From the NCBI RefSeq assembly GCF_006517175.1, contig NZ_CP041186.1, positions 6,475,074 to 6,539,073 on the forward strand: 64,000 bases of DNA, in the 5' to 3' direction. Each line of letters begins with the position of its first letter. The stretch's first letter is position 1. The notes under the pieces are model-generated. The model worked only from the letters and a program-made list of their open reading frames with translations. It was not told where the DNA came from and searched no databases. The stretch is from Persicimonas caeni. Lineage in GTDB: Bacteria > Myxococcota_A > Bradymonadia > Bradymonadales > Bradymonadaceae. Shown here one piece after another: positions 1 to 64,000 of this stretch. The position numbers and the translations under genes were made by a program.

Positions 1-1437
1 AGCGCCCAGACGATCACCATGTACGATTACGGCCGGACCGAGTCCGGGCTGCTGTACATGGTCATGGAGTACGTCGACGGCGTCGGCCTCGACGAGCTCG
101 AGGTGCCCATCGAGCCCAGGCGGGTGATCAAGATCCTCAAGCAGATGCTGCAGAGCCTGCACGAGGCGCACGCCAACGGGCTTTTGCACCGCGATCTGAA
201 GCCCGCCAACATCATGGTGTATGAGCACCTGGGCGAGAAAGACCAGGTCAAATTGCTCGACTTCGGCATCGCCAAGGCGGTGGGGCAGGCGGCCAACGAC
301 GACCAGCAAGACCTGACCGCCTCCGACTCGCTCATCGGCACCCCGCGGTATATGTCGCCCGAGCAGATTCGCGGCCAAGACATCGGGCCGGCCAGCGATA
401 TCTACAGCCTGGGCTTGGTCGCCTACGAGCTGTTGATGGGCGAGAAGGCGATCACCAACTCCGACAGCATCGAGATCTTGGGGCGTCACCTCTCCTCGGA
501 GTCGTTCGAGATTCCGCGCCACCACGCGATCCACCCGCGGCTGCGTCGGCTCATCAACAAGATGCTCTCGAAGAACCTCGAGACGCGCTACCAGGAGACC
601 AAAGCGGTGCTCGCCGATCTGGCCGAGATCGAGCGCATCGACGGCGATTTGCGCGTCGGTGGGCCGCCGCCGACGCCTTCGGACGACGGCGGTGAATTTG
701 GCGATGACGGAGAGTTGGTCCTCGACGAGGCCGATATCGAGTTCGAGGGCGACTCCTCTTCCTCGAATTCGCGCCCGTTGATTATCGGCGCGGTGATTGT
801 GTTGCTCTTGAGCGGAGTCGGAATTGCAGCCTGGCAATTGACGGGTGCCTCGGGGACCGACGAGAAGGCCGAGCCGATCGAGATTGCCGAGACGCCAGAC
901 GAGGCCAACACCGAAGAGGCGGAGCCGGAGAAGGCCCGGGTAGAGAAGGGCGAAGAGGAGAGCGTCGTCACCCTGATTCGCACGCGACCCAAAGGGGCGA
1001 GCGTCTGGCTGGGCGACAAGCTCGTCGGGATGGCTCCGGTGCAATTCGAGTCGACCGATTACGAGTTTCCGCTGAAGGTCATCGCCAAGATGGGCGAGAA
1101 GAACGTCGAGCAGACGCTCGAGCAGCCTGGCGGCGAGATCTGGCTGGAGTTGCCCGAGCCCGAAGAGCTCGCCGAGAAGGACGACCCGCAAGGGGAAGGC
1201 GACGAGGCCGAGAAGGTCGCTTCGGGATCGAAGGCGACAAAGAGTCGATCGGACGACAAGGGCGGGGCGAGCAAAGGGCGAGGCGGCGCCAAAGAGAGAA
1301 CCCGTACAAAGACTACGAAGAACGAAAAGACCTCCGAGAAGAAGGGCGGGCAGACCGCTACGGTCAAAGAGAAGCCCGAGCCCGACGAGAAAGAGGAAGA
1401 AGACGTCGACACGCGAAAGTATCTGCCGCTCGAGTGA
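1..1437 (+). CDS. Ser/Thr protein kinase with C-terminal PEGA domain (5' truncated by window edge)
   Basis: The reading frame is open from the first base, so the N-lobe (P-loop and beta-3 lysine) lies outside the window. What remains is an active-looking C-lobe: HRDLKPAN near nt 187-210, DFG near nt 262-270 and GTPRYMSPEQ near nt 337-366. An acidic linker follows, then one membrane helix (about nt 775-845) and an extracytoplasmic PEGA-like domain (TRPKGASVWLGDKLVG, about nt 985-1035). The protein ends in a Lys/Glu-rich tail. The family phosphorylates Ser/Thr on cytoplasmic targets, and the PEGA part probably senses or binds something at the envelope. The TPR gene downstream starts within about 40 bp (or overlaps the stop if its GTG at 1434 is used), suggesting an operon. 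The same kinase/TPR pairing recurs at 53066-55644. Confidence 0.93.
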   Translation, partial: SAQTITMYDYGRTESGLLYMVMEYVDGVGLDELEVPIEPRRVIKILKQMLQSLHEAHANGLLHRDLKPANIMVYEHLGEKDQVKLLDFGIAKAVGQAANDDQQDLTASDSLIGTPRYMSPEQIRGQDIGPASDIYSLGLVAYELLMGEKAITNSDSIEILGRHLSSESFEIPRHHAIHPRLRRLINKMLSKNLETRYQETKAVLADLAEIERIDGDLRVGGPPPTPSDDGGEFGDDGELVLDEADIEFEGDSSSSNSRPLIIGAVIVLLLSGVGIAAWQLTGASGTDEKAEPIEIAETPDEANTEEAEPEKARVEKGEEESVVTLIRTRPKGASVWLGDKLVGMAPVQFESTDYEFPLKVIAKMGEKNVEQTLEQPGGEIWLELPEPEELAEKDDPQGEGDEAEKVASGSKATKSRSDDKGGASKGRGGAKERTRTKTTKNEKTSEKKGGQTATVKEKPEPDEKEEEDVDTRKYLPLE

Positions 1438-1475
1438 GCCGGGCTTTCGCAGCCAAACAGCGTAGGACGAGTCCG

Positions 1476-2345
1476 ATGCAGACGAAGAATGTCGCCGAGT
1501 GGAATGGTCACCTCCTCGCCGCGCTTGTTGCCGGTATGGTCGCCGGCATGGTCGTCCTGGGCAGCTTCGCGGCTCCGGCGTCCGCGCAAGAGTCGGGTGG
1601 CGAGCAAGGTTCGGCCGGCCAGGAGGCGTCGGACGAGAAGAAAGCCGAGGCCTATTACAACAAGGGCGTCGACGCGTTCTTCAAGAAAAAATACTCGCTG
1701 GCGATCACCTACTTCCAGCGGGCCAACACCCTCGACCCCGACCCGGTCGTTCTCTACAACATCTCGCTGGCCCACTCCAAAATGGGCAACCCCAAAGAGG
1801 CGCTCACCGCAGCGCTCGAAGCCCAGAAGATGGGCAACCTTCCCGAAGATACGGCGCTGAAGAACCAGTTTCGCATCGTCGGCTACCGGCGCGCGATTGC
1901 CGCGCGTGAGGTCACCGAGGCGATCAACCCGCCGGCCAAGGCCGAAATCGACCCGAACAAGGTGCCCGACAAGCAGCCGCAGACCGACGAAGGTTTGAGC
2001 GTGCTCGGCTGGACCGGCGCGGGCACAGCCGGGCTGGGAGTGGCTGCGCTTGTGGGCGCCGGAGTGACGAATTTCATCGTCGCCGGCAACCTCGAAGAGT
2101 ACGACACCGCCCAGGCCGACGGCGATTACGGGCGGGCGAGGGGCCTGCATCAAGATATTCAAGACCGCCAATCGCTGGGACGCGTGATGCTCTACTCGGG
2201 CGCGGGACTCGCGGCGGTGGGCGGGGCGCTGTTGGCCTACGACCTGTTGGGCGGGACCGAGACCGCGGGGAACGCCGAGTCTGCCTCCGTGTTCGGCGCG
2301 GTCGACTCCGATGGCGCGAGCGTGCAGTTGCGCTGGTCGTTTTAG
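1476..2345 (+). CDS. secreted/membrane TPR protein with two C-terminal helices
   Basis: This protein of about 289 residues has a signal peptide (MQTKNVAEWNGHLL then a hydrophobic core ending ASAQ, cleavage near residue 37). A TPR region follows (AEAYYNKGVDAFFKKKYSLA, then YNISLAHSKMGNPKEAL), then two hydrophobic helices (about residues 175-200 and 235-255) around a short polar loop. The C-terminus is a beta-strand-like tail ending VQLRWSF. ATG 1476 was chosen because it gives a normal signal peptide. A GTG at 1434 overlaps the kinase stop and is the alternative. It resembles the product of 53066-53908 in domain order and in the terminal strand, and both lie just downstream of a PEGA kinase. 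I infer a substrate or periplasmic partner of the kinase; the biochemical role is unknown. Confidence 0.85.
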   Translation: MQTKNVAEWNGHLLAALVAGMVAGMVVLGSFAAPASAQESGGEQGSAGQEASDEKKAEAYYNKGVDAFFKKKYSLAITYFQRANTLDPDPVVLYNISLAHSKMGNPKEALTAALEAQKMGNLPEDTALKNQFRIVGYRRAIAAREVTEAINPPAKAEIDPNKVPDKQPQTDEGLSVLGWTGAGTAGLGVAALVGAGVTNFIVAGNLEEYDTAQADGDYGRARGLHQDIQDRQSLGRVMLYSGAGLAAVGGALLAYDLLGGTETAGNAESASVFGAVDSDGASVQLRWSF

Positions 2346-2402
2346 AGAGCTGGACGTTTTGAAGACCGATTTTTTCTCCTGGAAGTCCGTACAGGATTGC
2401 CG

Positions 2403-5400
2403 ATGAGTCGCTTGCTGAACCAGTCGACGCTTCTCGCCTTCGCAGCCCCCATCCTGCTGTTGTTCGCGTTTGGCTCCACATCGTGCGCATTGTACGAGGA
2501 GCCCGAACCGCTGGACCCGGCGCTGGCCGTCAACGACCTCGAGATCAGCCCGGACCCGGTGCGACTCGAGCTTGGTCAGTCGACGCAACTGTCGGCGACC
2601 TTGCTCGACCGAGCCGGCGAGGAGGTCGATGGACTCGAGGTGACCTGGTCGAGTGCGAATACCTCGGTGGTGACCGTCGACGCCGACGGGATCGTCGAAG
2701 GTAAAGCCATCGGGGACACCACGATTACCGCGCAGGTCGGCGAGGTCAAAGCGACGACCACGGTGGTGGTGTTCACGCCGGTCAAGCGCATCGAAATCGA
2801 GCCGGACCCGGCGGACCTGGACATCGGCGAGAAGCTGCAGCTGAGCGCCACGGTCTACGGCGATAACGACGAGATTTTGAGCGGGCGCCAGCTCGAGTGG
2901 ACGAGTTCCGACGAAGCGGTCGCCACGGTTGATGCCGAGGGGCAGGTGACCGGTGTGGCCGAGGGTCAGGCGACCATTCGAGCGCGCACCACCGGGGTGA
3001 CGGGGACCGTGCAGGTCACGGTTCGCGAGCCCGTGGGGCGGGTCAAGCTCGACCAAACCGAAGCGACCATCGAGGTGACCGACACACTGCAGTTGTCGGC
3101 GCTGGTCTTCGACGCCAACGACAATCCGCAGGACCGTCCGGTGACCTGGACGAGCACGCAGCCCGAGGTCGCCTCGGTCGACGACACAGGACTGGTCGAA
3201 GGACTCAAGGGAGGTCAGACGACGATTCGTGCGGAGGCGGGCGGCAAGCGCGCCGAGGCGACGATTACCGTCGAGGACCCGGTTGCCGAGGTGGAGCTTT
3301 CGCCCAGCCCGGCGAGCGTGGGGGTCGGCCAGACGCTGCAGTTGACCGCCACGCTGACCGACGCGGGCGGCAACGAGCTTTCGGGGCGCGACATCACCTG
3401 GGAGAGCTCCGACGCGACCGTCGCGACGGTCGACACAGACGGACTCGTCTCGGGGTTGAAGGGCGGTCAGGTCACGGTTACGGCGACGAGCGAAGGGGTC
3501 ACAGACACTGTGCAGGTGAGCGTCGAGAACCCCGTGGCGACGGTCGAGGTTTCGCCCGACCCGTTGACCCTGCTCGTACCCGAGACGCACCAGATGAGCG
3601 CCACCCTCAAGGACGCCGCCGGCAACGAGTTGACGGGGCGCTCGGTCACGTGGCGCTCCGACGACACCAGCGTTGCCACGGTCGATGCCAGCGGTGTGGT
3701 CACCGCGAAAGACGCCGGCGTGGTCAATATCACGGCGACGGCCGAAGGGGTCAGCGGCAGCGCGGAGGTGACCGTGGAGAATGCCGTGGCGACGGTCGAG
3801 GTCAGCCCGTCAGCGCCGACCATCGACGTCGGTGAGACGCTTCAGTTGACTGCTATCGCCAAGAACGCGCGCGGCTCGGTCATCAGCGGGCAGACGGCGA
3901 CGTGGACGTCGTCGGACCCCACTGTGGTGACGGTCGACGCGAACGGCAATATTGAAGGACTCGAAGAGGGCACGGCGACGATCACCGCGCAGGTCGACAA
4001 CGTCACCGGCACCGCGAGCGTCACCGTGCAGGCGTCGGTGGCCACGGTGAGCATCAGCGGGGCGTCGTCGACGGTCGAGGTGACCGACACGCTGCAGTTG
4101 TCGGTCGAGCTGCAGGATGCCGGCGGCAACGTGCTGACGGGACGCACGGTCAACTGGTCGAGCAATAACACCAACGTGGCCACGGTCGACGGGAACGGGC
4201 TCGTGACCGCGGTCGCGGGCGGGCAGGCGACGATTGTCGCCGAGAGTGAAGGGGTGACCGATTCGTATGCCGTGACCGTCGAGAACCCGCCGCGAAGCGT
4301 CGAGGTGACGCCGGCGACAGCGAGTATCGACGTGGCCGGCACGGTGCAGCTGAGCGCGACGCCGCGCGACGCGGGCGGAAACGCTCTGTCGGGCTACACG
4401 CTCAATTGGTCGAGCAGCGACACTTCGGTCGCCACGGTCGACGCGAGCGGACTTGTCACCGGACAGCAAAACGGCAGCGCGACGATCACCGCCGAGGTCG
4501 ACGACGGTACGGGCACGATGGTCAGCGGCACGGCCACCGTGCAGGTGAGTGCGTCGGTGAGCACGGTGAGCGTCGACCCGACCTCGGTGTTCCTCTTTCC
4601 GGGCGAACAGGCCCAGATCAACGTGACCCTCGAGGACGCCAACGGCAATACGCTGAGTGGGCGCACGGTGACTTGGACGAGCCAGGACACCAATGTGGCC
4701 ACGGTCGACGCGTCTGGGCTGATCACCGCCGTGGCAGTCGGCACGACCACGATTACCGCCGAGAGCGAAGGCGTGAGCGCCACCGTCGACCTGGATGTCG
4801 TCGAGTGGACGCAGGTGTCAACCGGCGACGGCTATAGTTGTGGCGTGTTGTCGAACGGCAATGGCTACTGTTGGGGGCAGAACTCGGCTGACGGCAAGAT
4901 GGGCGACGGGACGACCGACTCGGGCACCGATTCGGCGCTGAATCACGACAACGACCGCTCCGAACCGACCCTGGTGCTGGGCGGCCTCGAGTTCGACATG
5001 ATCGCGACCGGGTTCTATCACACGTGCGGATTGACCACGGCGGGCAAGGCGTATTGCTGGGGGTCGAATGGTGCGGGGCACCTGGGCAACGGGACGACTT
5101 CGCCGTCGGCCACTCCGGTGGCGGTCAACGGCACCTACACCTTCGTCGACATTTCGTTGGGCGCCAACCACGCTTGCGCGCTGGAAACCGGCGGCGACGT
5201 GTACTGCTGGGGCTCGAACCAGAACGGCCAGCTCGGACTGGGAGCGAACTCGGCGCAGTACTCGCTGGTGCCCCAGCGTGTGCCGAACCTGCAGTTCTCG
5301 TCGATCACGACCGGCGCGGCACACTCATGTGGCATCTCACAAGCCGGCGACGCCTATTGTTGGGGCGCCGGAGGGGCAGGCCAGGTCGGCGACGGCAATG

Positions 5401-5900
5401 GCACCGACCAAAGGGCGCCCGTCCAACTCGACTCGACGCAACAATTTACGGTGATTGTGGCCGGCTGGAACCACACCTGCGGGGTGACCTCGAACTCGCA
5501 CGTGTATTGCTGGGGCTCGAACCAGTACGGCGAGTTGGGCGACGGCACGACGACGCCCAAGAATAGCCCGGTGCTCGCCGATGACGCACATACCTACACC
5601 GACCTCGCCGCCGGCGCGGGCGCGACGTGTGGCATCGACACCAACGCGGACGCCTACTGCTGGGGCTTCAATGGCCAGGGCAACCTGGGTAGCGGAAGTG
5701 TGGCTTCGTCGGAGCCCAACCCGCGTTTGGTTACCGGAGGTTATGATTGGACGGCGATGGACTTGGGCCGCCAGCACTCCTGCGGGGTCGCATCGGGGCA
5801 GGCGGACGCCTATTGCTGGGGCGACAACGATTACGGCCAGCTCGGCAACAGCTCGACGAGTAACTACTTGAGCGCGCCGAACGCGGTGACCCGGCCGTGA
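2403..5900 (+). CDS. large Big_2 (Ig-like) / RCC1-repeat surface lipoprotein
   Basis: A protein of about 1165 residues. ATG 2403 has an AGGA six bases upstream; a TTG at 2397 is too close to it. The N-terminus is a hydrophobic signal followed by GSTSC, a weak lipobox, so lipid anchoring is probable but not certain. Nine bacterial Ig-like (Big_2) units follow, each with the pattern V.V.P...L..G.T.QLSAT, then W.S.D..VATVD..G.V.. and ATITA. After residue 800 come seven RCC1/ALPHA-type propeller repeats with the signature CG(V/I/L)...G.(A/V)YCWG(S/Q)N, each carrying two cysteines, consistent with disulfides outside the cytoplasm. Big_2 arrays usually act as stalks and RCC1 propellers as binding heads, so a surface adhesin or display protein is likely. 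Its ligand cannot be read from sequence. Confidence 0.92.
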   Translation: MSRLLNQSTLLAFAAPILLLFAFGSTSCALYEEPEPLDPALAVNDLEISPDPVRLELGQSTQLSATLLDRAGEEVDGLEVTWSSANTSVVTVDADGIVEGKAIGDTTITAQVGEVKATTTVVVFTPVKRIEIEPDPADLDIGEKLQLSATVYGDNDEILSGRQLEWTSSDEAVATVDAEGQVTGVAEGQATIRARTTGVTGTVQVTVREPVGRVKLDQTEATIEVTDTLQLSALVFDANDNPQDRPVTWTSTQPEVASVDDTGLVEGLKGGQTTIRAEAGGKRAEATITVEDPVAEVELSPSPASVGVGQTLQLTATLTDAGGNELSGRDITWESSDATVATVDTDGLVSGLKGGQVTVTATSEGVTDTVQVSVENPVATVEVSPDPLTLLVPETHQMSATLKDAAGNELTGRSVTWRSDDTSVATVDASGVVTAKDAGVVNITATAEGVSGSAEVTVENAVATVEVSPSAPTIDVGETLQLTAIAKNARGSVISGQTATWTSSDPTVVTVDANGNIEGLEEGTATITAQVDNVTGTASVTVQASVATVSISGASSTVEVTDTLQLSVELQDAGGNVLTGRTVNWSSNNTNVATVDGNGLVTAVAGGQATIVAESEGVTDSYAVTVENPPRSVEVTPATASIDVAGTVQLSATPRDAGGNALSGYTLNWSSSDTSVATVDASGLVTGQQNGSATITAEVDDGTGTMVSGTATVQVSASVSTVSVDPTSVFLFPGEQAQINVTLEDANGNTLSGRTVTWTSQDTNVATVDASGLITAVAVGTTTITAESEGVSATVDLDVVEWTQVSTGDGYSCGVLSNGNGYCWGQNSADGKMGDGTTDSGTDSALNHDNDRSEPTLVLGGLEFDMIATGFYHTCGLTTAGKAYCWGSNGAGHLGNGTTSPSATPVAVNGTYTFVDISLGANHACALETGGDVYCWGSNQNGQLGLGANSAQYSLVPQRVPNLQFSSITTGAAHSCGISQAGDAYCWGAGGAGQVGDGNGTDQRAPVQLDSTQQFTVIVAGWNHTCGVTSNSHVYCWGSNQYGELGDGTTTPKNSPVLADDAHTYTDLAAGAGATCGIDTNADAYCWGFNGQGNLGSGSVASSEPNPRLVTGGYDWTAMDLGRQHSCGVASGQADAYCWGDNDYGQLGNSSTSNYLSAPNAVTRP

Positions 5901-5976
5901 CTGGTCATCGCCGACTCCTTGTGCAACATTTGCAGCCCGAACCTTGATAAACGGTTGCCAACATAAGGAGTCTAAG

Positions 5977-6681
5977 ATGACTGAGAAGCTTCAAACGGTG
6001 GTCGTCACCGGCGCTAAGGGCGCCCTGGGCAGCACGGTGGCCGAGCGTTTTCTGCAGGCGGGTTGTACCGTCGTGGGCGTCGACCTCGGGCTGGGAAACG
6101 ACGGCAAGCCCTTTGCCGACACCGAGCGCGACAATCTTCACTGGATCGAAATCAACTTGAGCGAGGCGCAGGCCGTGCGCGACGGCGTGGCGGCGATTGC
6201 CGACGAGGTCGGCCCCATCGACGCGGTGGTCAACTGCGCCGGCGGCTTCCGGTGGACGCTCATCGGCGACGCCAAAGACGAGGATATCGACTTTTTGATC
6301 GACGCGAACCTGCGCTCGGCGCTGTTGCTGGTGCGTGAGGTCGTTCCCGGCATGAAAGAGCGGGATTATGGGCGGGTGGTGCTCATCAGCTCGAAGTCGA
6401 CGCTCAACCCGGGCACGGGCGAAGGTCCCTATGCGGCGACCAAGGCTGCGCTCAACGCGTTGACGAAGTCGGTGGCCGCCGAAGTCGCCGAGCTCGACGT
6501 GACCATCAACGCGGTATTGCCCTCCATCATCGACACGCCTGCCAATCGCGAAGAGATGCCCGACGCCGACCACGACAAGTGGGTCAAGCGCGAGCAACTC
6601 GCCGAGCTCATCTACTCGCTGACGCAGTCGGTCGGCGAGCCCATCAACGGCGCGCTCATTCCGGTTTCGGCGCGTACTTGA
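5977..6681 (+). CDS. short-chain dehydrogenase/reductase (SDR)
   Basis: A 234-residue classical SDR. Residues 11-18 (TGAKGALG) form the glycine-rich NAD(P)-binding turn. NCAGG is at 86-90, the catalytic Ser lies in ISSKS near 138-141, and YAATK (Tyr152, Lys156) is the catalytic pair. The enzyme should catalyse NAD(P)-dependent oxidation or reduction of a hydroxyl/carbonyl group; the substrate is not evident. ATG 5977 is preceded by AAGGAG with six-base spacing, which rules out the upstream in-frame ATG at 5944. The 3' end overlaps the convergent REC/HD-GYP gene by 26 bp. Confidence 0.93.
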   Translation: MTEKLQTVVVTGAKGALGSTVAERFLQAGCTVVGVDLGLGNDGKPFADTERDNLHWIEINLSEAQAVRDGVAAIADEVGPIDAVVNCAGGFRWTLIGDAKDEDIDFLIDANLRSALLLVREVVPGMKERDYGRVVLISSKSTLNPGTGEGPYAATKAALNALTKSVAAEVAELDVTINAVLPSIIDTPANREEMPDADHDKWVKREQLAELIYSLTQSVGEPINGALIPVSART

Positions 6682-7777
6682 GCGACGGGCTGGTCCCCGA
6701 ACGCTGCCACTGGCCTTCCCAGAGCGAATCTGACTCTGGGTTGGCCAGTCTGATTTCTTGCATCGTGTCGGCGTGGTCTAGGAAGAGGGTGGCGACATCG
6801 GGGTCGAAGTGGGTGCCGCTCTCCTCTTCGATGAGGCTCAGGGCTTTGTCGACCGGCCACGCCTCTTTGTAGACGCGGTCGTGGGTTAGCGCATCGAAGA
6901 CGTCGGCCACGGCGACCATGCGCGCTTCCAGAGAGATATCCTCGCCTTTCAATCCGTAGGGGTAGCCCGAGCCGTCCCACCACTCGTGGTGCTCGAGGGC
7001 GATGCGTTCGGCGACCTGGAGCAGCGGCGTCGACGAGCCGCGCAAGATCGACGCGCCGATAATGGTGTGGCGCTTCATCTCCTCGAACTCTTCTTTGGTG
7101 AGCCGGCCCGGCTTGAGCAAGATCGAGTCGGGGATGCCGATTTTGCCGACATCGTGCATCGGCGCGGCCACGCGCAGGGTGTCGATGGTGTCTTGGTCCA
7201 TCCCCATCAACTCGGCCATCTTGGCGGTGTAGAGCCCGAGGCGGCGGATATGGGCGCCCGTTTCGGTGTCGCGGTATTGCGACGCCGAGATGAGGCGCAG
7301 CGCGATCTCTTCGCGCGAGTGGCGGATCATCTTGGTCTGCTCGCGAACCTGGCGCTCGAGCTCACTCTGCAGCTTTTTCTGGGCCAGCTCGAGGCGCCGG
7401 CGGCGAAGGGCCGACTCGACCTGGATGAGAATCTCGTTCATGTCGAACGGCTTGATGACGTAGGCGTACGCCCCACGAGCCAGCGCGTCGACGGCCACCG
7501 AGGTGTTGTCCACGGCGGTTACCGTGATGCAAACCGTGTGGGGATCGAGCTTTTTGACGTGGTCGACCAGCTCGAGTCCGCTGCGGCCGGGCATGCGGAT
7601 GTCGCTCAACACCAGCGCGATGGAGTCACGCTCGAGGATTTCGACGGCCGCGTCGACGTCGCCGGCTTCCCTGCAACGGTAACCTGCGCTCTGTAGAATG
7701 CGGCGCAGGCTGCGACGCACCCGCTCCTCATCGTCGACGACGAGCACGTATTGATCACTATCGAGTTGTTCGGACAT
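6656..7777 (-). CDS. response regulator with REC and HD-GYP domains
   Basis: A 373-residue cytoplasmic regulator. The N-terminal receiver has the acidic pair in VVDDEE (14-17), phospho-acceptor Asp59 in LSDIRMPG and the conserved Lys in VIKP (about 109). A short coiled coil (about 125-155) leads to an HD-GYP domain with MHDVGKIGIPD (HD at 208-209) and HHEWWDGSGYPYGL (263-276). The GYP signature is intact (GYP at 271-273), so cyclic di-GMP (or cGAMP) phosphodiesterase activity is expected; the residues around it (HHEWWDG rather than HHERxDG) are slightly unusual. No histidine kinase adjoins it, so its partner is elsewhere. The 3' end runs 26 bp into the convergent SDR gene. Confidence 0.95.
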   Translation of the reverse strand: MSEQLDSDQYVLVVDDEERVRRSLRRILQSAGYRCREAGDVDAAVEILERDSIALVLSDIRMPGRSGLELVDHVKKLDPHTVCITVTAVDNTSVAVDALARGAYAYVIKPFDMNEILIQVESALRRRRLELAQKKLQSELERQVREQTKMIRHSREEIALRLISASQYRDTETGAHIRRLGLYTAKMAELMGMDQDTIDTLRVAAPMHDVGKIGIPDSILLKPGRLTKEEFEEMKRHTIIGASILRGSSTPLLQVAERIALEHHEWWDGSGYPYGLKGEDISLEARMVAVADVFDALTHDRVYKEAWPVDKALSLIEEESGTHFDPDVATLFLDHADTMQEIRLANPESDSLWEGQWQRSGTSPSLKYAPKPE

Positions 7778-8001
7778 GTGTACGGAATCTCGTGGGAAAG
7801 CAAGCGATGCGTGTGACGCAGTCGAGCACGTAAGCCATTGTATTATTATTATTTTGATGCGTAGACAAGCAACATAAACCCACGATCGGCCTCGGAAGTG
7901 GGCGGGATGATGCTGTGCGTTGAAAATCGGACGATGTGGTTACCTTGCCTCGGTGGAACTGGCTGAAATCACATCGACACAAATAACGGAGAGGTTAAAC
8001 A
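7778..8001. other. divergent intergenic region, AT-rich patch
   Basis: This 224-bp stretch separates the divergently transcribed HD-GYP regulator and CBS-domain gene and must hold both promoters. It contains a conspicuous AT-rich run (TATTATTATTATTTT, about 7841-7855) in otherwise GC-rich DNA. I could not assign convincing -35/-10 boxes. GGAGAGG near 7988-7994 is the ribosome binding site of the CBS gene. Confidence 0.5.
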
Positions 8002-8454
8002 ATGAGAGTCGTTGACCTTTGCAGCAAGAATGTCGTCACCGCCACCGAGGACGAATCGCTCTTCAAGGCCGCATACCAGATGCGCGAGAATCACGTCGGC
8101 GACGTGGTGGTGGTGCGCCAGAAGAACGGCCAACGCCGTCCGGTGGGGATTCTGACCGACCGCGATATCGTCACCGCCATGGTAGCGGTGGGCGAAGATG
8201 ACTTTGCCGAGACGACCGTCGCCCGAGCGATGAGCGACGTACTCATCATGGCGCGCGAGGACGATGATCTGGTCGAGATTCTCAACAACATGCAGGCCAA
8301 CGGGGTGCGCCGCGTGCCGGTCATCGACACCGACGACAACCTGGTGGGTATCGTGACCTACGACGATATTTTGCGCGAGCTCAGCGGGGAACTCGCCAAG
8401 CTCAGCCAGGTGGTCGACGCCGAGGTCGCTCGAGAGAAACAGAAGCGACCTTGA
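8002..8454 (+). CDS. CBS-domain pair protein
   Basis: A 150-residue protein made of two tandem CBS motifs and little else. The first spans about residues 1-60 (MRVVDLCSKNVVTATEDESL, then GDVVVV and GILTDRDIV). The second spans about 75-135 (VARAMSDVLIMAREDDDL, then VRRVPVID and LVGIVTYDDIL). Stand-alone CBS pairs bind adenine nucleotides such as AMP, ATP or SAM and act as energy or ligand sensors on partner proteins. The partner is not identifiable here. A good Shine-Dalgarno (GGAGAGG) precedes ATG 8002. The TerB-like gene follows on the same strand after 93 bp, so co-transcription is possible. Confidence 0.94.
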   Translation: MRVVDLCSKNVVTATEDESLFKAAYQMRENHVGDVVVVRQKNGQRRPVGILTDRDIVTAMVAVGEDDFAETTVARAMSDVLIMAREDDDLVEILNNMQANGVRRVPVIDTDDNLVGIVTYDDILRELSGELAKLSQVVDAEVAREKQKRP

Positions 8455-8547
8455 GTTGCTGGCGTTGAACCTGACGGGCGTGTGTGCAATTTTGCGTGCG
8501 TCCGGTCGGCGAACGACCATTGAGTGCCTACAAAGGAGAGCTTCCCA

Positions 8548-8976
8548 ATGTTTACGTATCATCTGAGTTATGAAGAGAAAGAAGCCCTGCTCAAGTTGGT
8601 GGGCTTCTTGGCCCAGAGCGACCAAGACGTCTCCCCCGAAGAGCGCAAGTTCGTGCTTGACCTGGCCCACGACCTCAACGTCTCGTCGGAGGGCGCCTTC
8701 GACGATCTCGACGGCCAGAACCTCGAGTCGCTGTGTGATGCCTTCCAGCGCGACTCGGCCAAGCGCGTCGCCATCGTCGAATTGGTCGATTTGGCGCTGG
8801 CCGACCACGAGTACTTTGCCGAAGAGAAGGCGGCGGTGCGTGACGTCGCCGAGGTGATGGGGATCTCGGATGACGAGGTCGCCAAGATCGAGGATTGGGT
8901 CGCGCGTGGCCAGAAGTGGCACGAGGAAGGGCACCGGCTGCTCGGTTTGGTCGGCGATCAGAAGGTCGATGTGTGA
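8548..8976 (+). CDS. TerB-like helical protein
   Basis: This 142-residue, all-helical, acidic protein resembles the TerB/DjlA N-terminal-like fold. It has a first helix with YEEKEALLKLVGFLAQSDQD, then VSPEERKFVLDLAHDLNV, then IVELVDLALADHEYFAEEKAAV and VAEVMGISDDEV. The repeated pattern of an acidic turn (DQDVSPEE, DHEYFAEE) ahead of helices is typical of this fold, which often has paired acidic metal-binding sites. Start ATG 8548 has AAAGGAG eight bases upstream, better than an upstream in-frame ATG at 8524. The specific role is unknown; no tellurite-resistance genes adjoin it. Confidence 0.8.
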   Translation: MFTYHLSYEEKEALLKLVGFLAQSDQDVSPEERKFVLDLAHDLNVSSEGAFDDLDGQNLESLCDAFQRDSAKRVAIVELVDLALADHEYFAEEKAAVRDVAEVMGISDDEVAKIEDWVARGQKWHEEGHRLLGLVGDQKVDV

Positions 8977-8984
8977 GGGGAGTG

Positions 8985-9104
8985 GAGGAGCGAAAAAAGT
9001 AAGAGAGTGAAAAAGTAAAAGAGTGAAGAAGTAAGAGAGTGAAAAAGTAAGAGAGTGAAAAGGTGAAAGAGTGAAGAAGTAAAAAAGTAAAAGAGTAGGA
9101 GAGT
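8985..9104. repeat. purine-rich degenerate tandem repeat (GTAAGAGAGTGAAAAA type)
   Basis: About 120 bp directly after the TerB-like gene consist of irregular repeats of units such as AAGTAAGAGAGTGAAA and AAAGTGAAGAAGTAAAAG. The top strand is almost entirely purine plus T, unlike the flanking coding DNA. The tract abuts the hairpin at 9105-9141. No ORF in it looks real. Confidence 0.8.
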
Positions 9105-9141
9105 GAAAGCCCGCGGCCGGGGGTGTTGGCTGCGGGCTTTC
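9105..9141. terminator. bidirectional intrinsic terminator hairpin
   Basis: GAAAGCCCGC (9105-9114) is the exact reverse complement of GCGGGCTTTC (9132-9141), with extra GCC/GGC pairing inside the 17-base loop. The stem ends in AAA on the left and TTT on the right. It sits between the convergent TerB-like and FAD-oxidoreductase genes, where a two-way terminator is expected. Confidence 0.75.
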
Positions 9142-9172
9142 GTGTGTTTGGGTGATGTGTTCGAGGGAGCAA

Positions 9173-10807
9173 TCAGGCGCCGGAGTGGGGCAGTCCCATC
9201 TTGAAGCGCATGCGGTCGTAGAGCTTCATCGGCTCGAAGACCACCGGCTCTTCGAGCTCCCAGACGAGACAAGGATCGTGGTCGCCCACGGTCTGCTCGA
9301 GGATGCCGTTGACCGCGCGGCGCGCCGCTTCGTTGGCGGCCTCCATCGTGGCCAAGTCGGTGTTCGTGCGCACGTAGTCCGAGGCGACGAAGAAGTTGGA
9401 GATGGCGGTGTTCGCCTCGGGGCGGTGTTGCAGCGAGCCGACCGTGTTGATGAGCAGGGGCTCGGCGTTGACCGCAGTACTCGGGTTGTTCGGGTCGGGA
9501 TAGTCGATGGCCGGGTCGAGGTGCCAGGCGACGATATTCGCCTCGTCGAGCTGGCGACGCGCGCCGTCGTTGACGTGGGCGGCGAGCTGGGCCCAGACCT
9601 CCTCTTTGATTTCCTCGGGCGTGCATTCGCGGGCGGGCTTCCGGTGCAGGATGCCCGGCGTGTTCCAGTCCGAGATGCACACCGAGAAGATGCCGTCGAT
9701 GGTGCCGTCGCCGTAGCGCGACATGTCGAACTCACTCCAGAACTGGTGCTGCGAGACGCTCGTCAGCGCCCACTCGGAGTGCACGAAGATGGCGTGGCCG
9801 TGGCAAAGCTCGACGTCGCGGTCCAGATAAAACTGGATGCCGTTCATCCAGTTGGTCTGCAGCCGGTCGAGGTTGCGTAGCGACGGGGCGCCCTCTTCGA
9901 TGGCCGGCGTCATCAGCTCGAGCATCACTTCGACGGGGAGGCACGCGATGTAGTAGTCGGCGTCGATGCTGAAGCCACCGTTGGGGCCGGTGGCCAAGCA
10001 CTCGGTGATGCGTTCGCCGTCACATTCGATGGCGTCGATGGTCGTCTCGGGATGGAACGCGGCGCCATGCTGGCTCAGGTATTCTACCCACGGGTCGATC
10101 CATACGTCATTGGTCGGCCCGTCGAGCACGCTGTCGACGTCGAGCCAGGGGGCGGCGAGGCCGAGCATCATCTGCAGATAGACGTTGCCGATGGTGCGCG
10201 CGCTGCTCACTTCTGCCTGCATGGCCACCAAAGAACGAGTAATGCCGCGTCCCAGGAAGTCCTTGTAGGCATCCGACTTGCCGTCCGCCTCGATGAAATC
10301 CCACCACGAGATGTGGTCGTACTCGAGGTCGCGCCGCTCTTGGCAGCTCGTCAGGATGGTGAGCATCTTGTCGACGAAGAAGTTCATCTCGTCGGGCGGG
10401 ATATCGAGGTCGTTGCCAAACCAGGCTCCCAGAATCGCCGTCCACTCGTCGAGGGAGTCGGGCAGCTCCGACGGCAGGGTCACCTCGGTGGCGTCGGCGC
10501 GGGCGATGAGGACCTGGGTGGTCGCGATCAGGTTGTCGAAGACCCCGTCTTCGTTTCCGGCGTAGGGGATGCGCTTCATCGTGTCCTTGAGGTGACGATA
10601 GAAGCTGGGAAAGAACCGAAAGCCGTGCTCTCCAGGAAGGGGCGAGCGATCGCCGGTAGCCGTGCCCTCGACGGGCATGCTGCGCGCCTTGCCGCCAAAG
10701 ATGGCGCGGCGCTCGTACACGTCGACCTCGAACCCGCGCTCGACGAGCTCGTGGGCCGCGCTCAATCCGGCGATGCCTCCCCCCAAAATAGCTACCTTCT
10801 TGGTCAT
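9173..10807 (-). CDS. FAD-dependent amine-oxidase/phytoene-desaturase-like oxidoreductase
   Basis: A protein of about 544 residues. The N-terminus (KKVAILGGGIAGLSAAHELVERGFEVDVYE) is a perfect Rossmann dinucleotide-binding motif for FAD. GGKARS and GEHGFRFFPSFYRHL follow, as in the amine oxidase/carotenoid desaturase/hydroxysqualene dehydroxylase superfamily. The C-terminal FAD motif is FFVASDYVRTNTDLATMEAA. Start ATG 10807 was chosen because GGAG lies about eight bases upstream and the Rossmann strand follows at once; an upstream in-frame extension looks untranslated. No carotenoid or hopanoid genes adjoin it, so the substrate is open. It lies downstream of the giant kinase on the same strand with a 115-bp gap holding a hairpin. 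Confidence 0.88.
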   Translation of the reverse strand: MTKKVAILGGGIAGLSAAHELVERGFEVDVYERRAIFGGKARSMPVEGTATGDRSPLPGEHGFRFFPSFYRHLKDTMKRIPYAGNEDGVFDNLIATTQVLIARADATEVTLPSELPDSLDEWTAILGAWFGNDLDIPPDEMNFFVDKMLTILTSCQERRDLEYDHISWWDFIEADGKSDAYKDFLGRGITRSLVAMQAEVSSARTIGNVYLQMMLGLAAPWLDVDSVLDGPTNDVWIDPWVEYLSQHGAAFHPETTIDAIECDGERITECLATGPNGGFSIDADYYIACLPVEVMLELMTPAIEEGAPSLRNLDRLQTNWMNGIQFYLDRDVELCHGHAIFVHSEWALTSVSQHQFWSEFDMSRYGDGTIDGIFSVCISDWNTPGILHRKPARECTPEEIKEEVWAQLAAHVNDGARRQLDEANIVAWHLDPAIDYPDPNNPSTAVNAEPLLINTVGSLQHRPEANTAISNFFVASDYVRTNTDLATMEAANEAARRAVNGILEQTVGDHDPCLVWELEEPVVFEPMKLYDRMRFKMGLPHSGA

Positions 10808-10850
10808 CTTCTCTACTCCGTTTGCAACGTCTGTGGATTTGTCCTCAAAA

Positions 10851-10870
10851 CCCCGCGGCAAGCCGCAGGG
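10851..10870. terminator. GC-rich hairpin between kinase and FAD-oxidoreductase genes
   Basis: CCCCGCGGCA followed by AGCCGCAGGG folds into a stem of eight G-C pairs with one mismatch and a two-base turn. It lies in the 115-bp gap downstream of the giant kinase stop (minus strand). It lacks a clear U-run, so it may be a weak terminator, a processing stem or a palindromic repeat. Confidence 0.4.
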
Positions 10871-10922
10871 CTGCACCGGCGCAGTGCTCCGCGGGCAGCA
10901 AACGGCCGGTCCGCATGATGGT

Positions 10923-13900
10923 TCAGCCCGATGGCAATTGTGGGCGTCTGTGCCGAGGAGCGGCCGTGATCATGGCCGTCATCGCCGCGGGGTTCTCGAT
11001 GCCGTTCTCTTCCATCCAAACTTCCGCCGAGCGAATCAGCTCGGCGCCCTCGTCGCCGCCCAACAGTTCGCCTCGCCGGCGTCTGGCGGCTCGGGCGTGG
11101 AGGGCGAGGTCGTGGTCTTCCATGGCGTGTTCCGCAGACTCGAGGAGTGCGCACGCACGGTCAACTTTTCCGGCTTCGACGGAGAGTTCAGCCTCGACGA
11201 GATCGGCCAAGCCGTCCACCCACGCGGCGTCTTCGGCGCGCAACTTGGCCAATGCTCGGCGCGCCGCACGTTGGATCTTCCAGCGCGCGAAAAAGCCGGA
11301 CGTTCGCCGCAGCGCGGCGACGGCGCTGCGCGCTTCGAGGTTGAGCGCAATCTGGTTGATGATCTTGCTCTGCAGCAGCAGCGAGCGCTTCAGCGGGCCG
11401 CGATGCTCCTGAAACAAACTCCAGGCGTTGAGCCCGTTCCCTTCGTACAGCGCCGTCTCGATGCTGCCCTGCAGATACCAGAAGTGCTGCATGTGGTAGC
11501 CCTGGCGCGACCAGTCACCGAGCGCCTGCTCCAGGTCGGTGCGAGCTTTCTGGGGGCGGTCGGCGCGCAGGTGCGCCGGGTACATCCAACTTCGCAGCGC
11601 CACCATGTGGAACCGGTCGTTCCGCTCTTTGGCGTGCTCGAGCATCTTGGGCATCTGTTGGGCGAACGCGTCGAACTCGCCGAGCCAGTAGGTGGGGAAG
11701 AACTCCAAGAAATGAAACGTGGTCACCTCCCAGACGACGCCCGTGCAGTTTTCGGTCAACCGCTGGCGCGCCTGGCGGATCAACTGGCGGCCGCGCTCGA
11801 ACGACCCGCCCGTATAGGCGTTGAACCCGCGCAGGAAATCGACGTAGCCCTGCACGTACTCGGGGTCTTCGCAGATGCCCACGAGGGACTCGGCCTGGTC
11901 GAGCAGCCGGTTGGCCAGTTCGTCGTTGTCGGTCGTCGACGACTCCTGCGCCGCCTGCTGACACAACGTCAGCGCCAGGTGCGCCGGCGAGCCCGACTCG
12001 AGCGCCTCCCAGATGCAGTGATAGTGGTAGTAGGCGCTCGCGATCGGGTCGATGATTCCGAGCATCTTGGCGGCGGTCCACAATGCCTCGAGCCGAGAGA
12101 GCGTCTCGTCGGGGATGGTATCACGCGGACGGGACTCGACGGCAAAGCCGCGGCGATGCAGCCGGAAGCGCTTCCAGGCAATCGAGCTGATCATGCGAAG
12201 CTTGGAGCTCGGCGGCTCGAAGCCGCTGTGGCGTAGCACCTCCTCGATGACTTCCATGCCGCGGTCGAATTGGCCGCCCCGGAGCAGTTGCTCGGCAGCG
12301 CGGATGCGAAAGTCGAGCGCTTGCTGGGCGTCGGCCAGCTCGGCAGCCTCCAAAAAAGCTGCGGCGGCGCGTGGCCCGCGGCCCAGATAGCCGTAGGTCG
12401 TGCCCAGCTTTTCGAGCAGCGAGACGCGCTTGTCTGGCCAGTCTCGCAGCTCGAGGGCCTGTTCGTAGAGGCGCGCGGCGCGCTCGAAGGCGAGCGCCTC
12501 GGAGGCGCGGTTGGCCGCGACCAGCGAGTAGTGGCCCGCTTTGGCGCGGTTGTCGGCGGCCAAGAAGTGATGGGCGACCGTCTCGGGGTCGAAATGGCCC
12601 TGGGCCTCGAGGGCGTGGGCGAGGCTTCGGTGGTAGCCGACCAGGGTCGTCTCGCCGAGGCGATCGACGAGCGTCTCGCCGATGCGCGCGTGATACGGCT
12701 CGAGCCACTCGTAGTCTCGCGCGCTCTTGACCCGAAGCAGGTGCTCGCCGCGCAGCGTCGCCAGCACCGATTGCTCTTCGTTGTCGAGGTTGGCGACCTG
12801 GCGAGCGATGCGGCGATCGAGCGGCTGGGCGGCGACCGCCAATACCTCGAGCAGCCGGCGCGCCGGCTCGGCGAGTTGCTCGACGCGCCGGTAGATGACG
12901 TCGCCCAGCGAGGTGAGATCGGAGTCCGGGCCGGTGTCGTGCGCTTGGGTGTGGCGGGCGAGTTCGTCGATGAAAAACGGGTTGCCCTTGGCCTCGCGCG
13001 CGATCGCCTCGACCCGCTGGGGCACGCGGCGTGCCTCCTCGGACAGCAGGCTGGCGGCAAGCTCCAGGGCCTCGTCGTCGTCGAGTTCGCCCAGTTGGAC
13101 GTCGAGTCGCGTCAGGTGATCGCCGAATTTGTCGAGCGCGGGCAGAAAGGTGCTCAAAAACGGGCTCGTTTCGGCGTCTTCACTACGCCAGGTGGTCACC
13201 AAGAAGAGCGGCGGCGGGTTCGGCGGCGCGAGCAGCTCTTTGAGCAACATGGCGCTATCTTCGTCGCCCCACTGAACGTCGTCGATGTAGACGACCACCA
13301 CGTGCTTTCGGGCGAGGCCCTCCAACAGGTTGCGCAGCGCGGTGAAGGCCCGCGCGCGCAGGGTGTGCGAGTCGAGTTTGGCCGGCTCGGCGTCCTCGAG
13401 GGCGTCGCGCACCGCCGGAGCCCGCTCGAGGACCGGAAATAGACGAGTCAGCGCGTCGATATCTCCCTCGAGCCACTCGGCGACCTCCTCCTGGGAGAAG
13501 CGGTGCAGCTGAGTGCTCAGCTCGTCGATGAGGCTGTCGAGGGCTTTGTAGGGGACCGACTCGTTCTCGTAGCAGCGCCCCTCGAGGACCACCGGCTGGA
13601 AGGGCTCTTTGCCCAACGCGTCCAGAAAGCGTTGGACGAGCGCGGTCTTTCCCATGCCCGACGCCCCGTGGACGTTGGCCACGGCGAGGCTGCCGCCGTG
13701 CACACAGCGCATCATGGTGCGTCGAAGTGATTCGAGCTGGTCGGCGCGGCCCACGAAGCTGGGGCGGCGCATGCTCGAGCTCGAGCGCAACGAGCTCGTC
13801 AACGAGCGTGGGTCGGCTACCGCGCCCAGGCTCTCCAAGATCTCTTTACCACCGGGACGCTCCTCGGGAGCGAGGCGAAGCAGCCCCATGCATAGCTCTT

Positions 13901-14831
13901 CGAGGTCGGCGGGCACGCCCTCGACGAGTTCCGAGATAGGCGTCGGCTCGACGGTCTGCTTGCGAAGCAGAAGCTGCAGCGGCGTGTCGCCGGTGACCGG
14001 GGGCTCTCCGGTGAGCGCCTCGTAGAGCATCGCGCCCACGGCGTACCAGTCGGTCGCCTCGTCGAGGCTCTCGCCCATGGCCTGCTCGGGAGACATGTAG
14101 CGCGGCGTGCCGGCGAATTTGACCTGGTTGGGGTTGCTCTCGCGCTCGAGTTTTTGCAGCAGATTCTTGCGTGGCCCCACCTCGGTCACCATGCCGAAGT
14201 CGAGCAAGACGACGCGGCCGGCGCCGTCGATCATGACGTTCGACGGTTTGATGTCGCGGTGCAGTTTTCCGAAGCCGTGCAGGGCCATGACCCCGCGGGT
14301 GAGCTGCTCGAGGGCGTGGCGAACCCGGTCGATGTCGACCGGGCAGCGCCCCTTTCGGCCGTCGAGGCTCTCGAGCTCGCCTGTGGTCGCCGCGGTGGGG
14401 CTTGCGAGCTCGGAGGTCTCGCGGGCGAGGGTGGCGTCGATCTCGACGGTCGCCGCCTCGACGACGGCGGTGTCCTGAATGCTGCGGGAGGCATCCGGCG
14501 CCGAGGTCGGATCGCCGAGCTGCAGCCAGCCCAGAAAATCGAGGCCGTCGATGAGCTCCATGGTGAAGTACCACAGCTCGCCCTCCGAGATGAGCTCGTA
14601 GAGGGTGACCAGATTCGGGTGGGCGATGTCGGCCAGCGAGCGAAACTCGCGCTTGAAACGGTACAGCGAGCGCGGGTTGGTCTCGTGGAGGGTCTTGAGG
14701 GCGACCCGGGCGCCCAGCTCGCGGTCGAACGCCCGGTACACCACGCCAAAGCCTCCCGAGCCAAGCCTCGACTCGATGTCGAAGCGCTCGGAGACCAAGC
14801 TCGGCTGAGGGGCTTTGAAGGTAATGGCCAT
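10923..14831 (-). CDS. giant Ser/Thr kinase with AAA-type ATPase and TPR region (PknK-like architecture)
   Basis: A protein of about 1302 residues. The kinase domain has GSGGFG (24-29), Lys46 in VALKTL, HRDIKPSN (191-198), DFG (211-213) and GTPRYMSPEQ (241-250), all intact. A Thr/Glu/Ala-rich insert of about 60 residues (about 105-165) interrupts it before the catalytic loop. A STAND/AAA ATPase begins with FVGRADQLESL and has Walker A GASGMGKT (389-396) and Walker B VVVYIDDVQW. The C-terminal half is helical with TPR-like repeats. The layout matches PknK/multi-domain signalling kinases that couple phosphorylation to an NTP-driven switch. ATG 14831 was chosen because it directly precedes the kinase domain; no strong Shine-Dalgarno is visible. 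It is divergent from the symporter gene. Confidence 0.95.
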   Translation of the reverse strand: MAITFKAPQPSLVSERFDIESRLGSGGFGVVYRAFDRELGARVALKTLHETNPRSLYRFKREFRSLADIAHPNLVTLYELISEGELWYFTMELIDGLDFLGWLQLGDPTSAPDASRSIQDTAVVEAATVEIDATLARETSELASPTAATTGELESLDGRKGRCPVDIDRVRHALEQLTRGVMALHGFGKLHRDIKPSNVMIDGAGRVVLLDFGMVTEVGPRKNLLQKLERESNPNQVKFAGTPRYMSPEQAMGESLDEATDWYAVGAMLYEALTGEPPVTGDTPLQLLLRKQTVEPTPISELVEGVPADLEELCMGLLRLAPEERPGGKEILESLGAVADPRSLTSSLRSSSSMRRPSFVGRADQLESLRRTMMRCVHGGSLAVANVHGASGMGKTALVQRFLDALGKEPFQPVVLEGRCYENESVPYKALDSLIDELSTQLHRFSQEEVAEWLEGDIDALTRLFPVLERAPAVRDALEDAEPAKLDSHTLRARAFTALRNLLEGLARKHVVVVYIDDVQWGDEDSAMLLKELLAPPNPPPLFLVTTWRSEDAETSPFLSTFLPALDKFGDHLTRLDVQLGELDDDEALELAASLLSEEARRVPQRVEAIAREAKGNPFFIDELARHTQAHDTGPDSDLTSLGDVIYRRVEQLAEPARRLLEVLAVAAQPLDRRIARQVANLDNEEQSVLATLRGEHLLRVKSARDYEWLEPYHARIGETLVDRLGETTLVGYHRSLAHALEAQGHFDPETVAHHFLAADNRAKAGHYSLVAANRASEALAFERAARLYEQALELRDWPDKRVSLLEKLGTTYGYLGRGPRAAAAFLEAAELADAQQALDFRIRAAEQLLRGGQFDRGMEVIEEVLRHSGFEPPSSKLRMISSIAWKRFRLHRRGFAVESRPRDTIPDETLSRLEALWTAAKMLGIIDPIASAYYHYHCIWEALESGSPAHLALTLCQQAAQESSTTDNDELANRLLDQAESLVGICEDPEYVQGYVDFLRGFNAYTGGSFERGRQLIRQARQRLTENCTGVVWEVTTFHFLEFFPTYWLGEFDAFAQQMPKMLEHAKERNDRFHMVALRSWMYPAHLRADRPQKARTDLEQALGDWSRQGYHMQHFWYLQGSIETALYEGNGLNAWSLFQEHRGPLKRSLLLQSKIINQIALNLEARSAVAALRRTSGFFARWKIQRAARRALAKLRAEDAAWVDGLADLVEAELSVEAGKVDRACALLESAEHAMEDHDLALHARAARRRRGELLGGDEGAELIRSAEVWMEENGIENPAAMTAMITAAPRHRRPQLPSG

Positions 14832-15042
14832 CAGGTCTCGACGTCGGTACTGCGCTGCCGCGGTAAAGGCTCTGAACCCCCGTTCAGACAGGAAGAAGAC
14901 AACGCTGCATACCATAGGTCGTCAGCGCCCGGTTGTGAAGATCGTTGCTCGGAGTCCACTCGGGCTCATCTTGACGCTGCGGTGCGAGATACGTAGAAGT
15001 TCGGGTCTCTCGATAATTCGATGCCTTCAAAGAGGTTTTGCC

Positions 15043-16434
15043 ATGAGCGCTGGGAACGAGACGCGCGAGCATTGGAGTGGGCCCGTTGGCTTTGTTCTGG
15101 CGGCCGTAGGGTCGGCGGTCGGTTTGGGCAACGTGTGGAAATTCCCCTACATCACCGGCATCAACGGCGGTGGCGCGTTCGTGCTCGTCTACTTGGGGTG
15201 CATCGCCGTGGTCGGCCTGCCGCTGCTGATCGCGGAGATGTCGATCGGCCGGCGCAGCCAAAAAGAGCCGGTGGGCGCCTTCTCGTCGCTGGCCCACGCC
15301 GGCCGCGGCGGCAAGTTGTGGGGCATCTTCGGCTGGCTGGCGGTCGTGACGGCCTTCTTGCTGCTCAGCTTCTACAGCGTCGTAGGCGGCTGGACCATCG
15401 GCTACTTCATCAAAGCCGTCAGCGGCACCTTCACCCCCGAGGCGGCGGCGTCTTCCGGTGAGATCTTCGACACCTTCGTGAGCGACCCGGTCCAATCGAC
15501 GATCTACCACGCCATCTTCATGGCCGCGTGCATCGGCGTGGTCCTCGGTGGCGTCTCGCGGGGCATCGAGCGCGCCGCGCGGGTGCTGATGCCCGTCTTC
15601 GCGGTGCTCTTGCTGGTGCTCCTGGGGTATTCGCTCACGCTCGACGGCGCCGGCGAGGCGCTGCGGTTCATGTTCTACCCGGACTTCAGCAAGCTCACCC
15701 CGGCGGCGGTGCTCGAGGCTTTGGGCCACTCGTTCTTCACGCTCAGCCTCGGCATGGGCGTGATGATCGTCTACGGCAGCTACCTGTCGAAGCAGGACAG
15801 CGTCTTCAAGTCGGGCCTGGCGGTCTCCATAGCCGACACACTCATCGCGCTGGCCGCGGGCGTGACGATCTTTGGCATCGTCTTCAGCGCCGGCAAAGAG
15901 CCGGGCAGCGGCGCCGGGCTGGTGTTCATCACTCTGCCGTCGCTCTTCGCCCAGCTTCCGGCAGGAAGCCTGTGGGCGGCGATCTTCTTCTTGCTGCTCG
16001 GCTTCGCCGCGCTCACCTCGGGCATGTCCATCCTCGAGGTCGCCGTGGCCTATTTCGTCGACGAGCGCGGCAAGTCCCGAAAGGTGGCCACGTTGACCTT
16101 CGGCGGGATTATCTTCGCGCTTGGGCTTCTGAGTGTGTTGTCGTTCAGCGTCTTGAGCGACGTCCACCTGATGACGGTCGGGCAGGGCGACGAGCTGAAA
16201 GATCTGACGGTCTTCGACACCCTCGACTACCTCATCAGCAACTGGGCGCTGACCTTGGGCGGCCTGGGCGTGGCTCTGTACGCCGGCTGGGGCGTGAGCA
16301 GGGACGACTTGTGGGACGAGCTCAAAGACGACGCGCTCGGCAAGGCGGGCTTTGCCGGCTGGTTTTTGATCACGCGCTTTGTGGCGCCGGTGGCCGTCAT
16401 CCTGGTGTTGTTGCATTCGGTCGGCGTCGTTTGA
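15043..16434 (+). CDS. neurotransmitter:sodium symporter (NSS/SNF family) transporter
   Basis: A 463-residue inner-membrane protein. The first helix carries the family signature GSAVGLGNVWKFPYITGING (residues 23-42), holding the unwound substrate/Na+ site. GGGAFVLVYL and LLIAEMSIGRR follow. About eleven to twelve hydrophobic segments are visible, as expected of bacterial LeuT-like carriers that import amino acids with Na+. Start ATG 15043 has AGAGG seven bases upstream; the longer upstream frame has no membrane or transporter features. Substrate specificity cannot be read. The gene stands alone, divergent from the giant kinase. Confidence 0.95.
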   Translation: MSAGNETREHWSGPVGFVLAAVGSAVGLGNVWKFPYITGINGGGAFVLVYLGCIAVVGLPLLIAEMSIGRRSQKEPVGAFSSLAHAGRGGKLWGIFGWLAVVTAFLLLSFYSVVGGWTIGYFIKAVSGTFTPEAAASSGEIFDTFVSDPVQSTIYHAIFMAACIGVVLGGVSRGIERAARVLMPVFAVLLLVLLGYSLTLDGAGEALRFMFYPDFSKLTPAAVLEALGHSFFTLSLGMGVMIVYGSYLSKQDSVFKSGLAVSIADTLIALAAGVTIFGIVFSAGKEPGSGAGLVFITLPSLFAQLPAGSLWAAIFFLLLGFAALTSGMSILEVAVAYFVDERGKSRKVATLTFGGIIFALGLLSVLSFSVLSDVHLMTVGQGDELKDLTVFDTLDYLISNWALTLGGLGVALYAGWGVSRDDLWDELKDDALGKAGFAGWFLITRFVAPVAVILVLLHSVGVV

Positions 16435-16517
16435 TGGGCGCGACGCGCGGCTGGTCGAATGCGAGTCAGGTGGGTATGTTCGGGCTGTGGAGTTGGTTTT
16501 TGCCCGTGAGGTAGCCT

Positions 16518-16823
16518 ATGGCGAAAGAAAACGAGCGCACCCTGGCGTTTACCTGGTATCGTGAGGAAGACTACGAGCGCCTGCTCGACGTCAGCCAGGA
16601 ACAAGAGGGCCTCAAAGACAACTACAAGGAATGGCTGGCCGATGCGCGTCAGGCGTTCCTCAAGTACAAGCGTTTGGGCTTCGAGCCCACGCGTGTGTAT
16701 CTCGACGTCGAGGAGTACGTCGCCTGGTGCGACAGGCGCGAGCGCCCCGTCAACCATAAGTCGCGCGAGATGTTCAAAGAGATCAAGCGCCAAGAGTTCT
16801 ACCGCAACCTGGACAAGGACTGA
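16518..16823 (+). CDS. conserved-looking small cytoplasmic protein of unknown function
   Basis: A 101-residue charged protein with no signal peptide or membrane helix. It contains WYREEDYERLLDVS, a central helical stretch, and VYLDVEEYVAWCDRRERPV. I do not recognise a family. It looks real because of a good ribosome binding site (GAGGT, five bases before ATG 16518), typical codon use, and a gap of nine bases to the pyroglutamyl-peptidase gene, with which it is probably co-transcribed. Confidence 0.75.
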   Translation: MAKENERTLAFTWYREEDYERLLDVSQEQEGLKDNYKEWLADARQAFLKYKRLGFEPTRVYLDVEEYVAWCDRRERPVNHKSREMFKEIKRQEFYRNLDKD

Positions 16824-16832
16824 CGCGACCCG

Positions 16833-17471
16833 ATGGCCACGTCCATTTTCGACCCCTCCAAACTTCGCATCGTGGCCACGGGCTTCGGTCCTTTTCTCGA
16901 TCACCAACGAAACCCGTCCTGGGAGGTGGCGCAGGCCTTCTCACAGGCCGTCGCGCCCCATTTTTCCACCGACTGCGAGCGTCTCGCAGTGACCTACGCC
17001 GAGGCACAGCACTTTGTGGAGCGGGTGGGCTACGAAGAGGGGCACCTCTTGGTGGTGCACTTCGGGCTGAGCGGCCGGCGCGACCACGTCGCGCTGGAGC
17101 GCTTCGCGCATAATTGCCGCGGCGAGACCCGCGACGAAACCGGCCGCGACGGCTGGCCCGACCACGTCGAGCCCGGCGGCCCGTTGGCGCTCCAGACCCT
17201 CTTGCCGCTTCGTTCCCTGGCCGCCGAGATCGACGCGCGGCTCCACGAGGCGCTCGACCTTCGCGCCCGCGTCAGCCGCGACGCGGGCGAATATGTGTGC
17301 AACGCCATCTACTACTGCTCGTTGCGCGCGGTCGAGCGTGTGCGTCGCGAAGGCCTGCCCGCCGACGCGCTCTTCGTGCACGTTCCCCAGCTCGATCCCG
17401 TGAGAGCCGACGCCGTCGGCGCCCAGATGGGCGACGTGTTGTGCGCTCACCTGAGCGACCGCCAAGCCTGA
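16833..17471 (+). CDS. pcp: pyroglutamyl-peptidase I-like (pyrrolidone-carboxylate peptidase, C15)
   Basis: A 212-residue protein, the usual length for peptidase family C15, which removes N-terminal pyroglutamate from peptides. The N-terminus has the family motif VATGFGPFLDHQRNPSWE (14-31). The catalytic triad can be placed at Glu89 (VALERFAHN), Cys156 (EYVCNAIYY) and His183 (FVHVPQLD). The surroundings of the triad are family-like, though the protein is divergent overall. It is cytoplasmic. It follows the small unknown gene by nine bases, so the two likely form an operon; gltB downstream has its own leader of about 217 bp. Confidence 0.88.
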   Translation: MATSIFDPSKLRIVATGFGPFLDHQRNPSWEVAQAFSQAVAPHFSTDCERLAVTYAEAQHFVERVGYEEGHLLVVHFGLSGRRDHVALERFAHNCRGETRDETGRDGWPDHVEPGGPLALQTLLPLRSLAAEIDARLHEALDLRARVSRDAGEYVCNAIYYCSLRAVERVRREGLPADALFVHVPQLDPVRADAVGAQMGDVLCAHLSDRQA

Positions 17472-17529
17472 GCTGAATCTTTTTCGGCTCGCATGGAATC
17501 CCTCGCAATTTCAATTCGTTGCGCTTTAC

Positions 17530-17586
17530 AAAGCAAGAGTGCCGTTGTGTGAAGTTGTACCTGCTTCCGGGAGCGACTCTTGCTTT
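17530..17586. promoter_or_regulatory. 11-bp inverted repeat in the gltB leader
   Basis: AAAGCAAGAGT (17530-17540) and ACTCTTGCTTT (17576-17586) are exact reverse complements separated by 35 bases. The right arm overlaps the candidate -12 element TTGC. It could be a regulator-binding site or an RNA stem. Smaller inverted repeats (GTGGA/TCCAC, CACAG/CTGTG) follow before the gltB start. Confidence 0.5.
17569..17584 (+). promoter_or_regulatory. possible sigma-54-type promoter upstream of gltB
   Basis: GGGAGCGACTCTTGCT (17569-17584) has GG, ten bases, then GC (70-71 and 82-83) and the TTGC block at the -12 position. Compared with the TGGCACG-N4-TTGCW consensus, the T and CA of the -24 box are missing. 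A nitrogen-assimilation gene downstream makes this plausible, but the match is imperfect. Confidence 0.3.
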
Positions 17587-17688
17587 CGAGGTGGAACGTC
17601 CACAGTCAGTCCTTGTTCTGTGGGCAAAGAAATACTACCATGACGCACCGCGTCACAACGGAATAATGAGTCGCTTAGGGAGACGAAT

Positions 17689-20600
17689 ATGGCAGGTTCG
17701 AGTCGTCCGCAGTCACTGTACGAGTCGAGGTTCGAGCATGATGCTTGTGGTGTCGGATTCATCGCAAATATCGACGGCAGCGCCGACCACAAGACGATTG
17801 CAGATGCGCTCAGAGCCTTGGCCAGACTCAAACACCGCGGCGCGATCGACGCCGACCAGAAGACTGGCGACGGCACCGGGGTGCAGTTTCAGGTGCCCCA
17901 CGAGTTCTTCCGCAGCGAATACGAGCGTCTGACCGGAGACGAGGTCGACGAGGGTGAACTCATCGGCGTGGGCAACGTCTTTTTGCCCCGCGAGAACACC
18001 GCCCAGGCGCGACGCATCGTCGAGCACGTGCTCCGGCGCCGCGGCTACGCCTTTGCCTGGCGTGAGGTGCCCATCGAGCGCGAGGTCTTGGGCGAAAAGG
18101 CCTTGGCGACGATGCCCCAGATCGTCCAGGTCATCGTGCGCGGCGGTGAGCACACCGACGAGCCGCTCGACTTCGACCGGCGCCTGTACGTCATGCGCAA
18201 AGAGGTCGAGCAGCGCGCGAGCGTCGCCGACATCGACGCGACCTACTTCGTGTCGTTTTCGTGCCGCCGCCTGGTCTACAAGGGCCTGACGGTCGCCGAC
18301 GCGCTCGCCGAGTTCTATCCCGACCTTCGCAACGAAGCGTTCGTGTCGGCCTACTGCATCTTCCACCAGCGCTACAGCACCAACACGTTTCCGACCTGGT
18401 CGCTCGCCCAGCCCTTCGACATGCTCGGGCATAACGGCGAGATTAACACCATTCTGGGCAACGGAAACGGCACCCGACTGCGCGAAGGGGACCTGTCGAG
18501 CCCGATCTGGGGCAACGAAATCGAGTACCTGACGCCCATTCTCGACCAGAACCAGAGCGACTCGGCCCAGCTCGACAACGTGCTCGAGCTACTGACCCTG
18601 TCGGGCCGCTCCATTCTGCACGCCGTCGAGATGCTCATCCCAGCGGCCTGGGAGGCGATGCCCGACGTCGACCCCGACCTGAAGGCGTTCTACGAGTACC
18701 ACGCGTGCATCAACGAGCCTTGGGACGGCCCGGCGGCGGTGGTCTTTAGCGACGGCGACATCGTGGGCGCCAAGCTCGACCGCAATGGGTTGCGCCCGGC
18801 GCGCTACAAGGTCACCAAAGACGGGCGCATGATCGTAAGCTCTGAGGTCGGCGTGCTCGACATCCCCGGCTCCGAGCTCGCCCAGCAGGGCCGCCTGGGC
18901 CCGGGCGACATGATCGCGGTCGATCTGGGCCGGCAGACCGTGCTCGAGAATCAGGACATCGAGCAGATGCTGTCGAGCCAGGCGCCCTACGGCGAATGGG
19001 TCGACGAGCACCTCGAGCGCGTCGACTACGCCCCGTTCGACGCCGCACACATCATCCGCGAGTCGAAGCCCGAGGACCTCGTCGAGCGCCAGCTCTGCTT
19101 TGGATACAGCGCCGAAGAGGCCAAGTTTTTGTTCGAGCCGATGACCGGCGAGGCCAAAGATCCGGTCCACTCGATGGGCGACGACACGCCGCTGGCGGTG
19201 TTGTCGCGGCTGCCCAGGCTCTTGAGCACCTATTTCAAGCAGCGCTTTGCGCAGGTGACCAACCCGCCCATCGACCCGATTCGCGAGAAGCTGGTCATGT
19301 CGCTGGGAGTCAACCTGGGCAAGCGGCGCAACTGGCTGGCCGAGATGCCCGAGCACGCCGACCAAATCGTGCTCGCCGGGCCGGTCGTCACCCAGGTGGA
19401 CCTCGATGCGATGCGCGAGAAGGCCGAGGCGCATGTCATCGACGCGCTCTTCGACGTCGACAAGGGCTCCGAAGCACTGCTGCCGGCGCTCAACGAGGTA
19501 TGTCGCAAAGCCGAGGCCGCGGTCGACGCGGGCGCGACGATGCTGATCCTGTCTGACCGAAGCGTCGGGCCGGGCAGGGCGCCCATCCCGATGCTTCTGG
19601 CGGTCGGCGCGGTCAACAGCCACCTGCTGCGGCAGGGAAAGCGCCTGCACACCAGCCTCATCGCCGAGTCGGGCGAGCCGCGTGAGGTCCACCACTTCGC
19701 CACGCTCATCGGCTACGGCGCCAGCGCGGTGCACCCGTACCTGGCCTTCGAGACGATCGTGCACGAGATCGCCGATGAGGACGCCACCGAGGAGCACCTG
19801 GCGGGTATGCTCGAGAACTACCGCGAGGCGATCCACAAAGGGCTGCTCAAGATCATGAGCAAGATGGGCATCTCGGTGCTCGGAAGCTACCGCGGCGCCC
19901 AGATCTTCGAGGCCATCGGCATCAACGGGCGTGTCATCGACTACTGCTTCCCGAACACGCCTTCCCAGATTGGCGGCATCGGCTTCGAGGAGATCGCCAA
20001 GGAGGCGCTGGTGCGCCACGGCGAAGCCTATCCCGACGAGGGCGAGGCCAGCGTCCAAGACCTGGGGTACTTCCGGTTTCGCCGAAGCGGCGAGGAGCAC
20101 GGCTGGTCGCCCAAGATGCTGCGCGCCATGGCGGGCTTCCAGCGCCAGGCAACCTGGGACAACTACAAAAAATTCGCCGAGGAGTCGGACAATCGGCCCC
20201 CGATCGCGCTGCGCGACTTGATGGAGTTCTCCAGCGACCGCAAGCCGGTTCCCCTGGATGAAGTCGAGTCCAAAGAATCGATCCGCACGCGGTTTACCAC
20301 CGCGGCGATGTCGCTCGGCTCGCTGTCGCCGGAGGTCCACGAGGCGATCGCCATCGCGATGAACCGCATCGGCGGCAAGAGCAACACCGGCGAGGGCGGC
20401 GAAGATCCGAAGCGCTACGAGCCGAGCGAAGACGGTGATTCGGCCGACGCCTACATCAAGCAGGTCGCCTCGGGACGCTTCGGCGTCACCCCCGAGTACC
20501 TGAGGCGTGCGCGCGAGCTCGAGATCAAGATGGCCCAGGGCTCCAAGCCCGGCGAAGGCGGCCAACTCCCGGGCCACAAGGTCACCAAGTATATCGCCAC

Positions 20601-22173
20601 GCTGCGCCACTCGACGCCGGGGGTGAGCCTGATTTCGCCGCCGCCGCACCACGATATCTACTCGATCGAGGACCTGGCGCAGCTCATCTACGACCTCAAG
20701 CAGATCAACCCGGAGGCCGAGGTCGTCGTCAAACTCGTGGCCGAAGCCGGCGTGGGCACGATCGCGGCCGGCGTGGCCAAGGCCTACGCCGACGTCATTC
20801 AGATCTCGGGCCACGACGGCGGCACGGGCGCATCGCCCCTGTCGTCCATCAAGAACGCGGGCGGTCCCTGGGAGCTCGGGCTCGCCGAGACCCAGCAGGT
20901 TCTGCGCCTCAACGGACTGCGTGAGCGCGTCAAACTGCGCACCGACGGTGGCTTGAAGACCGGCAAGGACATCGTCAAAGCGGCGATGCTCGGCGCCGAG
21001 GAGTTCAACTTTGGCACCGCCGCGCTCATCGCGATTGGCTGCAAGTACGTGCGCCAATGTCACCTGGACACCTGTCCGGTGGGCATCGCCACCCAGCGCG
21101 AAGAGCTCAGAGAGCGCTTCAAAGGGAGCCCCGAACAGGTCATCGACTACTTCAACGGGGTCGCCGAGGACGTACGCCACGTGCTCGCCGCGCTCGGCTT
21201 CCGCACGCTCGACGAGCTCGTCGGACGCACCGACTTGCTGCGCCAGACGACGGTCGAAGGCCACCCGAAGGCGAACCTGGTCGACCTTTCACGACTGCTG
21301 CGCGACCCGGCGCCCGACGCCGCGCGCCGGCGCACCTGGGAGCGCAACGTGCGCCCGGCGCCCTCACTGAATGACCAAATTCTCGAGGACGTGGGCGAGG
21401 CGGCCAAGAATGGAGAGAAGGTCGAGAAGACCTATCGCATCACCAATGTCTCCCGCACCGTCGGCGCCCGTCTGGCCGGCCATATTGCCGAATCCCACGG
21501 CAATACCGGCCTGCCCGAGGGGACGGTCGACCTGACCTTCAACGGCGCGGCCGGCCAGAGCTTCGGCGCGTTCAACATCGCCGGGGTGCGCTTGCGTCTC
21601 GTCGGCGAGGCGAACGACTACGTCGGAAAAGGACTGGGTGGCGGCGAAGTGATCGTGCGTCCGCCCGACGATGCGCCCGGACATCCCACCGACGTCGTCG
21701 CCGGAAACACGTGCCTGTACGGCGCGACCGGCGGAAGGGCGTTTATCCGCGGCTCGGCCGGCGAGCGCTTTGCGGTGCGAAATAGCGGCGGTGAAGCCGT
21801 TGTCGAGGGCGTGGGCGACCACTGCTGCGAGTATATGACCCAGGGGGCGATCGTCGTGCTCGGCCAGACCGGAAAGAACTTCGGCGCGGGCATGACCGGC
21901 GGCTTGGCCTACGTGTTCGACCCGAAGGCGACCTTTGTCGGCAAGTTCAACTCCGAGTTCGTCGACGTCGCCCGCATGGGTGACGAGGACGCCAAGCACG
22001 TTCGCGCGCTCGTCGAGCGTCACGCCGAGGTGACCGACAGCCCGGTGGCGCGCGACATCTTGGCCGATTGGGACGAGGAGCGCGGCCACTTCTGGAAGGT
22101 CATTCCCCACGAGACGGCCAAGCTCGAAGACCTCTACGAAGAGGGCGAGGATTTGGTGTCGACGGGTAGTTGA
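17689..22173 (+). CDS. gltB: glutamate synthase large subunit
   Basis: A 1494-residue enzyme of full GltB length. It makes glutamate from glutamine and 2-oxoglutarate. The class II amidotransferase nucleophile is Cys20 (HDACGVGF), so 19 residues must be removed to expose it. The central and FMN-binding synthase domains follow, with GKSNTGEGGEDPKRY near 910. The 3Fe-4S cysteines are Cys1118, Cys1124 and Cys1129, with the family's 6/5 spacing. A C-terminal GXGXG beta-helix domain (about 1240-1440) ends the protein. ATG 17689 is preceded by GGGAG. No gltD (small subunit) is in the window, so electron delivery must come from a distant GltD or from ferredoxin. It terminates at a very strong hairpin. 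Confidence 0.98.
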   Translation: MAGSSRPQSLYESRFEHDACGVGFIANIDGSADHKTIADALRALARLKHRGAIDADQKTGDGTGVQFQVPHEFFRSEYERLTGDEVDEGELIGVGNVFLPRENTAQARRIVEHVLRRRGYAFAWREVPIEREVLGEKALATMPQIVQVIVRGGEHTDEPLDFDRRLYVMRKEVEQRASVADIDATYFVSFSCRRLVYKGLTVADALAEFYPDLRNEAFVSAYCIFHQRYSTNTFPTWSLAQPFDMLGHNGEINTILGNGNGTRLREGDLSSPIWGNEIEYLTPILDQNQSDSAQLDNVLELLTLSGRSILHAVEMLIPAAWEAMPDVDPDLKAFYEYHACINEPWDGPAAVVFSDGDIVGAKLDRNGLRPARYKVTKDGRMIVSSEVGVLDIPGSELAQQGRLGPGDMIAVDLGRQTVLENQDIEQMLSSQAPYGEWVDEHLERVDYAPFDAAHIIRESKPEDLVERQLCFGYSAEEAKFLFEPMTGEAKDPVHSMGDDTPLAVLSRLPRLLSTYFKQRFAQVTNPPIDPIREKLVMSLGVNLGKRRNWLAEMPEHADQIVLAGPVVTQVDLDAMREKAEAHVIDALFDVDKGSEALLPALNEVCRKAEAAVDAGATMLILSDRSVGPGRAPIPMLLAVGAVNSHLLRQGKRLHTSLIAESGEPREVHHFATLIGYGASAVHPYLAFETIVHEIADEDATEEHLAGMLENYREAIHKGLLKIMSKMGISVLGSYRGAQIFEAIGINGRVIDYCFPNTPSQIGGIGFEEIAKEALVRHGEAYPDEGEASVQDLGYFRFRRSGEEHGWSPKMLRAMAGFQRQATWDNYKKFAEESDNRPPIALRDLMEFSSDRKPVPLDEVESKESIRTRFTTAAMSLGSLSPEVHEAIAIAMNRIGGKSNTGEGGEDPKRYEPSEDGDSADAYIKQVASGRFGVTPEYLRRARELEIKMAQGSKPGEGGQLPGHKVTKYIATLRHSTPGVSLISPPPHHDIYSIEDLAQLIYDLKQINPEAEVVVKLVAEAGVGTIAAGVAKAYADVIQISGHDGGTGASPLSSIKNAGGPWELGLAETQQVLRLNGLRERVKLRTDGGLKTGKDIVKAAMLGAEEFNFGTAALIAIGCKYVRQCHLDTCPVGIATQREELRERFKGSPEQVIDYFNGVAEDVRHVLAALGFRTLDELVGRTDLLRQTTVEGHPKANLVDLSRLLRDPAPDAARRRTWERNVRPAPSLNDQILEDVGEAAKNGEKVEKTYRITNVSRTVGARLAGHIAESHGNTGLPEGTVDLTFNGAAGQSFGAFNIAGVRLRLVGEANDYVGKGLGGGEVIVRPPDDAPGHPTDVVAGNTCLYGATGGRAFIRGSAGERFAVRNSGGEAVVEGVGDHCCEYMTQGAIVVLGQTGKNFGAGMTGGLAYVFDPKATFVGKFNSEFVDVARMGDEDAKHVRALVERHAEVTDSPVARDILADWDEERGHFWKVIPHETAKLEDLYEEGEDLVSTGS

Positions 22174-22191
22174 TGGGCGGTAATCACCGTC

Positions 22192-22235
22192 AAACGCAAA
22201 GAGGCGCGGGTCGAAACCCGCGCCTCTTTGCGTTT
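22192..22235. terminator. strong bidirectional terminator, perfect 20-bp stem
   Basis: Positions 22192-22211 and 22216-22235 are exact reverse complements (20 bp) around a four-base loop (CGAA; UUCG on the minus strand). The stem starts with AAACGCAAAGAGG and ends CCTCTTTGCGTTT, giving A- and T-rich edges. It lies between the convergent gltB and repeat-protein genes. Confidence 0.9.
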
Positions 22236-22250
22236 AGCTAAACCGCCGGA

Positions 22251-25200
22251 TTAGCTTCGGCGGCGGCGCACCAGGGCGCCCAGGGCAAGCAGCAACACCG
22301 CGGCGAAGGAGCCGGGGGCGTGGCCGTTGCCGGTCGAGGAGCAACCGCCCTCGGGGCCGGCCGGGCCGCGCGTGCCGTGGCAAACCGCCGAGCTGGACTC
22401 GACCTCTTCTTCGGACAGCTCGCCGTCGCCGTCGACGTCGCGGCCGACTTCGAGCATGAAGCCGGTGGCGGAGCACTCGTCTTCGTCGCCGGTGAGCGGA
22501 CGCACGCGGGTGAGCAGGCTGGCTGCGTCGGCACCATCGGCGCCGTTCTCACCATCTGCACCGTCAGTTCCGTCGGCACCGTCTTGGCCGTCGATCCCGT
22601 TGCACACGTAGGTCGTCGTCGTGATCTCGTCGTCTCCCAACGTGCCGTCGGCGTCGAGGTCAGAGCCGGCGTCGATGCGCTGGCCACCAGCTTCGCAGTT
22701 GTCGCCGGCCGGCTCTTCGGTCACCTCGACGAGGGTCTCGGTGCCATCTTCGCCGTCGGCGCCGTTGCAAAGATAAGCCGTCGAGTCGACCTCACCGGCG
22801 TCGAGGACGCCGTCGCCGGCGGTCTCGCCGCCGTCACCGTTATCCAGGCCGAAATCGATCTGAGTGCCGCCGTCCGGGCAGTTGGCGTCGCCCACGGCCA
22901 GATCGCTCGTTGCGCTCAATTGGCTGGAGCCGTCTTGGCCGGCCGCGCCGTTACACACGTAGGTCGTCGAGTCGACCTCACCGGCGTCGAGGACGCCGTC
23001 GCCGGCGGTCTCGCCGCCGTCGCCGTTGTCCAGGCCGAAGTCGATCTGGGTGCCGCCGTCGGCGCAGTTGGCGTCACCGGTGGCCAGCGGGGTGGTCAGG
23101 GTCAGCGAGTCGGAGCCGTCGGCACCGTCGGCGCCGTTGCAGATGTAGCTGGTCGAGTCGACCTCGCCGGCGTCGAGGACACCGTCGGCTGCGGCCTCAC
23201 CGCCGTCGCCGTTGTCGAGGCCGGCGTCGAACTGCACGCCGCCGTTGGCACAGTTGGCGTCGCCGACCGCGAGTCCGGTGGTCGTGACCAGCGACGAGTA
23301 GCCGTTGGTACCATCGGCACCATCGGCACCATTGGCACCATCCGCACCGTCGGCGCCGTTGCAGATATAGCTGGTCGAGTCGACTTCGCCGGCGTCGAGG
23401 ACGCCGTCGTCGGCCGTGCCTCCACCATCAGCGTTGTCGAGGCCCGCCTCGAGCATTTGGCCACCATTGGCGCAGTTGGCGTCGCCGATGGGCAGGGCGG
23501 TGTATCGGCTCAGCGAGTTGTGGCCGTTGGTGCCGTCAGCGCCATCGGCGCCGTCTTGGCCATTGGTGCCGTTGCAAGCGTAATTGGTCGAGTCGACCTC
23601 GCCGGCGCCGAGGGTGCCGTCACCGGCGGTCTCGCCTCCGTCACCGTTATCGAGGCCGACGTCGAGCTGGACGCCGCCGTTGGCGCAGTTGGCGTCACCG
23701 ACGTTGAGCGTGGTGAGGTTGACGAGTGCGGTTGCACCGTCGGTACCGTCGGCGCCGGGGGCGCCGTTGCACACGTACTCGGTGCTGTCGATTTCGTCGG
23801 CCTCGAGAATGCCGTTGGCGCGAATGCCGGTGCTGGTGCCGTCGTCAAAGCCCGTATCGATCTGGACGCCGCCGTCAGCGCAGTTGGCATCGCCCACCGG
23901 AAGCGACGTTACCTGCGTGCGATAGGGCATCTCGACGGTGGCCGTGGTGGTCGGACAGCCGGTCGCGGCGGGGAAGTAGACGGTCGTATCGGCTGTGATG
24001 GTGCCACCGCCCGTGGTGCCGCAGTCGGCCTGCGTGGCGTCGACGCCTTCGTCATTGTTGTCCGAGATGATGCTCGTTCCGAACACCGCGATGGAGCCGC
24101 CGTTGGTGAACAAGCCGCCTCCCCAGCCCTTGCCCGGTTGGCCGTTGCTTCCCGAGTAGTAGGGGCGACCACCGGCGCCGCGCGGGGCGGCGTTTCCTTG
24201 GATAACCACGTCGGTCAAGCTGACTGCGCCTCCGTTGTCGAAGATCGCGCCGCCCAGGCCCGCTCCACCTCCGCCACCTGCCGCACAGGAGTAAAGTGCA
24301 GTGCCGCCCCGGCCGCCGCCGAAGCCGCCAGCGCCGTAGTTTCCGTTGCTGCCGCCGCCAGAGTTGGCGCCCGCGCCGCCACCGCCGCCGCCGAAGCCGC
24401 CCGTGCCGCCGGCCGCGTAGGTGTCGCCACCACCGCCGCCACCGCTGTAGCTGCCGGCGCCACCTGCGCCACCGTTGCCGCCGGCACCGCCTGCGCCACC
24501 GCCGTTGCCTCCGTACCAGCTACCATAGGTCGCGCAGTCGCCGGCTGCTCCACCGGTGCCACCTGCGCTGGTGTTGCCGTTGATGGCGGTGTTCGACGCC
24601 GTCACAGAGCCCGGCCACGTGTTGAAGATCGCGCCTCCGAGTCCGGCGCCGCCGCCACCGCCGCTACCTCGGCCGGAGCCCGCCGCGCCGTTGCCGCCCA
24701 AGGCCTGGTTGGCGCTGAGCATCGCGTCGGTCAGAGTGAGTTGACCGCTGTTGTAGATGCCGCCGCCCTGGCCACCGCCGCGGCGTTGGCCGTCGTCGCC
24801 CTCGGCGTTGTTGCCGCTGACGGTCGCGTTGGTCAGCGTGAGCGTTCCCTCATTGAGGATGCCGCCGCCGTTGGCCGCGTAGACCCGGCCGCCGGTGACG
24901 GTGATCGTGTCGAGGGTGACAGTCGCATTCGTGGTGAGGTGGAGGGCACGATCGATTTGGGCGGCGTCGATTGTCGCCGCATCCGTCGAGGTGCTCTGGA
25001 TTGTAATTTCGCTGTCGAGGTCGAGGTCGCCGGTAGCGTTGGCGTCTTCACCAGTGCCAGAGAGAGCCAATTGATAGGTCTCTCCTCCCGTCAATTGGAT
25101 GGTATCGGCCCCCGAGCCAGCCGCACAGGCGTCGACGGCTGCGTCGGTATTCGCCGCCTCGATCGCCTCGCGCAGCGAACAATCTCCGTCGGCGTTCAAC

Positions 25201-25328
25201 TCGTCGGTGGTCGTATCCACCGTGATCGTGGCTGCACTGGCGACCACGGGGGTCAGCACCAAGCCGGCCGCGACGGCGCTCGCGCTCAACCACTTGCGAT
25301 TGACTTTCAAGACATCGTTGTACTTCAA
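22251..25328 (-). CDS. secreted repeat protein: CSLREAI domain, Gly-rich region, eight DUF7151-like repeats, MYXO-CTERM-like tag
   Basis: A protein of about 1025 residues. A signal peptide (KWLSASAVAAGLVLTPVVASAA) leads to a CSLREAIEAAN motif typical of right-handed beta-helix surface proteins. A very Gly-rich segment follows (runs like GGGGGAGLGGAIF). Then come eight repeats of about 60 residues with GDANC..GG.Q...GLDNGDGG and D.GEVDST.Y.CNG, separated by short collagen-like Gly-x-Asp linkers (GADGADGTNG). The last two repeats contain EF-hand-like loops (DVDGDGELSEEE). The C-terminus (APGSFAAVLLLALGALVRRRRS, after a Cys-Gly-rich stretch) fits a MYXO-CTERM sorting tag. The TTG at 25328 was chosen because GGAGG lies six bases upstream; the GTG at 25334 directly abuts it. 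A cell-surface structural or adhesive role is inferred. Confidence 0.88.
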   Translation of the reverse strand: MKYNDVLKVNRKWLSASAVAAGLVLTPVVASAATITVDTTTDELNADGDCSLREAIEAANTDAAVDACAAGSGADTIQLTGGETYQLALSGTGEDANATGDLDLDSEITIQSTSTDAATIDAAQIDRALHLTTNATVTLDTITVTGGRVYAANGGGILNEGTLTLTNATVSGNNAEGDDGQRRGGGQGGGIYNSGQLTLTDAMLSANQALGGNGAAGSGRGSGGGGGAGLGGAIFNTWPGSVTASNTAINGNTSAGGTGGAAGDCATYGSWYGGNGGGAGGAGGNGGAGGAGSYSGGGGGGDTYAAGGTGGFGGGGGGAGANSGGGSNGNYGAGGFGGGRGGTALYSCAAGGGGGAGLGGAIFDNGGAVSLTDVVIQGNAAPRGAGGRPYYSGSNGQPGKGWGGGLFTNGGSIAVFGTSIISDNNDEGVDATQADCGTTGGGTITADTTVYFPAATGCPTTTATVEMPYRTQVTSLPVGDANCADGGVQIDTGFDDGTSTGIRANGILEADEIDSTEYVCNGAPGADGTDGATALVNLTTLNVGDANCANGGVQLDVGLDNGDGGETAGDGTLGAGEVDSTNYACNGTNGQDGADGADGTNGHNSLSRYTALPIGDANCANGGQMLEAGLDNADGGGTADDGVLDAGEVDSTSYICNGADGADGANGADGADGTNGYSSLVTTTGLAVGDANCANGGVQFDAGLDNGDGGEAAADGVLDAGEVDSTSYICNGADGADGSDSLTLTTPLATGDANCADGGTQIDFGLDNGDGGETAGDGVLDAGEVDSTTYVCNGAAGQDGSSQLSATSDLAVGDANCPDGGTQIDFGLDNGDGGETAGDGVLDAGEVDSTAYLCNGADGEDGTETLVEVTEEPAGDNCEAGGQRIDAGSDLDADGTLGDDEITTTTYVCNGIDGQDGADGTDGADGENGADGADAASLLTRVRPLTGDEDECSATGFMLEVGRDVDGDGELSEEEVESSSAVCHGTRGPAGPEGGCSSTGNGHAPGSFAAVLLLALGALVRRRRS

Positions 25329-25334
25329 CGTCAC

Positions 25335-25339
25335 CCTCC
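25335..25339 (-). promoter_or_regulatory. ribosome binding site deciding a TTG start
   Basis: GGAGG on the minus strand touches a GTG codon (25334) with no spacer but lies six bases from the in-frame TTG at 25328. Normal spacing favours TTG. Confidence 0.6.
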
Positions 25340-25668
25340 GTCTAAAAATTTTCTCAAAAGAAACTTTGTCCGTGCAAAGTACATCGGCACAGTTGGCGGG
25401 GCAATATAGAAAAAAGGTTTTTTGTGGTTTTATTTTCGTTGGTGTGTGGTGGGTTGGCAGCTTTCTCTGCAGGAGGTACCCAATTCCCGGTTCTTGCCTT
25501 TCCCCGACGGCTGCTTACCATGTCGTCGAATTGGAAGATGTGCGTTATCCCAGAAGGGATGATTTACAAGGTCACCATCCCGAGATTGGATGGTGTTTGT
25601 CTTTCCGCCTTTTCATTCTTCTGGCGGGACGGACCGGACGCAGCGAGAATCCGGTCAGGGAGTTTTGA
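25335..25668. other. divergent AT-rich intergenic region upstream of the repeat protein and the KaiC-like gene
   Basis: About 334 bp without a convincing gene. The left part (about 25340-25440) is strikingly AT-rich, with AAAAATTTTCTCAAAAG, a 6-bp inverted repeat ACTTTG/CAAAGT (25363-25368, 25375-25380) and an AAAAAAGGTTTTTT palindrome-like run. Near the kaiC-like gene, CACCATCC (25573-25580) pairs with GGATGGTG (25588-25595) around a 7-base loop and is followed by TTTGTCTTT, forming a terminator- or leader-like hairpin. Both promoters must lie here; no clear boxes were assigned. Confidence 0.5.
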
Positions 25669-27186
25669 ATGATATCGAACTTGGACCAAGAGTTGCTTTC
25701 GTCCGGGATCGAGGGACTCGACTCGATCCTGCGTGGCGGATTTCCCCCCAACAATGCCTACCTCGTTAAAGGGCGGCCGGGCACCGGCAAGACCTCGTTG
25801 GCGATGCAGTTTCTGCTCGAAGGCGCGCGCCGCGGCGAGTCGGCGCTGTATGTCAGCTTCTCGGAGAGCCGACGCGAGTTGGAGGTGGTGGCCGAGTCGC
25901 ACGGCTGGGATATCGACTCGATCCGGACCGTCGAACTGGCCAGCAGCATCTCGGAGCGGGCCACTGCGGGATCGAGCATCTTTCACGCCTCCGACGTCGA
26001 CCTGCCGCAGTCGCTCAATACCATCACCGAGTGCGTGGAGCGCTACGAGCCGACGCGCGTGGCGGTCGACTCCCTCACCGAACTCTACAATATGGCCGAG
26101 TCGGAGCGTCATTTCCGACGGGCTCTCTTCCAACTCAAGATTCGCCTGGAGAAGGCGGGCGTGACGACCATCTTCGTGGGCGAGCAGGGGCCGGCGGTCA
26201 AGACGGACGCCGAGAGCATCGTCCACGGGATCATCGAGCTGGAACGTGAGACGCCCCACTACGGTCCTCAACGCCGACGTCTGCAGGTCTCGAAGCTGCG
26301 CGGCCGCGAGATCGAGACGGGCTTTCACGACTACAAGATCTTGCGCGGTGGATTGGAGGTGTACCCGCGGATTCGACCCAGCGGACAGGGGCGACGAATC
26401 GGTGCGGGCGAGCGAGCCAAGAGTGGCATCGAGGCGCTCGATCGTCTGCTCGGCGGCGGGTTCGACCGCGGCTCGACCAGCCTTATCGTCGGCCCCAGCG
26501 GAGCAGGAAAGTCGTCGGTGGTCATCCAATATGCCGTGGCCGCGGCCAAGCGCGGTGAGAAGACGGTGATCTATACGTTCGACGAGGACCCGGCGACGAT
26601 CACACGCCGTGCCGAAAACATGGAAGTTCCGCTCTCCGAGCACCTCGACGCAGGTCTGGTTCGTGTCCAGAGCGTGGACGCGGCCGAAATGTCTCCCGGC
26701 CAATTTGCCCACCTGGTGCGTGAGGCCGTCGACGAGGGGGGCGCGCAATTTATCGCCATCGACAGCATCAACGGCTACATGCACGCCATGCCCAGCACCG
26801 AGTCGCTGGTGCCTCACCTGCACGATTTACTCACTTTTCTGGGCAATCGGGGCGTCGTAATGATGCTGGTGATGACGCTGGGCGGCCTGTTTCGCGGCAC
26901 CGAAAAGGAGGCGATGCACCTGAGCTATCTGGCGGACACCGTCTTGCTGCTACGCTACTTCGAGCAACGCGGCGCGGTGCGCAGGGCGATCACGGCGGCC
27001 AAGCACGGGACAGGCAATCACGAGAAGCTGATTCGGGAGTTGACTCTCGGAGAGGGCGGCGTCCATATCGGCGAGCCGATCGAAGAATTTTCCGGGGTTC
27101 TCGAGCAGACACCCGTCTTCGAAGGTTCTTCCAACGCTTTGAACCGGAGGACCCGGCATGGATATGCCGTCCACGATGATGACTGA
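25669..27186 (+). CDS. double-domain KaiC-like RecA-family ATPase
   Basis: A 505-residue cytoplasmic protein with two tandem KaiC/RadA-like domains, as in cyanobacterial KaiC. Domain 1 has IEGLDSILRGGFPP and Walker A GRPGTGKT (35-42), with YVSFSES in place of the usual paired Glu motif. Domain 2 has IEALDRLLGGGFDRGS, Walker A GPSGAGKS (275-282), YTFDEDP and the hydrophobic strand FIAIDSINGY (Walker B). ATPase activity is likely; autokinase phosphosites cannot be placed with confidence. AGGGAG lies six bases before ATG 25669. The downstream hybrid histidine kinase overlaps by 29 bp, so the two are co-translated and probably one signalling unit. No kaiA or kaiB is nearby, so a clock role is not implied. 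Confidence 0.94.
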   Translation: MISNLDQELLSSGIEGLDSILRGGFPPNNAYLVKGRPGTGKTSLAMQFLLEGARRGESALYVSFSESRRELEVVAESHGWDIDSIRTVELASSISERATAGSSIFHASDVDLPQSLNTITECVERYEPTRVAVDSLTELYNMAESERHFRRALFQLKIRLEKAGVTTIFVGEQGPAVKTDAESIVHGIIELERETPHYGPQRRRLQVSKLRGREIETGFHDYKILRGGLEVYPRIRPSGQGRRIGAGERAKSGIEALDRLLGGGFDRGSTSLIVGPSGAGKSSVVIQYAVAAAKRGEKTVIYTFDEDPATITRRAENMEVPLSEHLDAGLVRVQSVDAAEMSPGQFAHLVREAVDEGGAQFIAIDSINGYMHAMPSTESLVPHLHDLLTFLGNRGVVMMLVMTLGGLFRGTEKEAMHLSYLADTVLLLRYFEQRGAVRRAITAAKHGTGNHEKLIRELTLGEGGVHIGEPIEEFSGVLEQTPVFEGSSNALNRRTRHGYAVHDDD

Positions 27187-28738
27187 CGAGCAGGAGGAGT
27201 CCCTCAGGGTCCTCTTTCTTCCCGAGAATCCCCACGATGTGACCACCGCCGAGAAAATCTTTGGAGACGCCGACATCGACTTGGCGCCTTGCTCTTCGCT
27301 GACGGAGGTACTCTGCAAACTCGACCAGGGCGCCGGGGTGATCTTGGCGACCGAGGAGCAGTTGCTCGACGAGGAACTCGACCGACTCGTCGAACGACTC
27401 GAGGCGCAGCCGGCGTGGTCCGACCTGCCGCTGTTGGTGATCACACGCAGCGGCAAGCCCTATCCGGTCTCGCAGCGCCTTGCCGAGGCGGGAAACGTCA
27501 GCTTCATCGAACGCCCCATCCATTTCAAACCACTGGTGTCGATCGTTCGGGCGGCGTTGCGCGACCGCCAACGCCAGTACGCGATTCGCCGCTCGCTGGC
27601 CAATCGCGACCGCTTCTTGGCCATGCTCGGTCACGAACTGCGCAATCCGCTGGCCGCCATCATTTTCGGCGTCGACCAACTCGAAACCGACGCCGATGGT
27701 TCGGCCCGCGAGATCATTCGTCGCCAGAGCGCCAACCTGGAGCGCATCGTCGATGATCTGCTCGACGTCAGCCGCATCAGCCGTGGCGCGCTGTCGTTCG
27801 ACAAGGAGCGGGTCGACTTGGCCCAGCTGACGCGCGAGACGGTCAGCGCCTTCGAAAACATCGCTGCCGACGAGGGCGTCGAGATGACCCTCGAAGTGGA
27901 AGACGACGCACCGCATTGGGTCTACGGCGACGCCGTGCGGCTCGAGCAGATGTTCGGAAACCTTCTCAAAAACGCGGTACGCTACACCCCGGAACATGGC
28001 CGCGTCGACGTCTCGGTGAGCCGAGAGGCTGACGAGGTGGTCGTCAGAGTGACCGACAACGGCATCGGCATCCCCGAAGAAATGCTCCAGAACATCTTCG
28101 AACTCTTCTCGCAAGCGCATGTCGACTTCAGTCGTCGCGAAGGGGGGCTCGGCCTTGGATTGAGCCTGGCGCACAGCATCGTCGAGAGCCACGGCGGAGA
28201 CATCGTCGCCAGGAGCGACGGCAAGGGCGAGGGGAGTGTGTTCGAGGTGCGACTGCCTGCCGAGGAGACGACCGCCTCGCAGGGACCAGAAGGCGGCTCC
28301 GAGGCGCATGAGCCGGAACGTCCCGACGACCAAGCTCCCTCGAAAGACGAGAGAGCCGAGGGCCTGCGCCTGTTGGTCGTCGAAGATGTCGATGATGTGC
28401 GCGAGCCATTTTGTGAGATGTTGCGCCTGCGTGGCTACGAGGCGGACGAGGCCGCCACCGGGCAGGCGGGGATCGACGCGGCACACGAGCACTCCTATGA
28501 CGTGGTGCTCCTCGATATCGGGCTTCCCGACCTCGACGGCTTTGAGGTCGCGCAGACCATGCGTGCAGATGGCTACGAGGGACTACTCGTGGCGTTGACC
28601 GGCTACAGCAGCGAGGAGGACCGTCAGCGCGCCGACGCAGCTGGGTTCGACACCTTGTTGACCAAGCCGGTCAGCTTTCACAAGCTCGAGGAAGCGATCG
28701 CGACCGTCCAAACCGGTTGGTCGTCCCCGCCTAGTTAG
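27158..28738 (+). CDS. soluble hybrid histidine kinase with C-terminal receiver
   Basis: A 526-residue protein without membrane helices. Residues about 15-135 look like a degenerate receiver domain (RVLFLPENPHDVTTAEKIF, then LLVITRSG). HisKA follows with phospho-acceptor His159 in MLGHELRNPL, then HATPase_c with the N-box (LLKNAVRYTPEHG), DNGIGIP and GGLGLGLSLAHSIVESHGG. The C-terminal receiver has VVEDVDD, phospho-acceptor Asp453 (LLDIGLPD) and Lys in LTKP. ATG 27158 has CCGGAGG seven bases upstream, inside the 3' end of the KaiC-like gene. Its input probably comes from the KaiC-like protein rather than from a membrane sensor. The last four bases overlap the convergent secreted-protein gene. 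Confidence 0.95.
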   Translation: MDMPSTMMTDEQEESLRVLFLPENPHDVTTAEKIFGDADIDLAPCSSLTEVLCKLDQGAGVILATEEQLLDEELDRLVERLEAQPAWSDLPLLVITRSGKPYPVSQRLAEAGNVSFIERPIHFKPLVSIVRAALRDRQRQYAIRRSLANRDRFLAMLGHELRNPLAAIIFGVDQLETDADGSAREIIRRQSANLERIVDDLLDVSRISRGALSFDKERVDLAQLTRETVSAFENIAADEGVEMTLEVEDDAPHWVYGDAVRLEQMFGNLLKNAVRYTPEHGRVDVSVSREADEVVVRVTDNGIGIPEEMLQNIFELFSQAHVDFSRREGGLGLGLSLAHSIVESHGGDIVARSDGKGEGSVFEVRLPAEETTASQGPEGGSEAHEPERPDDQAPSKDERAEGLRLLVVEDVDDVREPFCEMLRLRGYEADEAATGQAGIDAAHEHSYDVVLLDIGLPDLDGFEVAQTMRADGYEGLLVALTGYSSEEDRQRADAAGFDTLLTKPVSFHKLEEAIATVQTGWSSPPS

Positions 28739-29691
28739 TTGTCGGACGACGAGTCATCGCTCTTCTTCGCGTCTGCACCGTTGCGCTGCATACGATACAC
28801 TGGGGCGGGACGTCGCTCGGTAGTGATCCAGATGGTATTGCCGCCGCGGCCGTAGCCGAGCGTTTCGCTCTGGATCATAAACGGCGGGTTGCTCACGACA
28901 GGCTTTGTCTTGACGGCGCTTTCGAAGTCGGCCGCGTCCTCTCCCACGCAGAACGTATACGCTGCCAGGTAAGTGCGCACGGTGAACTCGGAGCCATCGG
29001 GAGCGATGTCGCCGGCGGTGATCATCTTGCCGAATCCGCTCTGCGCGCCGAAGCGCAACTGGCCCACTTCCACGGCGAGCACCGGCTTTTTTGGTGGGTG
29101 GGCCTTGTTGGCGATGCGATAGACACCGGCGTCACGCTCGGCGGTCTTTTCGACCACATAGATTTTGGCCGACTTGGGATGGACCATCACCGTCTCGGCG
29201 TCGCGCGCGCCTCCCGGGTAGGTGAACCAGTTCGCCGTGACATCCTCGACGGTGATGTCGGCGGGACGCTCGTCGCCCAGCGCAGGCTCGGCGAAGCGGT
29301 AGATGGCGACCTTTTTGCGTTTGGCGCGATTGTCGCCGATATCAGCGACATACACACACGACTCCTCGGACCCCTTGTCGCAGGGGCCGACCGCGACGTC
29401 TTCCCAATCCCGCGCGTCGACGCCGGCCAGGGTGACCGTGGCGACATGGGCGCCGTCTTCGGCCATCAGAAAGAGGCGAGGTTTGTCGCCCGAGTCGTTG
29501 TGGAGCCAGTAGAGGCCCTCGTGGCGCCAACTCGCCGCCAGCCCCGAGGCTTCATCGATCGCGTCGTGCTCGACATTGCCCGTGTGTTTCGTCTGGCCGA
29601 AACCCACGCAAGTCTGAGCGTGGGCGCGCTCGCCCTGAACGAAGACCGCCAGAAATGCGGCGGCGACGATGATCGTTCTCAATTGGACCAC
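28735..29691 (-). CDS. secreted propeller-like protein of unknown function
   Basis: A 318-residue protein with a signal peptide (VQLRTIIVAAAFLAVFVQGERAHA) and then repeated strand-rich segments. These include EASGLAASWRHEGLYWLHND, ARDWEDVAVGPCD and VYVADIGDNRAKRKKVAIYRF, a pattern found in extracytoplasmic beta-propeller proteins. A Ser/Asp-rich tail ends it. Paired cysteines (CDKGSEESC) suggest a disulfide. The start is GTG 29691 with no clear Shine-Dalgarno, so it is uncertain by a few codons. The function is not known. It is convergent with the hybrid kinase (4-bp overlap of stop codons) and divergent from the pseudokinase. Confidence 0.82.
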   Translation of the reverse strand: MVQLRTIIVAAAFLAVFVQGERAHAQTCVGFGQTKHTGNVEHDAIDEASGLAASWRHEGLYWLHNDSGDKPRLFLMAEDGAHVATVTLAGVDARDWEDVAVGPCDKGSEESCVYVADIGDNRAKRKKVAIYRFAEPALGDERPADITVEDVTANWFTYPGGARDAETVMVHPKSAKIYVVEKTAERDAGVYRIANKAHPPKKPVLAVEVGQLRFGAQSGFGKMITAGDIAPDGSEFTVRTYLAAYTFCVGEDAADFESAVKTKPVVSNPPFMIQSETLGYGRGGNTIWITTERRPAPVYRMQRNGADAKKSDDSSSDN

Positions 29692-29764
29692 GGGGTTTAC
29701 TCATGTCTTGTTTGAGACTAGTTTGCCTGCCGAACGTACTCACGATCTTTTGCAGTATAAGCCG

Positions 29765-30892
29765 ATGGCAGACGACAACTATCTTGTCGACGCACAAAGC
29801 GGTGAGCAGCGATTTCGGCTGCGCCGCATGCTCGCGACAGGGCGAAGCTACCAGATCGTCCTCGCCGAAGACACCGCCTCGAACGGGCGGCTGGTCTGCG
29901 CGAAGGCCGATTTATACGACGCCGACCGCCTCGACGACCGCGACTATGTCGCCGGGCGTCACGAAGCTTTGGAAAGCGAGTGGCAGTTTCTACAACACCT
30001 CGACAGCGACTTGCTTCCCGAGCCGGTGGCGTTTTTCCGCGCCTCGAATGCCGAGGCCGACTTCGAGGACGAGCCGGTGCTCGTCTACGAGTATATCGAG
30101 GGCAAGACGCTCTTTGAATGGGTCGAAGCGGAGCACGACGAGGGGCTCGCGCCGGAGGCTGCGCTTGGAATTTTGCGCGATCTCGTGCAGTTTCTAATCT
30201 CCGTGCACGCCGCAGGCTACATTTATCGCGATCTCGACCCGCGACACCTCATCGTCGATGACGAGGGGACGCTTTGCGGGGTGGTCGGTTTTGGCAACGT
30301 CGCCGAGAAAGGCGAGCGCCCGAACGTGGCCAAGATGGAGTATGCCGACGCGCCCTACGTAGCGCCCGAGGCGCGCGCTGAGCGCTCGGGCAAGATGCTG
30401 CGCCCGGCAGCCGACGCCTACGCGCTGGGCGCGCTCATGAGCTTCATGCTCACCGGCGAAGAGCCGCGCAAGGTGGTCGAAAACCCGCTCAACTGGGAGT
30501 CTTACGACCGGTTGAGCAACCTCGAGCCGCCCGGCCTCGCGCTGCTGGTCGCTCGGCTCATCCAGCCGCTGGCTAAAAAGCGTTTCGGACGCTTGGAGCG
30601 CCTGCAGCCGTTTTTGACGATGGAGGGCCTGCCGACCACCAAGACGAAAGGCTTCGGCATGATGCTCCTGCCCGCGCCATTTTCGGGGGTCGAAGATCCC
30701 GAGAAGAATCGGGCTCTCAAGAGCAAGCTTTCGTCGGGCCCGCTGATCAGCGTCGAGGACGAGGCGCCCGTGAGTCGGTCGCACGGTGAAGCCGCGATGG
30801 ACGACGACGGTATGCCGCGCTCTTGGCTTATCGGTGCGGTGATCATGGCACTAGTGACTGTAGCTGTATTGATTTCAATGGGCGTCATCTGA
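29765..30892 (+). CDS. tail-anchored protein kinase-like protein, probable pseudokinase
   Basis: A 375-residue kinase-fold protein. The beta-3 Lys is kept (Lys47, LVCAKAD), and HRD appears as YRD (154-156) with the catalytic Asp present. However, the catalytic-loop Asn is His161 (YRDLDPRH), the DFG Asp is Gly175 (VVGFGNV), and the P-loop is poor (LATGRSYQ). APE (YVAPEA) is intact. Loss of the Mg-binding Asp and Asn argues against normal phosphotransfer, so it may be a scaffold or nucleotide sensor. A single C-terminal helix (SWLIGAVIMALVTVAVLIS) should anchor it in the membrane with the kinase domain in the cytoplasm. ATG 29765 is the best start, although no Shine-Dalgarno is clear. ClpB follows 56 bp later on the same strand. 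Confidence 0.88.
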   Translation: MADDNYLVDAQSGEQRFRLRRMLATGRSYQIVLAEDTASNGRLVCAKADLYDADRLDDRDYVAGRHEALESEWQFLQHLDSDLLPEPVAFFRASNAEADFEDEPVLVYEYIEGKTLFEWVEAEHDEGLAPEAALGILRDLVQFLISVHAAGYIYRDLDPRHLIVDDEGTLCGVVGFGNVAEKGERPNVAKMEYADAPYVAPEARAERSGKMLRPAADAYALGALMSFMLTGEEPRKVVENPLNWESYDRLSNLEPPGLALLVARLIQPLAKKRFGRLERLQPFLTMEGLPTTKTKGFGMMLLPAPFSGVEDPEKNRALKSKLSSGPLISVEDEAPVSRSHGEAAMDDDGMPRSWLIGAVIMALVTVAVLISMGVI

Positions 30893-30948
30893 ACCACGAC
30901 CCCGAGACTCCGAGACCCCACGACACGACTTTAAGCTCCCGAGACCTC

Positions 30949-33561
30949 ATGCCTACCAAGTTCGACCTGTCCAAATTCACCAGCAAAGCCAGAAAGGCGA
31001 TGGCGCGCGCCCAAGAGCTCGCCGCCGACCTGGAGCACCGTCACGTCGAGATCGAGCACACGCTCATCGCCATGCTCGAGCAGGACGACAGCAGCGTCGA
31101 TACCGTGCTCCAAAAGATCGGCGTCGATACCAAGGCGCTGGGCCGAAAGCTCATCGAGGAGCTCGAGCTTCTGCCCAAGAATTACAAGCGCGGCCAAAAG
31201 CAGGTATTTGTGGGTAAGTCGCTCTTGAGCGCACTCGAGGACGCGGGCGATGAGTCCAAGCAGGCTGGCGACAAATTCGTCAACACCGAGCATCTTCTGC
31301 TCTCCTTTGCCAAGGAGAAGAAGAGCTATGCCGGCCGCCAACTTCGCGACATGGGCGCGACGCCGCAGAAGATTCGTGAGACCCTCGAGGAGGGCCACGG
31401 CGGCAAGAAGGTCGAGGAGCCGACCGGGCAGGTCTCCGAAATCTTGAGCAAGTTCGCCGAAGACCTCACCGCGCTGGCCAAAGACAACCAGCTCGACCCG
31501 GTCATCGGTCGCGACGCCGAGATTCGCCGCGTCATGCAGGTGTTGACCCGGCGCACCAAGAACAACCCGGTGCTTATCGGCGAGCCGGGCGTCGGCAAGA
31601 CGGCCATCGTCGAGGCGCTCGCCCAGCGCATGGTCGCAGGCGACGTGCCCACGGGGCTCAAAGGCAAGCGCATCATGAGCCTCGACGTGGGCTCGCTGGT
31701 CGCCGGCACCAGCCTGCGCGGCCAGTTCGAAGAGCGCATGAAGGCGGTCATCAACGAGGTCGTGCAGAGCCGCGGCAAGATCATTCTGTTCATCGACGAG
31801 CTCCAGCAGATCGTCTGCGCCGGCGGTGAGGGCGCGACCAACGCCGCCAACCTGCTCAAGCCGGCCATGGCGCGCGGCGAGCTGAGCATCATCGGCACGA
31901 CCACCCTCGACGAGTACCGCGAGTATATCGAGGAAGACGCCGCGCTCGAGCGCCGCTTCCAGTCGATTCTGGTCGAAGAGGTCTCCGTCGAGGGTTGCGT
32001 CTCCATCCTGCGCGGCATCAAGCAGCAGTACGAGATTCACCACGGCGTGCAGATTCGCGACCAGGCGCTGGTGGCCGCAGCCGAGGCGACCGACCGCTAC
32101 GTGACCGACCGGGCGCTTCCCGACAAGGCGATCGACGCCATCGACGAGGCGTGCAGCCGACTTCGCCTCGAAATCGACTCCAAGCCGACCGAGCTCGACT
32201 CGGTGGAGCGCAAGATTCAGAAGCTGCAGATGGAGCGCCAGTCGTTGGCCGACGCCACCGACTCGGAGACCGTCGAGGCGCGCGAAGGCTTGGAAAACCA
32301 GATCGAGAGCCTCGAAGAGGAGGCCTCTCGGCTGCGCGTGCGCTGGGAGCTCGAAAAAGAGGCCCTCGACGAGCTCACGCACACCAAAGAGGAGCTCGAG
32401 GCGACCGAGAAAGCGATCGCCGAGGCCGAGCGCGAGGGAGACCTGGGCCGCGCTGCCGAGCTCAAGTACAGCGCGGTGCCTCGCATCGAAAAGGAGATCT
32501 CCAAGGCCGAGCAAAAGCTCGACGAGATCCACGAAGACGAGCGTCTGCTCAAAGATTATGTCGACGAGCAGGATATCGCCCACGTCATCGCCAGCTGGAC
32601 GGGTATCCCGACGACCAAGATGCTCGAGTCGGAGCGCGAGAAGCTCTTGAAGATGCCCGACCGCCTGCGCCAGCGCGTGGTCGGCCAGGACCACGCCATC
32701 GAGGCGATCGCCAAGGCCATCTGGCGCTCGCGCGCCGGGCTCAAGGAGCCGGGGCGTCCCATCGGCAACTTCATGTTCGTTGGGCCCACCGGCGTCGGTA
32801 AGACCGAGCTGGCCAAGGCCCTGAGCGAGTTCCTATTCGACAGCGAGGAGTCGCTCATTCGCATCGACATGAGCGAGTATATGGAGCAATCGAAGGTCAA
32901 CACCCTCATCGGCTCGGCGCGCGGCTATGTGGGCAGCCAAGAGGGCGGTGTGCTGACCGAGGCTGTGCGCCTCAAGCCGTACAGCGTCGTGCTGTTCGAC
33001 GAGGCCGAGAAGGCCCACCCCGACGTCTTCAACATCCTATTGCAGGTCATGGACGAGGGCCGTCTGACCGACAGCCAGGGCCGCACGATCGACTTCTCGA
33101 ACACGCTGGTCATCCTGACGTCGAACGTCGGAAGCCGTCGCATCATGGACCTGTCCGGCGAGGTCGACCAGGAGGAGATGACCGACGAGGTCGAGAATAT
33201 CCTCAAAGACTACTTCAAGCCCGAGTTCCTCAACCGCCTCGACGCGCCGATTGTCTTCCAGGCGCTCAGCCGCGAGGCGATTCGCCTCATCGTCGACATC
33301 CAGGAGCGCAGCCTGCGCAAGCTTCTGGCGCACCAGAAGATTTCCATCGAGCTGACCGACGCCACGCGCGACTTTTTGGCCGAGGTTGGCTACGAGCCCG
33401 AGTACGGCGCCCGTCCGCTCAAGCGCGCGATCGGCACCTACATTCAAGACCCGCTGTCGGTCGAGATTCTCGAGGGACGCTTTGGCGAGGGCGACCATGT
33501 GGTCGTCGAGGTCGCCGAGAACGGCGAGGAGTTGGCGTTCAGCAAGGGGGCGCCGAATTGA
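30949..33561 (+). CDS. clpB: ClpB-type AAA+ disaggregase
   Basis: An 870-residue hexameric AAA+ chaperone that extracts proteins from aggregates with DnaK. It has a Clp N-domain (1-150), D1 with Walker A GEPGVGKT (about 211), a long middle coiled coil (about 410-530), and D2 with Walker A GPTGVGKT (about 612), then the C-terminal domain. Some usually fixed stretches differ: after the D1 Walker B the sequence is [11 protein letters not shown] rather than DELHT.VGAG, the D2 segment is [21 protein letters not shown] rather than KH.V.RLIGAPPGYVGYEEGG, and DEAEKAH replaces DEVEKAH. The pore motif GYVG is kept. It may therefore be a specialised ClpB paralogue. ATG 30949 gives the normal N-domain. 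The adjacent pseudokinase may regulate or recruit it. Confidence 0.93.
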
Positions 33562-33572
33562 TTTGGGAAGGG

Positions 33573-33716
33573 GGACTAGGGGTGACTAAGGGTTACTGGG
33601 GGTGACTAAGGGTGACTAAGGGTTACGAAGGGTAACTAAGGCAGCGCGTTTGGTGGCGGCTGCCTTAGTTACCCTTAGTTGCTTTTAGTTCCCCTTAGTT
33701 CCCCTTAGTTCCCCTT
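33573..33716. repeat. decamer tandem repeats in opposite orientation (GGGTGACTAA / TTAGTTCCCC)
   Basis: To the left of a hairpin are repeats of about 10 bases of the type GGGTGACTAA or GGGTTACTAA. To the right are the complementary type TTAGTTCCCC or TTAGTTACCC. Together they can form one long imperfect stem. The stop codon of the matrixin gene (33695-33697) lies inside the right array, so its last few codons are repeat-derived. Confidence 0.85.
33628..33676. terminator. bidirectional terminator, perfect 18-bp stem
   Basis: AAGGGTAACTAAGGCAGC (33628-33645) pairs exactly with 33659-33676 around a 13-base loop. It separates the convergent clpB and matrixin genes and is embedded in the decamer repeat arrays. 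Confidence 0.7.
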
Positions 33717-35527
33717 CGACGACGACGCCACAGGGCGCCGAGGCCGAAGGCCGCCAGGAGCATCAGGCTTCCGGGAGCGCCGCTGCCCGGTGCGATCGTC
33801 GAGCAGGTCGACTCTTCGGCGTTTTGCGCGCTGTCGTTGCGCTCGACGACGATGCCGCCGTCGGAGCCACTACCGCTTCCGCCACCACCGGTGCCTCCAC
33901 CGCCGCCGGTACCGGCGTCGTCGAAGCCGGCGTCAGCGCCGCCACCACCGCCGCCGGTGTCGCCACCGGAGGAGGTGCCGTCGTCGACGCACTGGCCGTT
34001 CTGGCAGACCTGGCCGGAGCCGCAGGTGACGCCGTCACACGGGTCACCGGTGCTGCTCCCCGGCACGCACGCCTTCTGGCCGCCCGACACGCTCACGCAC
34101 AGACCACCGTCGCCGCAGTCGGCGTCGGTGCTGCACATGCACGAGCAGATGCTGCCGCCGTCGGACATCGTCAGGCACACGTCGTTGTCGGCGGTGCACT
34201 GCGAGAAGTCCTGGGTGTTGGGGTCGCAACTGTTGCCCAGGCCGCCACACGCGCCGGTCGCGCCGCCACCGCCGCCGCCGGTCGAGCCGTCGCCGCCTTG
34301 ACAGGTGTAGTTGGACGGGCAGACCGAGCCATTGGCTGCGTCGGGGTTCAGGCACAGGTTGTGGACGTCGGCGCAGATGGACACGCCGTTTCCGTACGAC
34401 TGGCACATCTGGTTCGAGCCGCAGTCACTGTCGGAGCTGCACGGGCTGGCGCAAACGCCGCCGCTTTGGGTCTGGTAGCACTGGTCGCCCGAGGTGCAGT
34501 CGGTGCTCGAGGAGCACGAGCCGCTGGTGGCCGGCGCGGGGACCTGGAAGCACTGCGAGTCGCCGGGGCAGGCGCCGCCTTCGCCGCAGTTGGTGATGCA
34601 CTTCGAGCCGCTGCCCAGGTCGGCGCAGAAGCCGTTGGCGCCGCAGTCGGCTTGCGAGGTGCACGAGCGGCACACCGGGCAAGACGAGACGCACTGGCCG
34701 TTGGCGTCACAGATATACCCGTCGTCGCAGTCGGCGTCGCTCGAGCAGGTCGGAATCTGGCAGTCACCCGTCGAGGTGTTGCACTCTTTGCCCGCCGGGC
34801 AGTCGCTGTTACTCGTGCAGGGAGCCTCTTCGCAGGTGCCGCCGTTACAGACCTGGTTCGGGCCGCAATCGGAGTCCTGTGAGCAGGAGCACGAGCCCGG
34901 ATACAGCGAGCAGACGCCGGCCGTGTCGTCCTGGGAGAGCGAGCGGGCGCCGGTGCCGCCGGTGTAGGCGGCATACATCGTCGCGTCTTGGTACTGGCTG
35001 TGGCCCAAGCCCAAGTTGTGGCCGATCTCGTGGGTGGCGATGGCTTGCAGGTCGGTGCAGCGGTTGCCGCTGGTGCAGAACTGGAAGCCCACGCCGTTGA
35101 ACAGAATCGGGGCGTTGGCGATCTCGCAGTTGCTGTAGACCGAGCTGAGCGTGACCGCGATGGTCTGGTTGACGTTGCCCATCTGGGTGGGCCAGCTGCT
35201 CTCTTCCCAGGAGAGCACGACGTTGCCGCCGCGGCTCAGCGCGGTCTCGCTGGTGGTCCCGCGGTAATTGGCCGAGAACGACGAGCAACACGGCTCGCCC
35301 CATTCGGCCCAGGAGTCTTCGATGATCGTCTGCAAGGAGCTCATCGGCACATCGGCCGAGCCGTTCTGGTTAATCCAGTAGTCGAGCGGCTGGTTGGCCG
35401 AGCTCCAGCGTGCGCCGTTGGGGCACTGCGAGGAGTTGATGAACTGGTAGCCAAAGGCGTTGCTCGACAGGAGCATGCCGAAGGCGACAATGAGCAGGGC
35501 GAAAAGCTTGATGCCTGTCTTATTCAT
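33695..35527 (-). CDS. secreted matrixin-type metalloprotease with Cys-rich repeats and MYXO-CTERM-like tag
   Basis: A 610-residue protein with a signal peptide (MNKTGIKLFALLIVAFGMLL, cleavage near residue 26). The zinc-protease domain carries HEIGHNLGLGH (zinc ligands His166, His170, His176) and a Met-turn at DATMYAAY (Met184), as in matrixins (M10). A long Cys-rich region follows, made of repeats such as C.SDSDCG.NQVC..GTC, known in myxobacterial secreted proteins. A Gly-rich linker and a tag (GAPGSLMLLAAFGLGALWRRRRR) end the protein. AAAGGAGG lies six bases before ATG 35527. The start overlaps the upstream secreted-protein gene by 8 bp, so the two are translationally coupled. The protease probably acts at or outside the outer membrane. 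Confidence 0.93.
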   Translation of the reverse strand: MNKTGIKLFALLIVAFGMLLSSNAFGYQFINSSQCPNGARWSSANQPLDYWINQNGSADVPMSSLQTIIEDSWAEWGEPCCSSFSANYRGTTSETALSRGGNVVLSWEESSWPTQMGNVNQTIAVTLSSVYSNCEIANAPILFNGVGFQFCTSGNRCTDLQAIATHEIGHNLGLGHSQYQDATMYAAYTGGTGARSLSQDDTAGVCSLYPGSCSCSQDSDCGPNQVCNGGTCEEAPCTSNSDCPAGKECNTSTGDCQIPTCSSDADCDDGYICDANGQCVSSCPVCRSCTSQADCGANGFCADLGSGSKCITNCGEGGACPGDSQCFQVPAPATSGSCSSSTDCTSGDQCYQTQSGGVCASPCSSDSDCGSNQMCQSYGNGVSICADVHNLCLNPDAANGSVCPSNYTCQGGDGSTGGGGGGATGACGGLGNSCDPNTQDFSQCTADNDVCLTMSDGGSICSCMCSTDADCGDGGLCVSVSGGQKACVPGSSTGDPCDGVTCGSGQVCQNGQCVDDGTSSGGDTGGGGGGADAGFDDAGTGGGGGTGGGGSGSGSDGGIVVERNDSAQNAEESTCSTIAPGSGAPGSLMLLAAFGLGALWRRRRRGTKGN

Positions 35528-36128
35528 TGGTGCCTCCTTTGATGCCCTGGACCAAAGCCTCGAGCTCGGCGACAAAGGAGACGAACGAACGCGTCTCGCC
35601 GGGCAGGTGGCCCAGCTTCTGCTGGCCGTTCTGCTCCAACATGAAGGTGATGTCGCTCAAGTCGCGCGACACCAGCTTGCCCTCGTTGGTCTTCTCCACC
35701 GAGAACTTCGCCTGGCCCAGCGCCGACAACGCCACCACATCCTTGCCTTTGTGCAAGAAGACGACGACCTCTTCGCCAACTTCGAAGCGCGCGTCACCAG
35801 GGATGTAATGGGTAGTGCCCTGGTAGGTGCCGCCCCATTGCTGGATGGTCACCTTCTCGCCGACTTTGCCCCAGAAGGCGCGGTTGACGCCGAAGGTGGT
35901 GTCGGTGACGACGCGGTCTTGTTCGGTGTCGAAATAGGTCTTCTGCTCGACGACCTCCGCATGGATGATGATATCGGAGATCTCGATGAGTCGGTCGACG
36001 TCGGCGTATTTCATCACGGTGGCCGACGCGCTCGACACGAAGAGTCCCACGCTCAACACGGTGGCAATTAGCGACAGCCAGACGATTCGCATCGCCGACT
36101 GCCGGACCTTTGGCAAAAGTTCTCGCAT
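35520..36128 (-). CDS. small secreted protein coupled to the matrixin gene
   Basis: A 202-residue protein with a signal peptide (MRELLPKVRQSAMRIVWLSL, hydrophobic core to SSASA near residue 36). The mature part has DVDRLIEISDIIIHAEVVEQ, VVTDTTFGVNRAFWGK, VTIQQWGGTYQG and ARFEVGEEVVVFLHKG, a strand-rich, OB-like pattern. I know similar proteins next to secreted matrixins in myxobacteria, but not their function. ATG 36128 is preceded by GGAGGAG, better than the alternatives at 36149 and 36092. It is the first gene of a two-gene operon, overlapping the protease gene by 8 bp. A chaperone, inhibitor or co-secreted partner is plausible. Confidence 0.85.
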   Translation of the reverse strand: MRELLPKVRQSAMRIVWLSLIATVLSVGLFVSSASATVMKYADVDRLIEISDIIIHAEVVEQKTYFDTEQDRVVTDTTFGVNRAFWGKVGEKVTIQQWGGTYQGTTHYIPGDARFEVGEEVVVFLHKGKDVVALSALGQAKFSVEKTNEGKLVSRDLSDITFMLEQNGQQKLGHLPGETRSFVSFVAELEALVQGIKGGTNE

Positions 36129-36488
36129 TATCTCCTCCAGCTCACGCAATCTTGCAATGAGTAAAACCTCTTAGTGTGTCAGGCGTCGTGGTGCGGTGTT
36201 CGCCTGATAACAGTACCACAGGAGGAAGCAAGATCCATTCCGCAGGTTTTCGATAGGATTCTAACACCGCGCTGAGGAGGGCTTCGGGGGGGCGTGAAAA
36301 TCGTGACGTTGGGCGTGGGTGGTGGCCTTGCAGAGTCGTGGCGCCTGCTATTTGTACATTTAAAGATTTCGGGGCTGCGTATCGTCCACTGGTCGCAATT
36401 CGCAACCCCAAAATCCTTAATTGCCCAATTAGAAGGCGCCGCGCACCTGCAAGGCAACAGTTCTTGCCAGATCGAACCGAGATTCAAC
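36129..36488. other. intergenic region upstream of the matrixin operon
   Basis: About 360 bp with no convincing gene. TCAGGCG (36179-36185) and CGCCTGA (36201-36207) form a 7-bp inverted repeat near the start of the matrixin operon and could be an operator. Nearer the htrA-like gene end, an AT-rich stretch (CCTTAATTGCCCAATTAGAAGG, about 36415-36436) is roughly palindromic. Nothing else was recognised. Confidence 0.5.
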
Positions 36489-37664
36489 TCAGTCGGGCAG
36501 GGCGCCCAGGGTGAGCTCGGTCTTCATGCGCTTGTCGCCGCGCTGCAGGTCGACGACCACGGTGCGGCCGATGCCCAGGTTGCTAGCCAACCAGGTCAGG
36601 TGGCCGGCGTCGTCGATCGCCTTGCCGTCGACGGCCATGATGATGTCGCCACGCTGCAGCTTGGCCTTTTCGGCCGGGCCGCCCGGGACCACGCGGGTGA
36701 CGAGCGCGCCGCCGTCCCCTTTGCTCAGCCCCAGTTCTCTACGCACCGCACCGGGAATCTCGCCGATGTAGATGCCCAGCCAACTGCGCTCGACGCGGCC
36801 CTTCTTTTTGAGTTGGGGCAAGATGTCCTGGGCCATGTTGATGGGAATGGCGAACCCGATCCCCTGGCCCTCGGCGCTGATGGCGGTGTTGATGCCCACG
36901 ACTTCTCCGTCGGTGTTGATGAGCGGGCCTCCGGAGTTTCCGGGGTTGATGGAGGCGTCGGTCTGGATGAAGTCTTGGTAGCGCATCTCCTCGCTGATGG
37001 GGATGCCCTTGCGGCCGATGGCGCTGGCGATGCCCGCGGTGACCGTGCTGGCCAGCCCCAAGGGGTTGCCGATGGCGACGACCCAGTCGCCTACCCGAAG
37101 CTTGTGCGCGTCGCCCAATTCGATGACCGGCAAATCCTTGCCTTTTTTGATGCGCAACAGGGCCACGTCGGTCTTGGGGTCGGCGCCGATGAGTTCGGCC
37201 TCGAAGAAACGCTCGTCGAGCAGACGCACCCCGATTTCGGTGGCGTTGTCGACCACGTGGAAGTTGGTCAGAACGTGGCCCTCTTTGTCGATGATAAAGC
37301 CCGAGCCGAGGCTCTCGGCGACGCGACGCTGGGGGACGATGCCGCGGCGGGTGAAGGGGGAGATGCGGCTGCGGGTGACGACTTGCTTGCGAGTGTAGAT
37401 GTTGACGACCGCCGGGCGGACCTTGGCGACGATGTCGGCAAAGCTGGCGGGTCGGGTGGGGGATGCCGCCGGGGCAGGCGGGGTCGGCTGGGGCTTCTTG
37501 CTCGCTGTGTCGGCCTTGCTGGCCTCGCCTGCCGCCTTTGTCGCCTCGGGCGCCTCACGGTTGGGCTCGGAGTGCGCCTCGGGAGGCGCCTCACAGCCTG
37601 CGGTGAGCAGCAACGCGAACACAACGACGAGAGGAGCTCTCGACAGCAAGTTCCCCAGCGGCAT
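36489..37664 (-). CDS. HtrA/DegP-like serine protease lipoprotein with PDZ domain
   Basis: A 391-residue periplasmic quality-control protease. The signal ends in a clear lipobox LTAGC (Cys24), so it is lipid-anchored. A Pro/Ala/Lys-rich linker leads to a trypsin-like domain with the complete triad: His136 (TNFHVVDNA), Asp166 (KTDVALLRI) and Ser244 (NPGNSGGPL). One PDZ domain follows (about 290-385, with WLGIYIGEIP and RGDIIMAVDGKAIDD). ATG 37664 is preceded by GGAG with seven-base spacing; the GTG directly upstream is less well placed. It sits 30 bp downstream of the DUF1844 gene and is probably in its operon. A role in degrading misfolded envelope proteins is inferred from the family. Confidence 0.95.
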   Translation of the reverse strand: MPLGNLLSRAPLVVVFALLLTAGCEAPPEAHSEPNREAPEATKAAGEASKADTASKKPQPTPPAPAASPTRPASFADIVAKVRPAVVNIYTRKQVVTRSRISPFTRRGIVPQRRVAESLGSGFIIDKEGHVLTNFHVVDNATEIGVRLLDERFFEAELIGADPKTDVALLRIKKGKDLPVIELGDAHKLRVGDWVVAIGNPLGLASTVTAGIASAIGRKGIPISEEMRYQDFIQTDASINPGNSGGPLINTDGEVVGINTAISAEGQGIGFAIPINMAQDILPQLKKKGRVERSWLGIYIGEIPGAVRRELGLSKGDGGALVTRVVPGGPAEKAKLQRGDIIMAVDGKAIDDAGHLTWLASNLGIGRTVVVDLQRGDKRMKTELTLGALPD

Positions 37665-37694
37665 CACATCACTCCGATCAGCTTCTCAGTTCTT

Positions 37695-38096
37695 TCAGTT
37701 CTTGGCCTTCTTTTCGGCCACAAAAGCACTTCGCAAATCGTACAACAGGCTCTCGAGCAGCTTTTGTTCCTCGTTGTCGAGGTTGCCGGCGGTCTTCTCC
37801 TGGAGCATCTCGAGGATGTCGATGGTGTGCCGCGCGGCGGTCAAATCTTTGGTGAGGCCGCCCGTCTCGGGGTGCTCGACGCGCCCCAGGTTGATCATGC
37901 AGTTGGTGCCCAAGCTGACGATGAAGCTGCCGAAGTCGGCGGGGACTTCCAGGTGCTCGTCGCCGATGGCGGGAGGATCGTCAGTATCTTGGTCCCGCGA
38001 GGGGATATAGACCCCGGCGTTGCCGCCGAGGACCGTCCCCTCGGGTTCTCCATTCGAGTGGCCGTTGGATTTCGTTTCCGATGCGTCGTCGCTCAT
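37695..38096 (-). CDS. DUF1844 family protein
   Basis: A 133-residue cytoplasmic protein. A polar N-terminal segment of about 50 residues precedes the DUF1844 core, seen as DFGSFIVSLGTNCMINLGRV, then LTAARHTIDILEMLQEKTAGNL and LLESLLYDLRSAFV. The family is widespread in Deltaproteobacteria and related phyla, and its function is not known to me. ATG 38096 has GGAG nine bases upstream. It lies between the small acidic protein gene and the htrA-like gene on the same strand. Confidence 0.88.
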   Translation of the reverse strand: MSDDASETKSNGHSNGEPEGTVLGGNAGVYIPSRDQDTDDPPAIGDEHLEVPADFGSFIVSLGTNCMINLGRVEHPETGGLTKDLTAARHTIDILEMLQEKTAGNLDNEEQKLLESLLYDLRSAFVAEKKAKN

Positions 38097-38184
38097 AATG
38101 CAATACTCCGTGCCTGTCTAAGGTGACTGGTTGGGTTGGACGCGGGGTCGAGGACGACGGTGCGGCAAACTCGAAGTGAGTCGC

Positions 38185-38385
38185 TTATTCTTCGCCTTCG
38201 TCCTCTTCCTCTTCGTCTTCCTCGAGCACGCCTTCTTCGAATTCGGCTTCCATCGACTCGGCGTTGTCAGCCGAATCGTCGAGGCTCTCGAGGTACTCGT
38301 GGTACTCTTCGCGGGTGATCAGACCTTTTTCGATGTTGCGCTCGACGGTGCGTACGTCGAACAAGCGTTCTTTGTCGATGGCCAT
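38185..38385 (-). CDS. small acidic protein of unknown function
   Basis: A 66-residue protein. The N-terminal half has a helix-like motif (RLFDVRTVERNIEKGLITRE) and the rest is strongly acidic, ending in a Glu/Asp run. No signal peptide or membrane segment is seen. It is supported by GGAGAA seven bases before ATG 38385 and by its position in a same-strand run. Acidic tails of this kind often bind basic proteins or metal ions, but no function can be assigned. Confidence 0.75.
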   Translation of the reverse strand: MAIDKERLFDVRTVERNIEKGLITREEYHEYLESLDDSADNAESMEAEFEEGVLEEDEEEEDEGEE

Positions 38386-38475
38386 GGTACTTCTCCAATT
38401 GTCTATGACGGATAACGTGCGTGCGAATTTGCAGATGTCAAAGCGCCCCCAAATATACGCAGAGACGTCTTAAAT

Positions 38476-39117
38476 TCAACACTCGGCGAGCGCGCGCTCG
38501 ATACGTTGTTTTTGGGAGCCGCGGGCGCGCTCGCGTTCCTGCTCGAGAAAGCCGCGCGCCTGGTCGACCTGCTTGCCCTGGCGCAGGTTGATCAGCGCCA
38601 GTTGAGTCTTGGCCGAGTGGCGGTAGGGGGAGTTGGCGCGCAGCGCCTTGTAAATCTGCTCGGCGTCTTCGTATTTACCCAGCTCGTACTTGATGTTGGC
38701 CAGGTTGAAGAAAAGCTTGTCCTTTTGGGCGGCCGGGGCGCGGTCGATGGCCCGCTCGAGGGCGTGCTCGGCCTCGCGGTACTTGCCCATGGCCGAGTAA
38801 ACCAGCCCGAGCTTGCCCAGCATCTCGGCCTGCGGGCCGAACTTTCGCAAAAACCACTGGTCGCGGTAATACTCGAGCAGCCCCTTGTGGTCGCCTTTCT
38901 GAAAGCGGTAGGCGAATTCCTTCTCGAACTGCGTCCAGCGCTTGCGCAAATACTTGGGGTACAGGATGTAGTAAAGCGGGATCCACAGGGTGAACACGGC
39001 CAGCACCCAGATGGGGGCGCCGAAGCCGAACCGCAGGATAAACATCGCCAAGAGGCTCAGCGGGATAAGTCCGCGTCGCCACTCGATTTTCAGTCCGCCT
39101 TTTTTGCTGCTTGCCAT
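38476..39117 (-). CDS. membrane-anchored TPR protein
   Basis: A 213-residue protein. Two hydrophobic segments near the N-terminus (GLIPLSLLAMFILRFGF and APIWVLAVFTLWIPLYYIL) form a membrane hairpin. A basic stretch and TPR-like repeats follow (LLEYYRDQWFLRKFG, AEMLGKLGLVYSAMGKYREA, KLFFNLANIKYELGKYEDAEQIY). The TPR part should be cytoplasmic and bind protein partners. ATG 39117 has GGGAG eight bases upstream; longer in-frame extensions are not supported. It heads the minus-strand run through to the htrA-like gene and is divergent from the MBL-fold gene. Confidence 0.85.
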   Translation of the reverse strand: MASSKKGGLKIEWRRGLIPLSLLAMFILRFGFGAPIWVLAVFTLWIPLYYILYPKYLRKRWTQFEKEFAYRFQKGDHKGLLEYYRDQWFLRKFGPQAEMLGKLGLVYSAMGKYREAEHALERAIDRAPAAQKDKLFFNLANIKYELGKYEDAEQIYKALRANSPYRHSAKTQLALINLRQGKQVDQARGFLEQERERARGSQKQRIERALAEC

Positions 39118-39181
39118 GCCCACACTCCCTGTTAAGGGCATTGTACCCAAACCCAGGCTTGCGACCAAACGTCGAATCGTC

Positions 39182-40360
39182 ATGAGTGAAATCTCCTTTG
39201 AAGCCGCCTGCGGCGCGGCCGAATTGACCGCCAACGCCTACCTCGTGCAGGCCCACGGGGTTCGATTGTTGCTCGACGCCGGCGCGCGCCAAAACCGCGC
39301 GCCCGCCTGGCTCGATGCCCTGGAGGCGCCCGACGCCTGCTGGCTGAGCCACGCCCATTGGGATCACCTGGGCGCGCTCGGCCCGCTCAAGGCACGCTGG
39401 CCCCGGCTCACCTGCCTGGCGACCTCTCAAACGCGCCGGCTCGCCCGCCACGCGCTCGCGCTGGGCGGGTTGGACGGCGATCGAGCCTCCGCGTTGGCCT
39501 CGCAGCTACAATCGGTTCCAGAGCGCCAATATTTCGAGCTCTCCACCTATGCAGACAACCCCGCCGCCCAGAAGTTCCGCGCGATGGTCTTCGAAGCCGG
39601 CCACATCCCCGGCGCCGGGATGCTGCTCGTCGAGGTCGATGTCGGCCAGGAACGTCCCTTTCGAATCCTCTACACCTCCGACTTCTGCGGCCACGACCAA
39701 CCCGGCGTGCCCGGCGCGCTCTTCCCGCGCACCGGCCAGGCCTTCCCCATCGACGTGATGGTCATGGAGGGCGTGCTCGCCACGCGCAAGGAGTACGACG
39801 AGGTGTCGTATGCCGACGAGTGGGCGCGCTTTCAGCAGTGGACAGCCAACCGCACGGGCGGAGCGTTGGTGGCCGTGTCGACCCTCGGCGAGGCTGCGCA
39901 GGTGGTCTCCGGCCTGGTCGAGGCGGGCGAGCGCCCGGTGGTGCATCGGATGCTCGAGCCGGTGGTGGGCAAGCTCGTCGACAAGCAATCCGTCGAGTTC
40001 GGCGACGAGACCCATGCCCGGCGCGCCCTCGGTCTGGGCAAGGTCGTCGTCGCCCCCGGCGAAGGGCTACAAAGGTCGACGCCCGCAGGAAGGCTGGCCG
40101 ACGCGGCAGGCGCCGTTGCGGTGCTCAACCGTAAGCCTCGCCGCAAGGCGGCCGCGCCCAGCGAGCGTTTCCTGCTGGGCAACCACGCCCCACGCGGCCA
40201 ACTCGTCGGTGCGGTCAACGCGGTGAATCCATCGAAGGTCATTCTCGTGCACGGGCACAAGTCGCAGCTCTTTTCGCTGAAGAGGGCGATCGAGAAGAGC
40301 GGGTATGCCGGTGAGGTGCTGATTCCGAAGACGGGGGAGACGGTACCATTGTCGAGCTGA
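39182..40360 (+). CDS. metallo-beta-lactamase-fold (beta-CASP-like) hydrolase
   Basis: A 392-residue cytoplasmic protein. The metal site is HAHWDH (His57, His59, Asp61, His62). A further ligand candidate is in EAGHIPGAGM, and the Asp of LYTSDFCG acts as the bridging residue. A middle region with MVMEGVLATRKEYDEV and ERPVVHRMLEP fits a beta-CASP cap, and VNPSKVILVHGHKSQL near the end resembles the C-terminal motif of RNA-processing MBL enzymes. An RNase-like role is therefore plausible, but it is shorter and less typical than RNase J. No strong Shine-Dalgarno precedes ATG 39182; upstream in-frame sequence shows no domain. Confidence 0.85.
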   Translation: MSEISFEAACGAAELTANAYLVQAHGVRLLLDAGARQNRAPAWLDALEAPDACWLSHAHWDHLGALGPLKARWPRLTCLATSQTRRLARHALALGGLDGDRASALASQLQSVPERQYFELSTYADNPAAQKFRAMVFEAGHIPGAGMLLVEVDVGQERPFRILYTSDFCGHDQPGVPGALFPRTGQAFPIDVMVMEGVLATRKEYDEVSYADEWARFQQWTANRTGGALVAVSTLGEAAQVVSGLVEAGERPVVHRMLEPVVGKLVDKQSVEFGDETHARRALGLGKVVVAPGEGLQRSTPAGRLADAAGAVAVLNRKPRRKAAAPSERFLLGNHAPRGQLVGAVNAVNPSKVILVHGHKSQLFSLKRAIEKSGYAGEVLIPKTGETVPLSS

Positions 40361-40539
40361 CCCGCATGAAACGGGCCTCGTCGGGGAACCTGGTTCCCGA
40401 TCTGGACGAGTGGGGAGGGCGGGCGCGGGTTCATGTTGCCCGGCGTCGCACACCTACCCACACGACTCCGGTGGATGACACGGTGCGTCAATATTTTCAG
40501 GGGTTTACGCGCCCAAATGCGATCTGCTAAGCATCGGTC

Positions 40540-40583
40540 GGTCACGGAACGATCAAGGCCGTTGGATCGTTTTCTGGGTGACC
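40540..40583. promoter_or_regulatory. nested inverted repeat upstream of putA
   Basis: GGTCAC (40540-40545) pairs with GTGACC (40578-40583), and inside it AACGATC (40548-40554) pairs with GATCGTT (40565-40571). The structure ends 33 bp before the putA start. It could be an operator or a leader stem; no known regulator motif was matched. Confidence 0.4.
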
Positions 40584-40616
40584 ACGGATGATCCATTTTC
40601 CCCGACGGAGTGATCC

Positions 40617-43601
40617 ATGGCGCGCGCCTCCGAAAAACAGATAAAAAAGCTAGGTGAAGAGATCTTCAGCCGCATGAAGGGCGAGAAGCCCTCAGTCTTC
40701 AAAAAGGACTGGTGGAGCGGCAAGATGATGGACTGGTCGATGAAGGACGAGGCCTTCAAGGTCGAGATGTTCCGCTTTGTCGACGTCTTCCCCACCCTCA
40801 AAGATCACGTGCAGGTCGCCGAGCATCTGCAGGAGTACTTCTGCCGGCCCGGCCAAGATTTTCCCTCGTCGTTCCAGTGGGGCCTGTCGAAGGTCAAGCC
40901 CGATAGCTGGGTGGCCAAAAAGGCTGCCGGCCAGATCGAGAAGCAGATCCACGGGATGGCCTCGAAGTTCATCGCCGGCACCGACGCCTCCGAGGCGATC
41001 GGGGGGCTGCGCGAGATGTGGGACTCGGGGCTGTGCTTCACCCTCGACCTTCTGGGCGAGGCGACCGTCAGCGAAAAGGAGGCCCACGACTACCTCGAGC
41101 GCTACAACGAGATCCTCGACACGCTCATCGCCGAGACGGCGGGTTGGCCAGAGCAGCCGGCGCTCGAAAAGTCCGCCTGGGGGCGCATCCCGCGGGTCAA
41201 CGTGTCGGTCAAGATCTCGAGCCTGTATAGCCAGCTCGACGCCATCGACTTCGACGGCAGCATCGAGGCGACCAAAGAGCGGCTGCGCCCCCTGTTCCGC
41301 AAGGCCAAAGAGCACGGCGCGTTCATCAACATCGACATGGAGTCGTACAAGCACAAAGACTTGACGATCGCCATCTTCAAGAGCCTGCTCGAGGAGCCCG
41401 AGTTCGCCGATTTCGAGCACGCCGGCATCGTCATGCAGGCGTATCTCAAAGACGCCGAAGACGACGTCAAAGCGCTGTGCAAGTGGGCCAAAAAGCGCAA
41501 GACCCCCATCACGGTGCGTCTGGTCAAGGGCGCGTACTGGGATTACGAGACGATCCACAGCCAGCAGGAGGGCTGGGAGAACCCGGTCTTCTCCAAAAAG
41601 TGGCAGACCGACCAGTCCTACGAGAATTGCACCGAGATACTGCTCGACTACCACAAGTATATTCGCACCGCGATCGGCTCGCACAACGTGCGAAGCATCG
41701 CCCACGCGATGGCCTACGCCGACGCCAAGCGCCTGGACAAGTCGGCCATCGAGTTCCAGATGCTCTACGGCATGGCCGAGCCGATGAAGGCGGCCGTCAG
41801 CTCCATGGGCTACCGCCTTCGCGACTACGTGCCCATCGGCGAGATCATCCCGGGGATGGCGTATCTGGTGCGCAGGCTTCTGGAGAACACCTCCAACGAG
41901 TCGTGGCTCAAGATGTCGTTTGCCGACGGCAAGAGCATCGACGAGCTCTTGTCGGCTCCCGAGCCGCCAGAGGGACAAGTCGCGGCCGATGGCGGCGCGC
42001 CGCCGCACAAGCAGCCCATCACCGAGCACGGCTTCCGCAACGAGCCGATGCGCGACTTCGCCCACGCCTCCGACCGCGAGCGCTTCCAGGGCGCGCTCGA
42101 GACGGTGCGCGGCCGGTTGGGCATGGAGTACCCGCTGGTCATCAACAACGAGGACGTGGCGACGAGTCGCTCGATGAAGAGCGTCAACCCGAGCCGCACC
42201 GACCAGCTCGTGGGCACCGTGGCCGTGGCCGATATCGAGCACGCCGACCAGGCGATTCGCGCCGCCTGGGCGGCCAAGGATGCCTGGGCGGACACCGACC
42301 CCTCCGAGCGCGCCGAGTACCTGTTCAAGCTCGCCGACAAGATGCGCGAGTGGCGTGACGAGTTGGCCGGCTGGATGGTCTTCGAGGTGGGCAAGAATTG
42401 GCGCGAGGCGGACGCCGACGTCTGCGAGGCGATCGACTTCTGCGAGTACTACGGCCGCGAGATGAAGCGTCTGGCAGAGCCGCAGCGCCTGGGGCATATC
42501 CCCGGCGAGCTCAACCTGATGTGGTACCAGCCGCGCGGCGTGGCCGCGATCATCGCGCCGTGGAACTTCCCGCTGGCGATCCTCACCGGCATGACCGTCG
42601 CCGCGGCGGTCACGGGCAACACCGTCATCATGAAGCCGGCGGAGCAGTCCTCGGTCATCGCCGCCAAGCTCATGGAGCTTTGCCGCTCGGTGGGCTTTCC
42701 GCCCGGCGTCATCAACTACCTGCCCGGCATCGGCGAAGAGGTCGGCGAGCACCTCGTGCAGAGCCCGTACACCCACATCATCGCCTTTACGGGGAGCATG
42801 CAGGTGGGCCTCGATATCATCCGCAAGGCGGGCGATACCGACCCGACGAAGCAGCAGCGCGTCAAGAAGGTCGTCTGCGAGATGGGCGGCAAAAACGCCA
42901 TCATCGTCGACGCCGACGCCGACCTCGACGAGGCCGTCCAGGGCGTCATCCAGTCGGCGTTCGGCTTCCAGGGCCAGAAGTGCTCGGCGTGCAGCCGCGC
43001 TATCGTGCTCGCCTCGTGCTACGACGAGTTCAAAGAGCGCGTGGTCGAGGCGACGCGAAGCCTGGTCATCGGCCCGTCCGACGATCCGGCCAACCGCATC
43101 GGCCCGGTCGTCGACGGGGATGCCTGCAACAAGATCAACTCGTATATCGAGATCGGGCGCCAGGAAGGCGACCTGCTCATCAGCCGCGAGGTGCCCGAGG
43201 GGGGTTGCTTCGTGGGTCCGACGGTCGTCGAGGGCATCACCCCCGAGCATCGCCTCGCCCATGAGGAGATCTTCGGTCCGGTGCTCGCCCTGATGAAGGC
43301 CGAGGACTTCGACGAAGCCCTCGAGATCGCCAACGGCACGCGCTACGCGCTCACCGGCGGCGTCTACAGCCGAAGCCCGATGAATATCGAGAAGGCCCGC
43401 GCGCAGTTCAAAGTGGGCAACCTCTACATCAACCAGAAGTGCACCGGCGCGCTGGTCTATCGCCAGCCGTTCGGCGGCTTCAAGATGTCGGGCGTGGGCT
43501 CGAAGGCGGGCGGGCCCGATTACCTGCTCCAGTTCATGGAGCCGCGGGCGGTGACCGAGAACACGATGCGTCGTGGCTTTGCGCCCGACGAGTTGCTCTG
43601 A
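40617..43601 (+). CDS. putA: bifunctional proline dehydrogenase / glutamate-semialdehyde dehydrogenase
   Basis: A 994-residue protein that oxidises proline to glutamate in two steps. The N-terminal proline dehydrogenase (FAD) barrel covers about residues 80-460, with VSVKISSLYSQ, FINIDMESY and VRLVKGAYWDYE. The C-terminal aldehyde dehydrogenase (NAD) covers about 510-985, with FPLAILTGMTVAA, the Glu in CEMGGKN, and catalytic Cys789 in GFQGQKCSACSR. There is no DNA-binding N-terminal domain, so it does not autoregulate like the enterobacterial protein. CGGAG lies six bases before ATG 40617. The 256-bp region upstream holds a nested inverted repeat. Product glutamate connects to gltB metabolism elsewhere in the window. 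Confidence 0.97.
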   Translation: MARASEKQIKKLGEEIFSRMKGEKPSVFKKDWWSGKMMDWSMKDEAFKVEMFRFVDVFPTLKDHVQVAEHLQEYFCRPGQDFPSSFQWGLSKVKPDSWVAKKAAGQIEKQIHGMASKFIAGTDASEAIGGLREMWDSGLCFTLDLLGEATVSEKEAHDYLERYNEILDTLIAETAGWPEQPALEKSAWGRIPRVNVSVKISSLYSQLDAIDFDGSIEATKERLRPLFRKAKEHGAFINIDMESYKHKDLTIAIFKSLLEEPEFADFEHAGIVMQAYLKDAEDDVKALCKWAKKRKTPITVRLVKGAYWDYETIHSQQEGWENPVFSKKWQTDQSYENCTEILLDYHKYIRTAIGSHNVRSIAHAMAYADAKRLDKSAIEFQMLYGMAEPMKAAVSSMGYRLRDYVPIGEIIPGMAYLVRRLLENTSNESWLKMSFADGKSIDELLSAPEPPEGQVAADGGAPPHKQPITEHGFRNEPMRDFAHASDRERFQGALETVRGRLGMEYPLVINNEDVATSRSMKSVNPSRTDQLVGTVAVADIEHADQAIRAAWAAKDAWADTDPSERAEYLFKLADKMREWRDELAGWMVFEVGKNWREADADVCEAIDFCEYYGREMKRLAEPQRLGHIPGELNLMWYQPRGVAAIIAPWNFPLAILTGMTVAAAVTGNTVIMKPAEQSSVIAAKLMELCRSVGFPPGVINYLPGIGEEVGEHLVQSPYTHIIAFTGSMQVGLDIIRKAGDTDPTKQQRVKKVVCEMGGKNAIIVDADADLDEAVQGVIQSAFGFQGQKCSACSRAIVLASCYDEFKERVVEATRSLVIGPSDDPANRIGPVVDGDACNKINSYIEIGRQEGDLLISREVPEGGCFVGPTVVEGITPEHRLAHEEIFGPVLALMKAEDFDEALEIANGTRYALTGGVYSRSPMNIEKARAQFKVGNLYINQKCTGALVYRQPFGGFKMSGVGSKAGGPDYLLQFMEPRAVTENTMRRGFAPDELL

Positions 43602-43678
43602 GCGCCTGACGGCGCGGGCGTGATTATTGTTGGCCCTGTGGGAGTGGGATGCACGCTGATTGGAGTGTTGCTGAGCCC

Positions 43679-43682
43679 GGAG
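43679..43682 (+). promoter_or_regulatory. ribosome binding site deciding a TTG start
   Basis: GGAG lies six bases before the TTG at 43689. The in-frame GTG codons at 43620 and 43665 have no comparable site, and starting at 43689 gives a compact signal peptide. Confidence 0.5.
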
Positions 43683-43688
43683 CCAATT

Positions 43689-44495
43689 TTGAGACGCCTC
43701 GCCCGGAGACTTTTCGGCGCGCTGCTCGCCCTCGTGTGGGTGGGCAGCGCGTCCGTTGCGCTGGCCGACGAGCCTGTCGAGCCGGCTTCCCCTCCAAAAC
43801 CTGAATCGCCTGTCGAGGCCGACGAGGCTTCGAGCTTCGGCCTTGGCGCCGAGCTGTCCCTTCGAAGTCGCTACGTGTGGCGTGGGTTGCCCTTTGGCGA
43901 CGGGCCTGTGCTCCAGCCGGCTGCGTGGGCGTCGCTGTGGAGCTGCGAGGCGATCGGTTGGGCGAATATGCCTCTTCCCAATGCACAACAGGAGACAGAT
44001 CTCGACGAGGTCGACCTGGGGGCGTTTTGTGGCGTCGACGTGGGCGTTTGGAGCGTGTCGCTCGGCGGGTGGGTCTACTTTTTTCCCGGCGAGGACGCGC
44101 CGACGACCCTGGAAGGGGAGGGGGTGATCACGGCGCAATTCGACTGGCTGAACGTCTTTACGGGCCACGCGGTCGACCTGCGAGTCACTCCCGGGGCCTA
44201 CGCCGGCTGGGTGGGTGTCGGGGGCGCATGGGAGCGTGGCGTCTGGGGCGTCGAGGGGTCGTTGCGCACCGGGTGGGCCAACGCGGCGTTCAACGAGATG
44301 AACGCCGGGCTGGCCGTGGGCGCGCTCGATTACGTCGGCGCCGAGCTCGCCGTGCCGGTGGCGCTGGGTGTGGGGCTAACACTGCGCACTCACGCCGGCG
44401 CGGTGGTGTTATTGCCCGACAGCTTGCGGGACGCGCTCGATGAAACGGTGGTGCTCGATTTCGGCGCCACGATCGGCGGTGAGTGGGCGCTGTAG
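43689..44495 (+). CDS. predicted outer-membrane-like beta-rich protein
   Basis: A 268-residue protein. A basic signal peptide (RRLARRLFGALLALVWVGSASVALA) leads to a strand-rich mature part with alternating hydrophobic residues: LGAELSLRSRYVWRGLPFG, AAWASLWSCEAIGWANMPL, VWSVSLGGWVYFFPG and a final strand VVLDFGATIGGEWAL. The SRYVWRG stretch resembles Gcw_chp-like proteins of unknown function. A small outer-membrane barrel is the likeliest reading, with moderate confidence. TTG 43689 was chosen for its GGAG spacing and compact signal; GTG 43620 would extend the N-terminus by 23 residues. It lies 87 bp after putA on the same strand. Confidence 0.72.
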   Translation: MRRLARRLFGALLALVWVGSASVALADEPVEPASPPKPESPVEADEASSFGLGAELSLRSRYVWRGLPFGDGPVLQPAAWASLWSCEAIGWANMPLPNAQQETDLDEVDLGAFCGVDVGVWSVSLGGWVYFFPGEDAPTTLEGEGVITAQFDWLNVFTGHAVDLRVTPGAYAGWVGVGGAWERGVWGVEGSLRTGWANAAFNEMNAGLAVGALDYVGAELAVPVALGVGLTLRTHAGAVVLLPDSLRDALDETVVLDFGATIGGEWAL

Positions 44496-44579
44496 CGGCC
44501 GTCAGAGTGCCTTTAGCCAGTTGCCCCGCGTCTTTGAGCCCCTATCTTTTACACGGCTTTTAGGCGCGCCAACCGGGTT

Positions 44580-44584
44580 GGAGG
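44580..44584 (+). promoter_or_regulatory. ribosome binding site deciding a GTG start
   Basis: GGAGG is six bases before GTG 44591 but twelve before the next ATG (44597), so the GTG is the better start for the Cache/HAMP kinase. Confidence 0.55.
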
Positions 44585-44590
44585 TGGGTA

Positions 44591-47437
44591 GTGCGCATGA
44601 TTCACAAGATTTTGGGGGTGCTCGTCGTGGCGTTTGTGCCACTGTTGGTGCTGGTGGCTTGGGCGGCGAGCAACAGCATGAGCGAGATCGAGGACCACGC
44701 GACCTCGGAGGCGGCCAGCGCGTTGCGCGCTGCGGAGTACCGCCGACTGGCGCACTCGGCCGACGAGCGCTCCCACAGCCTCGAGGTCGAACTCGCCCAG
44801 CTCGAGGGCGACGTCGCCTCGCTGCAGTCGGCCTGGTCGGGCATGACTCGGCCCCAGCGCCGGGTGATGCGGCTGGTCGAGTACGAGGAGCCGGGCCTGT
44901 TGGACTTCCCCGGCTACGGCTACGTCGACCCGGAGATTGGCGCTTATGCCGATTTCCAACTGCGCAGCAACGCCTCGCCCTGGCTTCCCCGGTTTGCCGT
45001 CGAGCGCGCTCGCAATGATCCGCAGTGGCGCGAGCACCTCGAAGGCCAACTCAACCGCGCAGTGCAGCTCACTTCGTTGCTCTCCGACACGATAAGTCGA
45101 CACCAAAATATCCTCGACCTCGCCTGGATCGTGATGGCCGACGGGCCGACCAACGCCCAACCGCGCTACGATTACGCCGCTCTCATCGCCGCCGACCCCA
45201 GTCTGGCCAATATCGTCGAGGCGGAGTTCGACTACGTGCGCCGGGTCGGCCCGGAGTTCAACCCGAAGCAGCAAGTTACCTGGCTCGACCCGTATTTCGA
45301 CCCCCTCAAAGGCATCTGGATGACGAGCTGTGTGGCCCCGCTCTATGAGGCTGGCGGCTTTGTGGGGTCTGTGGGCGTGGACGTGCTCCTCTCGACGGTA
45401 ATTCGGCACGTCACCAAGGTCGACAAGGAGGCTGGGGAGTACGTCTTCTTGACGACGGGAGGTGGGCATCTGTTGGCGGCCTCCGAGGACGCCGTAGATG
45501 TGTTGACGTGGACCGACGCGCACCGTCGGGCGTTTCGGCGCACGTTGAATTCCTCCAAGACGCGTACATGGACCGACGCGGAAATCGACGCGATGCGCTC
45601 CAATACACTCGACGAGCATCCGGAGCGCAATGTGCGCGAACTCGCCGAGGCGATGGCGGCGGGCAAGAAGGGGACGTGGGAGCTCGAGCTGGGCGGTGAG
45701 CGCGTGATCGTCTCCATCGCTCCTATCGAAAACGCCGGGTGGTCGTTGGCAGTGGTCAGTCCCTTGGAGCACGCCTTGGCCGGCGCACGGGCGATTCAGA
45801 CGACGGTGCGTGACAAAGGCGAGCGGGTCCGCGAGCAATTTCTCATCTTCTTGGGCATCGTCGTGCTCATCGGTGGGGCGGTCACCGCCGCGTTGCACAT
45901 GATGGTCATCCGCCCCCTCACCAGGCTTACCGACAGGGTCGCCGAACTCAGCTGGGACTCGCTTCGGTGGGACTCGGAGGCCTTCGACGCCAAGGGGCCG
46001 CGACGCAAAGACGAGATCGGCCAACTCCACCGAAAGTTCCACGAAATGGTGACGGCGCTGGGTGCGTCGCGAGACGAGGTGACCGCGGCCAATGAGAAAC
46101 TCGAGGAGCGCGTGCGACAGCGCACTGCACAGCTTCGCCAGAAAAACCTGACGCTGGAGCGCTCGCGCGAAGAGCTGCAGCGGGCCAAAGAAGCGGCCGA
46201 GGCGGCCAACGCCGCCAAGAGCGACTTTTTGGCGAGCATGAGTCACGATATCCGCACGCCGATGTACGGGATCGTGGGGACCTTGCAACTTCTCGAGGAG
46301 ACGCGGCTCACGCCCACCCAGCGCGAGTATCTGGGGCTTTTATACGTGTCGACCGAGACGCTCATGCACTTGGTCAACGATGTGCTCGATTTTGCCAAGA
46401 TCGAAGCCCGTGAGATCGAGCTGCACGAGGAGTCTTTCGACTTGTGTGGGCTGCTCAACGATCTCGTGCAGGTTCACGGGGTGCTTGCCGACCAAAAGGG
46501 CCTCGAATTGCGATTGGAGCTCGAAGAGGGCCTGCCGCGAAGGGTCGTAGGGGACGCCAATCGTCTGCGTCAGGTCCTCGCCAACCTGGTGAGCAACGCC
46601 ATCAAGTTTACGGACACCGGGGAGGTCGATATCTCGGTGGCGCTCGCAGAGGAAAAGGACGACGCGGTGGTCTTGGAGTTCGCGGTGTGCGACACCGGAC
46701 CGGGGATCCCAGACGAGCAGATCGACGTGATCTTCGAGTCGTTCAAGCAGTTGCGAAGCTCGTACACCGAGCCGTGGCAGGGGAGCGGGCTCGGCCTGGC
46801 CATCGTCTTGGGATTGGTCGAGCTGATGGGCGGGGAGATTCGGGTCGAAAGCGAGCTCGGTCGGGGGAGCGCCTTTCGTGTTTGCGTCGAACTCACCCAC
46901 CCGGAGGGGACCTGTGCGGGACGGAGCGAGACGTGGTGCGCGCCGAAACTGGAGGGTGAGGAGATGGAAGCGTCGGTGGCCGAGTCGGTGGTCGGAGCCG
47001 GCGCGAGCGCGGCTCCCAAGCGCGTCTTGGTGGCCGAAGACAACCGCGTCAATCAGGTGCTGGTCACACGCCTGCTCGAGCGCCGAGGGCACAGCGTCGA
47101 GATCGCCCCGCACGGAAAGGCGGCGGTCGACATGGTCGCGGCCGACCACTTCGACCTAGTCCTGATGGACGTGCAGATGCCGGAGATGAACGGGCTGGAG
47201 GCGACCGAAGCGATCCGACGGCGCGAAGCCCAACAGAACGGGCCACACACGCCCATCGTGGCGATGACGGCGCACGCGCGGCCCGAAGACCGCGAGCGTG
47301 CGCTCGCCGCGGGGATGGACGATTACCTGGCCAAACCCGCCAACGCCGACGAGCTGTACGCGCTCATAGACCGGCTCGCGAGCGACGCCGGCGCTCTTGC
47401 GGAGCATCCTTCTTCGTCACAGCCGACACGCCCTTGA
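44591..47437 (+). CDS. membrane hybrid histidine kinase (Cache-like sensor, HAMP, HisKA, HATPase, REC)
   Basis: A 948-residue inner-membrane sensor. A first helix (about 8-27) and a second (about 417-440, [23 protein letters not shown]) bracket a large periplasmic region that looks Cache-like ([20 protein letters not shown]). HAMP and a coiled coil follow. HisKA has His552 in [10 protein letters not shown]. HATPase_c has [19 protein letters not shown] and [18 protein letters not shown]. The receiver has VAEDNRVNQ, Asp860 in LMDVQMPEM and Lys in YLAKPAN. Phosphate should pass from His552 to Asp860 or to another partner, since no separate regulator adjoins it. Start GTG 44591 is set by GGAGG spacing. 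The last 74 bp overlap the convergent lipoprotein gene. Confidence 0.95.
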
Positions 47438-48758
47438 GGACCACCGTCCCCTTGTTCAACTCCAGCGCCAGCCCTTTGAAGGCGAGTTCGCCGCCGGGGA
47501 CAGCCACGTTTTGGTCGTCGAGCGATTGTTTGACGATGCGCTTGCCGCCCTCCAAAAACTCGGCGCCCATCCAGTCGGTGGCCTGCACCAGCCCGGGGAC
47601 CGACGACCGCGTGATCGCCACGTCGGTCAGCGACACGGCCAGGTTTTGGCCACTCAGCGCGATGCGGCCGCTGGCGCTTCCGTCGAACCAGAAGCAAAAC
47701 CCACTCTCGGGCATATTGAAGACGCTGAAGTCGATAGTCATCGGCAATTCGCCCACGCGGCCTTTGGTAAAGCGCACCGCGTTGACGACCGCGTGGGCCG
47801 GCCCGCCGCGCATCGGCTCGCCGTCGGTGGAGTAGGTGCGCGGGACTACGTCCTTTTTCATCATCAGCGAGACGCCGTGGACGACCAGGTTGGGGTTGAA
47901 GGCGAACGCGATATTCTGGTCGCCTTCCAGGTTGGTCACCGGCTCGATGCCCACGTCGGCCTGGAGCCCCTCGATATTGGTCGCAAAGCCCGCGAAGATG
48001 ACGCCCGTTTTGGCGTCGGTGACAAGCTCGATCGGGAAGACCTCGAGGCCCGGGATGCCGAAGTCGGGGGTGTCGAAGGTCAGCAGGTCGACCGGGTCGA
48101 CGTCTTTCATCAGCCGCTGGAGCAGGACGTCGGAGAGCTTCGACTGGAGCACGCGCGCCCAGGAGCTTCGCAAGTTCGTCAGCCGTGCATTGAGCGTCGA
48201 TTTGCCGATGCGCGCAGCCTCGGGGAGGTCGAGCTTGAGGACGGCGCCGCCATTTTTTCCCCGCTCGACAAGCAGGGGAGCGACGATACTGAGCGAGCCG
48301 TCCAGGTTGGCGCTCTGGCGGCCGACCAACGGCACGTCGAGGCCGACTGCGCCGTCGAGGTCGCCGCCAACTTTGAAGCAGTGGCGACAGGCGTCGGAGG
48401 CCTCGATGCTCAGGTTGACGATATTGCCGCGGGTGCGCACGTCGATTTGTTGGCCGCCGCCCACGTCGATCTTCGAGAGCGCCTGCAGCCCGCTCTTGAT
48501 GGTCGCCTGCAGCGCGGTGTTGGCGACCTCTTCGAGCATGTCGGTCTGGAGCGCCAGGCCGAACTGCGCCGGCGCGTTCCCCTCGTCCAAACCCTGCGGG
48601 GCGAGGTCCTGGGAGAGTTCGGTTTCCTGCGAGATGGCCTGGCGATAATCGCCGCGCACCTGTCGACACTGGCTCGAGCAGCCGGCGGATACTCCGACGG
48701 ACACCATCATCAGCGCGACCAACATCAGCGAGCCGCGTCGGGTTCCCATACACTTCAT
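47364..48758 (-). CDS. large lipoprotein of unknown function
   Basis: A 464-residue protein whose signal ends in the lipobox VSAGC ([20 protein letters not shown]), so it is lipid-anchored in the envelope. The body is strand-rich and amphipathic with two early cysteine pairs (SSQCRQV, DACRHC). It has stretches such as [30 protein letters not shown] and [19 protein letters not shown], reminiscent of lipid-binding or AsmA-like beta-folds, although I cannot name a family. GGAGC lies eight bases before ATG 48758. The Arg-rich C-terminus is coded within the 74-bp overlap with the hybrid kinase gene, which constrains both ends. Confidence 0.85.
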
Positions 48759-48859
48759 CGGTACTGCTCCATTCGAGAATTTGGAATCAAAGGTGGCATT
48801 GCAACTCGAGCCCGGTATACTAAGAGCAACCTTGTTTCCCACAACTCGATGAGGCTCGC

Positions 48860-50284
48860 ATGCAGTCGCTGCCACGCTACTCGATATCATTCATTGTCGG
48901 GGTCTTCTTGCTGTCCCTGCAAGGGCAGGCTTTCGCCGTCGACTATTTTCTAAAGAACGACGGCATGGGAGAAAATTTCGAGGGGACCACGGCGACCGCC
49001 GAACTCATCAGCGGAGAGATGTACGCGGCGACCTTCGAGTTGCCGTCGAGCTGGCAGTTGCCTGTGGAGCTGCAGGGCGTGCGTGTGCTCATGGTCGACG
49101 GCAGCGAGCCCTCGAAGAGTTACTGCGGTCGGTTCACCATCGAGGTGTGGGAGGAGGCGGCCGGTGCGCCGACCAACCCGGGGACCTGTCCGTATACCCG
49201 CGTCAAAGACCCCGGGCCGGTCGTCTACAGCATGTCCAACCAATTCCAGAGCAACCCGATCGGCTTCGAGTTGGTGGGCAATAACAACAATTGGCAGGAC
49301 ATGCGGTTTTCTGCCATCAACAACAACGCCCAGCTCGGCGTGACCATTAATCCGGTCATGCTCAATACGCGGCGGGTGCGCGTGGCGATCAAGGCGATCG
49401 ACAACCAGTGCTTCAACGTCAGCAACGCCAATGCGTTTCCGGTGCTGGTTACCGACGACGACGGCACCTCGGCGGACAACTTCTTGTACGGCGAGGCTGA
49501 CCTGTGCGGAAGCATCTCGGGGACGGTGCCGCCGCCCGAGTTTTATTACTGGACCGATTTCGCCCAGTACTTTCAGGCGACCCCCGGTGACTTCATCATG
49601 CGGTTGATTTTCGACAGACCCGGACCCGGCGGTGGCGACGCGGGGGGCGACGCCGGAGCGGACGCGGGGCCGGACGTCGGCATGGACGTGGGCATCGACG
49701 CCGGAGCGGACACGGGCAGCAGTGATATCGGCCTCGACGCCAAGCCGGCCGATGTATCGGGCGGCGAGGATGTCGCCCAGCAAGACACCTCCAGCGGCCA
49801 GCAAGATACCGGCGCCGAACTGAGCATCACTTCGGTATCGCCCTCGACCATCACAAACGACCAGTCGACCAATATCGCCATCGTCGGAGGCGGCTTTGTA
49901 GCCGGCGCCCAGGTGCTCATCGGCGCCGAGGCCGTAGGCGTCACCGAGACGCAGTCGGGTATCATCAAGGCGACGGTGCCCGAGGGCTTCGCGTTGGGCA
50001 TGCATGACGTCATCGTGACCAACCCGGGTGGTGCCACGGCAGTCCTCGAAGACGGACTCGAGGTCACCGAGCCCGGCGCGGCCGACGCCGATGCGGGAGC
50101 GGGCGCAGACACCGACAGCGTGGGCCAGAGCAATAATGGGAGTGGTGCCGCCGCCGAGGGTTGCGGGTGCCGTTCGGTCGACACCGCCGCGGCGACGTCG
50201 ACGTGGGCGTGGGTCCTCGCTGCACTGGCGCTGTTGGGCGTGATGCTTCGGCGCCGGCTGGTGCCAACTCGCCGGCGGTGTTGA
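48860..50284 (+). CDS. surface protein with IPT/TIG domain and MYXO-CTERM-like tag
   Basis: A 474-residue protein with a signal peptide (MQSLPRYSISFIVGVFLLSL, cleavage after QAFA near residue 26). The N-terminal domain of about 220 residues is strand-rich with scattered cysteines. An Asp/Ala/Gly-rich linker (GGDAGGDAGADAGPDVG) separates it from an IPT/TIG domain (SITSVSPSTITNDQSTNIAI, then GGGFVAGAQVLIG and ATVPEGF). The end is a Gly-Cys stretch (AAEGCGCRS), a hydrophobic helix (TWAWVLAALALLGVML) and an Arg cluster, i.e. a MYXO-CTERM-type tag for surface sorting. ATG 48860 has GAGG close upstream. It is divergent from the large lipoprotein gene. Confidence 0.88.
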   Translation: MQSLPRYSISFIVGVFLLSLQGQAFAVDYFLKNDGMGENFEGTTATAELISGEMYAATFELPSSWQLPVELQGVRVLMVDGSEPSKSYCGRFTIEVWEEAAGAPTNPGTCPYTRVKDPGPVVYSMSNQFQSNPIGFELVGNNNNWQDMRFSAINNNAQLGVTINPVMLNTRRVRVAIKAIDNQCFNVSNANAFPVLVTDDDGTSADNFLYGEADLCGSISGTVPPPEFYYWTDFAQYFQATPGDFIMRLIFDRPGPGGGDAGGDAGADAGPDVGMDVGIDAGADTGSSDIGLDAKPADVSGGEDVAQQDTSSGQQDTGAELSITSVSPSTITNDQSTNIAIVGGGFVAGAQVLIGAEAVGVTETQSGIIKATVPEGFALGMHDVIVTNPGGATAVLEDGLEVTEPGAADADAGAGADTDSVGQSNNGSGAAAEGCGCRSVDTAAATSTWAWVLAALALLGVMLRRRLVPTRRRC

Positions 50285-50369
50285 GCTTCGCCCGGCGGAG
50301 TTGGTTTTTCGGTGCCGGTACGTAGTTTAGTGGCTACTTCTGACGCACACGCCCGAGCCGACAGTCTCT

Positions 50370-51920
50370 ATGAGCCTCTCGTTGATCTCATATCTGCTGG
50401 ACCTGACCTGGGAGATTAACTGGTGGACGGTGGTCTGGTGGGGCGGCATGCTCGTCGCCCTGTTCCACATCCCGTCGGTGTTGCTTCGTCGCGAGACGCG
50501 CCCGATGGCCGCGCTGGCATGGGTCTTGTGCCTCATCGCGCTGCCGGTGCTCGGCGTCATCTTGTGGTGGATGATCGGGCGAACACGTCTCGAGCGCCGA
50601 AAGCGGCGATGGGCGCGCTCCAAAAAGGTGGTGACCGACAGTCTGGCTGACGTGCGCCAGGCGATCGAGCTTCCCGACGATTCGGCCCACACCCGCATTA
50701 ACGACGGAGGGTCCCACTTTGCCTCCGACGACGCGCTTTACCTGCGCCAAGAGGAGGGCGTTTTCCCGCCGACCGAAGGCAACCGTGTCGAGATCTTCTC
50801 GTCGGGTCAAGACGCCTTCAACGCCTTCGAGCGAGCCATCCGCGAGGCGACCGACCACGTTCATTTCCAGTTCTACATCTGGCAGCGTGACGATATGGGG
50901 CGGCGCTTCCGCGACCTGCTCACCGAGAAGGCCAAAGAGGGCGTCGAGGTGCGGGTGCTCTACGACGCGGTGGGGGGCGCCCCGGTCAAACGCGGCTTCA
51001 TGGACCCGCTCATCGAGGCGGGAGCCAAGGTCGAGTCCTTCTTGCCCGTGGTCCTCTTCGAGCGCCAATTGCGGGTCAACTTTCGCAACCACCGAAAGAT
51101 CATCGTCGTCGACGGCAAGACCGGGTTCACCGGCGGCGTCAATATCGGTGATGAGTATTGCGACTGGCTCGATCTGGCATTCCGTCTCGACGGGCCGGTC
51201 GTGCTGCAACTCCAGGAGGTCTTCGCCGAGGATTGGTATTTCGCCACCGGCGAAGACCTGGCCAGCACGCGCTACTTCGTGGGCACCGAGGCGGTCCAAA
51301 AGGCCTTGGAAGAGACGTCGGAGCGCGAGGACGACGCCGACGACATCGAGCAGGGGAGGGTGGCCGAGTCCGTGACCGCCAGGATCATCGCCAGCGGCCC
51401 GGACAACCCCGAGAGCGCCATCCAGAACGTCTTCTTTATGGCCATCACCGGCGCGTCTCGGCGTATATACATCACCACGCCGTATTTCGTGCCCGACCAG
51501 GCGATGCTCATGGCCATCAAGACCGCGGCGATGCGAGGCGTCGACGTGCGGCTTTTGACGCCGGGCACCTCGGATATCCCCATCGCCCAAGCCGCCGGCC
51601 GTTCCTACTACGCCGAATTGCTCGCCGCCGGGGTGCGTATCTACGAGTACCACGAAGAGCGCGTGCTCCACGCCAAGTCGGTAGTCGTCGACGACGTCTG
51701 GTCGATCATCGGAAGCGCCAACATGGATATTCGAAGCTTTCTATTGAACTTCGAGGCCAACGCCGTGCTGCGTGACCGCGAGCTCAACTCGACATTGGCC
51801 GAGCTCTTCGAGACGCACCTCGAGCGTAGCACCGAGATGCGTCTGCAAGATTTCGAGAAGAGGCCGCTCAAGCACCGGTTGGTGGAGAGCACGGCGAGGT
51901 TGTTCAGCCCGTTGCTATGA
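50370..51920 (+). CDS. cls: cardiolipin synthase (phospholipase D family)
   Basis: A 516-residue inner-membrane enzyme. Two N-terminal helices (WWTVVWWGGMLVALFHIPSV and AALAWVLCLIALPVLGVILW) precede two PLD catalytic repeats. The first HKD motif is in NHRKIIVVDGKTGFTGG followed by VNIGDEY. The second is in RVLHAKSVVVDD followed by IIGSANMD. This matches cardiolipin synthases, which join two phosphatidylglycerols (or PG and PE) into cardiolipin. Length and topology fit the family. ATG 50370 has no strong Shine-Dalgarno. The gene ends 16 bp before the convergent MepA-like gene. Confidence 0.95.
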   Translation: MSLSLISYLLDLTWEINWWTVVWWGGMLVALFHIPSVLLRRETRPMAALAWVLCLIALPVLGVILWWMIGRTRLERRKRRWARSKKVVTDSLADVRQAIELPDDSAHTRINDGGSHFASDDALYLRQEEGVFPPTEGNRVEIFSSGQDAFNAFERAIREATDHVHFQFYIWQRDDMGRRFRDLLTEKAKEGVEVRVLYDAVGGAPVKRGFMDPLIEAGAKVESFLPVVLFERQLRVNFRNHRKIIVVDGKTGFTGGVNIGDEYCDWLDLAFRLDGPVVLQLQEVFAEDWYFATGEDLASTRYFVGTEAVQKALEETSEREDDADDIEQGRVAESVTARIIASGPDNPESAIQNVFFMAITGASRRIYITTPYFVPDQAMLMAIKTAAMRGVDVRLLTPGTSDIPIAQAAGRSYYAELLAAGVRIYEYHEERVLHAKSVVVDDVWSIIGSANMDIRSFLLNFEANAVLRDRELNSTLAELFETHLERSTEMRLQDFEKRPLKHRLVESTARLFSPLL

Positions 51921-51936
51921 GCTGCCGACTCACGTC

Positions 51937-53007
51937 CTACTCACACCGACGGTCGGTCGGCTGGCACGTAAAGCGCACGTGGAAGTGGTTTCGGTGGCCC
52001 GGGGAGTGGCGGATGATGGCGGTGCCGCCGCTGTAGTCGGGGTACTGGAAGACCTTTTCGACCCATTCTTGCGTGGCGCCCTGGGCGAGGGCTTCCTCGC
52101 GAAGCAGCTTCTGGAACCAGCGGTCCATGAAGACGTACTCGACGTAGCCGCCATCGAGTAGATCTTTCATCAGCGACAGCGTCTTTTTGACGTCCAAATT
52201 GCTGCGGCGCACGTAGTGGAAGCGCCGGTAGTTGGGCGGCGGCTCGTGGCGCGGGTAGCTGATGTCGATGTCACGCCCCGAACGGTGCGACTTGTGCGGG
52301 TGCATGCTCCGGCCGCGCCGGAAGCTGATATCACCGACCATCAGTTTGTGGGCGTCGGGATACTTTTCGTAGTAGTTGTCGAGCACCCGCTTGACTTCGC
52401 TGACGGTGTAGTACGTTCCGAAGGTGCGGTGTGGGTAAAGGATGACGTACTTTTCGTCGTCCGGAAGCGGCTCGGCGTTGTAGAGCCGACCCCAGTGGGC
52501 CGCGCCGTAGCTCTTGGCGATCTTTTCGGGGTTGCGCTTCCACACGAGGATGCGCTGGCCCGCATCGAGATCGCGCAGGTTGATGTCGGGGTTGAGCTTG
52601 CGCAACTGGTAGTTGCTGACCTTGTACATCAGCCGCAGCCGGCGAAGCGTCTGGCCGGGCTCGACGGTGTGCCAAAGCTCGTCGACGCGGGTGGTCTTGA
52701 CGACGGGCGTGCCCGCCTCGAACGGCCACTCTTTGGCGTCGGGTGGCAGGCTCCAGCGCTCCTGGCGGATGCGCTTGGCGATACGCTCGAGGGTGTCGGG
52801 CGGCAAGATCGTGTTGGTCGGCACCGGCCCGAAGCCGGAGGCCGCCAAGCGCAGCGAACCGGCGATGGAGCCGCTGGGCCCTTGTTGTGCCTCGACTTGT
52901 GACACCTCGGCGCCCGTGCCGAACACCGTCCACATCAGGACGATGGCGACCAAGCTGACCGCACGTGCCACAACCCCCGTATATTCTCGCACTATTCTAG
53001 CAAGCAT
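51937..53007 (-). CDS. LysM domain / MepA-type penicillin-insensitive murein endopeptidase
   Basis: A 356-residue exported peptidoglycan hydrolase. The N-terminus has a hydrophobic signal (AVSLVAIVLMWTVFGTGAEV). A LysM-like domain follows (about 112-157, HTVEPGQTLRRLRLMYKVSN and LRDLDAGQRILVW), which should hold it on peptidoglycan. The C-terminal LAS-type metallopeptidase has GDISFRRGRSMHPHKSHRSG with DIDISYP, and HRNHFHVRF, the expected zinc-site motifs. MepA cuts D-Ala-meso-DAP cross-links. The fusion of LysM to MepA is less common than MepA alone. ATG 53007 lacks a clear Shine-Dalgarno. The TPR gene upstream on the same strand ends 58 bp before it. Confidence 0.93.
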   Translation of the reverse strand: MLARIVREYTGVVARAVSLVAIVLMWTVFGTGAEVSQVEAQQGPSGSIAGSLRLAASGFGPVPTNTILPPDTLERIAKRIRQERWSLPPDAKEWPFEAGTPVVKTTRVDELWHTVEPGQTLRRLRLMYKVSNYQLRKLNPDINLRDLDAGQRILVWKRNPEKIAKSYGAAHWGRLYNAEPLPDDEKYVILYPHRTFGTYYTVSEVKRVLDNYYEKYPDAHKLMVGDISFRRGRSMHPHKSHRSGRDIDISYPRHEPPPNYRRFHYVRRSNLDVKKTLSLMKDLLDGGYVEYVFMDRWFQKLLREEALAQGATQEWVEKVFQYPDYSGGTAIIRHSPGHRNHFHVRFTCQPTDRRCE

Positions 53008-53055
53008 AGCGAACCGCGTAGATAGTGTAAGTACAATTAAGTTCGTGAGTTAATT

Positions 53056-53078
53056 TCTAGAATTATCAAAATTCTAGA
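53056..53078 (-). terminator. AT-rich palindrome overlapping the TPR gene stop codon
   Basis: TCTAGAATT (53056-53064) and AATTCTAGA (53070-53078) are exact complements around a five-base loop. The stop codon of the TPR gene (53066-53068) lies in the loop. It is followed on the minus strand by an AT-rich leader of the MepA-like gene. It may act as a weak terminator or regulatory stem. Confidence 0.45.
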
Positions 53079-53908
53079 TGCAGTTGTAAAGCGGCCCCTG
53101 ATTCCGTCGGCGCTACAGACACCGACCCGGCCGTACTACTGCTCTCGGCAGGACTGTCATCAAAGAACCAGGTGTACGCCAAAACCGATGCACCGGTGAC
53201 CGCAAGGGCTGCGCCCGAGATGGTCAGGGCGGTGAAGACGTTCTGTCGCGTCTCTAGTTCATCGCGAAGTTGGCGGTAACGTTCGGGCGAAGTGCCTGTA
53301 CCGCCTTTGCTTTCGGCGACGAAGTCGTCGCGTAAATCCCCGCTCAAATAGTCCAGAGTGACCGCTGTCGTCAAGAGCACCGCTCCGGTGCCCATGCTCA
53401 AATGCCCTGCGAGTTCGACATTCCACGGACTCTGAGGGGTGGGGACCTCGACCACTTTGGGCGAGATATCCCCCGCGGCAATATCGCGTGCGACCTCGAT
53501 GGCGCGGGGGCGAACCCCGCGCACAAAGGCACGCAAGCCCTTGTACTGCGCGTCGATCTGGGCGACCTCGGCCGGCGACCCTTCGAAGGTCGTACGGCAG
53601 GTCTTCAGATCGGACAGCGCTGCGTTCCACTCGTTCAGTTTGATGAGAGCAATCCCCCGATTGCAGAAAAAGACCGGCTCTTCGGCCAATTCGATGGCCC
53701 GATTGAACTCCTCGATGGCCTCTCGGTAGCGACCTTCCCCAAAAAGGCGCACCGCTTCGCCGTAGTGCCGGTCGGCTTCGATGGCGTCTGAATCAGACGC
53801 CGTGGCCCCGCCATCTTGAGCGGAAGCCGTTCGTGTCATGAGGAGTCCTGTACTGCCAATGATGAACACGAGCAGCAGGCGGACAAGATGTAAACCGGCG
53901 CTTTTCAT
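53066..53908 (-). CDS. secreted/membrane TPR protein with two C-terminal helices (paralogue of 1476-2345)
   Basis: A 280-residue protein. The signal peptide (MKSAGLHLVRLLLVFIIGST, cleavage near ASAQ) leads to TPR-like repeats (ADRHYGEAVRLFGEGRYREA, VFFCNRGIALIKLNEWNAAL). Two hydrophobic helices follow (HLSMGTGAVLLTTAVTLDYL and FTALTISGAALAVTGASVLA) around a polar loop. The C-terminus (VSVAPTESGAALQLHLEF) is a strand like that of the product of 1476-2345. ATG 53908 was chosen for the signal peptide; a TTG at 53944 adds 12 residues without a Shine-Dalgarno. It lies 110 bp downstream of the PEGA kinase at 54019-55644, the same pairing as at the window start. Confidence 0.85.
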   Translation of the reverse strand: MKSAGLHLVRLLLVFIIGSTGLLMTRTASAQDGGATASDSDAIEADRHYGEAVRLFGEGRYREAIEEFNRAIELAEEPVFFCNRGIALIKLNEWNAALSDLKTCRTTFEGSPAEVAQIDAQYKGLRAFVRGVRPRAIEVARDIAAGDISPKVVEVPTPQSPWNVELAGHLSMGTGAVLLTTAVTLDYLSGDLRDDFVAESKGGTGTSPERYRQLRDELETRQNVFTALTISGAALAVTGASVLAYTWFFDDSPAESSSTAGSVSVAPTESGAALQLHLEF

Positions 53909-53960
53909 GCCCTTCTTGATACGCGGAAGATGGGCAAAGGGCAAGTTATTGGTGGGGCGT

Positions 53961-54000
53961 GGCGCCTGAGGCGCGGTCTTGGCGCCTGCGGCGCGGTGGT
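53961..54000. repeat. two 20-bp direct repeats (GGCGCCTGAGGCGCGGTCTT type)
   Basis: Units at 53961-53980 and 53981-54000 match at most positions, and each contains the palindromic core GGCGCC..GGCGC. They lie in the 110-bp gap between the PEGA kinase and its TPR partner. GGGTCGTGGGTCGTGGGGC follows. They may form weak stems; no function is evident. Confidence 0.5.
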
Positions 54001-54018
54001 GGGTCGTGGGTCGTGGGG

Positions 54019-55644
54019 CTAGGGGATGAGCTTGAGGCGTCCCTTCTCGAGTTCGACGCGGACCGTCTGGTCTTTGTCGGGCACGACCTTCTGGAACTTG
54101 GTGCGGTAGCCAATGAGGTTGAGCTCGAGGTTGAGCGTTTGGTCGCTCTCGTCTGCTTTGTAGTCGACCGGAGTCGTGCCGGCGGGGCGGCCGTCGACGA
54201 GGACGCGCGCTCCCGGCGGGGTGGACTCGATCTTCAAGCTCACCTTGTCAGCCTTCTGGTCCTTGCGCTCGCCGTTGTCTGCCGTCGCCCGCGCGCCCTG
54301 CGATTCGACGCCTTTCGGGTCGGGTTTCTCTTGCTGGCCGCGCTCTTTCGCCGACGGGTCGGGCCTTCGGGCAGTGCCGATAGATCCGGAGCGATCGGCG
54401 ATCTTCGGGGGCTCGTCCCGAACCGTGTCGTCATCGTCTGCGTCAATCGCCTCGGCGACCGCGTCGGCCTCGAATTCCATCGTCTCGCCGGCGTCGGCTT
54501 CGGACGCAGCTGCGGCTGCCTGGGCCTCCTCGTCGGGGCCCCCGGCTCGCTCGTCGGCGGTCTCGGGCGTCTCGTCGGCCGCCGCGCGCGCCTTGTCGGC
54601 GCTCTGTTCACCCGTGCCAGGGATCAGTTGGAACATGACGGCGATGCCGACGGCGGCGAGGACGCCGATGACGATCGCCGCGATCAGCCCCTTTCGCCCT
54701 GTGCTCGGACGCGGCTGCGCCTGGGCCTTGGCCGTGGCGCCCTCGGGAACCGCCGCGCGCTTCGACTCGTCGCGGCGCTCCAAGATCTCGCGCACCCGCA
54801 GGGCGGACTGGATGCGCTTTTCGGGCTTCTTTTCCATGCAGCCGCGCACCGCCTCGCCCCAACAACTGCGCTCGAGGTGGGCGGGTAGCTCCGGCGGCTT
54901 GTCGCGCAGGTGCTTGACCATGACGCCCGGCGAGTTCTTGGCGCCAAAGGGGCGCCCGCCGGTGAGCATCTCGTACATGATCACGCCCAGCGAGTAGATG
55001 TCGGCGCGATGGTCGATCGCGTCGCCCACGATCGTCTCCGGGCTCATGTAGTGCGGGGTGCCCAGCACCGTGCCCGCCTGGGTGAGCGTCTCGTAGTTCT
55101 CCTCTTCGGTCTCCGTCTGGATCAATTTGGCGATGCCAAAGTCCAAGACCTTGACGATCTCGCGCATCTCTCCGGTCTCGGCGTCGCGCTTGGGCAGGAT
55201 GACGATGTTGGCGGGCTTGAGATCGCGGTGGACGATGCCGCGTTCGTGGGCGTGCTCGAGCGCGTCGACCATCTGGTAGACGAGCTTGCGCACCCGATCG
55301 GGCTCCAGGGCCCCCTCACGGGCGATGATCTCGTCGAGAGTGTCTCCTTCGACGTACTCGACCGCCATGTACAGGAGGTTTTCGTGGCGGCCGTAGTCGT
55401 GGACTCCCACGATATTGGGGTGGTTGAGCCGGCCGACGAATTGCGCCTCGCGCTCGAAACGCTCGACGATATCGGTCTCCAAGAACGCCTTGGGGAGCAG
55501 CGTTTTGAGGGCCACATGCCGCGAAATGCCGGTTTGATGGGCCCGAAACACCACGCCATAGGCACCACGACCGAGTTCTTCCTCGATGTGGTATTTTCCG
55601 GCGATGGTGTCGCCGGGGGTCGGTATGATGTACTTCTCGGACAT
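54019..55644 (-). CDS. Ser/Thr protein kinase with transmembrane helix and PEGA domain
   Basis: A 541-residue membrane kinase. The catalytic domain is complete: GRGAYG (25-30), Lys47 in VALKTL, HRDLKPAN (139-146), DFG (168-170), GTPHYMSPE and DIYSLGVIMYEMLTGG. An Ala/Lys-rich linker and one helix (GLIAAIVIGVLAAVGIAVMF, about 320-340) follow. After a long acidic linker, a periplasmic PEGA domain occupies about 470-541 (IESTPPGARVLVDGRPAGTT). This is the same layout as the truncated kinase at 1-1437. ATG 55644 has no obvious Shine-Dalgarno. It is divergent from the HEAT-repeat gene and followed by the TPR partner, forming a recurrent two-gene module. Confidence 0.95.
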   Translation of the reverse strand: MSEKYIIPTPGDTIAGKYHIEEELGRGAYGVVFRAHQTGISRHVALKTLLPKAFLETDIVERFEREAQFVGRLNHPNIVGVHDYGRHENLLYMAVEYVEGDTLDEIIAREGALEPDRVRKLVYQMVDALEHAHERGIVHRDLKPANIVILPKRDAETGEMREIVKVLDFGIAKLIQTETEEENYETLTQAGTVLGTPHYMSPETIVGDAIDHRADIYSLGVIMYEMLTGGRPFGAKNSPGVMVKHLRDKPPELPAHLERSCWGEAVRGCMEKKPEKRIQSALRVREILERRDESKRAAVPEGATAKAQAQPRPSTGRKGLIAAIVIGVLAAVGIAVMFQLIPGTGEQSADKARAAADETPETADERAGGPDEEAQAAAAASEADAGETMEFEADAVAEAIDADDDDTVRDEPPKIADRSGSIGTARRPDPSAKERGQQEKPDPKGVESQGARATADNGERKDQKADKVSLKIESTPPGARVLVDGRPAGTTPVDYKADESDQTLNLELNLIGYRTKFQKVVPDKDQTVRVELEKGRLKLIP

Positions 55645-55792
55645 CTAGTGCGGCTTTTTGAGGCTATGGTGGCATTTCTGTTGACAGCCTAATGCGAATG
55701 GTCGCGAATGTCACTCGAAGTCGATACTTGCCCAGTCGACCTGCCTTACTTATGTTGTCCGCGTTACGCCACGATCCGGCAGAGGAGTAAAG

Positions 55793-56548
55793 ATGGGATT
55801 TCTCGACTTTCTATTCGACAAAGAGAAAGCAGAAGAGCGCAAGATCAAAAAACTGCGCAAGACGCTGACCAACATGTACGTGCAGCCGCCCGAGCGCAAA
55901 TACGCCATCCAGGCGCTGCGTGACGTCGGCACGGTGGACGCCGTCGAGGCGCTCCTGGCGCGCTTCGAGGACAACGCGCCGAACACCACCGTGGACGCCG
56001 ACGAGAAGCGCTACGTCTACGAGACGCTGGTGAGCATGTCGGCCGACCCCGACTTGGACGTCAAGAATACCGTCGTCAAGTACCTGCACGAGCGCGACGA
56101 GAAGATCAACTGGCCCATGAAGGTCCTGACCGACCTGCTCGACTACAAAGAGATGGTCGCGCTGGTCCGAGAGCTTCTGGGCACCTGCGGCAACGAGTAC
56201 AAGCGCAACCCCGAGAAGAAGCAGGAGTTGGTGCTGCGCGCCGCCGATCTCAAGTCCGAAGAGCTCTCCGAAGAGCTTCTGCGCTTTCTCGACGACCCCA
56301 ACGAGACGATTCGGTTTTTGACCGTCGAAGCGCTGCTCAAGCACGGCTTCGACGAGATCATCCAGGAGCCGCTGCGAGAGCGTCTGCAGGAGGAAGAATC
56401 GATTCGTATCGTCCAGAAGCTGGCCGAGGCGTTCGCCGATCACAGCGACTGGAAGATCCCCGAGGACCAGCACGAAGACGTCGAGCACATGCTGCCCGAC
56501 GAGTATTCGGTGCACAAACAGGGCTACGTCTACAAGCGGCGTACCTGA
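55793..56548 (+). CDS. HEAT-repeat-like helical protein
   Basis: A 251-residue cytoplasmic protein with no signal peptide. The N-terminus (MGFLDFLFDKEKAEERKIKK) is amphipathic and basic. Helical pairs typical of HEAT/Armadillo scaffolds follow: KYAIQALRDVGTVDAVEALL, VKNTVVKYLHERD, DPNETIRFLTVEALLKHGF and EEESIRIVQKLAEAFADHS. It should act as a protein-binding scaffold. A strong Shine-Dalgarno (AGAGGAG) precedes ATG 55793. The next gene starts two bases after its stop, so the two are translationally coupled. The function is unknown. Confidence 0.85.
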   Translation: MGFLDFLFDKEKAEERKIKKLRKTLTNMYVQPPERKYAIQALRDVGTVDAVEALLARFEDNAPNTTVDADEKRYVYETLVSMSADPDLDVKNTVVKYLHERDEKINWPMKVLTDLLDYKEMVALVRELLGTCGNEYKRNPEKKQELVLRAADLKSEELSEELLRFLDDPNETIRFLTVEALLKHGFDEIIQEPLRERLQEEESIRIVQKLAEAFADHSDWKIPEDQHEDVEHMLPDEYSVHKQGYVYKRRT

Positions 56549-56549
56549 G

Positions 56550-57341
56550 ATGGGGCTCTCTTACGAGACAGCGGCGGCCGAAAGGCCGCTTCCCAAACCG
56601 CCCGAACGCGGCGGTGATTGGGCAACGTGGGCGGCCGAACAACGGCCGCCTGCGCAGTTCTTGAGCACCTATTCGGGGCCGCGGCTCTTCGGATTCGACA
56701 GCCACGTGCGCTTGGGTGGCGTGATCGTCCAGCCGGCCGAGGTGGTCTTGGGCATTCGCGCCTGGGACGACGCCTTCGAGGGCGTCATCGAGCTCGATGG
56801 CATCGCTTCGCCGGTGCCCTACGCGCTCTTCGAGGTCGAAAAGATCGTGCGCATGATGCTCCACCAGAGCGGGCTCGCCTTCGAAATTCTGGCCAGCCCC
56901 GCCGTGTTGCACGACGACGCCTTTCCGGCGCGACGCATCGTCGACGCGGCGATCACGCGCAATATCCTGCACCATTATCGCGACGTCGCCTCCGGTTGGA
57001 TGGCGCGTCTCGTCGAGACGCGAGGGCAGGGCGCCGAGCCCGCCGACGCGCTCGACGTGGTCCGAAACGCGCTGACGGGCCGAGCGCTCGTCGACGGGCG
57101 CGCCGCATTCGACGTGTGGGAGTTGGTCGGCGACTACGGTGAGGGTGGGCTCGAGGAGTTGTTGCGCGAACTCCAGACGGGCGTCGAGCCGGCAGCGGTC
57201 GACGCGCTGAGGGAGCATGTCGACGGCCTGTTGGCCCAGATCGACCCCGACGTCGCGAAGCTCCCCGAGAGCCCGCGAGACTACGACTGGCTAAATGATT
57301 TCGTCGTCTCCTCGCGTAGTGTATGCTCGAAGCGCGCGTGA
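56550..57341 (+). CDS. degenerate nucleotidyltransferase-like protein
   Basis: A 263-residue cytoplasmic protein. Residues 40-60 (TYSGPRLFGFDSHVRLGG) resemble the glycine-Ser/Asp signature of the Pol-beta-type nucleotidyltransferases of the COG3541 (YcgL-like) group, and FEVEKIVRMMLHQSGLAFEILASP matches the helical region that follows in them. The usual DxD pair appears as DSH (50-52), so one metal ligand is missing and catalysis is doubtful. Family membership is a moderate-confidence call. The start lies two bases after the HEAT gene stop, and the REC/J-like gene follows by 55 bp, so the three probably form one operon. Confidence 0.7.
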   Translation: MGLSYETAAAERPLPKPPERGGDWATWAAEQRPPAQFLSTYSGPRLFGFDSHVRLGGVIVQPAEVVLGIRAWDDAFEGVIELDGIASPVPYALFEVEKIVRMMLHQSGLAFEILASPAVLHDDAFPARRIVDAAITRNILHHYRDVASGWMARLVETRGQGAEPADALDVVRNALTGRALVDGRAAFDVWELVGDYGEGGLEELLRELQTGVEPAAVDALREHVDGLLAQIDPDVAKLPESPRDYDWLNDFVVSSRSVCSKRA

Positions 57342-57396
57342 GCGAGCCGTTCCTCGATCTCTCGAACCCTCGATTTCTCGATCACCCGCAGTACCC

Positions 57397-58299
57397 ATGA
57401 TTCGAATCCTACTCATCGGTCGACAGGCCGCCGCCTGGAGTGAGCGGCTCGAGCGTCGCGCGGGCGACGACTTCGAGTTCGACACAGCCAGGCTGCCGGC
57501 CGCCGGGCTGCGCCAGTTCGAGGCGACCCCGCCCGACGCGCTCGTCGTCATCGACTCGGCGTCGACGAAGCGCGCCGCCACGCTCATCGCGGCGGTGCGT
57601 GAGCGACCGTTGGGCCAGTTGATTCCGGTCATCGCCATCGCGCCGCCTCCAGGCGAGGCCGAGCACGCCGAGGTGGACGCTTGGTTGTCGCCCAACGCGC
57701 CCGTCGAGCGCCTGGTCGATGCCCTCGAAGAGTGCCTCGGCGTCGAGTTCGGCCAAGCCGACTCCCCGCGCGACTCGTCTGACTCGAATGGCGGCCCTTG
57801 GCGCGAGAAGACACCGGCCCGCGACGCCCCGAAGTCCTTTTGGGGCGACAAAACGCCGGCCAAGCAGGCGCCCGAGCCCCTCAAGTCGACCAACGAGATG
57901 CCGCAGTACTTCATCGAAGAGATCGACGACGAGCCCTTCGACCAGCCCCGGCGCCTCGACCGAAGCTCGATCTTCTCGTCGCCCTCCCGTCGCGGTCAGG
58001 AACGCCCGTCCGAGCAGGCCCGTGTCGACCAAGAGGCCGTCGAGCGCAAGCTCAAGGCGGTGCGCCACGAGGACTACTACGCCATTCTGGAGATCCGCCG
58101 CGGCGCCGAGGGCACGGTGGTGCGCGAGGCGTTCCACCGCCTGTACCGCCGGTTCGACCCGCGCGAGATGGACTTCGAGGTCGCCCACCGGATGGAAGAC
58201 GAGATCGGCGAGATCCGCGACGCCCTCGAGGACGCCTGGGCGGTGCTGGGCGACCCGACGCTTCGCCAGGCCTACCTCGAGCACACCACGCGCCGGTAA
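57397..58299 (+). CDS. receiver-like / J-domain-like fusion protein
   Basis: A 300-residue cytoplasmic protein. Residues 1-120 have a receiver-like alternation of strands and helices (MIRILLIGRQAAAWSERLER, then ALVVIDSAS and PVIAIAPPPGEAE) but no phospho-acceptor aspartate in the right place, so it is a pseudo-receiver. A charged linker (about 125-220) leads to a J-domain-like segment (EDYYAILEIRRGAEGTVVRE, LYRRFDPREM, then EDAWAVLGDPTLRQAYLEH). The HPD motif needed to activate DnaK is replaced by FDP. ATG 57397 was chosen because the receiver-like strand starts there; the longer frame from 57295 overlaps the preceding gene. It is probably co-transcribed with the two genes before it. Confidence 0.78.
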   Translation: MIRILLIGRQAAAWSERLERRAGDDFEFDTARLPAAGLRQFEATPPDALVVIDSASTKRAATLIAAVRERPLGQLIPVIAIAPPPGEAEHAEVDAWLSPNAPVERLVDALEECLGVEFGQADSPRDSSDSNGGPWREKTPARDAPKSFWGDKTPAKQAPEPLKSTNEMPQYFIEEIDDEPFDQPRRLDRSSIFSSPSRRGQERPSEQARVDQEAVERKLKAVRHEDYYAILEIRRGAEGTVVREAFHRLYRRFDPREMDFEVAHRMEDEIGEIRDALEDAWAVLGDPTLRQAYLEHTTRR

Positions 58300-58305
58300 G
58301 GGGGA

Positions 58306-58506
58306 TTCACCACGGGGGGGCACAGAGGGCACGGCGACTGCTTCTTTCTAAGTGTAAAGACGGAAGCTGTGTGCGACTGAGGTCGAGCGCATCGCCGGGA
58401 GGCCAAGGAGAAAGAACGCAGTGGTAGCAGCGCTACATCAAGTTCTTTCGACGCAGGCATCGTGGCGATGAGCCGGCCTCGTGGCCCCCGTGTTCTCCGT
58501 GGTGAA
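58306..58506. repeat. inverted-repeat element with TTCACCACGG termini (about 201 bp)
   Basis: The region begins with TTCACCACGG (58306-58315) and ends with CCGTGGTGAA (58497-58506), with further imperfect complementarity inside each arm (GGGGGCACAGAGGGCAC against GTGGCCCCCGTGTTCTCC). It fills most of the 326-bp gap between the J-like gene and def, contains no plausible gene, and shares its termini with the element at 61637-61716. Confidence 0.65.
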
Positions 58507-58556
58507 CCCTCCTGCACCACAGAGGTCGTCTCGGAAGTTTGGAGTAGGGTCGACTG

Positions 58557-58585
58557 TTGAAAGCCTGAAGTAAAACGGATAAACC
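58557..58585 (+). promoter_or_regulatory. candidate sigma-70 promoter of def
   Basis: TTGAAA (58557-58562) is followed after 17 bases by TAAACC (58580-58585). The -35 is good and the -10 is weak. It lies about 40 bp before the def start, in the part of the intergenic region outside the inverted-repeat element. Confidence 0.35.
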
Positions 58586-58625
58586 GTGGGTCTGTAACGA
58601 CCTGAAATGCCTAAAGAGGAAACCA

Positions 58626-59183
58626 ATGGCTATCCGAGAGATCGTTCTCTACCCGGAAGCGCGAGACGTGCTCACCACCAAGTGTACCCCCGTCGAAGAG
58701 GTCGACGAGGAGACGAAGCAGTTCGTCGACGACCTCATCGAGACGATGTACCACGCCAACGGCGTTGGCCTCGCCGCCCCGCAGGTCGGCGTGACCAAGC
58801 GCGTGACCGTCATCGACGTGAGCGACCGCGAGAGCGACGAGCGCGAGGTCTTCGTGCTCATCAACCCCGAGATCGTCGAGCGCGAGGGCAAGCTGACCTG
58901 GGAAGAGGGCTGCCTGAGCTTTCCGGGACTGTACGGCGACGTCGACCGCGCTGCCAAGGTCAAGGTGCGTGCGCTCGATCGCGAGGGCGAGGAGTACGAA
59001 ATCGAAGGTGAGGGCCTGCTGGCCGTCGCCCTGCAGCACGAGATCGACCACCTCGACGGCGTGCTGTTCATCGAGCGCATGAGCCGCCTCAAGCGGCGCA
59101 TGGCTCTCAAAGAGTACAAAAAGATTCGCGCTCGCCTCGCCGAAGAGGCCGAGAAAGAGGGCGAGGACGAGGCGGCGCAATAA
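58626..59183 (+). CDS. def: peptide deformylase
   Basis: A 185-residue Fe2+/Zn2+ enzyme that removes the formyl group from new protein N-termini. All three motifs are present: GVGLAAPQ (46-53), EGCLSFPG (metal ligand Cys96) and QHEIDHLDG (HEIDH at 138-142). Length is typical, with a slightly extended acidic C-terminus. AGAGGAAACC precedes ATG 58626. It begins the def-fmt-rsmB-rpe run. fmt, which adds the formyl group to initiator tRNA, follows by 88 bp, the classic pairing. Confidence 0.98.
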   Translation: MAIREIVLYPEARDVLTTKCTPVEEVDEETKQFVDDLIETMYHANGVGLAAPQVGVTKRVTVIDVSDRESDEREVFVLINPEIVEREGKLTWEEGCLSFPGLYGDVDRAAKVKVRALDREGEEYEIEGEGLLAVALQHEIDHLDGVLFIERMSRLKRRMALKEYKKIRARLAEEAEKEGEDEAAQ

Positions 59184-59216
59184 GCGTCGGCGAATCCGAG
59201 ACTTGCACGAGCGACG

Positions 59217-59242
59217 AAGCGGGCGTTACAAAGCGCCCGCTT
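59217..59242. terminator. hairpin between def and fmt
   Basis: AAGCGGGCG (59217-59225) pairs with CGCCCGCTT (59234-59242) around an eight-base loop and is followed by TGTGCGTTCTT. It is a possible attenuator or partial terminator, since the fmt start is only 30 bp downstream. Confidence 0.5.
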
Positions 59243-59271
59243 TGTGCGTTCTTGACCCACGGATAGGACAA

Positions 59272-60258
59272 ATGACTGCCGATTCTCAGAAACAAGCCCT
59301 TCGCGTCGTCTACATGGGCACGCCCGACTTCGCCGTGCCCGCCCTCGAGGCGCTCATCGACAGCCACCACGAGGTCGTGGGCGTGTTCACTCAGCCCGAC
59401 CGCAAGAGCGGACGCGGCAAGAAGGTGCGCCGCCCGCCGGTCAAAGTCGTCGCCGAGGAGGCCGGCGTTCCGGTCTACCAGCCCAAGCGCGTCAAGAAGA
59501 ACGACGAGGCCTATCAAACGCTGGTCGACTGGAACCCCGACGTGGTCGTCGTGGCCGCCTACGGCCAGATCTTGCCCGAGCGCATCCTCGAGGTGCCCCG
59601 GCTCGGCTGCATCAACATCCACGCCTCGCTGTTGCCCAAATACCGCGGCGCGGCGCCCATCAACTGGGCGATCGTCCACGGCGAAGAGAAGACCGGCGTG
59701 ACCATCATGCAGATGGACGTTGGGCTCGACACCGGCCCGATGCTCGAGAAGCACGAGGTCGATATTCCCGCCGACATGACCGCCCAGGAGCTGCACGACC
59801 GCCTGGCCGAGCTCGGCCGCGAGGTCATCGTGGGCGCCCTCGACAAGCTCGCCCAGGGCGAGCTCGAGCCGACCCCGCAGAATGACGACGAGTCGAGCTA
59901 CGCGTGCATGCTGTCGAAGGAAGACGGCCATATCGACTGGACGAAGTCGAGCGCGGCGGTCGCCAACCACATCCGCGGGTTCAACCCGTGGCCGGGCGCG
60001 TTCGCCTTCCACGAGCACGACGGCGAGCAGACCCGCATCAAATTCCACCTCGCCCGCCCGGTCGAGGACCTGCTCGGCGAAAAGGCTGGCGAGCCGGGCG
60101 AGGTGCTCGACGTCGACGTCTCGAACGAGCGCCTGGTCGTCGCCTGCGGCGAAGGCGCCATCGAGTGCCTGGAGGTGCAGGCCCCCTGCCGCAAGGCGAT
60201 GGGCGTGCGCGACTTTTTGTGTGGCTACGAAATCAGCGAAGGCGATTGCTTTGTCTGA
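59272..60258 (+). CDS. fmt: methionyl-tRNA formyltransferase
   Basis: A 328-residue enzyme that formylates Met-tRNA-fMet using 10-formyl-THF. The N-terminal domain has YMGTPDFAVPALEAL, the catalytic region INIHASLLPKYRGAAPINWA (Asn-His with the SLLP loop) and GVTIMQMDVGLDTGPM. The C-terminal tRNA-binding domain has IRGFNPWPGAF. ATG 59272 has AGGA five bases upstream; the upstream in-frame ATG at 59203 would run through the hairpin. The end overlaps rsmB by 8 bp, so the two are translationally coupled. Confidence 0.97.
   Translation: MTADSQKQALRVVYMGTPDFAVPALEALIDSHHEVVGVFTQPDRKSGRGKKVRRPPVKVVAEEAGVPVYQPKRVKKNDEAYQTLVDWNPDVVVVAAYGQILPERILEVPRLGCINIHASLLPKYRGAAPINWAIVHGEEKTGVTIMQMDVGLDTGPMLEKHEVDIPADMTAQELHDRLAELGREVIVGALDKLAQGELEPTPQNDDESSYACMLSKEDGHIDWTKSSAAVANHIRGFNPWPGAFAFHEHDGEQTRIKFHLARPVEDLLGEKAGEPGEVLDVDVSNERLVVACGEGAIECLEVQAPCRKAMGVRDFLCGYEISEGDCFV
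60238..60242 (+). promoter_or_regulatory. ribosome binding site deciding a TTG start for rsmB
   Basis: GAAGG lies eight bases before TTG 60251, within the last codons of fmt. No ATG in this frame lies near the beginning of the NusB-like domain, so TTG is the only sensible start. Confidence 0.55.
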
Positions 60259-61618
60259 ACTCAATCCCCGACAACTCGCCCAGGAAGTGCTCGAGACGAT
60301 CGAGCGTGAGGACGCCTACAGCCACATCGCGCTCGACGCCGCCCTGGAGCGAAGCGGCCTCGACGCGCGTGACCGCGGGCTGGCCACCGAGCTGGTCTAC
60401 GGCACGCTCACCTGGCAGCGCTCCCTCGACAAGGTGTTGGGCGACTTCGTGCGCCGGGGCATCGACGGGCTCGACCTGCCCGTGCTCGTGGCGCTTCGGG
60501 TGGCGGTCTACCAGCTGCTCTTCTTGAACCGCATCCCCGCGCACGCCGCGGTCGACGAGGCGGTCGAGATCACCAAGGCCGGGCCGAGCAGGGCGGCCGC
60601 CGGCCTGGTCAACGGCGTGCTGCGGAGCATCGTGCGCAAAAGGGGCCAGGCGAAGCAGGCGAATCAGTCGAAACAAGTGCGTTGGTGGAGCGACAAGGGC
60701 CGCGAGCGCAAGCCCGCGCGCTACCTGGGCGAGCGCTACTCGCTGCCCAATTGGATGACCAACCGCATGCTGCAGTACTGGGGCCTGGAGCGCGCCGAAA
60801 AGCTCGCCGAGGCCTTCGACACCCGCCCGCCGCTATACCTTCGCCTGCTCGCCGACGACGTCGAGCTGCCCGAGGGCGTCGAGCCCGTCGAGGGCGTGCC
60901 CGGCGCGCTGCGGGCGGCCTCGATGAGCGACGCGGTACGCGCCGGCATCGCCGACGGCAAGTGGGGCGTCCAAGACCTGGGCAGCCAGCTCATCGGGCTG
61001 TACGCAGGCGCCGAGCCCGACCTTGCGGTCCTCGACGGCTGCGCGGGCCTTGGCGGAAAGACCCTGCACCTGGCGCGACTCGTCGGCCCCACCGGCGGGG
61101 TCGTGGCCGTCGACCCGGCCGACACCAAGATCGACATGTTGTGCACGGCCGCCGACAGCGCCGGCATGCGCGAGCGGCTCACCACGCAGGTCGCAAGCCT
61201 CCAAGACTTCGCCCAGGAGACCGACGAGACCTTCGACCTGGTGCTCATCGACGCCCCGTGCAGCGGCCTGGGCGTCATCCGACGCCACCCCGAGACCCGC
61301 TGGAGGCGAAGCGAGTCGGACATCTTCGCGCTCACCAAGCTGCAAGCAGAGCTGCTCGACGTCGCCGCCACCTTGGTACGTCCGGGCGGCACGCTCACCT
61401 ACAGCGTGTGCACCTTCACCACCGAAGAAGGCCCCAAGCAGGTCGAGCGTTTCCTCGAGCGCCACGGCGACTTCGAGCGCACCGGCGCCCCCGAAAGCGG
61501 CCCCGGCGCCGAGGTCGACTGGAAAAAATACGTTGATGGAGACGCCCAATTGACGCTAGATCCGCTCGAGCACGACACGGACGCGTTCTTTGCGGCGCGT
61601 CTTCGTCGGAAGAGCTAA
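60251..61618 (+). CDS. rsmB: 16S rRNA (cytosine-5) methyltransferase RsmB
   Basis: A 455-residue protein that methylates C967 of 16S rRNA using SAM. The N-terminal NusB-like RNA-binding domain (NPRQLAQEVLETIEREDAYS, RVAVYQLLFLNRIPAHAAVD) is followed by the methyltransferase. The latter has SAM motif I (VLDGCAGLGGKTLHLA), motif IV with DAPCSGLGVIRRHPE, and the catalytic Cys in TYSVCTFTTEE. The start is TTG 60251, placed by GAAGG spacing; the open frame upstream is not coding. It overlaps fmt by 8 bp. The def-fmt-rsmB order is a common conserved cluster. Confidence 0.95.
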   Translation: MSELNPRQLAQEVLETIEREDAYSHIALDAALERSGLDARDRGLATELVYGTLTWQRSLDKVLGDFVRRGIDGLDLPVLVALRVAVYQLLFLNRIPAHAAVDEAVEITKAGPSRAAAGLVNGVLRSIVRKRGQAKQANQSKQVRWWSDKGRERKPARYLGERYSLPNWMTNRMLQYWGLERAEKLAEAFDTRPPLYLRLLADDVELPEGVEPVEGVPGALRAASMSDAVRAGIADGKWGVQDLGSQLIGLYAGAEPDLAVLDGCAGLGGKTLHLARLVGPTGGVVAVDPADTKIDMLCTAADSAGMRERLTTQVASLQDFAQETDETFDLVLIDAPCSGLGVIRRHPETRWRRSESDIFALTKLQAELLDVAATLVRPGGTLTYSVCTFTTEEGPKQVERFLERHGDFERTGAPESGPGAEVDWKKYVDGDAQLTLDPLEHDTDAFFAARLRRKS

Positions 61619-61636
61619 GAGCTGCTAGAGATGTAA

Positions 61637-61716
61637 TCACCACGGAGCACACGGGGGCACGGGGGAAAAGCAATAATAAAAAGCGTGTCTCCGTGTCCCC
61701 GTGTGCTCCGTGGTGA
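61637..61716. repeat. inverted-repeat element with TCACCACGGAG termini (80 bp)
   Basis: TCACCACGGAGCACACGGGG (61637-61656) and 61697-61716 are exact reverse complements (20 bp), around an A-rich centre (AAAAGCAATAATAAAAAGC). It fills the rsmB-rpe gap, carries no gene, and shares its termini with the element at 58306-58506. It can also form a very stable hairpin that may act as a terminator. Confidence 0.8.
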
Positions 61717-61744
61717 AACCCAAGTTCAACCCAGCGAGTCCCTC

Positions 61745-62410
61745 ATGAAGCCACTCATCGCCCCGTCGATTCTCTCGTCCAACTTCACCCGCCTCGCCGA
61801 AGAGTGCCAGGCGGTGCTCGACGCCGGCGCCGACTGGCTGCACGTCGACGTGATGGACGGCCACTTCGTGCCCAATATCACCATCGGTCTGCCGGTGGTG
61901 AAAGCGCTGCGCGGCGAGTTTCCCGACGCGGTGCTCGACGTCCACGTCATGATCTCGGACCCCGACTTCTACGCCGCCAAATTCGTCGAGGCGGGCGCCG
62001 ACTACCTGTCGTTCCACCCCGAGGCGACCGCCCACACCCACGGTGTGATCCAGCAGATCCACGAAGCCGGCGGCAAGGCCTCGCTGGCCATCAACCCGGG
62101 CACGCCGCTCGACGTGGTCGAGTACGTCGTCGAGGACCTCGACATGGTGCTCATCATGAGCGTCAACCCGGGCTTCGGCGGCCAGTCGTTCATCCCGCAG
62201 TCCTTGCGAAAGCTGCGCGACCTGCAGGAGCTCTTGGAGCGCCACGGGCGCACCGACATGCGCGTTCAGGTCGACGGCGGGGTCAAGGTCGACAATATCG
62301 CCGAGATTTACGAGGCCGGCGCCAACGTATTGGTGTCGGGCAGCGGCATCTTCAAGAGCGAGTCGTACGCCGATACGATCGCCGAGATGAAACGCCGCGT
62401 GGGGGCGTAA
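61745..62410 (+). CDS. rpe: ribulose-phosphate 3-epimerase
   Basis: A 221-residue TIM-barrel enzyme that interconverts ribulose-5-phosphate and xylulose-5-phosphate in the pentose phosphate pathway. It has the family motifs IAPSILSSNF, HVDVMDGHFVPNITIG (metal-binding His and Asp), VHVMISDP, SFHPEA, MSVNPGFGGQSFIP and VQVDGGVKVDNI, and a phosphate site at LVSGSGIFKS. Length is typical. ATG 61745 gives the normal N-terminus; the longer frame upstream would run from the inverted repeat. Downstream lies a long repeat-filled region. Confidence 0.97.
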   Translation: MKPLIAPSILSSNFTRLAEECQAVLDAGADWLHVDVMDGHFVPNITIGLPVVKALRGEFPDAVLDVHVMISDPDFYAAKFVEAGADYLSFHPEATAHTHGVIQQIHEAGGKASLAINPGTPLDVVEYVVEDLDMVLIMSVNPGFGGQSFIPQSLRKLRDLQELLERHGRTDMRVQVDGGVKVDNIAEIYEAGANVLVSGSGIFKSESYADTIAEMKRRVGA

Positions 62411-62411
62411 C

Positions 62412-62684
62412 GGGGGCGAGGGCATCTTGCCCTATTTGTTCGGTGCGAGGGCATCTTGCCCTCGCCAGCGAGAGCTGGAAGCACTCGCACCGAAAAGAGG
62501 TTCGGTGCGTGGGCATCTTGCCCTCGTAAGCGAGAGCTGGAAGCACTCGCACCGAAAAGAGGCTCGGTGCGAGGGCATCTTGCCCTCGCCAGCGAGAGCT
62601 GGAAGCACTCGCACCGAAAAGAGGTTCGGTGCGTGGGCATCTTGCCCTCGTAAGCGAGAGCTGGAAGCACTCGCACCGAAAGAC
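62412..62684. repeat. tandem 62-bp multi-hairpin repeats (four units plus a partial one)
   Basis: Units start at 62441, 62503, 62565 and 62627, each 62 bp (the last slightly short), with a partial unit at 62412-62440. Units 1 and 3 agree, as do 2 and 4, giving a 124-bp higher-order repeat. Each unit can fold: CGGTGCGAG pairs with CTCGCACCG, enclosing CGAGGGCA/TGCCCTCG (loop TCT) and, in units 1 and 3, CCAGC/GCTGG. No unit has a unique spacer, so it is not CRISPR, and ORFs in it are repeat artefacts. Confidence 0.9.
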
Positions 62685-62755
62685 GAAAGTCCTCCGTGAT
62701 TGCACCTGGTTTCCGGTCACGCCCTACGCGAGTCGACCGGGCCGATGTCTGATAC

Positions 62756-63050
62756 TGGGGCAGAACAAGGGGGGGATGGGGCCATGTGACTTCTGCCCCC
62801 AGACCGCGATTTTTGGGGTTCGACCCCAAAAATTTCTGGTCCGGGGGCAAAATTTTTTTGAGTCGACCTCAAAAATTTTCGGTCCCCGAGCAGAAATGAG
62901 GGGGGTAGGGGTCCCCAGAGTTCTGGTCCCCGAGCAGAAATGAGGGGGGTAGGGGTCCCCAAAGTTCTGGTCCCCGAGCAGAAATAGGGGGGGTAGGGAG
63001 GGGGGGGCGTCTGCCCCCCGAGCAAAACTGACGGGGGTCGAACCCCCCTC
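62756..63050. repeat. G-rich 44-bp tandem repeats with AT-rich hairpins
   Basis: GGTCCCCGAGCAGAAATGAG recurs with 44-bp spacing (starts 62881, 62925, 62969), each unit also holding GGGGGGTAGGGGTCCCC. Upstream, ATTTTTGGGGT (62809-62819) and ACCCCAAAAAT (62823-62833) form a perfect 11-bp stem, and a second imperfect AT-rich stem lies near 62850-62880 around GTCGAC. Long G runs end the tract near 63010. No gene is seen. Confidence 0.85.
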
Positions 63051-63055
63051 CACTG

Positions 63056-63988
63056 TTACTCGAGGTGCTTGTCGAAAAACGCCGTCGTCAGCTCCCAGGC
63101 CTTCTGGGCGGCCTCTTTGTCGTAGTTTTTGCCCGACGGGTTGGCGAAGGCGTGGCCGGCGTCCTCGAAGATCTGGATGGTCGCATTCTTGTCGAGCTTC
63201 TCGAGGGTCTTGTCGAACTCGCGCACGTTCTCGACCGGAATGCCCTGGTCTTCGGCGCCGAAGATGCCCAGGAGCGGGGCCTTCAGGTCGGCGAGCTGCG
63301 ACTCGTCGGTGTTGACCTCCCCGTAGTACATGACCACCGCGTCGACGTTCTCCTTCATGTTGAGCGCGCCGCGCAGCGACCACCCTCCACCGAAACACCA
63401 CCCGATGATGCCCATCGCGCTGGGGCTGTACTCGTCTTCCATCCAGCGTCTGGCCGCCGACAGGTTCACGAGCGCGGCCTTGTCGTTGTTCATCGTCTTG
63501 TTCATCAGCCGGCGCGCCTTCTCGGGCGTGTCGGCGGTCTCGCCGTTATACAGGTCGACGGCCAGCGCCCGGTAGCCCTCGCCGGCCAGCCGGCGGGTCA
63601 TCGCGCGGATATTGTCGTTGAGTCCCCACCACTCGTGGATGACGATGATCGCGGGCAGGTCTTCTGCGGCGTCTTTGGGCTCGGCCAGGTAGCCCGTGAT
63701 GGGCTCGCCGGCGCGCGAGAAGTACTCGACCTCTTTGCCGACGACCTCGGTGGCGGGCGCCTGCTTGGCCCCGTCACTCGCCGTAGGCTCGTCACCGGCG
63801 TGCTCCTTGGCCATGCGGTCGGTGATGGTCTCGTTGGCCTGTTCGTTGGCCTGTTCGTTGGCCTGCTCGTTGGCCGTGTCGGCCTTCACCGGCTCCTGCT
63901 CGGCGGGCTGCGGGTCCGGCTTGGGCTCGGAGGGGGAGCAGGCGGCGAGGGTGGCGAGGGCGATGCAGAAGAGCAGCAAGTTGCGCAT
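63056..63988 (-). CDS. dienelactone hydrolase family lipoprotein
   Basis: A 310-residue exported alpha/beta hydrolase. The signal ends with LAAC (lipid Cys17). A Glu/Pro/Asn linker contains a 4-residue repeat (NEQA) coded by 12-bp units (63831-63875). The hydrolase domain has IHEWWGLND, nucleophile Cys198 in GWCFGGG, Asp247 (AEDQGIP) and His279 (DAGHAF), the Cys-His-Asp triad of dienelactone hydrolases; the substrate is unknown. ATG 63988 was chosen because GGAG (63996-63999) is seven bases away, whereas ATG 63994 is only one base from it. No downstream partner is visible. Confidence 0.93.
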   Translation of the reverse strand: MRNLLLFCIALATLAACSPSEPKPDPQPAEQEPVKADTANEQANEQANEQANETITDRMAKEHAGDEPTASDGAKQAPATEVVGKEVEYFSRAGEPITGYLAEPKDAAEDLPAIIVIHEWWGLNDNIRAMTRRLAGEGYRALAVDLYNGETADTPEKARRLMNKTMNNDKAALVNLSAARRWMEDEYSPSAMGIIGWCFGGGWSLRGALNMKENVDAVVMYYGEVNTDESQLADLKAPLLGIFGAEDQGIPVENVREFDKTLEKLDKNATIQIFEDAGHAFANPSGKNYDKEAAQKAWELTTAFFDKHLE

Positions 63989-63995
63989 GGTCATT

Positions 63996-63999
63996 CTCC
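63996..63999 (-). promoter_or_regulatory. ribosome binding site deciding the start of the dienelactone hydrolase gene
   Basis: GGAG on the minus strand is one base from ATG 63994 and seven from ATG 63988. The second ATG has normal spacing. Confidence 0.6.
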
Positions 64000-64000
64000 G

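Follow-up and report, generated by a model that had tools for sequence, protein, structure and literature searches.

The three genes under study lie in a 64,000-nucleotide stretch of DNA (hereafter the window) from Persicimonas caeni, a predatory salt-pond bacterium of the Bradymonadales in the Myxococcota. They encode a HEAT-repeat protein (gene 1), a degenerate nucleotidyltransferase-like protein of the RlaP family (gene 2; NT or pseudo-NTase), and a protein in which a receiver-like domain is followed by a linker and a J-like domain (gene 3), and downstream of them are genes that we take, from family features, to be def, fmt, rsmB, and rpe (Table 1). The sequence-only reading of this DNA had described a three-gene cluster with its first two genes one base apart and the third following closely, and this description holds, with 1 nt between the HEAT and NT genes and 55 nt from the NT stop codon to the ATG of gene 3. 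That ATG is most likely the true start, since homology to relatives begins there; a longer open reading frame from 57295 would overlap the NT gene and is unsupported by homology to relatives. Gene order, open frames, and residue losses recur in related genera, which argues against a chance arrangement.

Table 1. Coordinates in the window of the three genes, their flanking genes, and the domains and sites discussed in the text
Feature	Position	Strand	Remarks
Divergent serine/threonine kinase gene	54019..55644	-	Context only; name from family features
HEAT-repeat protein gene (gene 1)	55793..56548	+	251 aa; Pfam HEAT_2
Degenerate RlaP-family nucleotidyltransferase-like gene (gene 2, NT, pseudo-NTase)	56550..57341	+	263 aa; PF10127, fold model
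Remodelled nucleotide-binding loop of pseudo-NTase	56676..56723	+	Residues 43-58; DxD replaced, 3 residues fewer than in RlaP
Codon 90 (Pro) at third catalytic Asp site	56817..56819	+	Acidic here in 0/11 locus copies
New conserved motif of pseudo-NTase, E97-K-x2-R-M-x-L-x-Q-S-x2-A-x-E112	56838..56885	+	11 locus copies
Pseudo-receiver + linker + J-like gene (gene 3)	57397..58299	+	300 aa
Pseudo-receiver domain	57397..57747	+	Residues 1-117; Arg9-Gln10 for acid pair, Ile52 for phosphorylated Asp
Low-confidence linker	57748..58032	+	Residues 118-212; pLDDT mostly <55
J-like domain	58033..58296	+	Residues 213-300; profile match to PDB DnaJ chains
Asp-Pro-Arg codons at HPD site	58156..58164	+	Residues 254-256
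def (peptide deformylase), first downstream gene	58626..59183	+	Name from family features

Several smaller features surround these genes. The divergent kinase gene and the HEAT gene have an open upstream region in common, and the two genes adjoin in several, not all, relatives. Between the J-like gene and def, positions 58348-58480 are 95% identical to G000:C1:1294446-1294578 and 6423392-6423523 and represent a small interspersed repeat. A repeat insertion was also considered as the source of the 55-nt stretch before gene 3 and was set aside, there being only one further match, with 3 mismatches, in the same genome. Two tandem arrays lie downstream of rpe, at 62438-62681 (62-base unit, 3.9 copies) and 62881-62998 (44-base unit, 2.7 copies), and the open reading frames within them encode recurring identical peptides. 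A scan for promoters and terminators found none, and a search against Rfam gave no match.

HEAT proteins usually serve as scaffolds. Gene 1 matches the HEAT_2 profile at 38.1 bits, against a Pfam cutoff of 27.7, and the host genome contains a single strong match to it. The protein is old and widespread, since 106 of the 140 genomes sampled across the phylum contain a match. At 25 HEAT loci outside the order, some of them short, a search with profiles recovered no NT or J-like orthologue nearby; an ordinary, HPD-bearing DnaJ lies about 3 kb away at one of them. No partner of the HEAT gene common across the rest of the phylum emerged; its neighbor sets vary by lineage, and the use of stop-to-stop frames makes the merged neighbor clusters noisy. 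Two candidates were rejected along the way: a fusion of the HEAT gene to the upstream gene in G149, where third-position GC marks a 1,614-codon open frame as coding near the HEAT gene only (a Pfam search of that frame found nothing), and a PADLOC match for the HEAT protein, which is a weak, partial match to a very long model.

By sequence profile and predicted fold, gene 2 is a member of the RlaP nucleotidyltransferase family. It matches PF10127 at 47.4 bits (cutoff 23, E = 2.5e-12), and its AlphaFold model, predicted with high confidence (pLDDT 88.9, pTM 0.89), is closest among solved folds to Hailong HalB and to aminoglycoside nucleotidyltransferases. Sequence searches of the PDB were less informative; with the NT profile, the sole matches were to aminopeptidase N and a nickel regulator (E of at least 0.013), both of which were discarded, and an intact RlaP sequence used as the query was no more helpful. 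The catalytic residues of the family are lost. We take the metal-binding aspartate pair to be that of the general hG[GS]...Dh[DE]h pattern; the corresponding DYD motif of two intact RlaP paralogues in the host genome aligns with His-Val-Arg in the window copy, and the third aspartate with proline. Loss of a metal ligand had been read from the sequence and is borne out, but a single ligand was too few. Of 18 other RlaP copies from the phylum, all have both aspartates of the DxD motif and 16 have an acidic residue at the third carboxylate position, whereas none of the 11 NT copies at this locus in the host's family has either feature; these 18 are stop-to-stop reads picked up because they resemble the window NT or the host's own RlaP genes and are thus a nonrandom sample. 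Only the G090 copy retains a single aspartate of the pair. In a tree of RlaP copies, the 11 locus copies group apart from the 18 others, and this split has support values of 100 and 69 on the two sides of the midpoint root.

The locus copies of the NT gene diverge strongly, with 22 to 47% identity to the window copy across relatives, and in G042 and G116 much of the palm region is missing and the nucleotide loop is largely absent. The frame is nevertheless open in all 11 genomes that carry the gene, and a motif of its own has become fixed, with E97, K98, R101, M102, L104, Q106, S107, and A110 invariant and E112 nearly so among the 11 copies. The two intact RlaP genes of the host lie in tandem elsewhere in the genome (L162, 8402-9166 and 9432-10364; G000:C1:2264401-2266363). 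We noticed no RNA ligase in the open reading frames listed around this pair, although RNA ligases are the reported partners of RlaP, and none in those listed for positions 50000 to 64000 of the window.

Gene 3 had been described as a receiver-like part without its aspartate joined to a J-like part without HPD, and both descriptions stand. The predicted model of the receiver part superimposes on the FrzS receiver with a Z score of 15.6 (rmsd 2.3, 113 aligned residues). A profile alignment to two solved receivers has Ile52 where the phosphorylated aspartate would be, Arg9-Gln10 in place of the acid pair, and a residue other than lysine at the position of the conserved lysine, so the residues of phosphotransfer are lacking. 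Passages of PMC12632262 define a pseudo-receiver as a computed receiver without key phosphotransfer residues, and gene 3 fits this definition. One residue past the phosphorylation site is Asp53, which the window copy shares with many, though not all, relatives, so a phospho-acceptor shifted to this position is conceivable.

The J-like part was assessed by sequence profile only, the VIA list for the gene 3 model being filled by the receiver. As a single sequence, gene 3 scores 24.5 bits against the DnaJ profile PF00226, just under the cutoff of 27.8, and the family profile of this part matches DnaJ chains in the PDB (best E = 5.7e-11). Its invariant columns are EIRDALEDAWAVLGD. The HPD site aligns with Asp-Pro-Arg, and none of 22 proteins retains HPD there (G148, in which the J part is cut off, was left out of this count); in G144 the string HPD occurs in the linker, outside the J site. 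Three of the 22 are from the sister family, which indicates that the loss of HPD predates the cluster. One relative has the J-like C-terminal part a second time, on a separate contig (G116:C23:419-709; L070, L161).

We searched for the three genes with profiles in 26 genomes of the order, 21 from the host's family and 5 from its sister family. Within the host's family, the HEAT gene is present in all 21 genomes and the J-like orthologue in 19; in the other two, the contig ends beside the HEAT gene (G081 and G135, left out of the linkage counts). In each of the 19 genomes that allow a judgment, the HEAT and J-like genes are neighbors (two contig ends each carry part of the HEAT gene in G140), and the NT gene lies between them in 11 of these and is absent from the other 8. 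Spacing is tight throughout. The distance from the HEAT gene to the NT gene ranges from -4 to 42 nt across ten measured relatives; a 4-nt overlap of the NT gene with the J-like gene occurs at 9 of 11 loci, the exceptions being G047 (38 nt) and the window; and where the NT gene is lacking, the gap between the HEAT and J-like genes is 9 to 36 nt in the three loci measured. The link extends downstream: at 16 of the 17 loci where def is visible, it directly follows the J-like gene at no more than about 0.4 kb, and in G047 it is about 5.8 kb away. In the sister family, the HEAT and J-like genes are each found in 4 of 5 genomes, always on different contigs, and G147 matches neither; one of these genomes (G146), the single case showing the J-like context there, has the J-like gene directly upstream of def, fmt, and rpe without the HEAT gene.

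Co-occurrence of all three genes in other genomes, which had been proposed as a check, is thus found within the host's family (11 of 19) and does not extend to the sister family or to the 25 HEAT loci outside the order. The separation of the genes in relatives, named beforehand as evidence against the idea, is likewise found in part: the HEAT gene stands apart outside the family, and the J-like gene stands at def in G146. A dedicated three-part complex, as originally envisaged, is partly supported: the constant HEAT/J-like adjacency in the family, the conserved residue losses, and the overlap of NT and J-like genes in most loci favor it, and this separation and the absence of the NT gene from 8 of 19 loci speak against it.

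We reconstructed the history of the locus with a 25-genome tree based on five genes from this region (HEAT, J-like, def, fmt, and rpe), with many gaps in the outgroup; it is built from the locus genes themselves and is not an independent species tree. The NT carriers fall on both sides of the family root, so the distribution is most simply explained by one gain in the family ancestor and two losses, in G140 and in a clade of G062, G072, G095, and G141-G144. Two inner nodes are weak (49 and 58); the NT-less clade has support of 97, and the clade that joins it to the NT carriers G013, G023, and G033 has support of 99. Across the three close pairs formed by G013, G023, and G033, dN/dS is 0.18 to 0.24 for NT, 0.18 to 0.19 for the J-like gene, and 0.05 to 0.09 for HEAT, and that of def and fmt in the same genomes is 0.03 to 0.09. 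The NT values show that the gene is under purifying selection and is kept, not decaying, despite its lost catalytic residues, and its fast divergence may also be that of an accessory under loose constraint.

Since working residues are lost in the enzyme-, receiver-, and chaperone-like parts alike, the cluster probably works by binding rather than by chemistry. Judged by gene content across relatives, it is a lineage-specific pseudoenzyme module and not an obligate three-part complex, because the parts are separate outside the family and the NT gene, absent from 8 of 19 HEAT/J-like pairs, is not needed for the pair. The account that we propose, and to which we give an even chance, is a lineage-specific operon of noncatalytic binding proteins that form a HEAT-based assembly with an optional pseudo-NTase subunit. 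The phylum-wide HEAT protein would act as the scaffold for a pseudo-receiver/J-like adaptor, which would lack both standard phosphorylation and HPD-dependent stimulation of Hsp70. In most genera, the optional third subunit would be a dead RlaP-type nucleotidyltransferase, offering a binding surface, presumably the conserved EKxxRMxLxQSxxAxE helix, in place of chemistry. The gene overlaps suggest that the pseudo-NTase and the adaptor are made by coupled translation, and physical contact among all three proteins would be expected. The steady link of the J-like gene to def and fmt is a weak hint of a role close to the N-terminal processing of proteins. A bolder extension, distinctly improbable in our view, is a regulatory assembly wholly of chemistry-less folds (pseudo-nucleotidyltransferase, pseudo-receiver, and pseudo-J) on a HEAT scaffold, tied through the operon to formyl-methionine handling (def, fmt) and running with or without the pseudo-NTase.

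The genes may instead be operon neighbors that form no complex. The HEAT gene would have moved beside an older J-like/def/fmt operon in the family ancestor, with the NT gene inserted between them, and the products would be coexpressed but act apart. The HEAT gene alone at all 25 loci outside the order, the J-like gene upstream of def without HEAT in G146, and the eight pairs without NT all favor this history, which we nevertheless regard as rather unlikely; it does not readily account for HEAT/J-like adjacency in 19 of 19 genomes, with short gaps even where NT is absent, or for 4-nt NT/J-like overlaps that persist through strong sequence divergence. Simple decay of the NT gene, in a cluster without shared function, would agree with the fast divergence of NT and with its two losses on the tree, but is very unlikely given 11 open frames of 11, dN/dS of about 0.2, and new invariant residues specific to the family.

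Two further alternatives were considered. It is improbable, though consistent with the preserved NT fold and the invariant K98 helix, that the pseudo-NTase still senses a ligand by binding a nucleotide or RNA and relays its state to the adaptor. Passages of PMC7824862 propose a role in RNA repair for the parent family; however, the nucleotide loop is shortened and varied, and largely absent in two relatives, and the proteins are mostly acidic (pI 4.4 to 7.05), which disfavors RNA binding. That the locus is an RNA-repair or anti-phage system appears extremely unlikely, as catalytic residues are lost, PADLOC has no match to gene 2 or gene 3 and a single weak one to the HEAT gene, and the cluster keeps a steady place beside def and fmt instead of an island-like spread; this is despite the reports of RlaP in RNA-repair systems (passages of PMC6514570 and PMC7824862) and the top fold match of NT to HalB.

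Each part of the proposed binding module has known counterparts. The pseudo-NTase resembles RlaP (PF10127, Pol-beta nucleotidyltransferases) in profile, length, predicted fold, and a conserved lysine in the helix after the third carboxylate strand, but it lacks all three catalytic carboxylates, has a shortened loop and its own motif, and is partnered by HEAT and J-like genes, whereas RlaP is reported with RNA ligases. Its closest fold match, Hailong HalB (PDB 9dbh, 9dbi, and 9dbj; Z score 10.4, rmsd 3.8, 178 aligned residues), shares only 12% identity with it, and the HalB entries name a D21/D23 pair that is absent from the pseudo-NTase. The FrzS pseudo-receiver of Myxococcus xanthus likewise has a receiver fold without phosphorylation chemistry; passages of PMC1974792 report that its aspartate site is missing and that it does not bind Mg2+, and passages of PMC12632262 that it binds a partner protein through its receiver surface. 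The receiver of gene 3 differs in being fused to a J-like domain and in its partner. A J fold without HPD is also found in Pam16 and TbPam18, which are eukaryotic mitochondrial membrane proteins without a receiver domain, and according to passages of PMC11349236 the J-like TbPam16 and TbPam18 probably act without Hsp70 stimulation. Finally, the DZF domains of NF45-NF90 are nucleotidyltransferase folds without catalytic residues that are used in a heterodimer of pseudo-NTase domains (passages of PMC11952958); unlike gene 2, they are eukaryotic, belong to another subfamily, and occur with double-stranded RNA-binding domains.

Pseudo-receivers, J-like domains, and pseudo-NTases are thus each already known, and a conserved operon that unites all three with a HEAT protein may be new; no description of such an operon was found in the excerpts of the open-access literature that were searched. 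The gain of a noncatalytic role should be directly testable in this cultured predator, since intact and dead RlaP copies share one genome and there are natural relatives without the dead copy.
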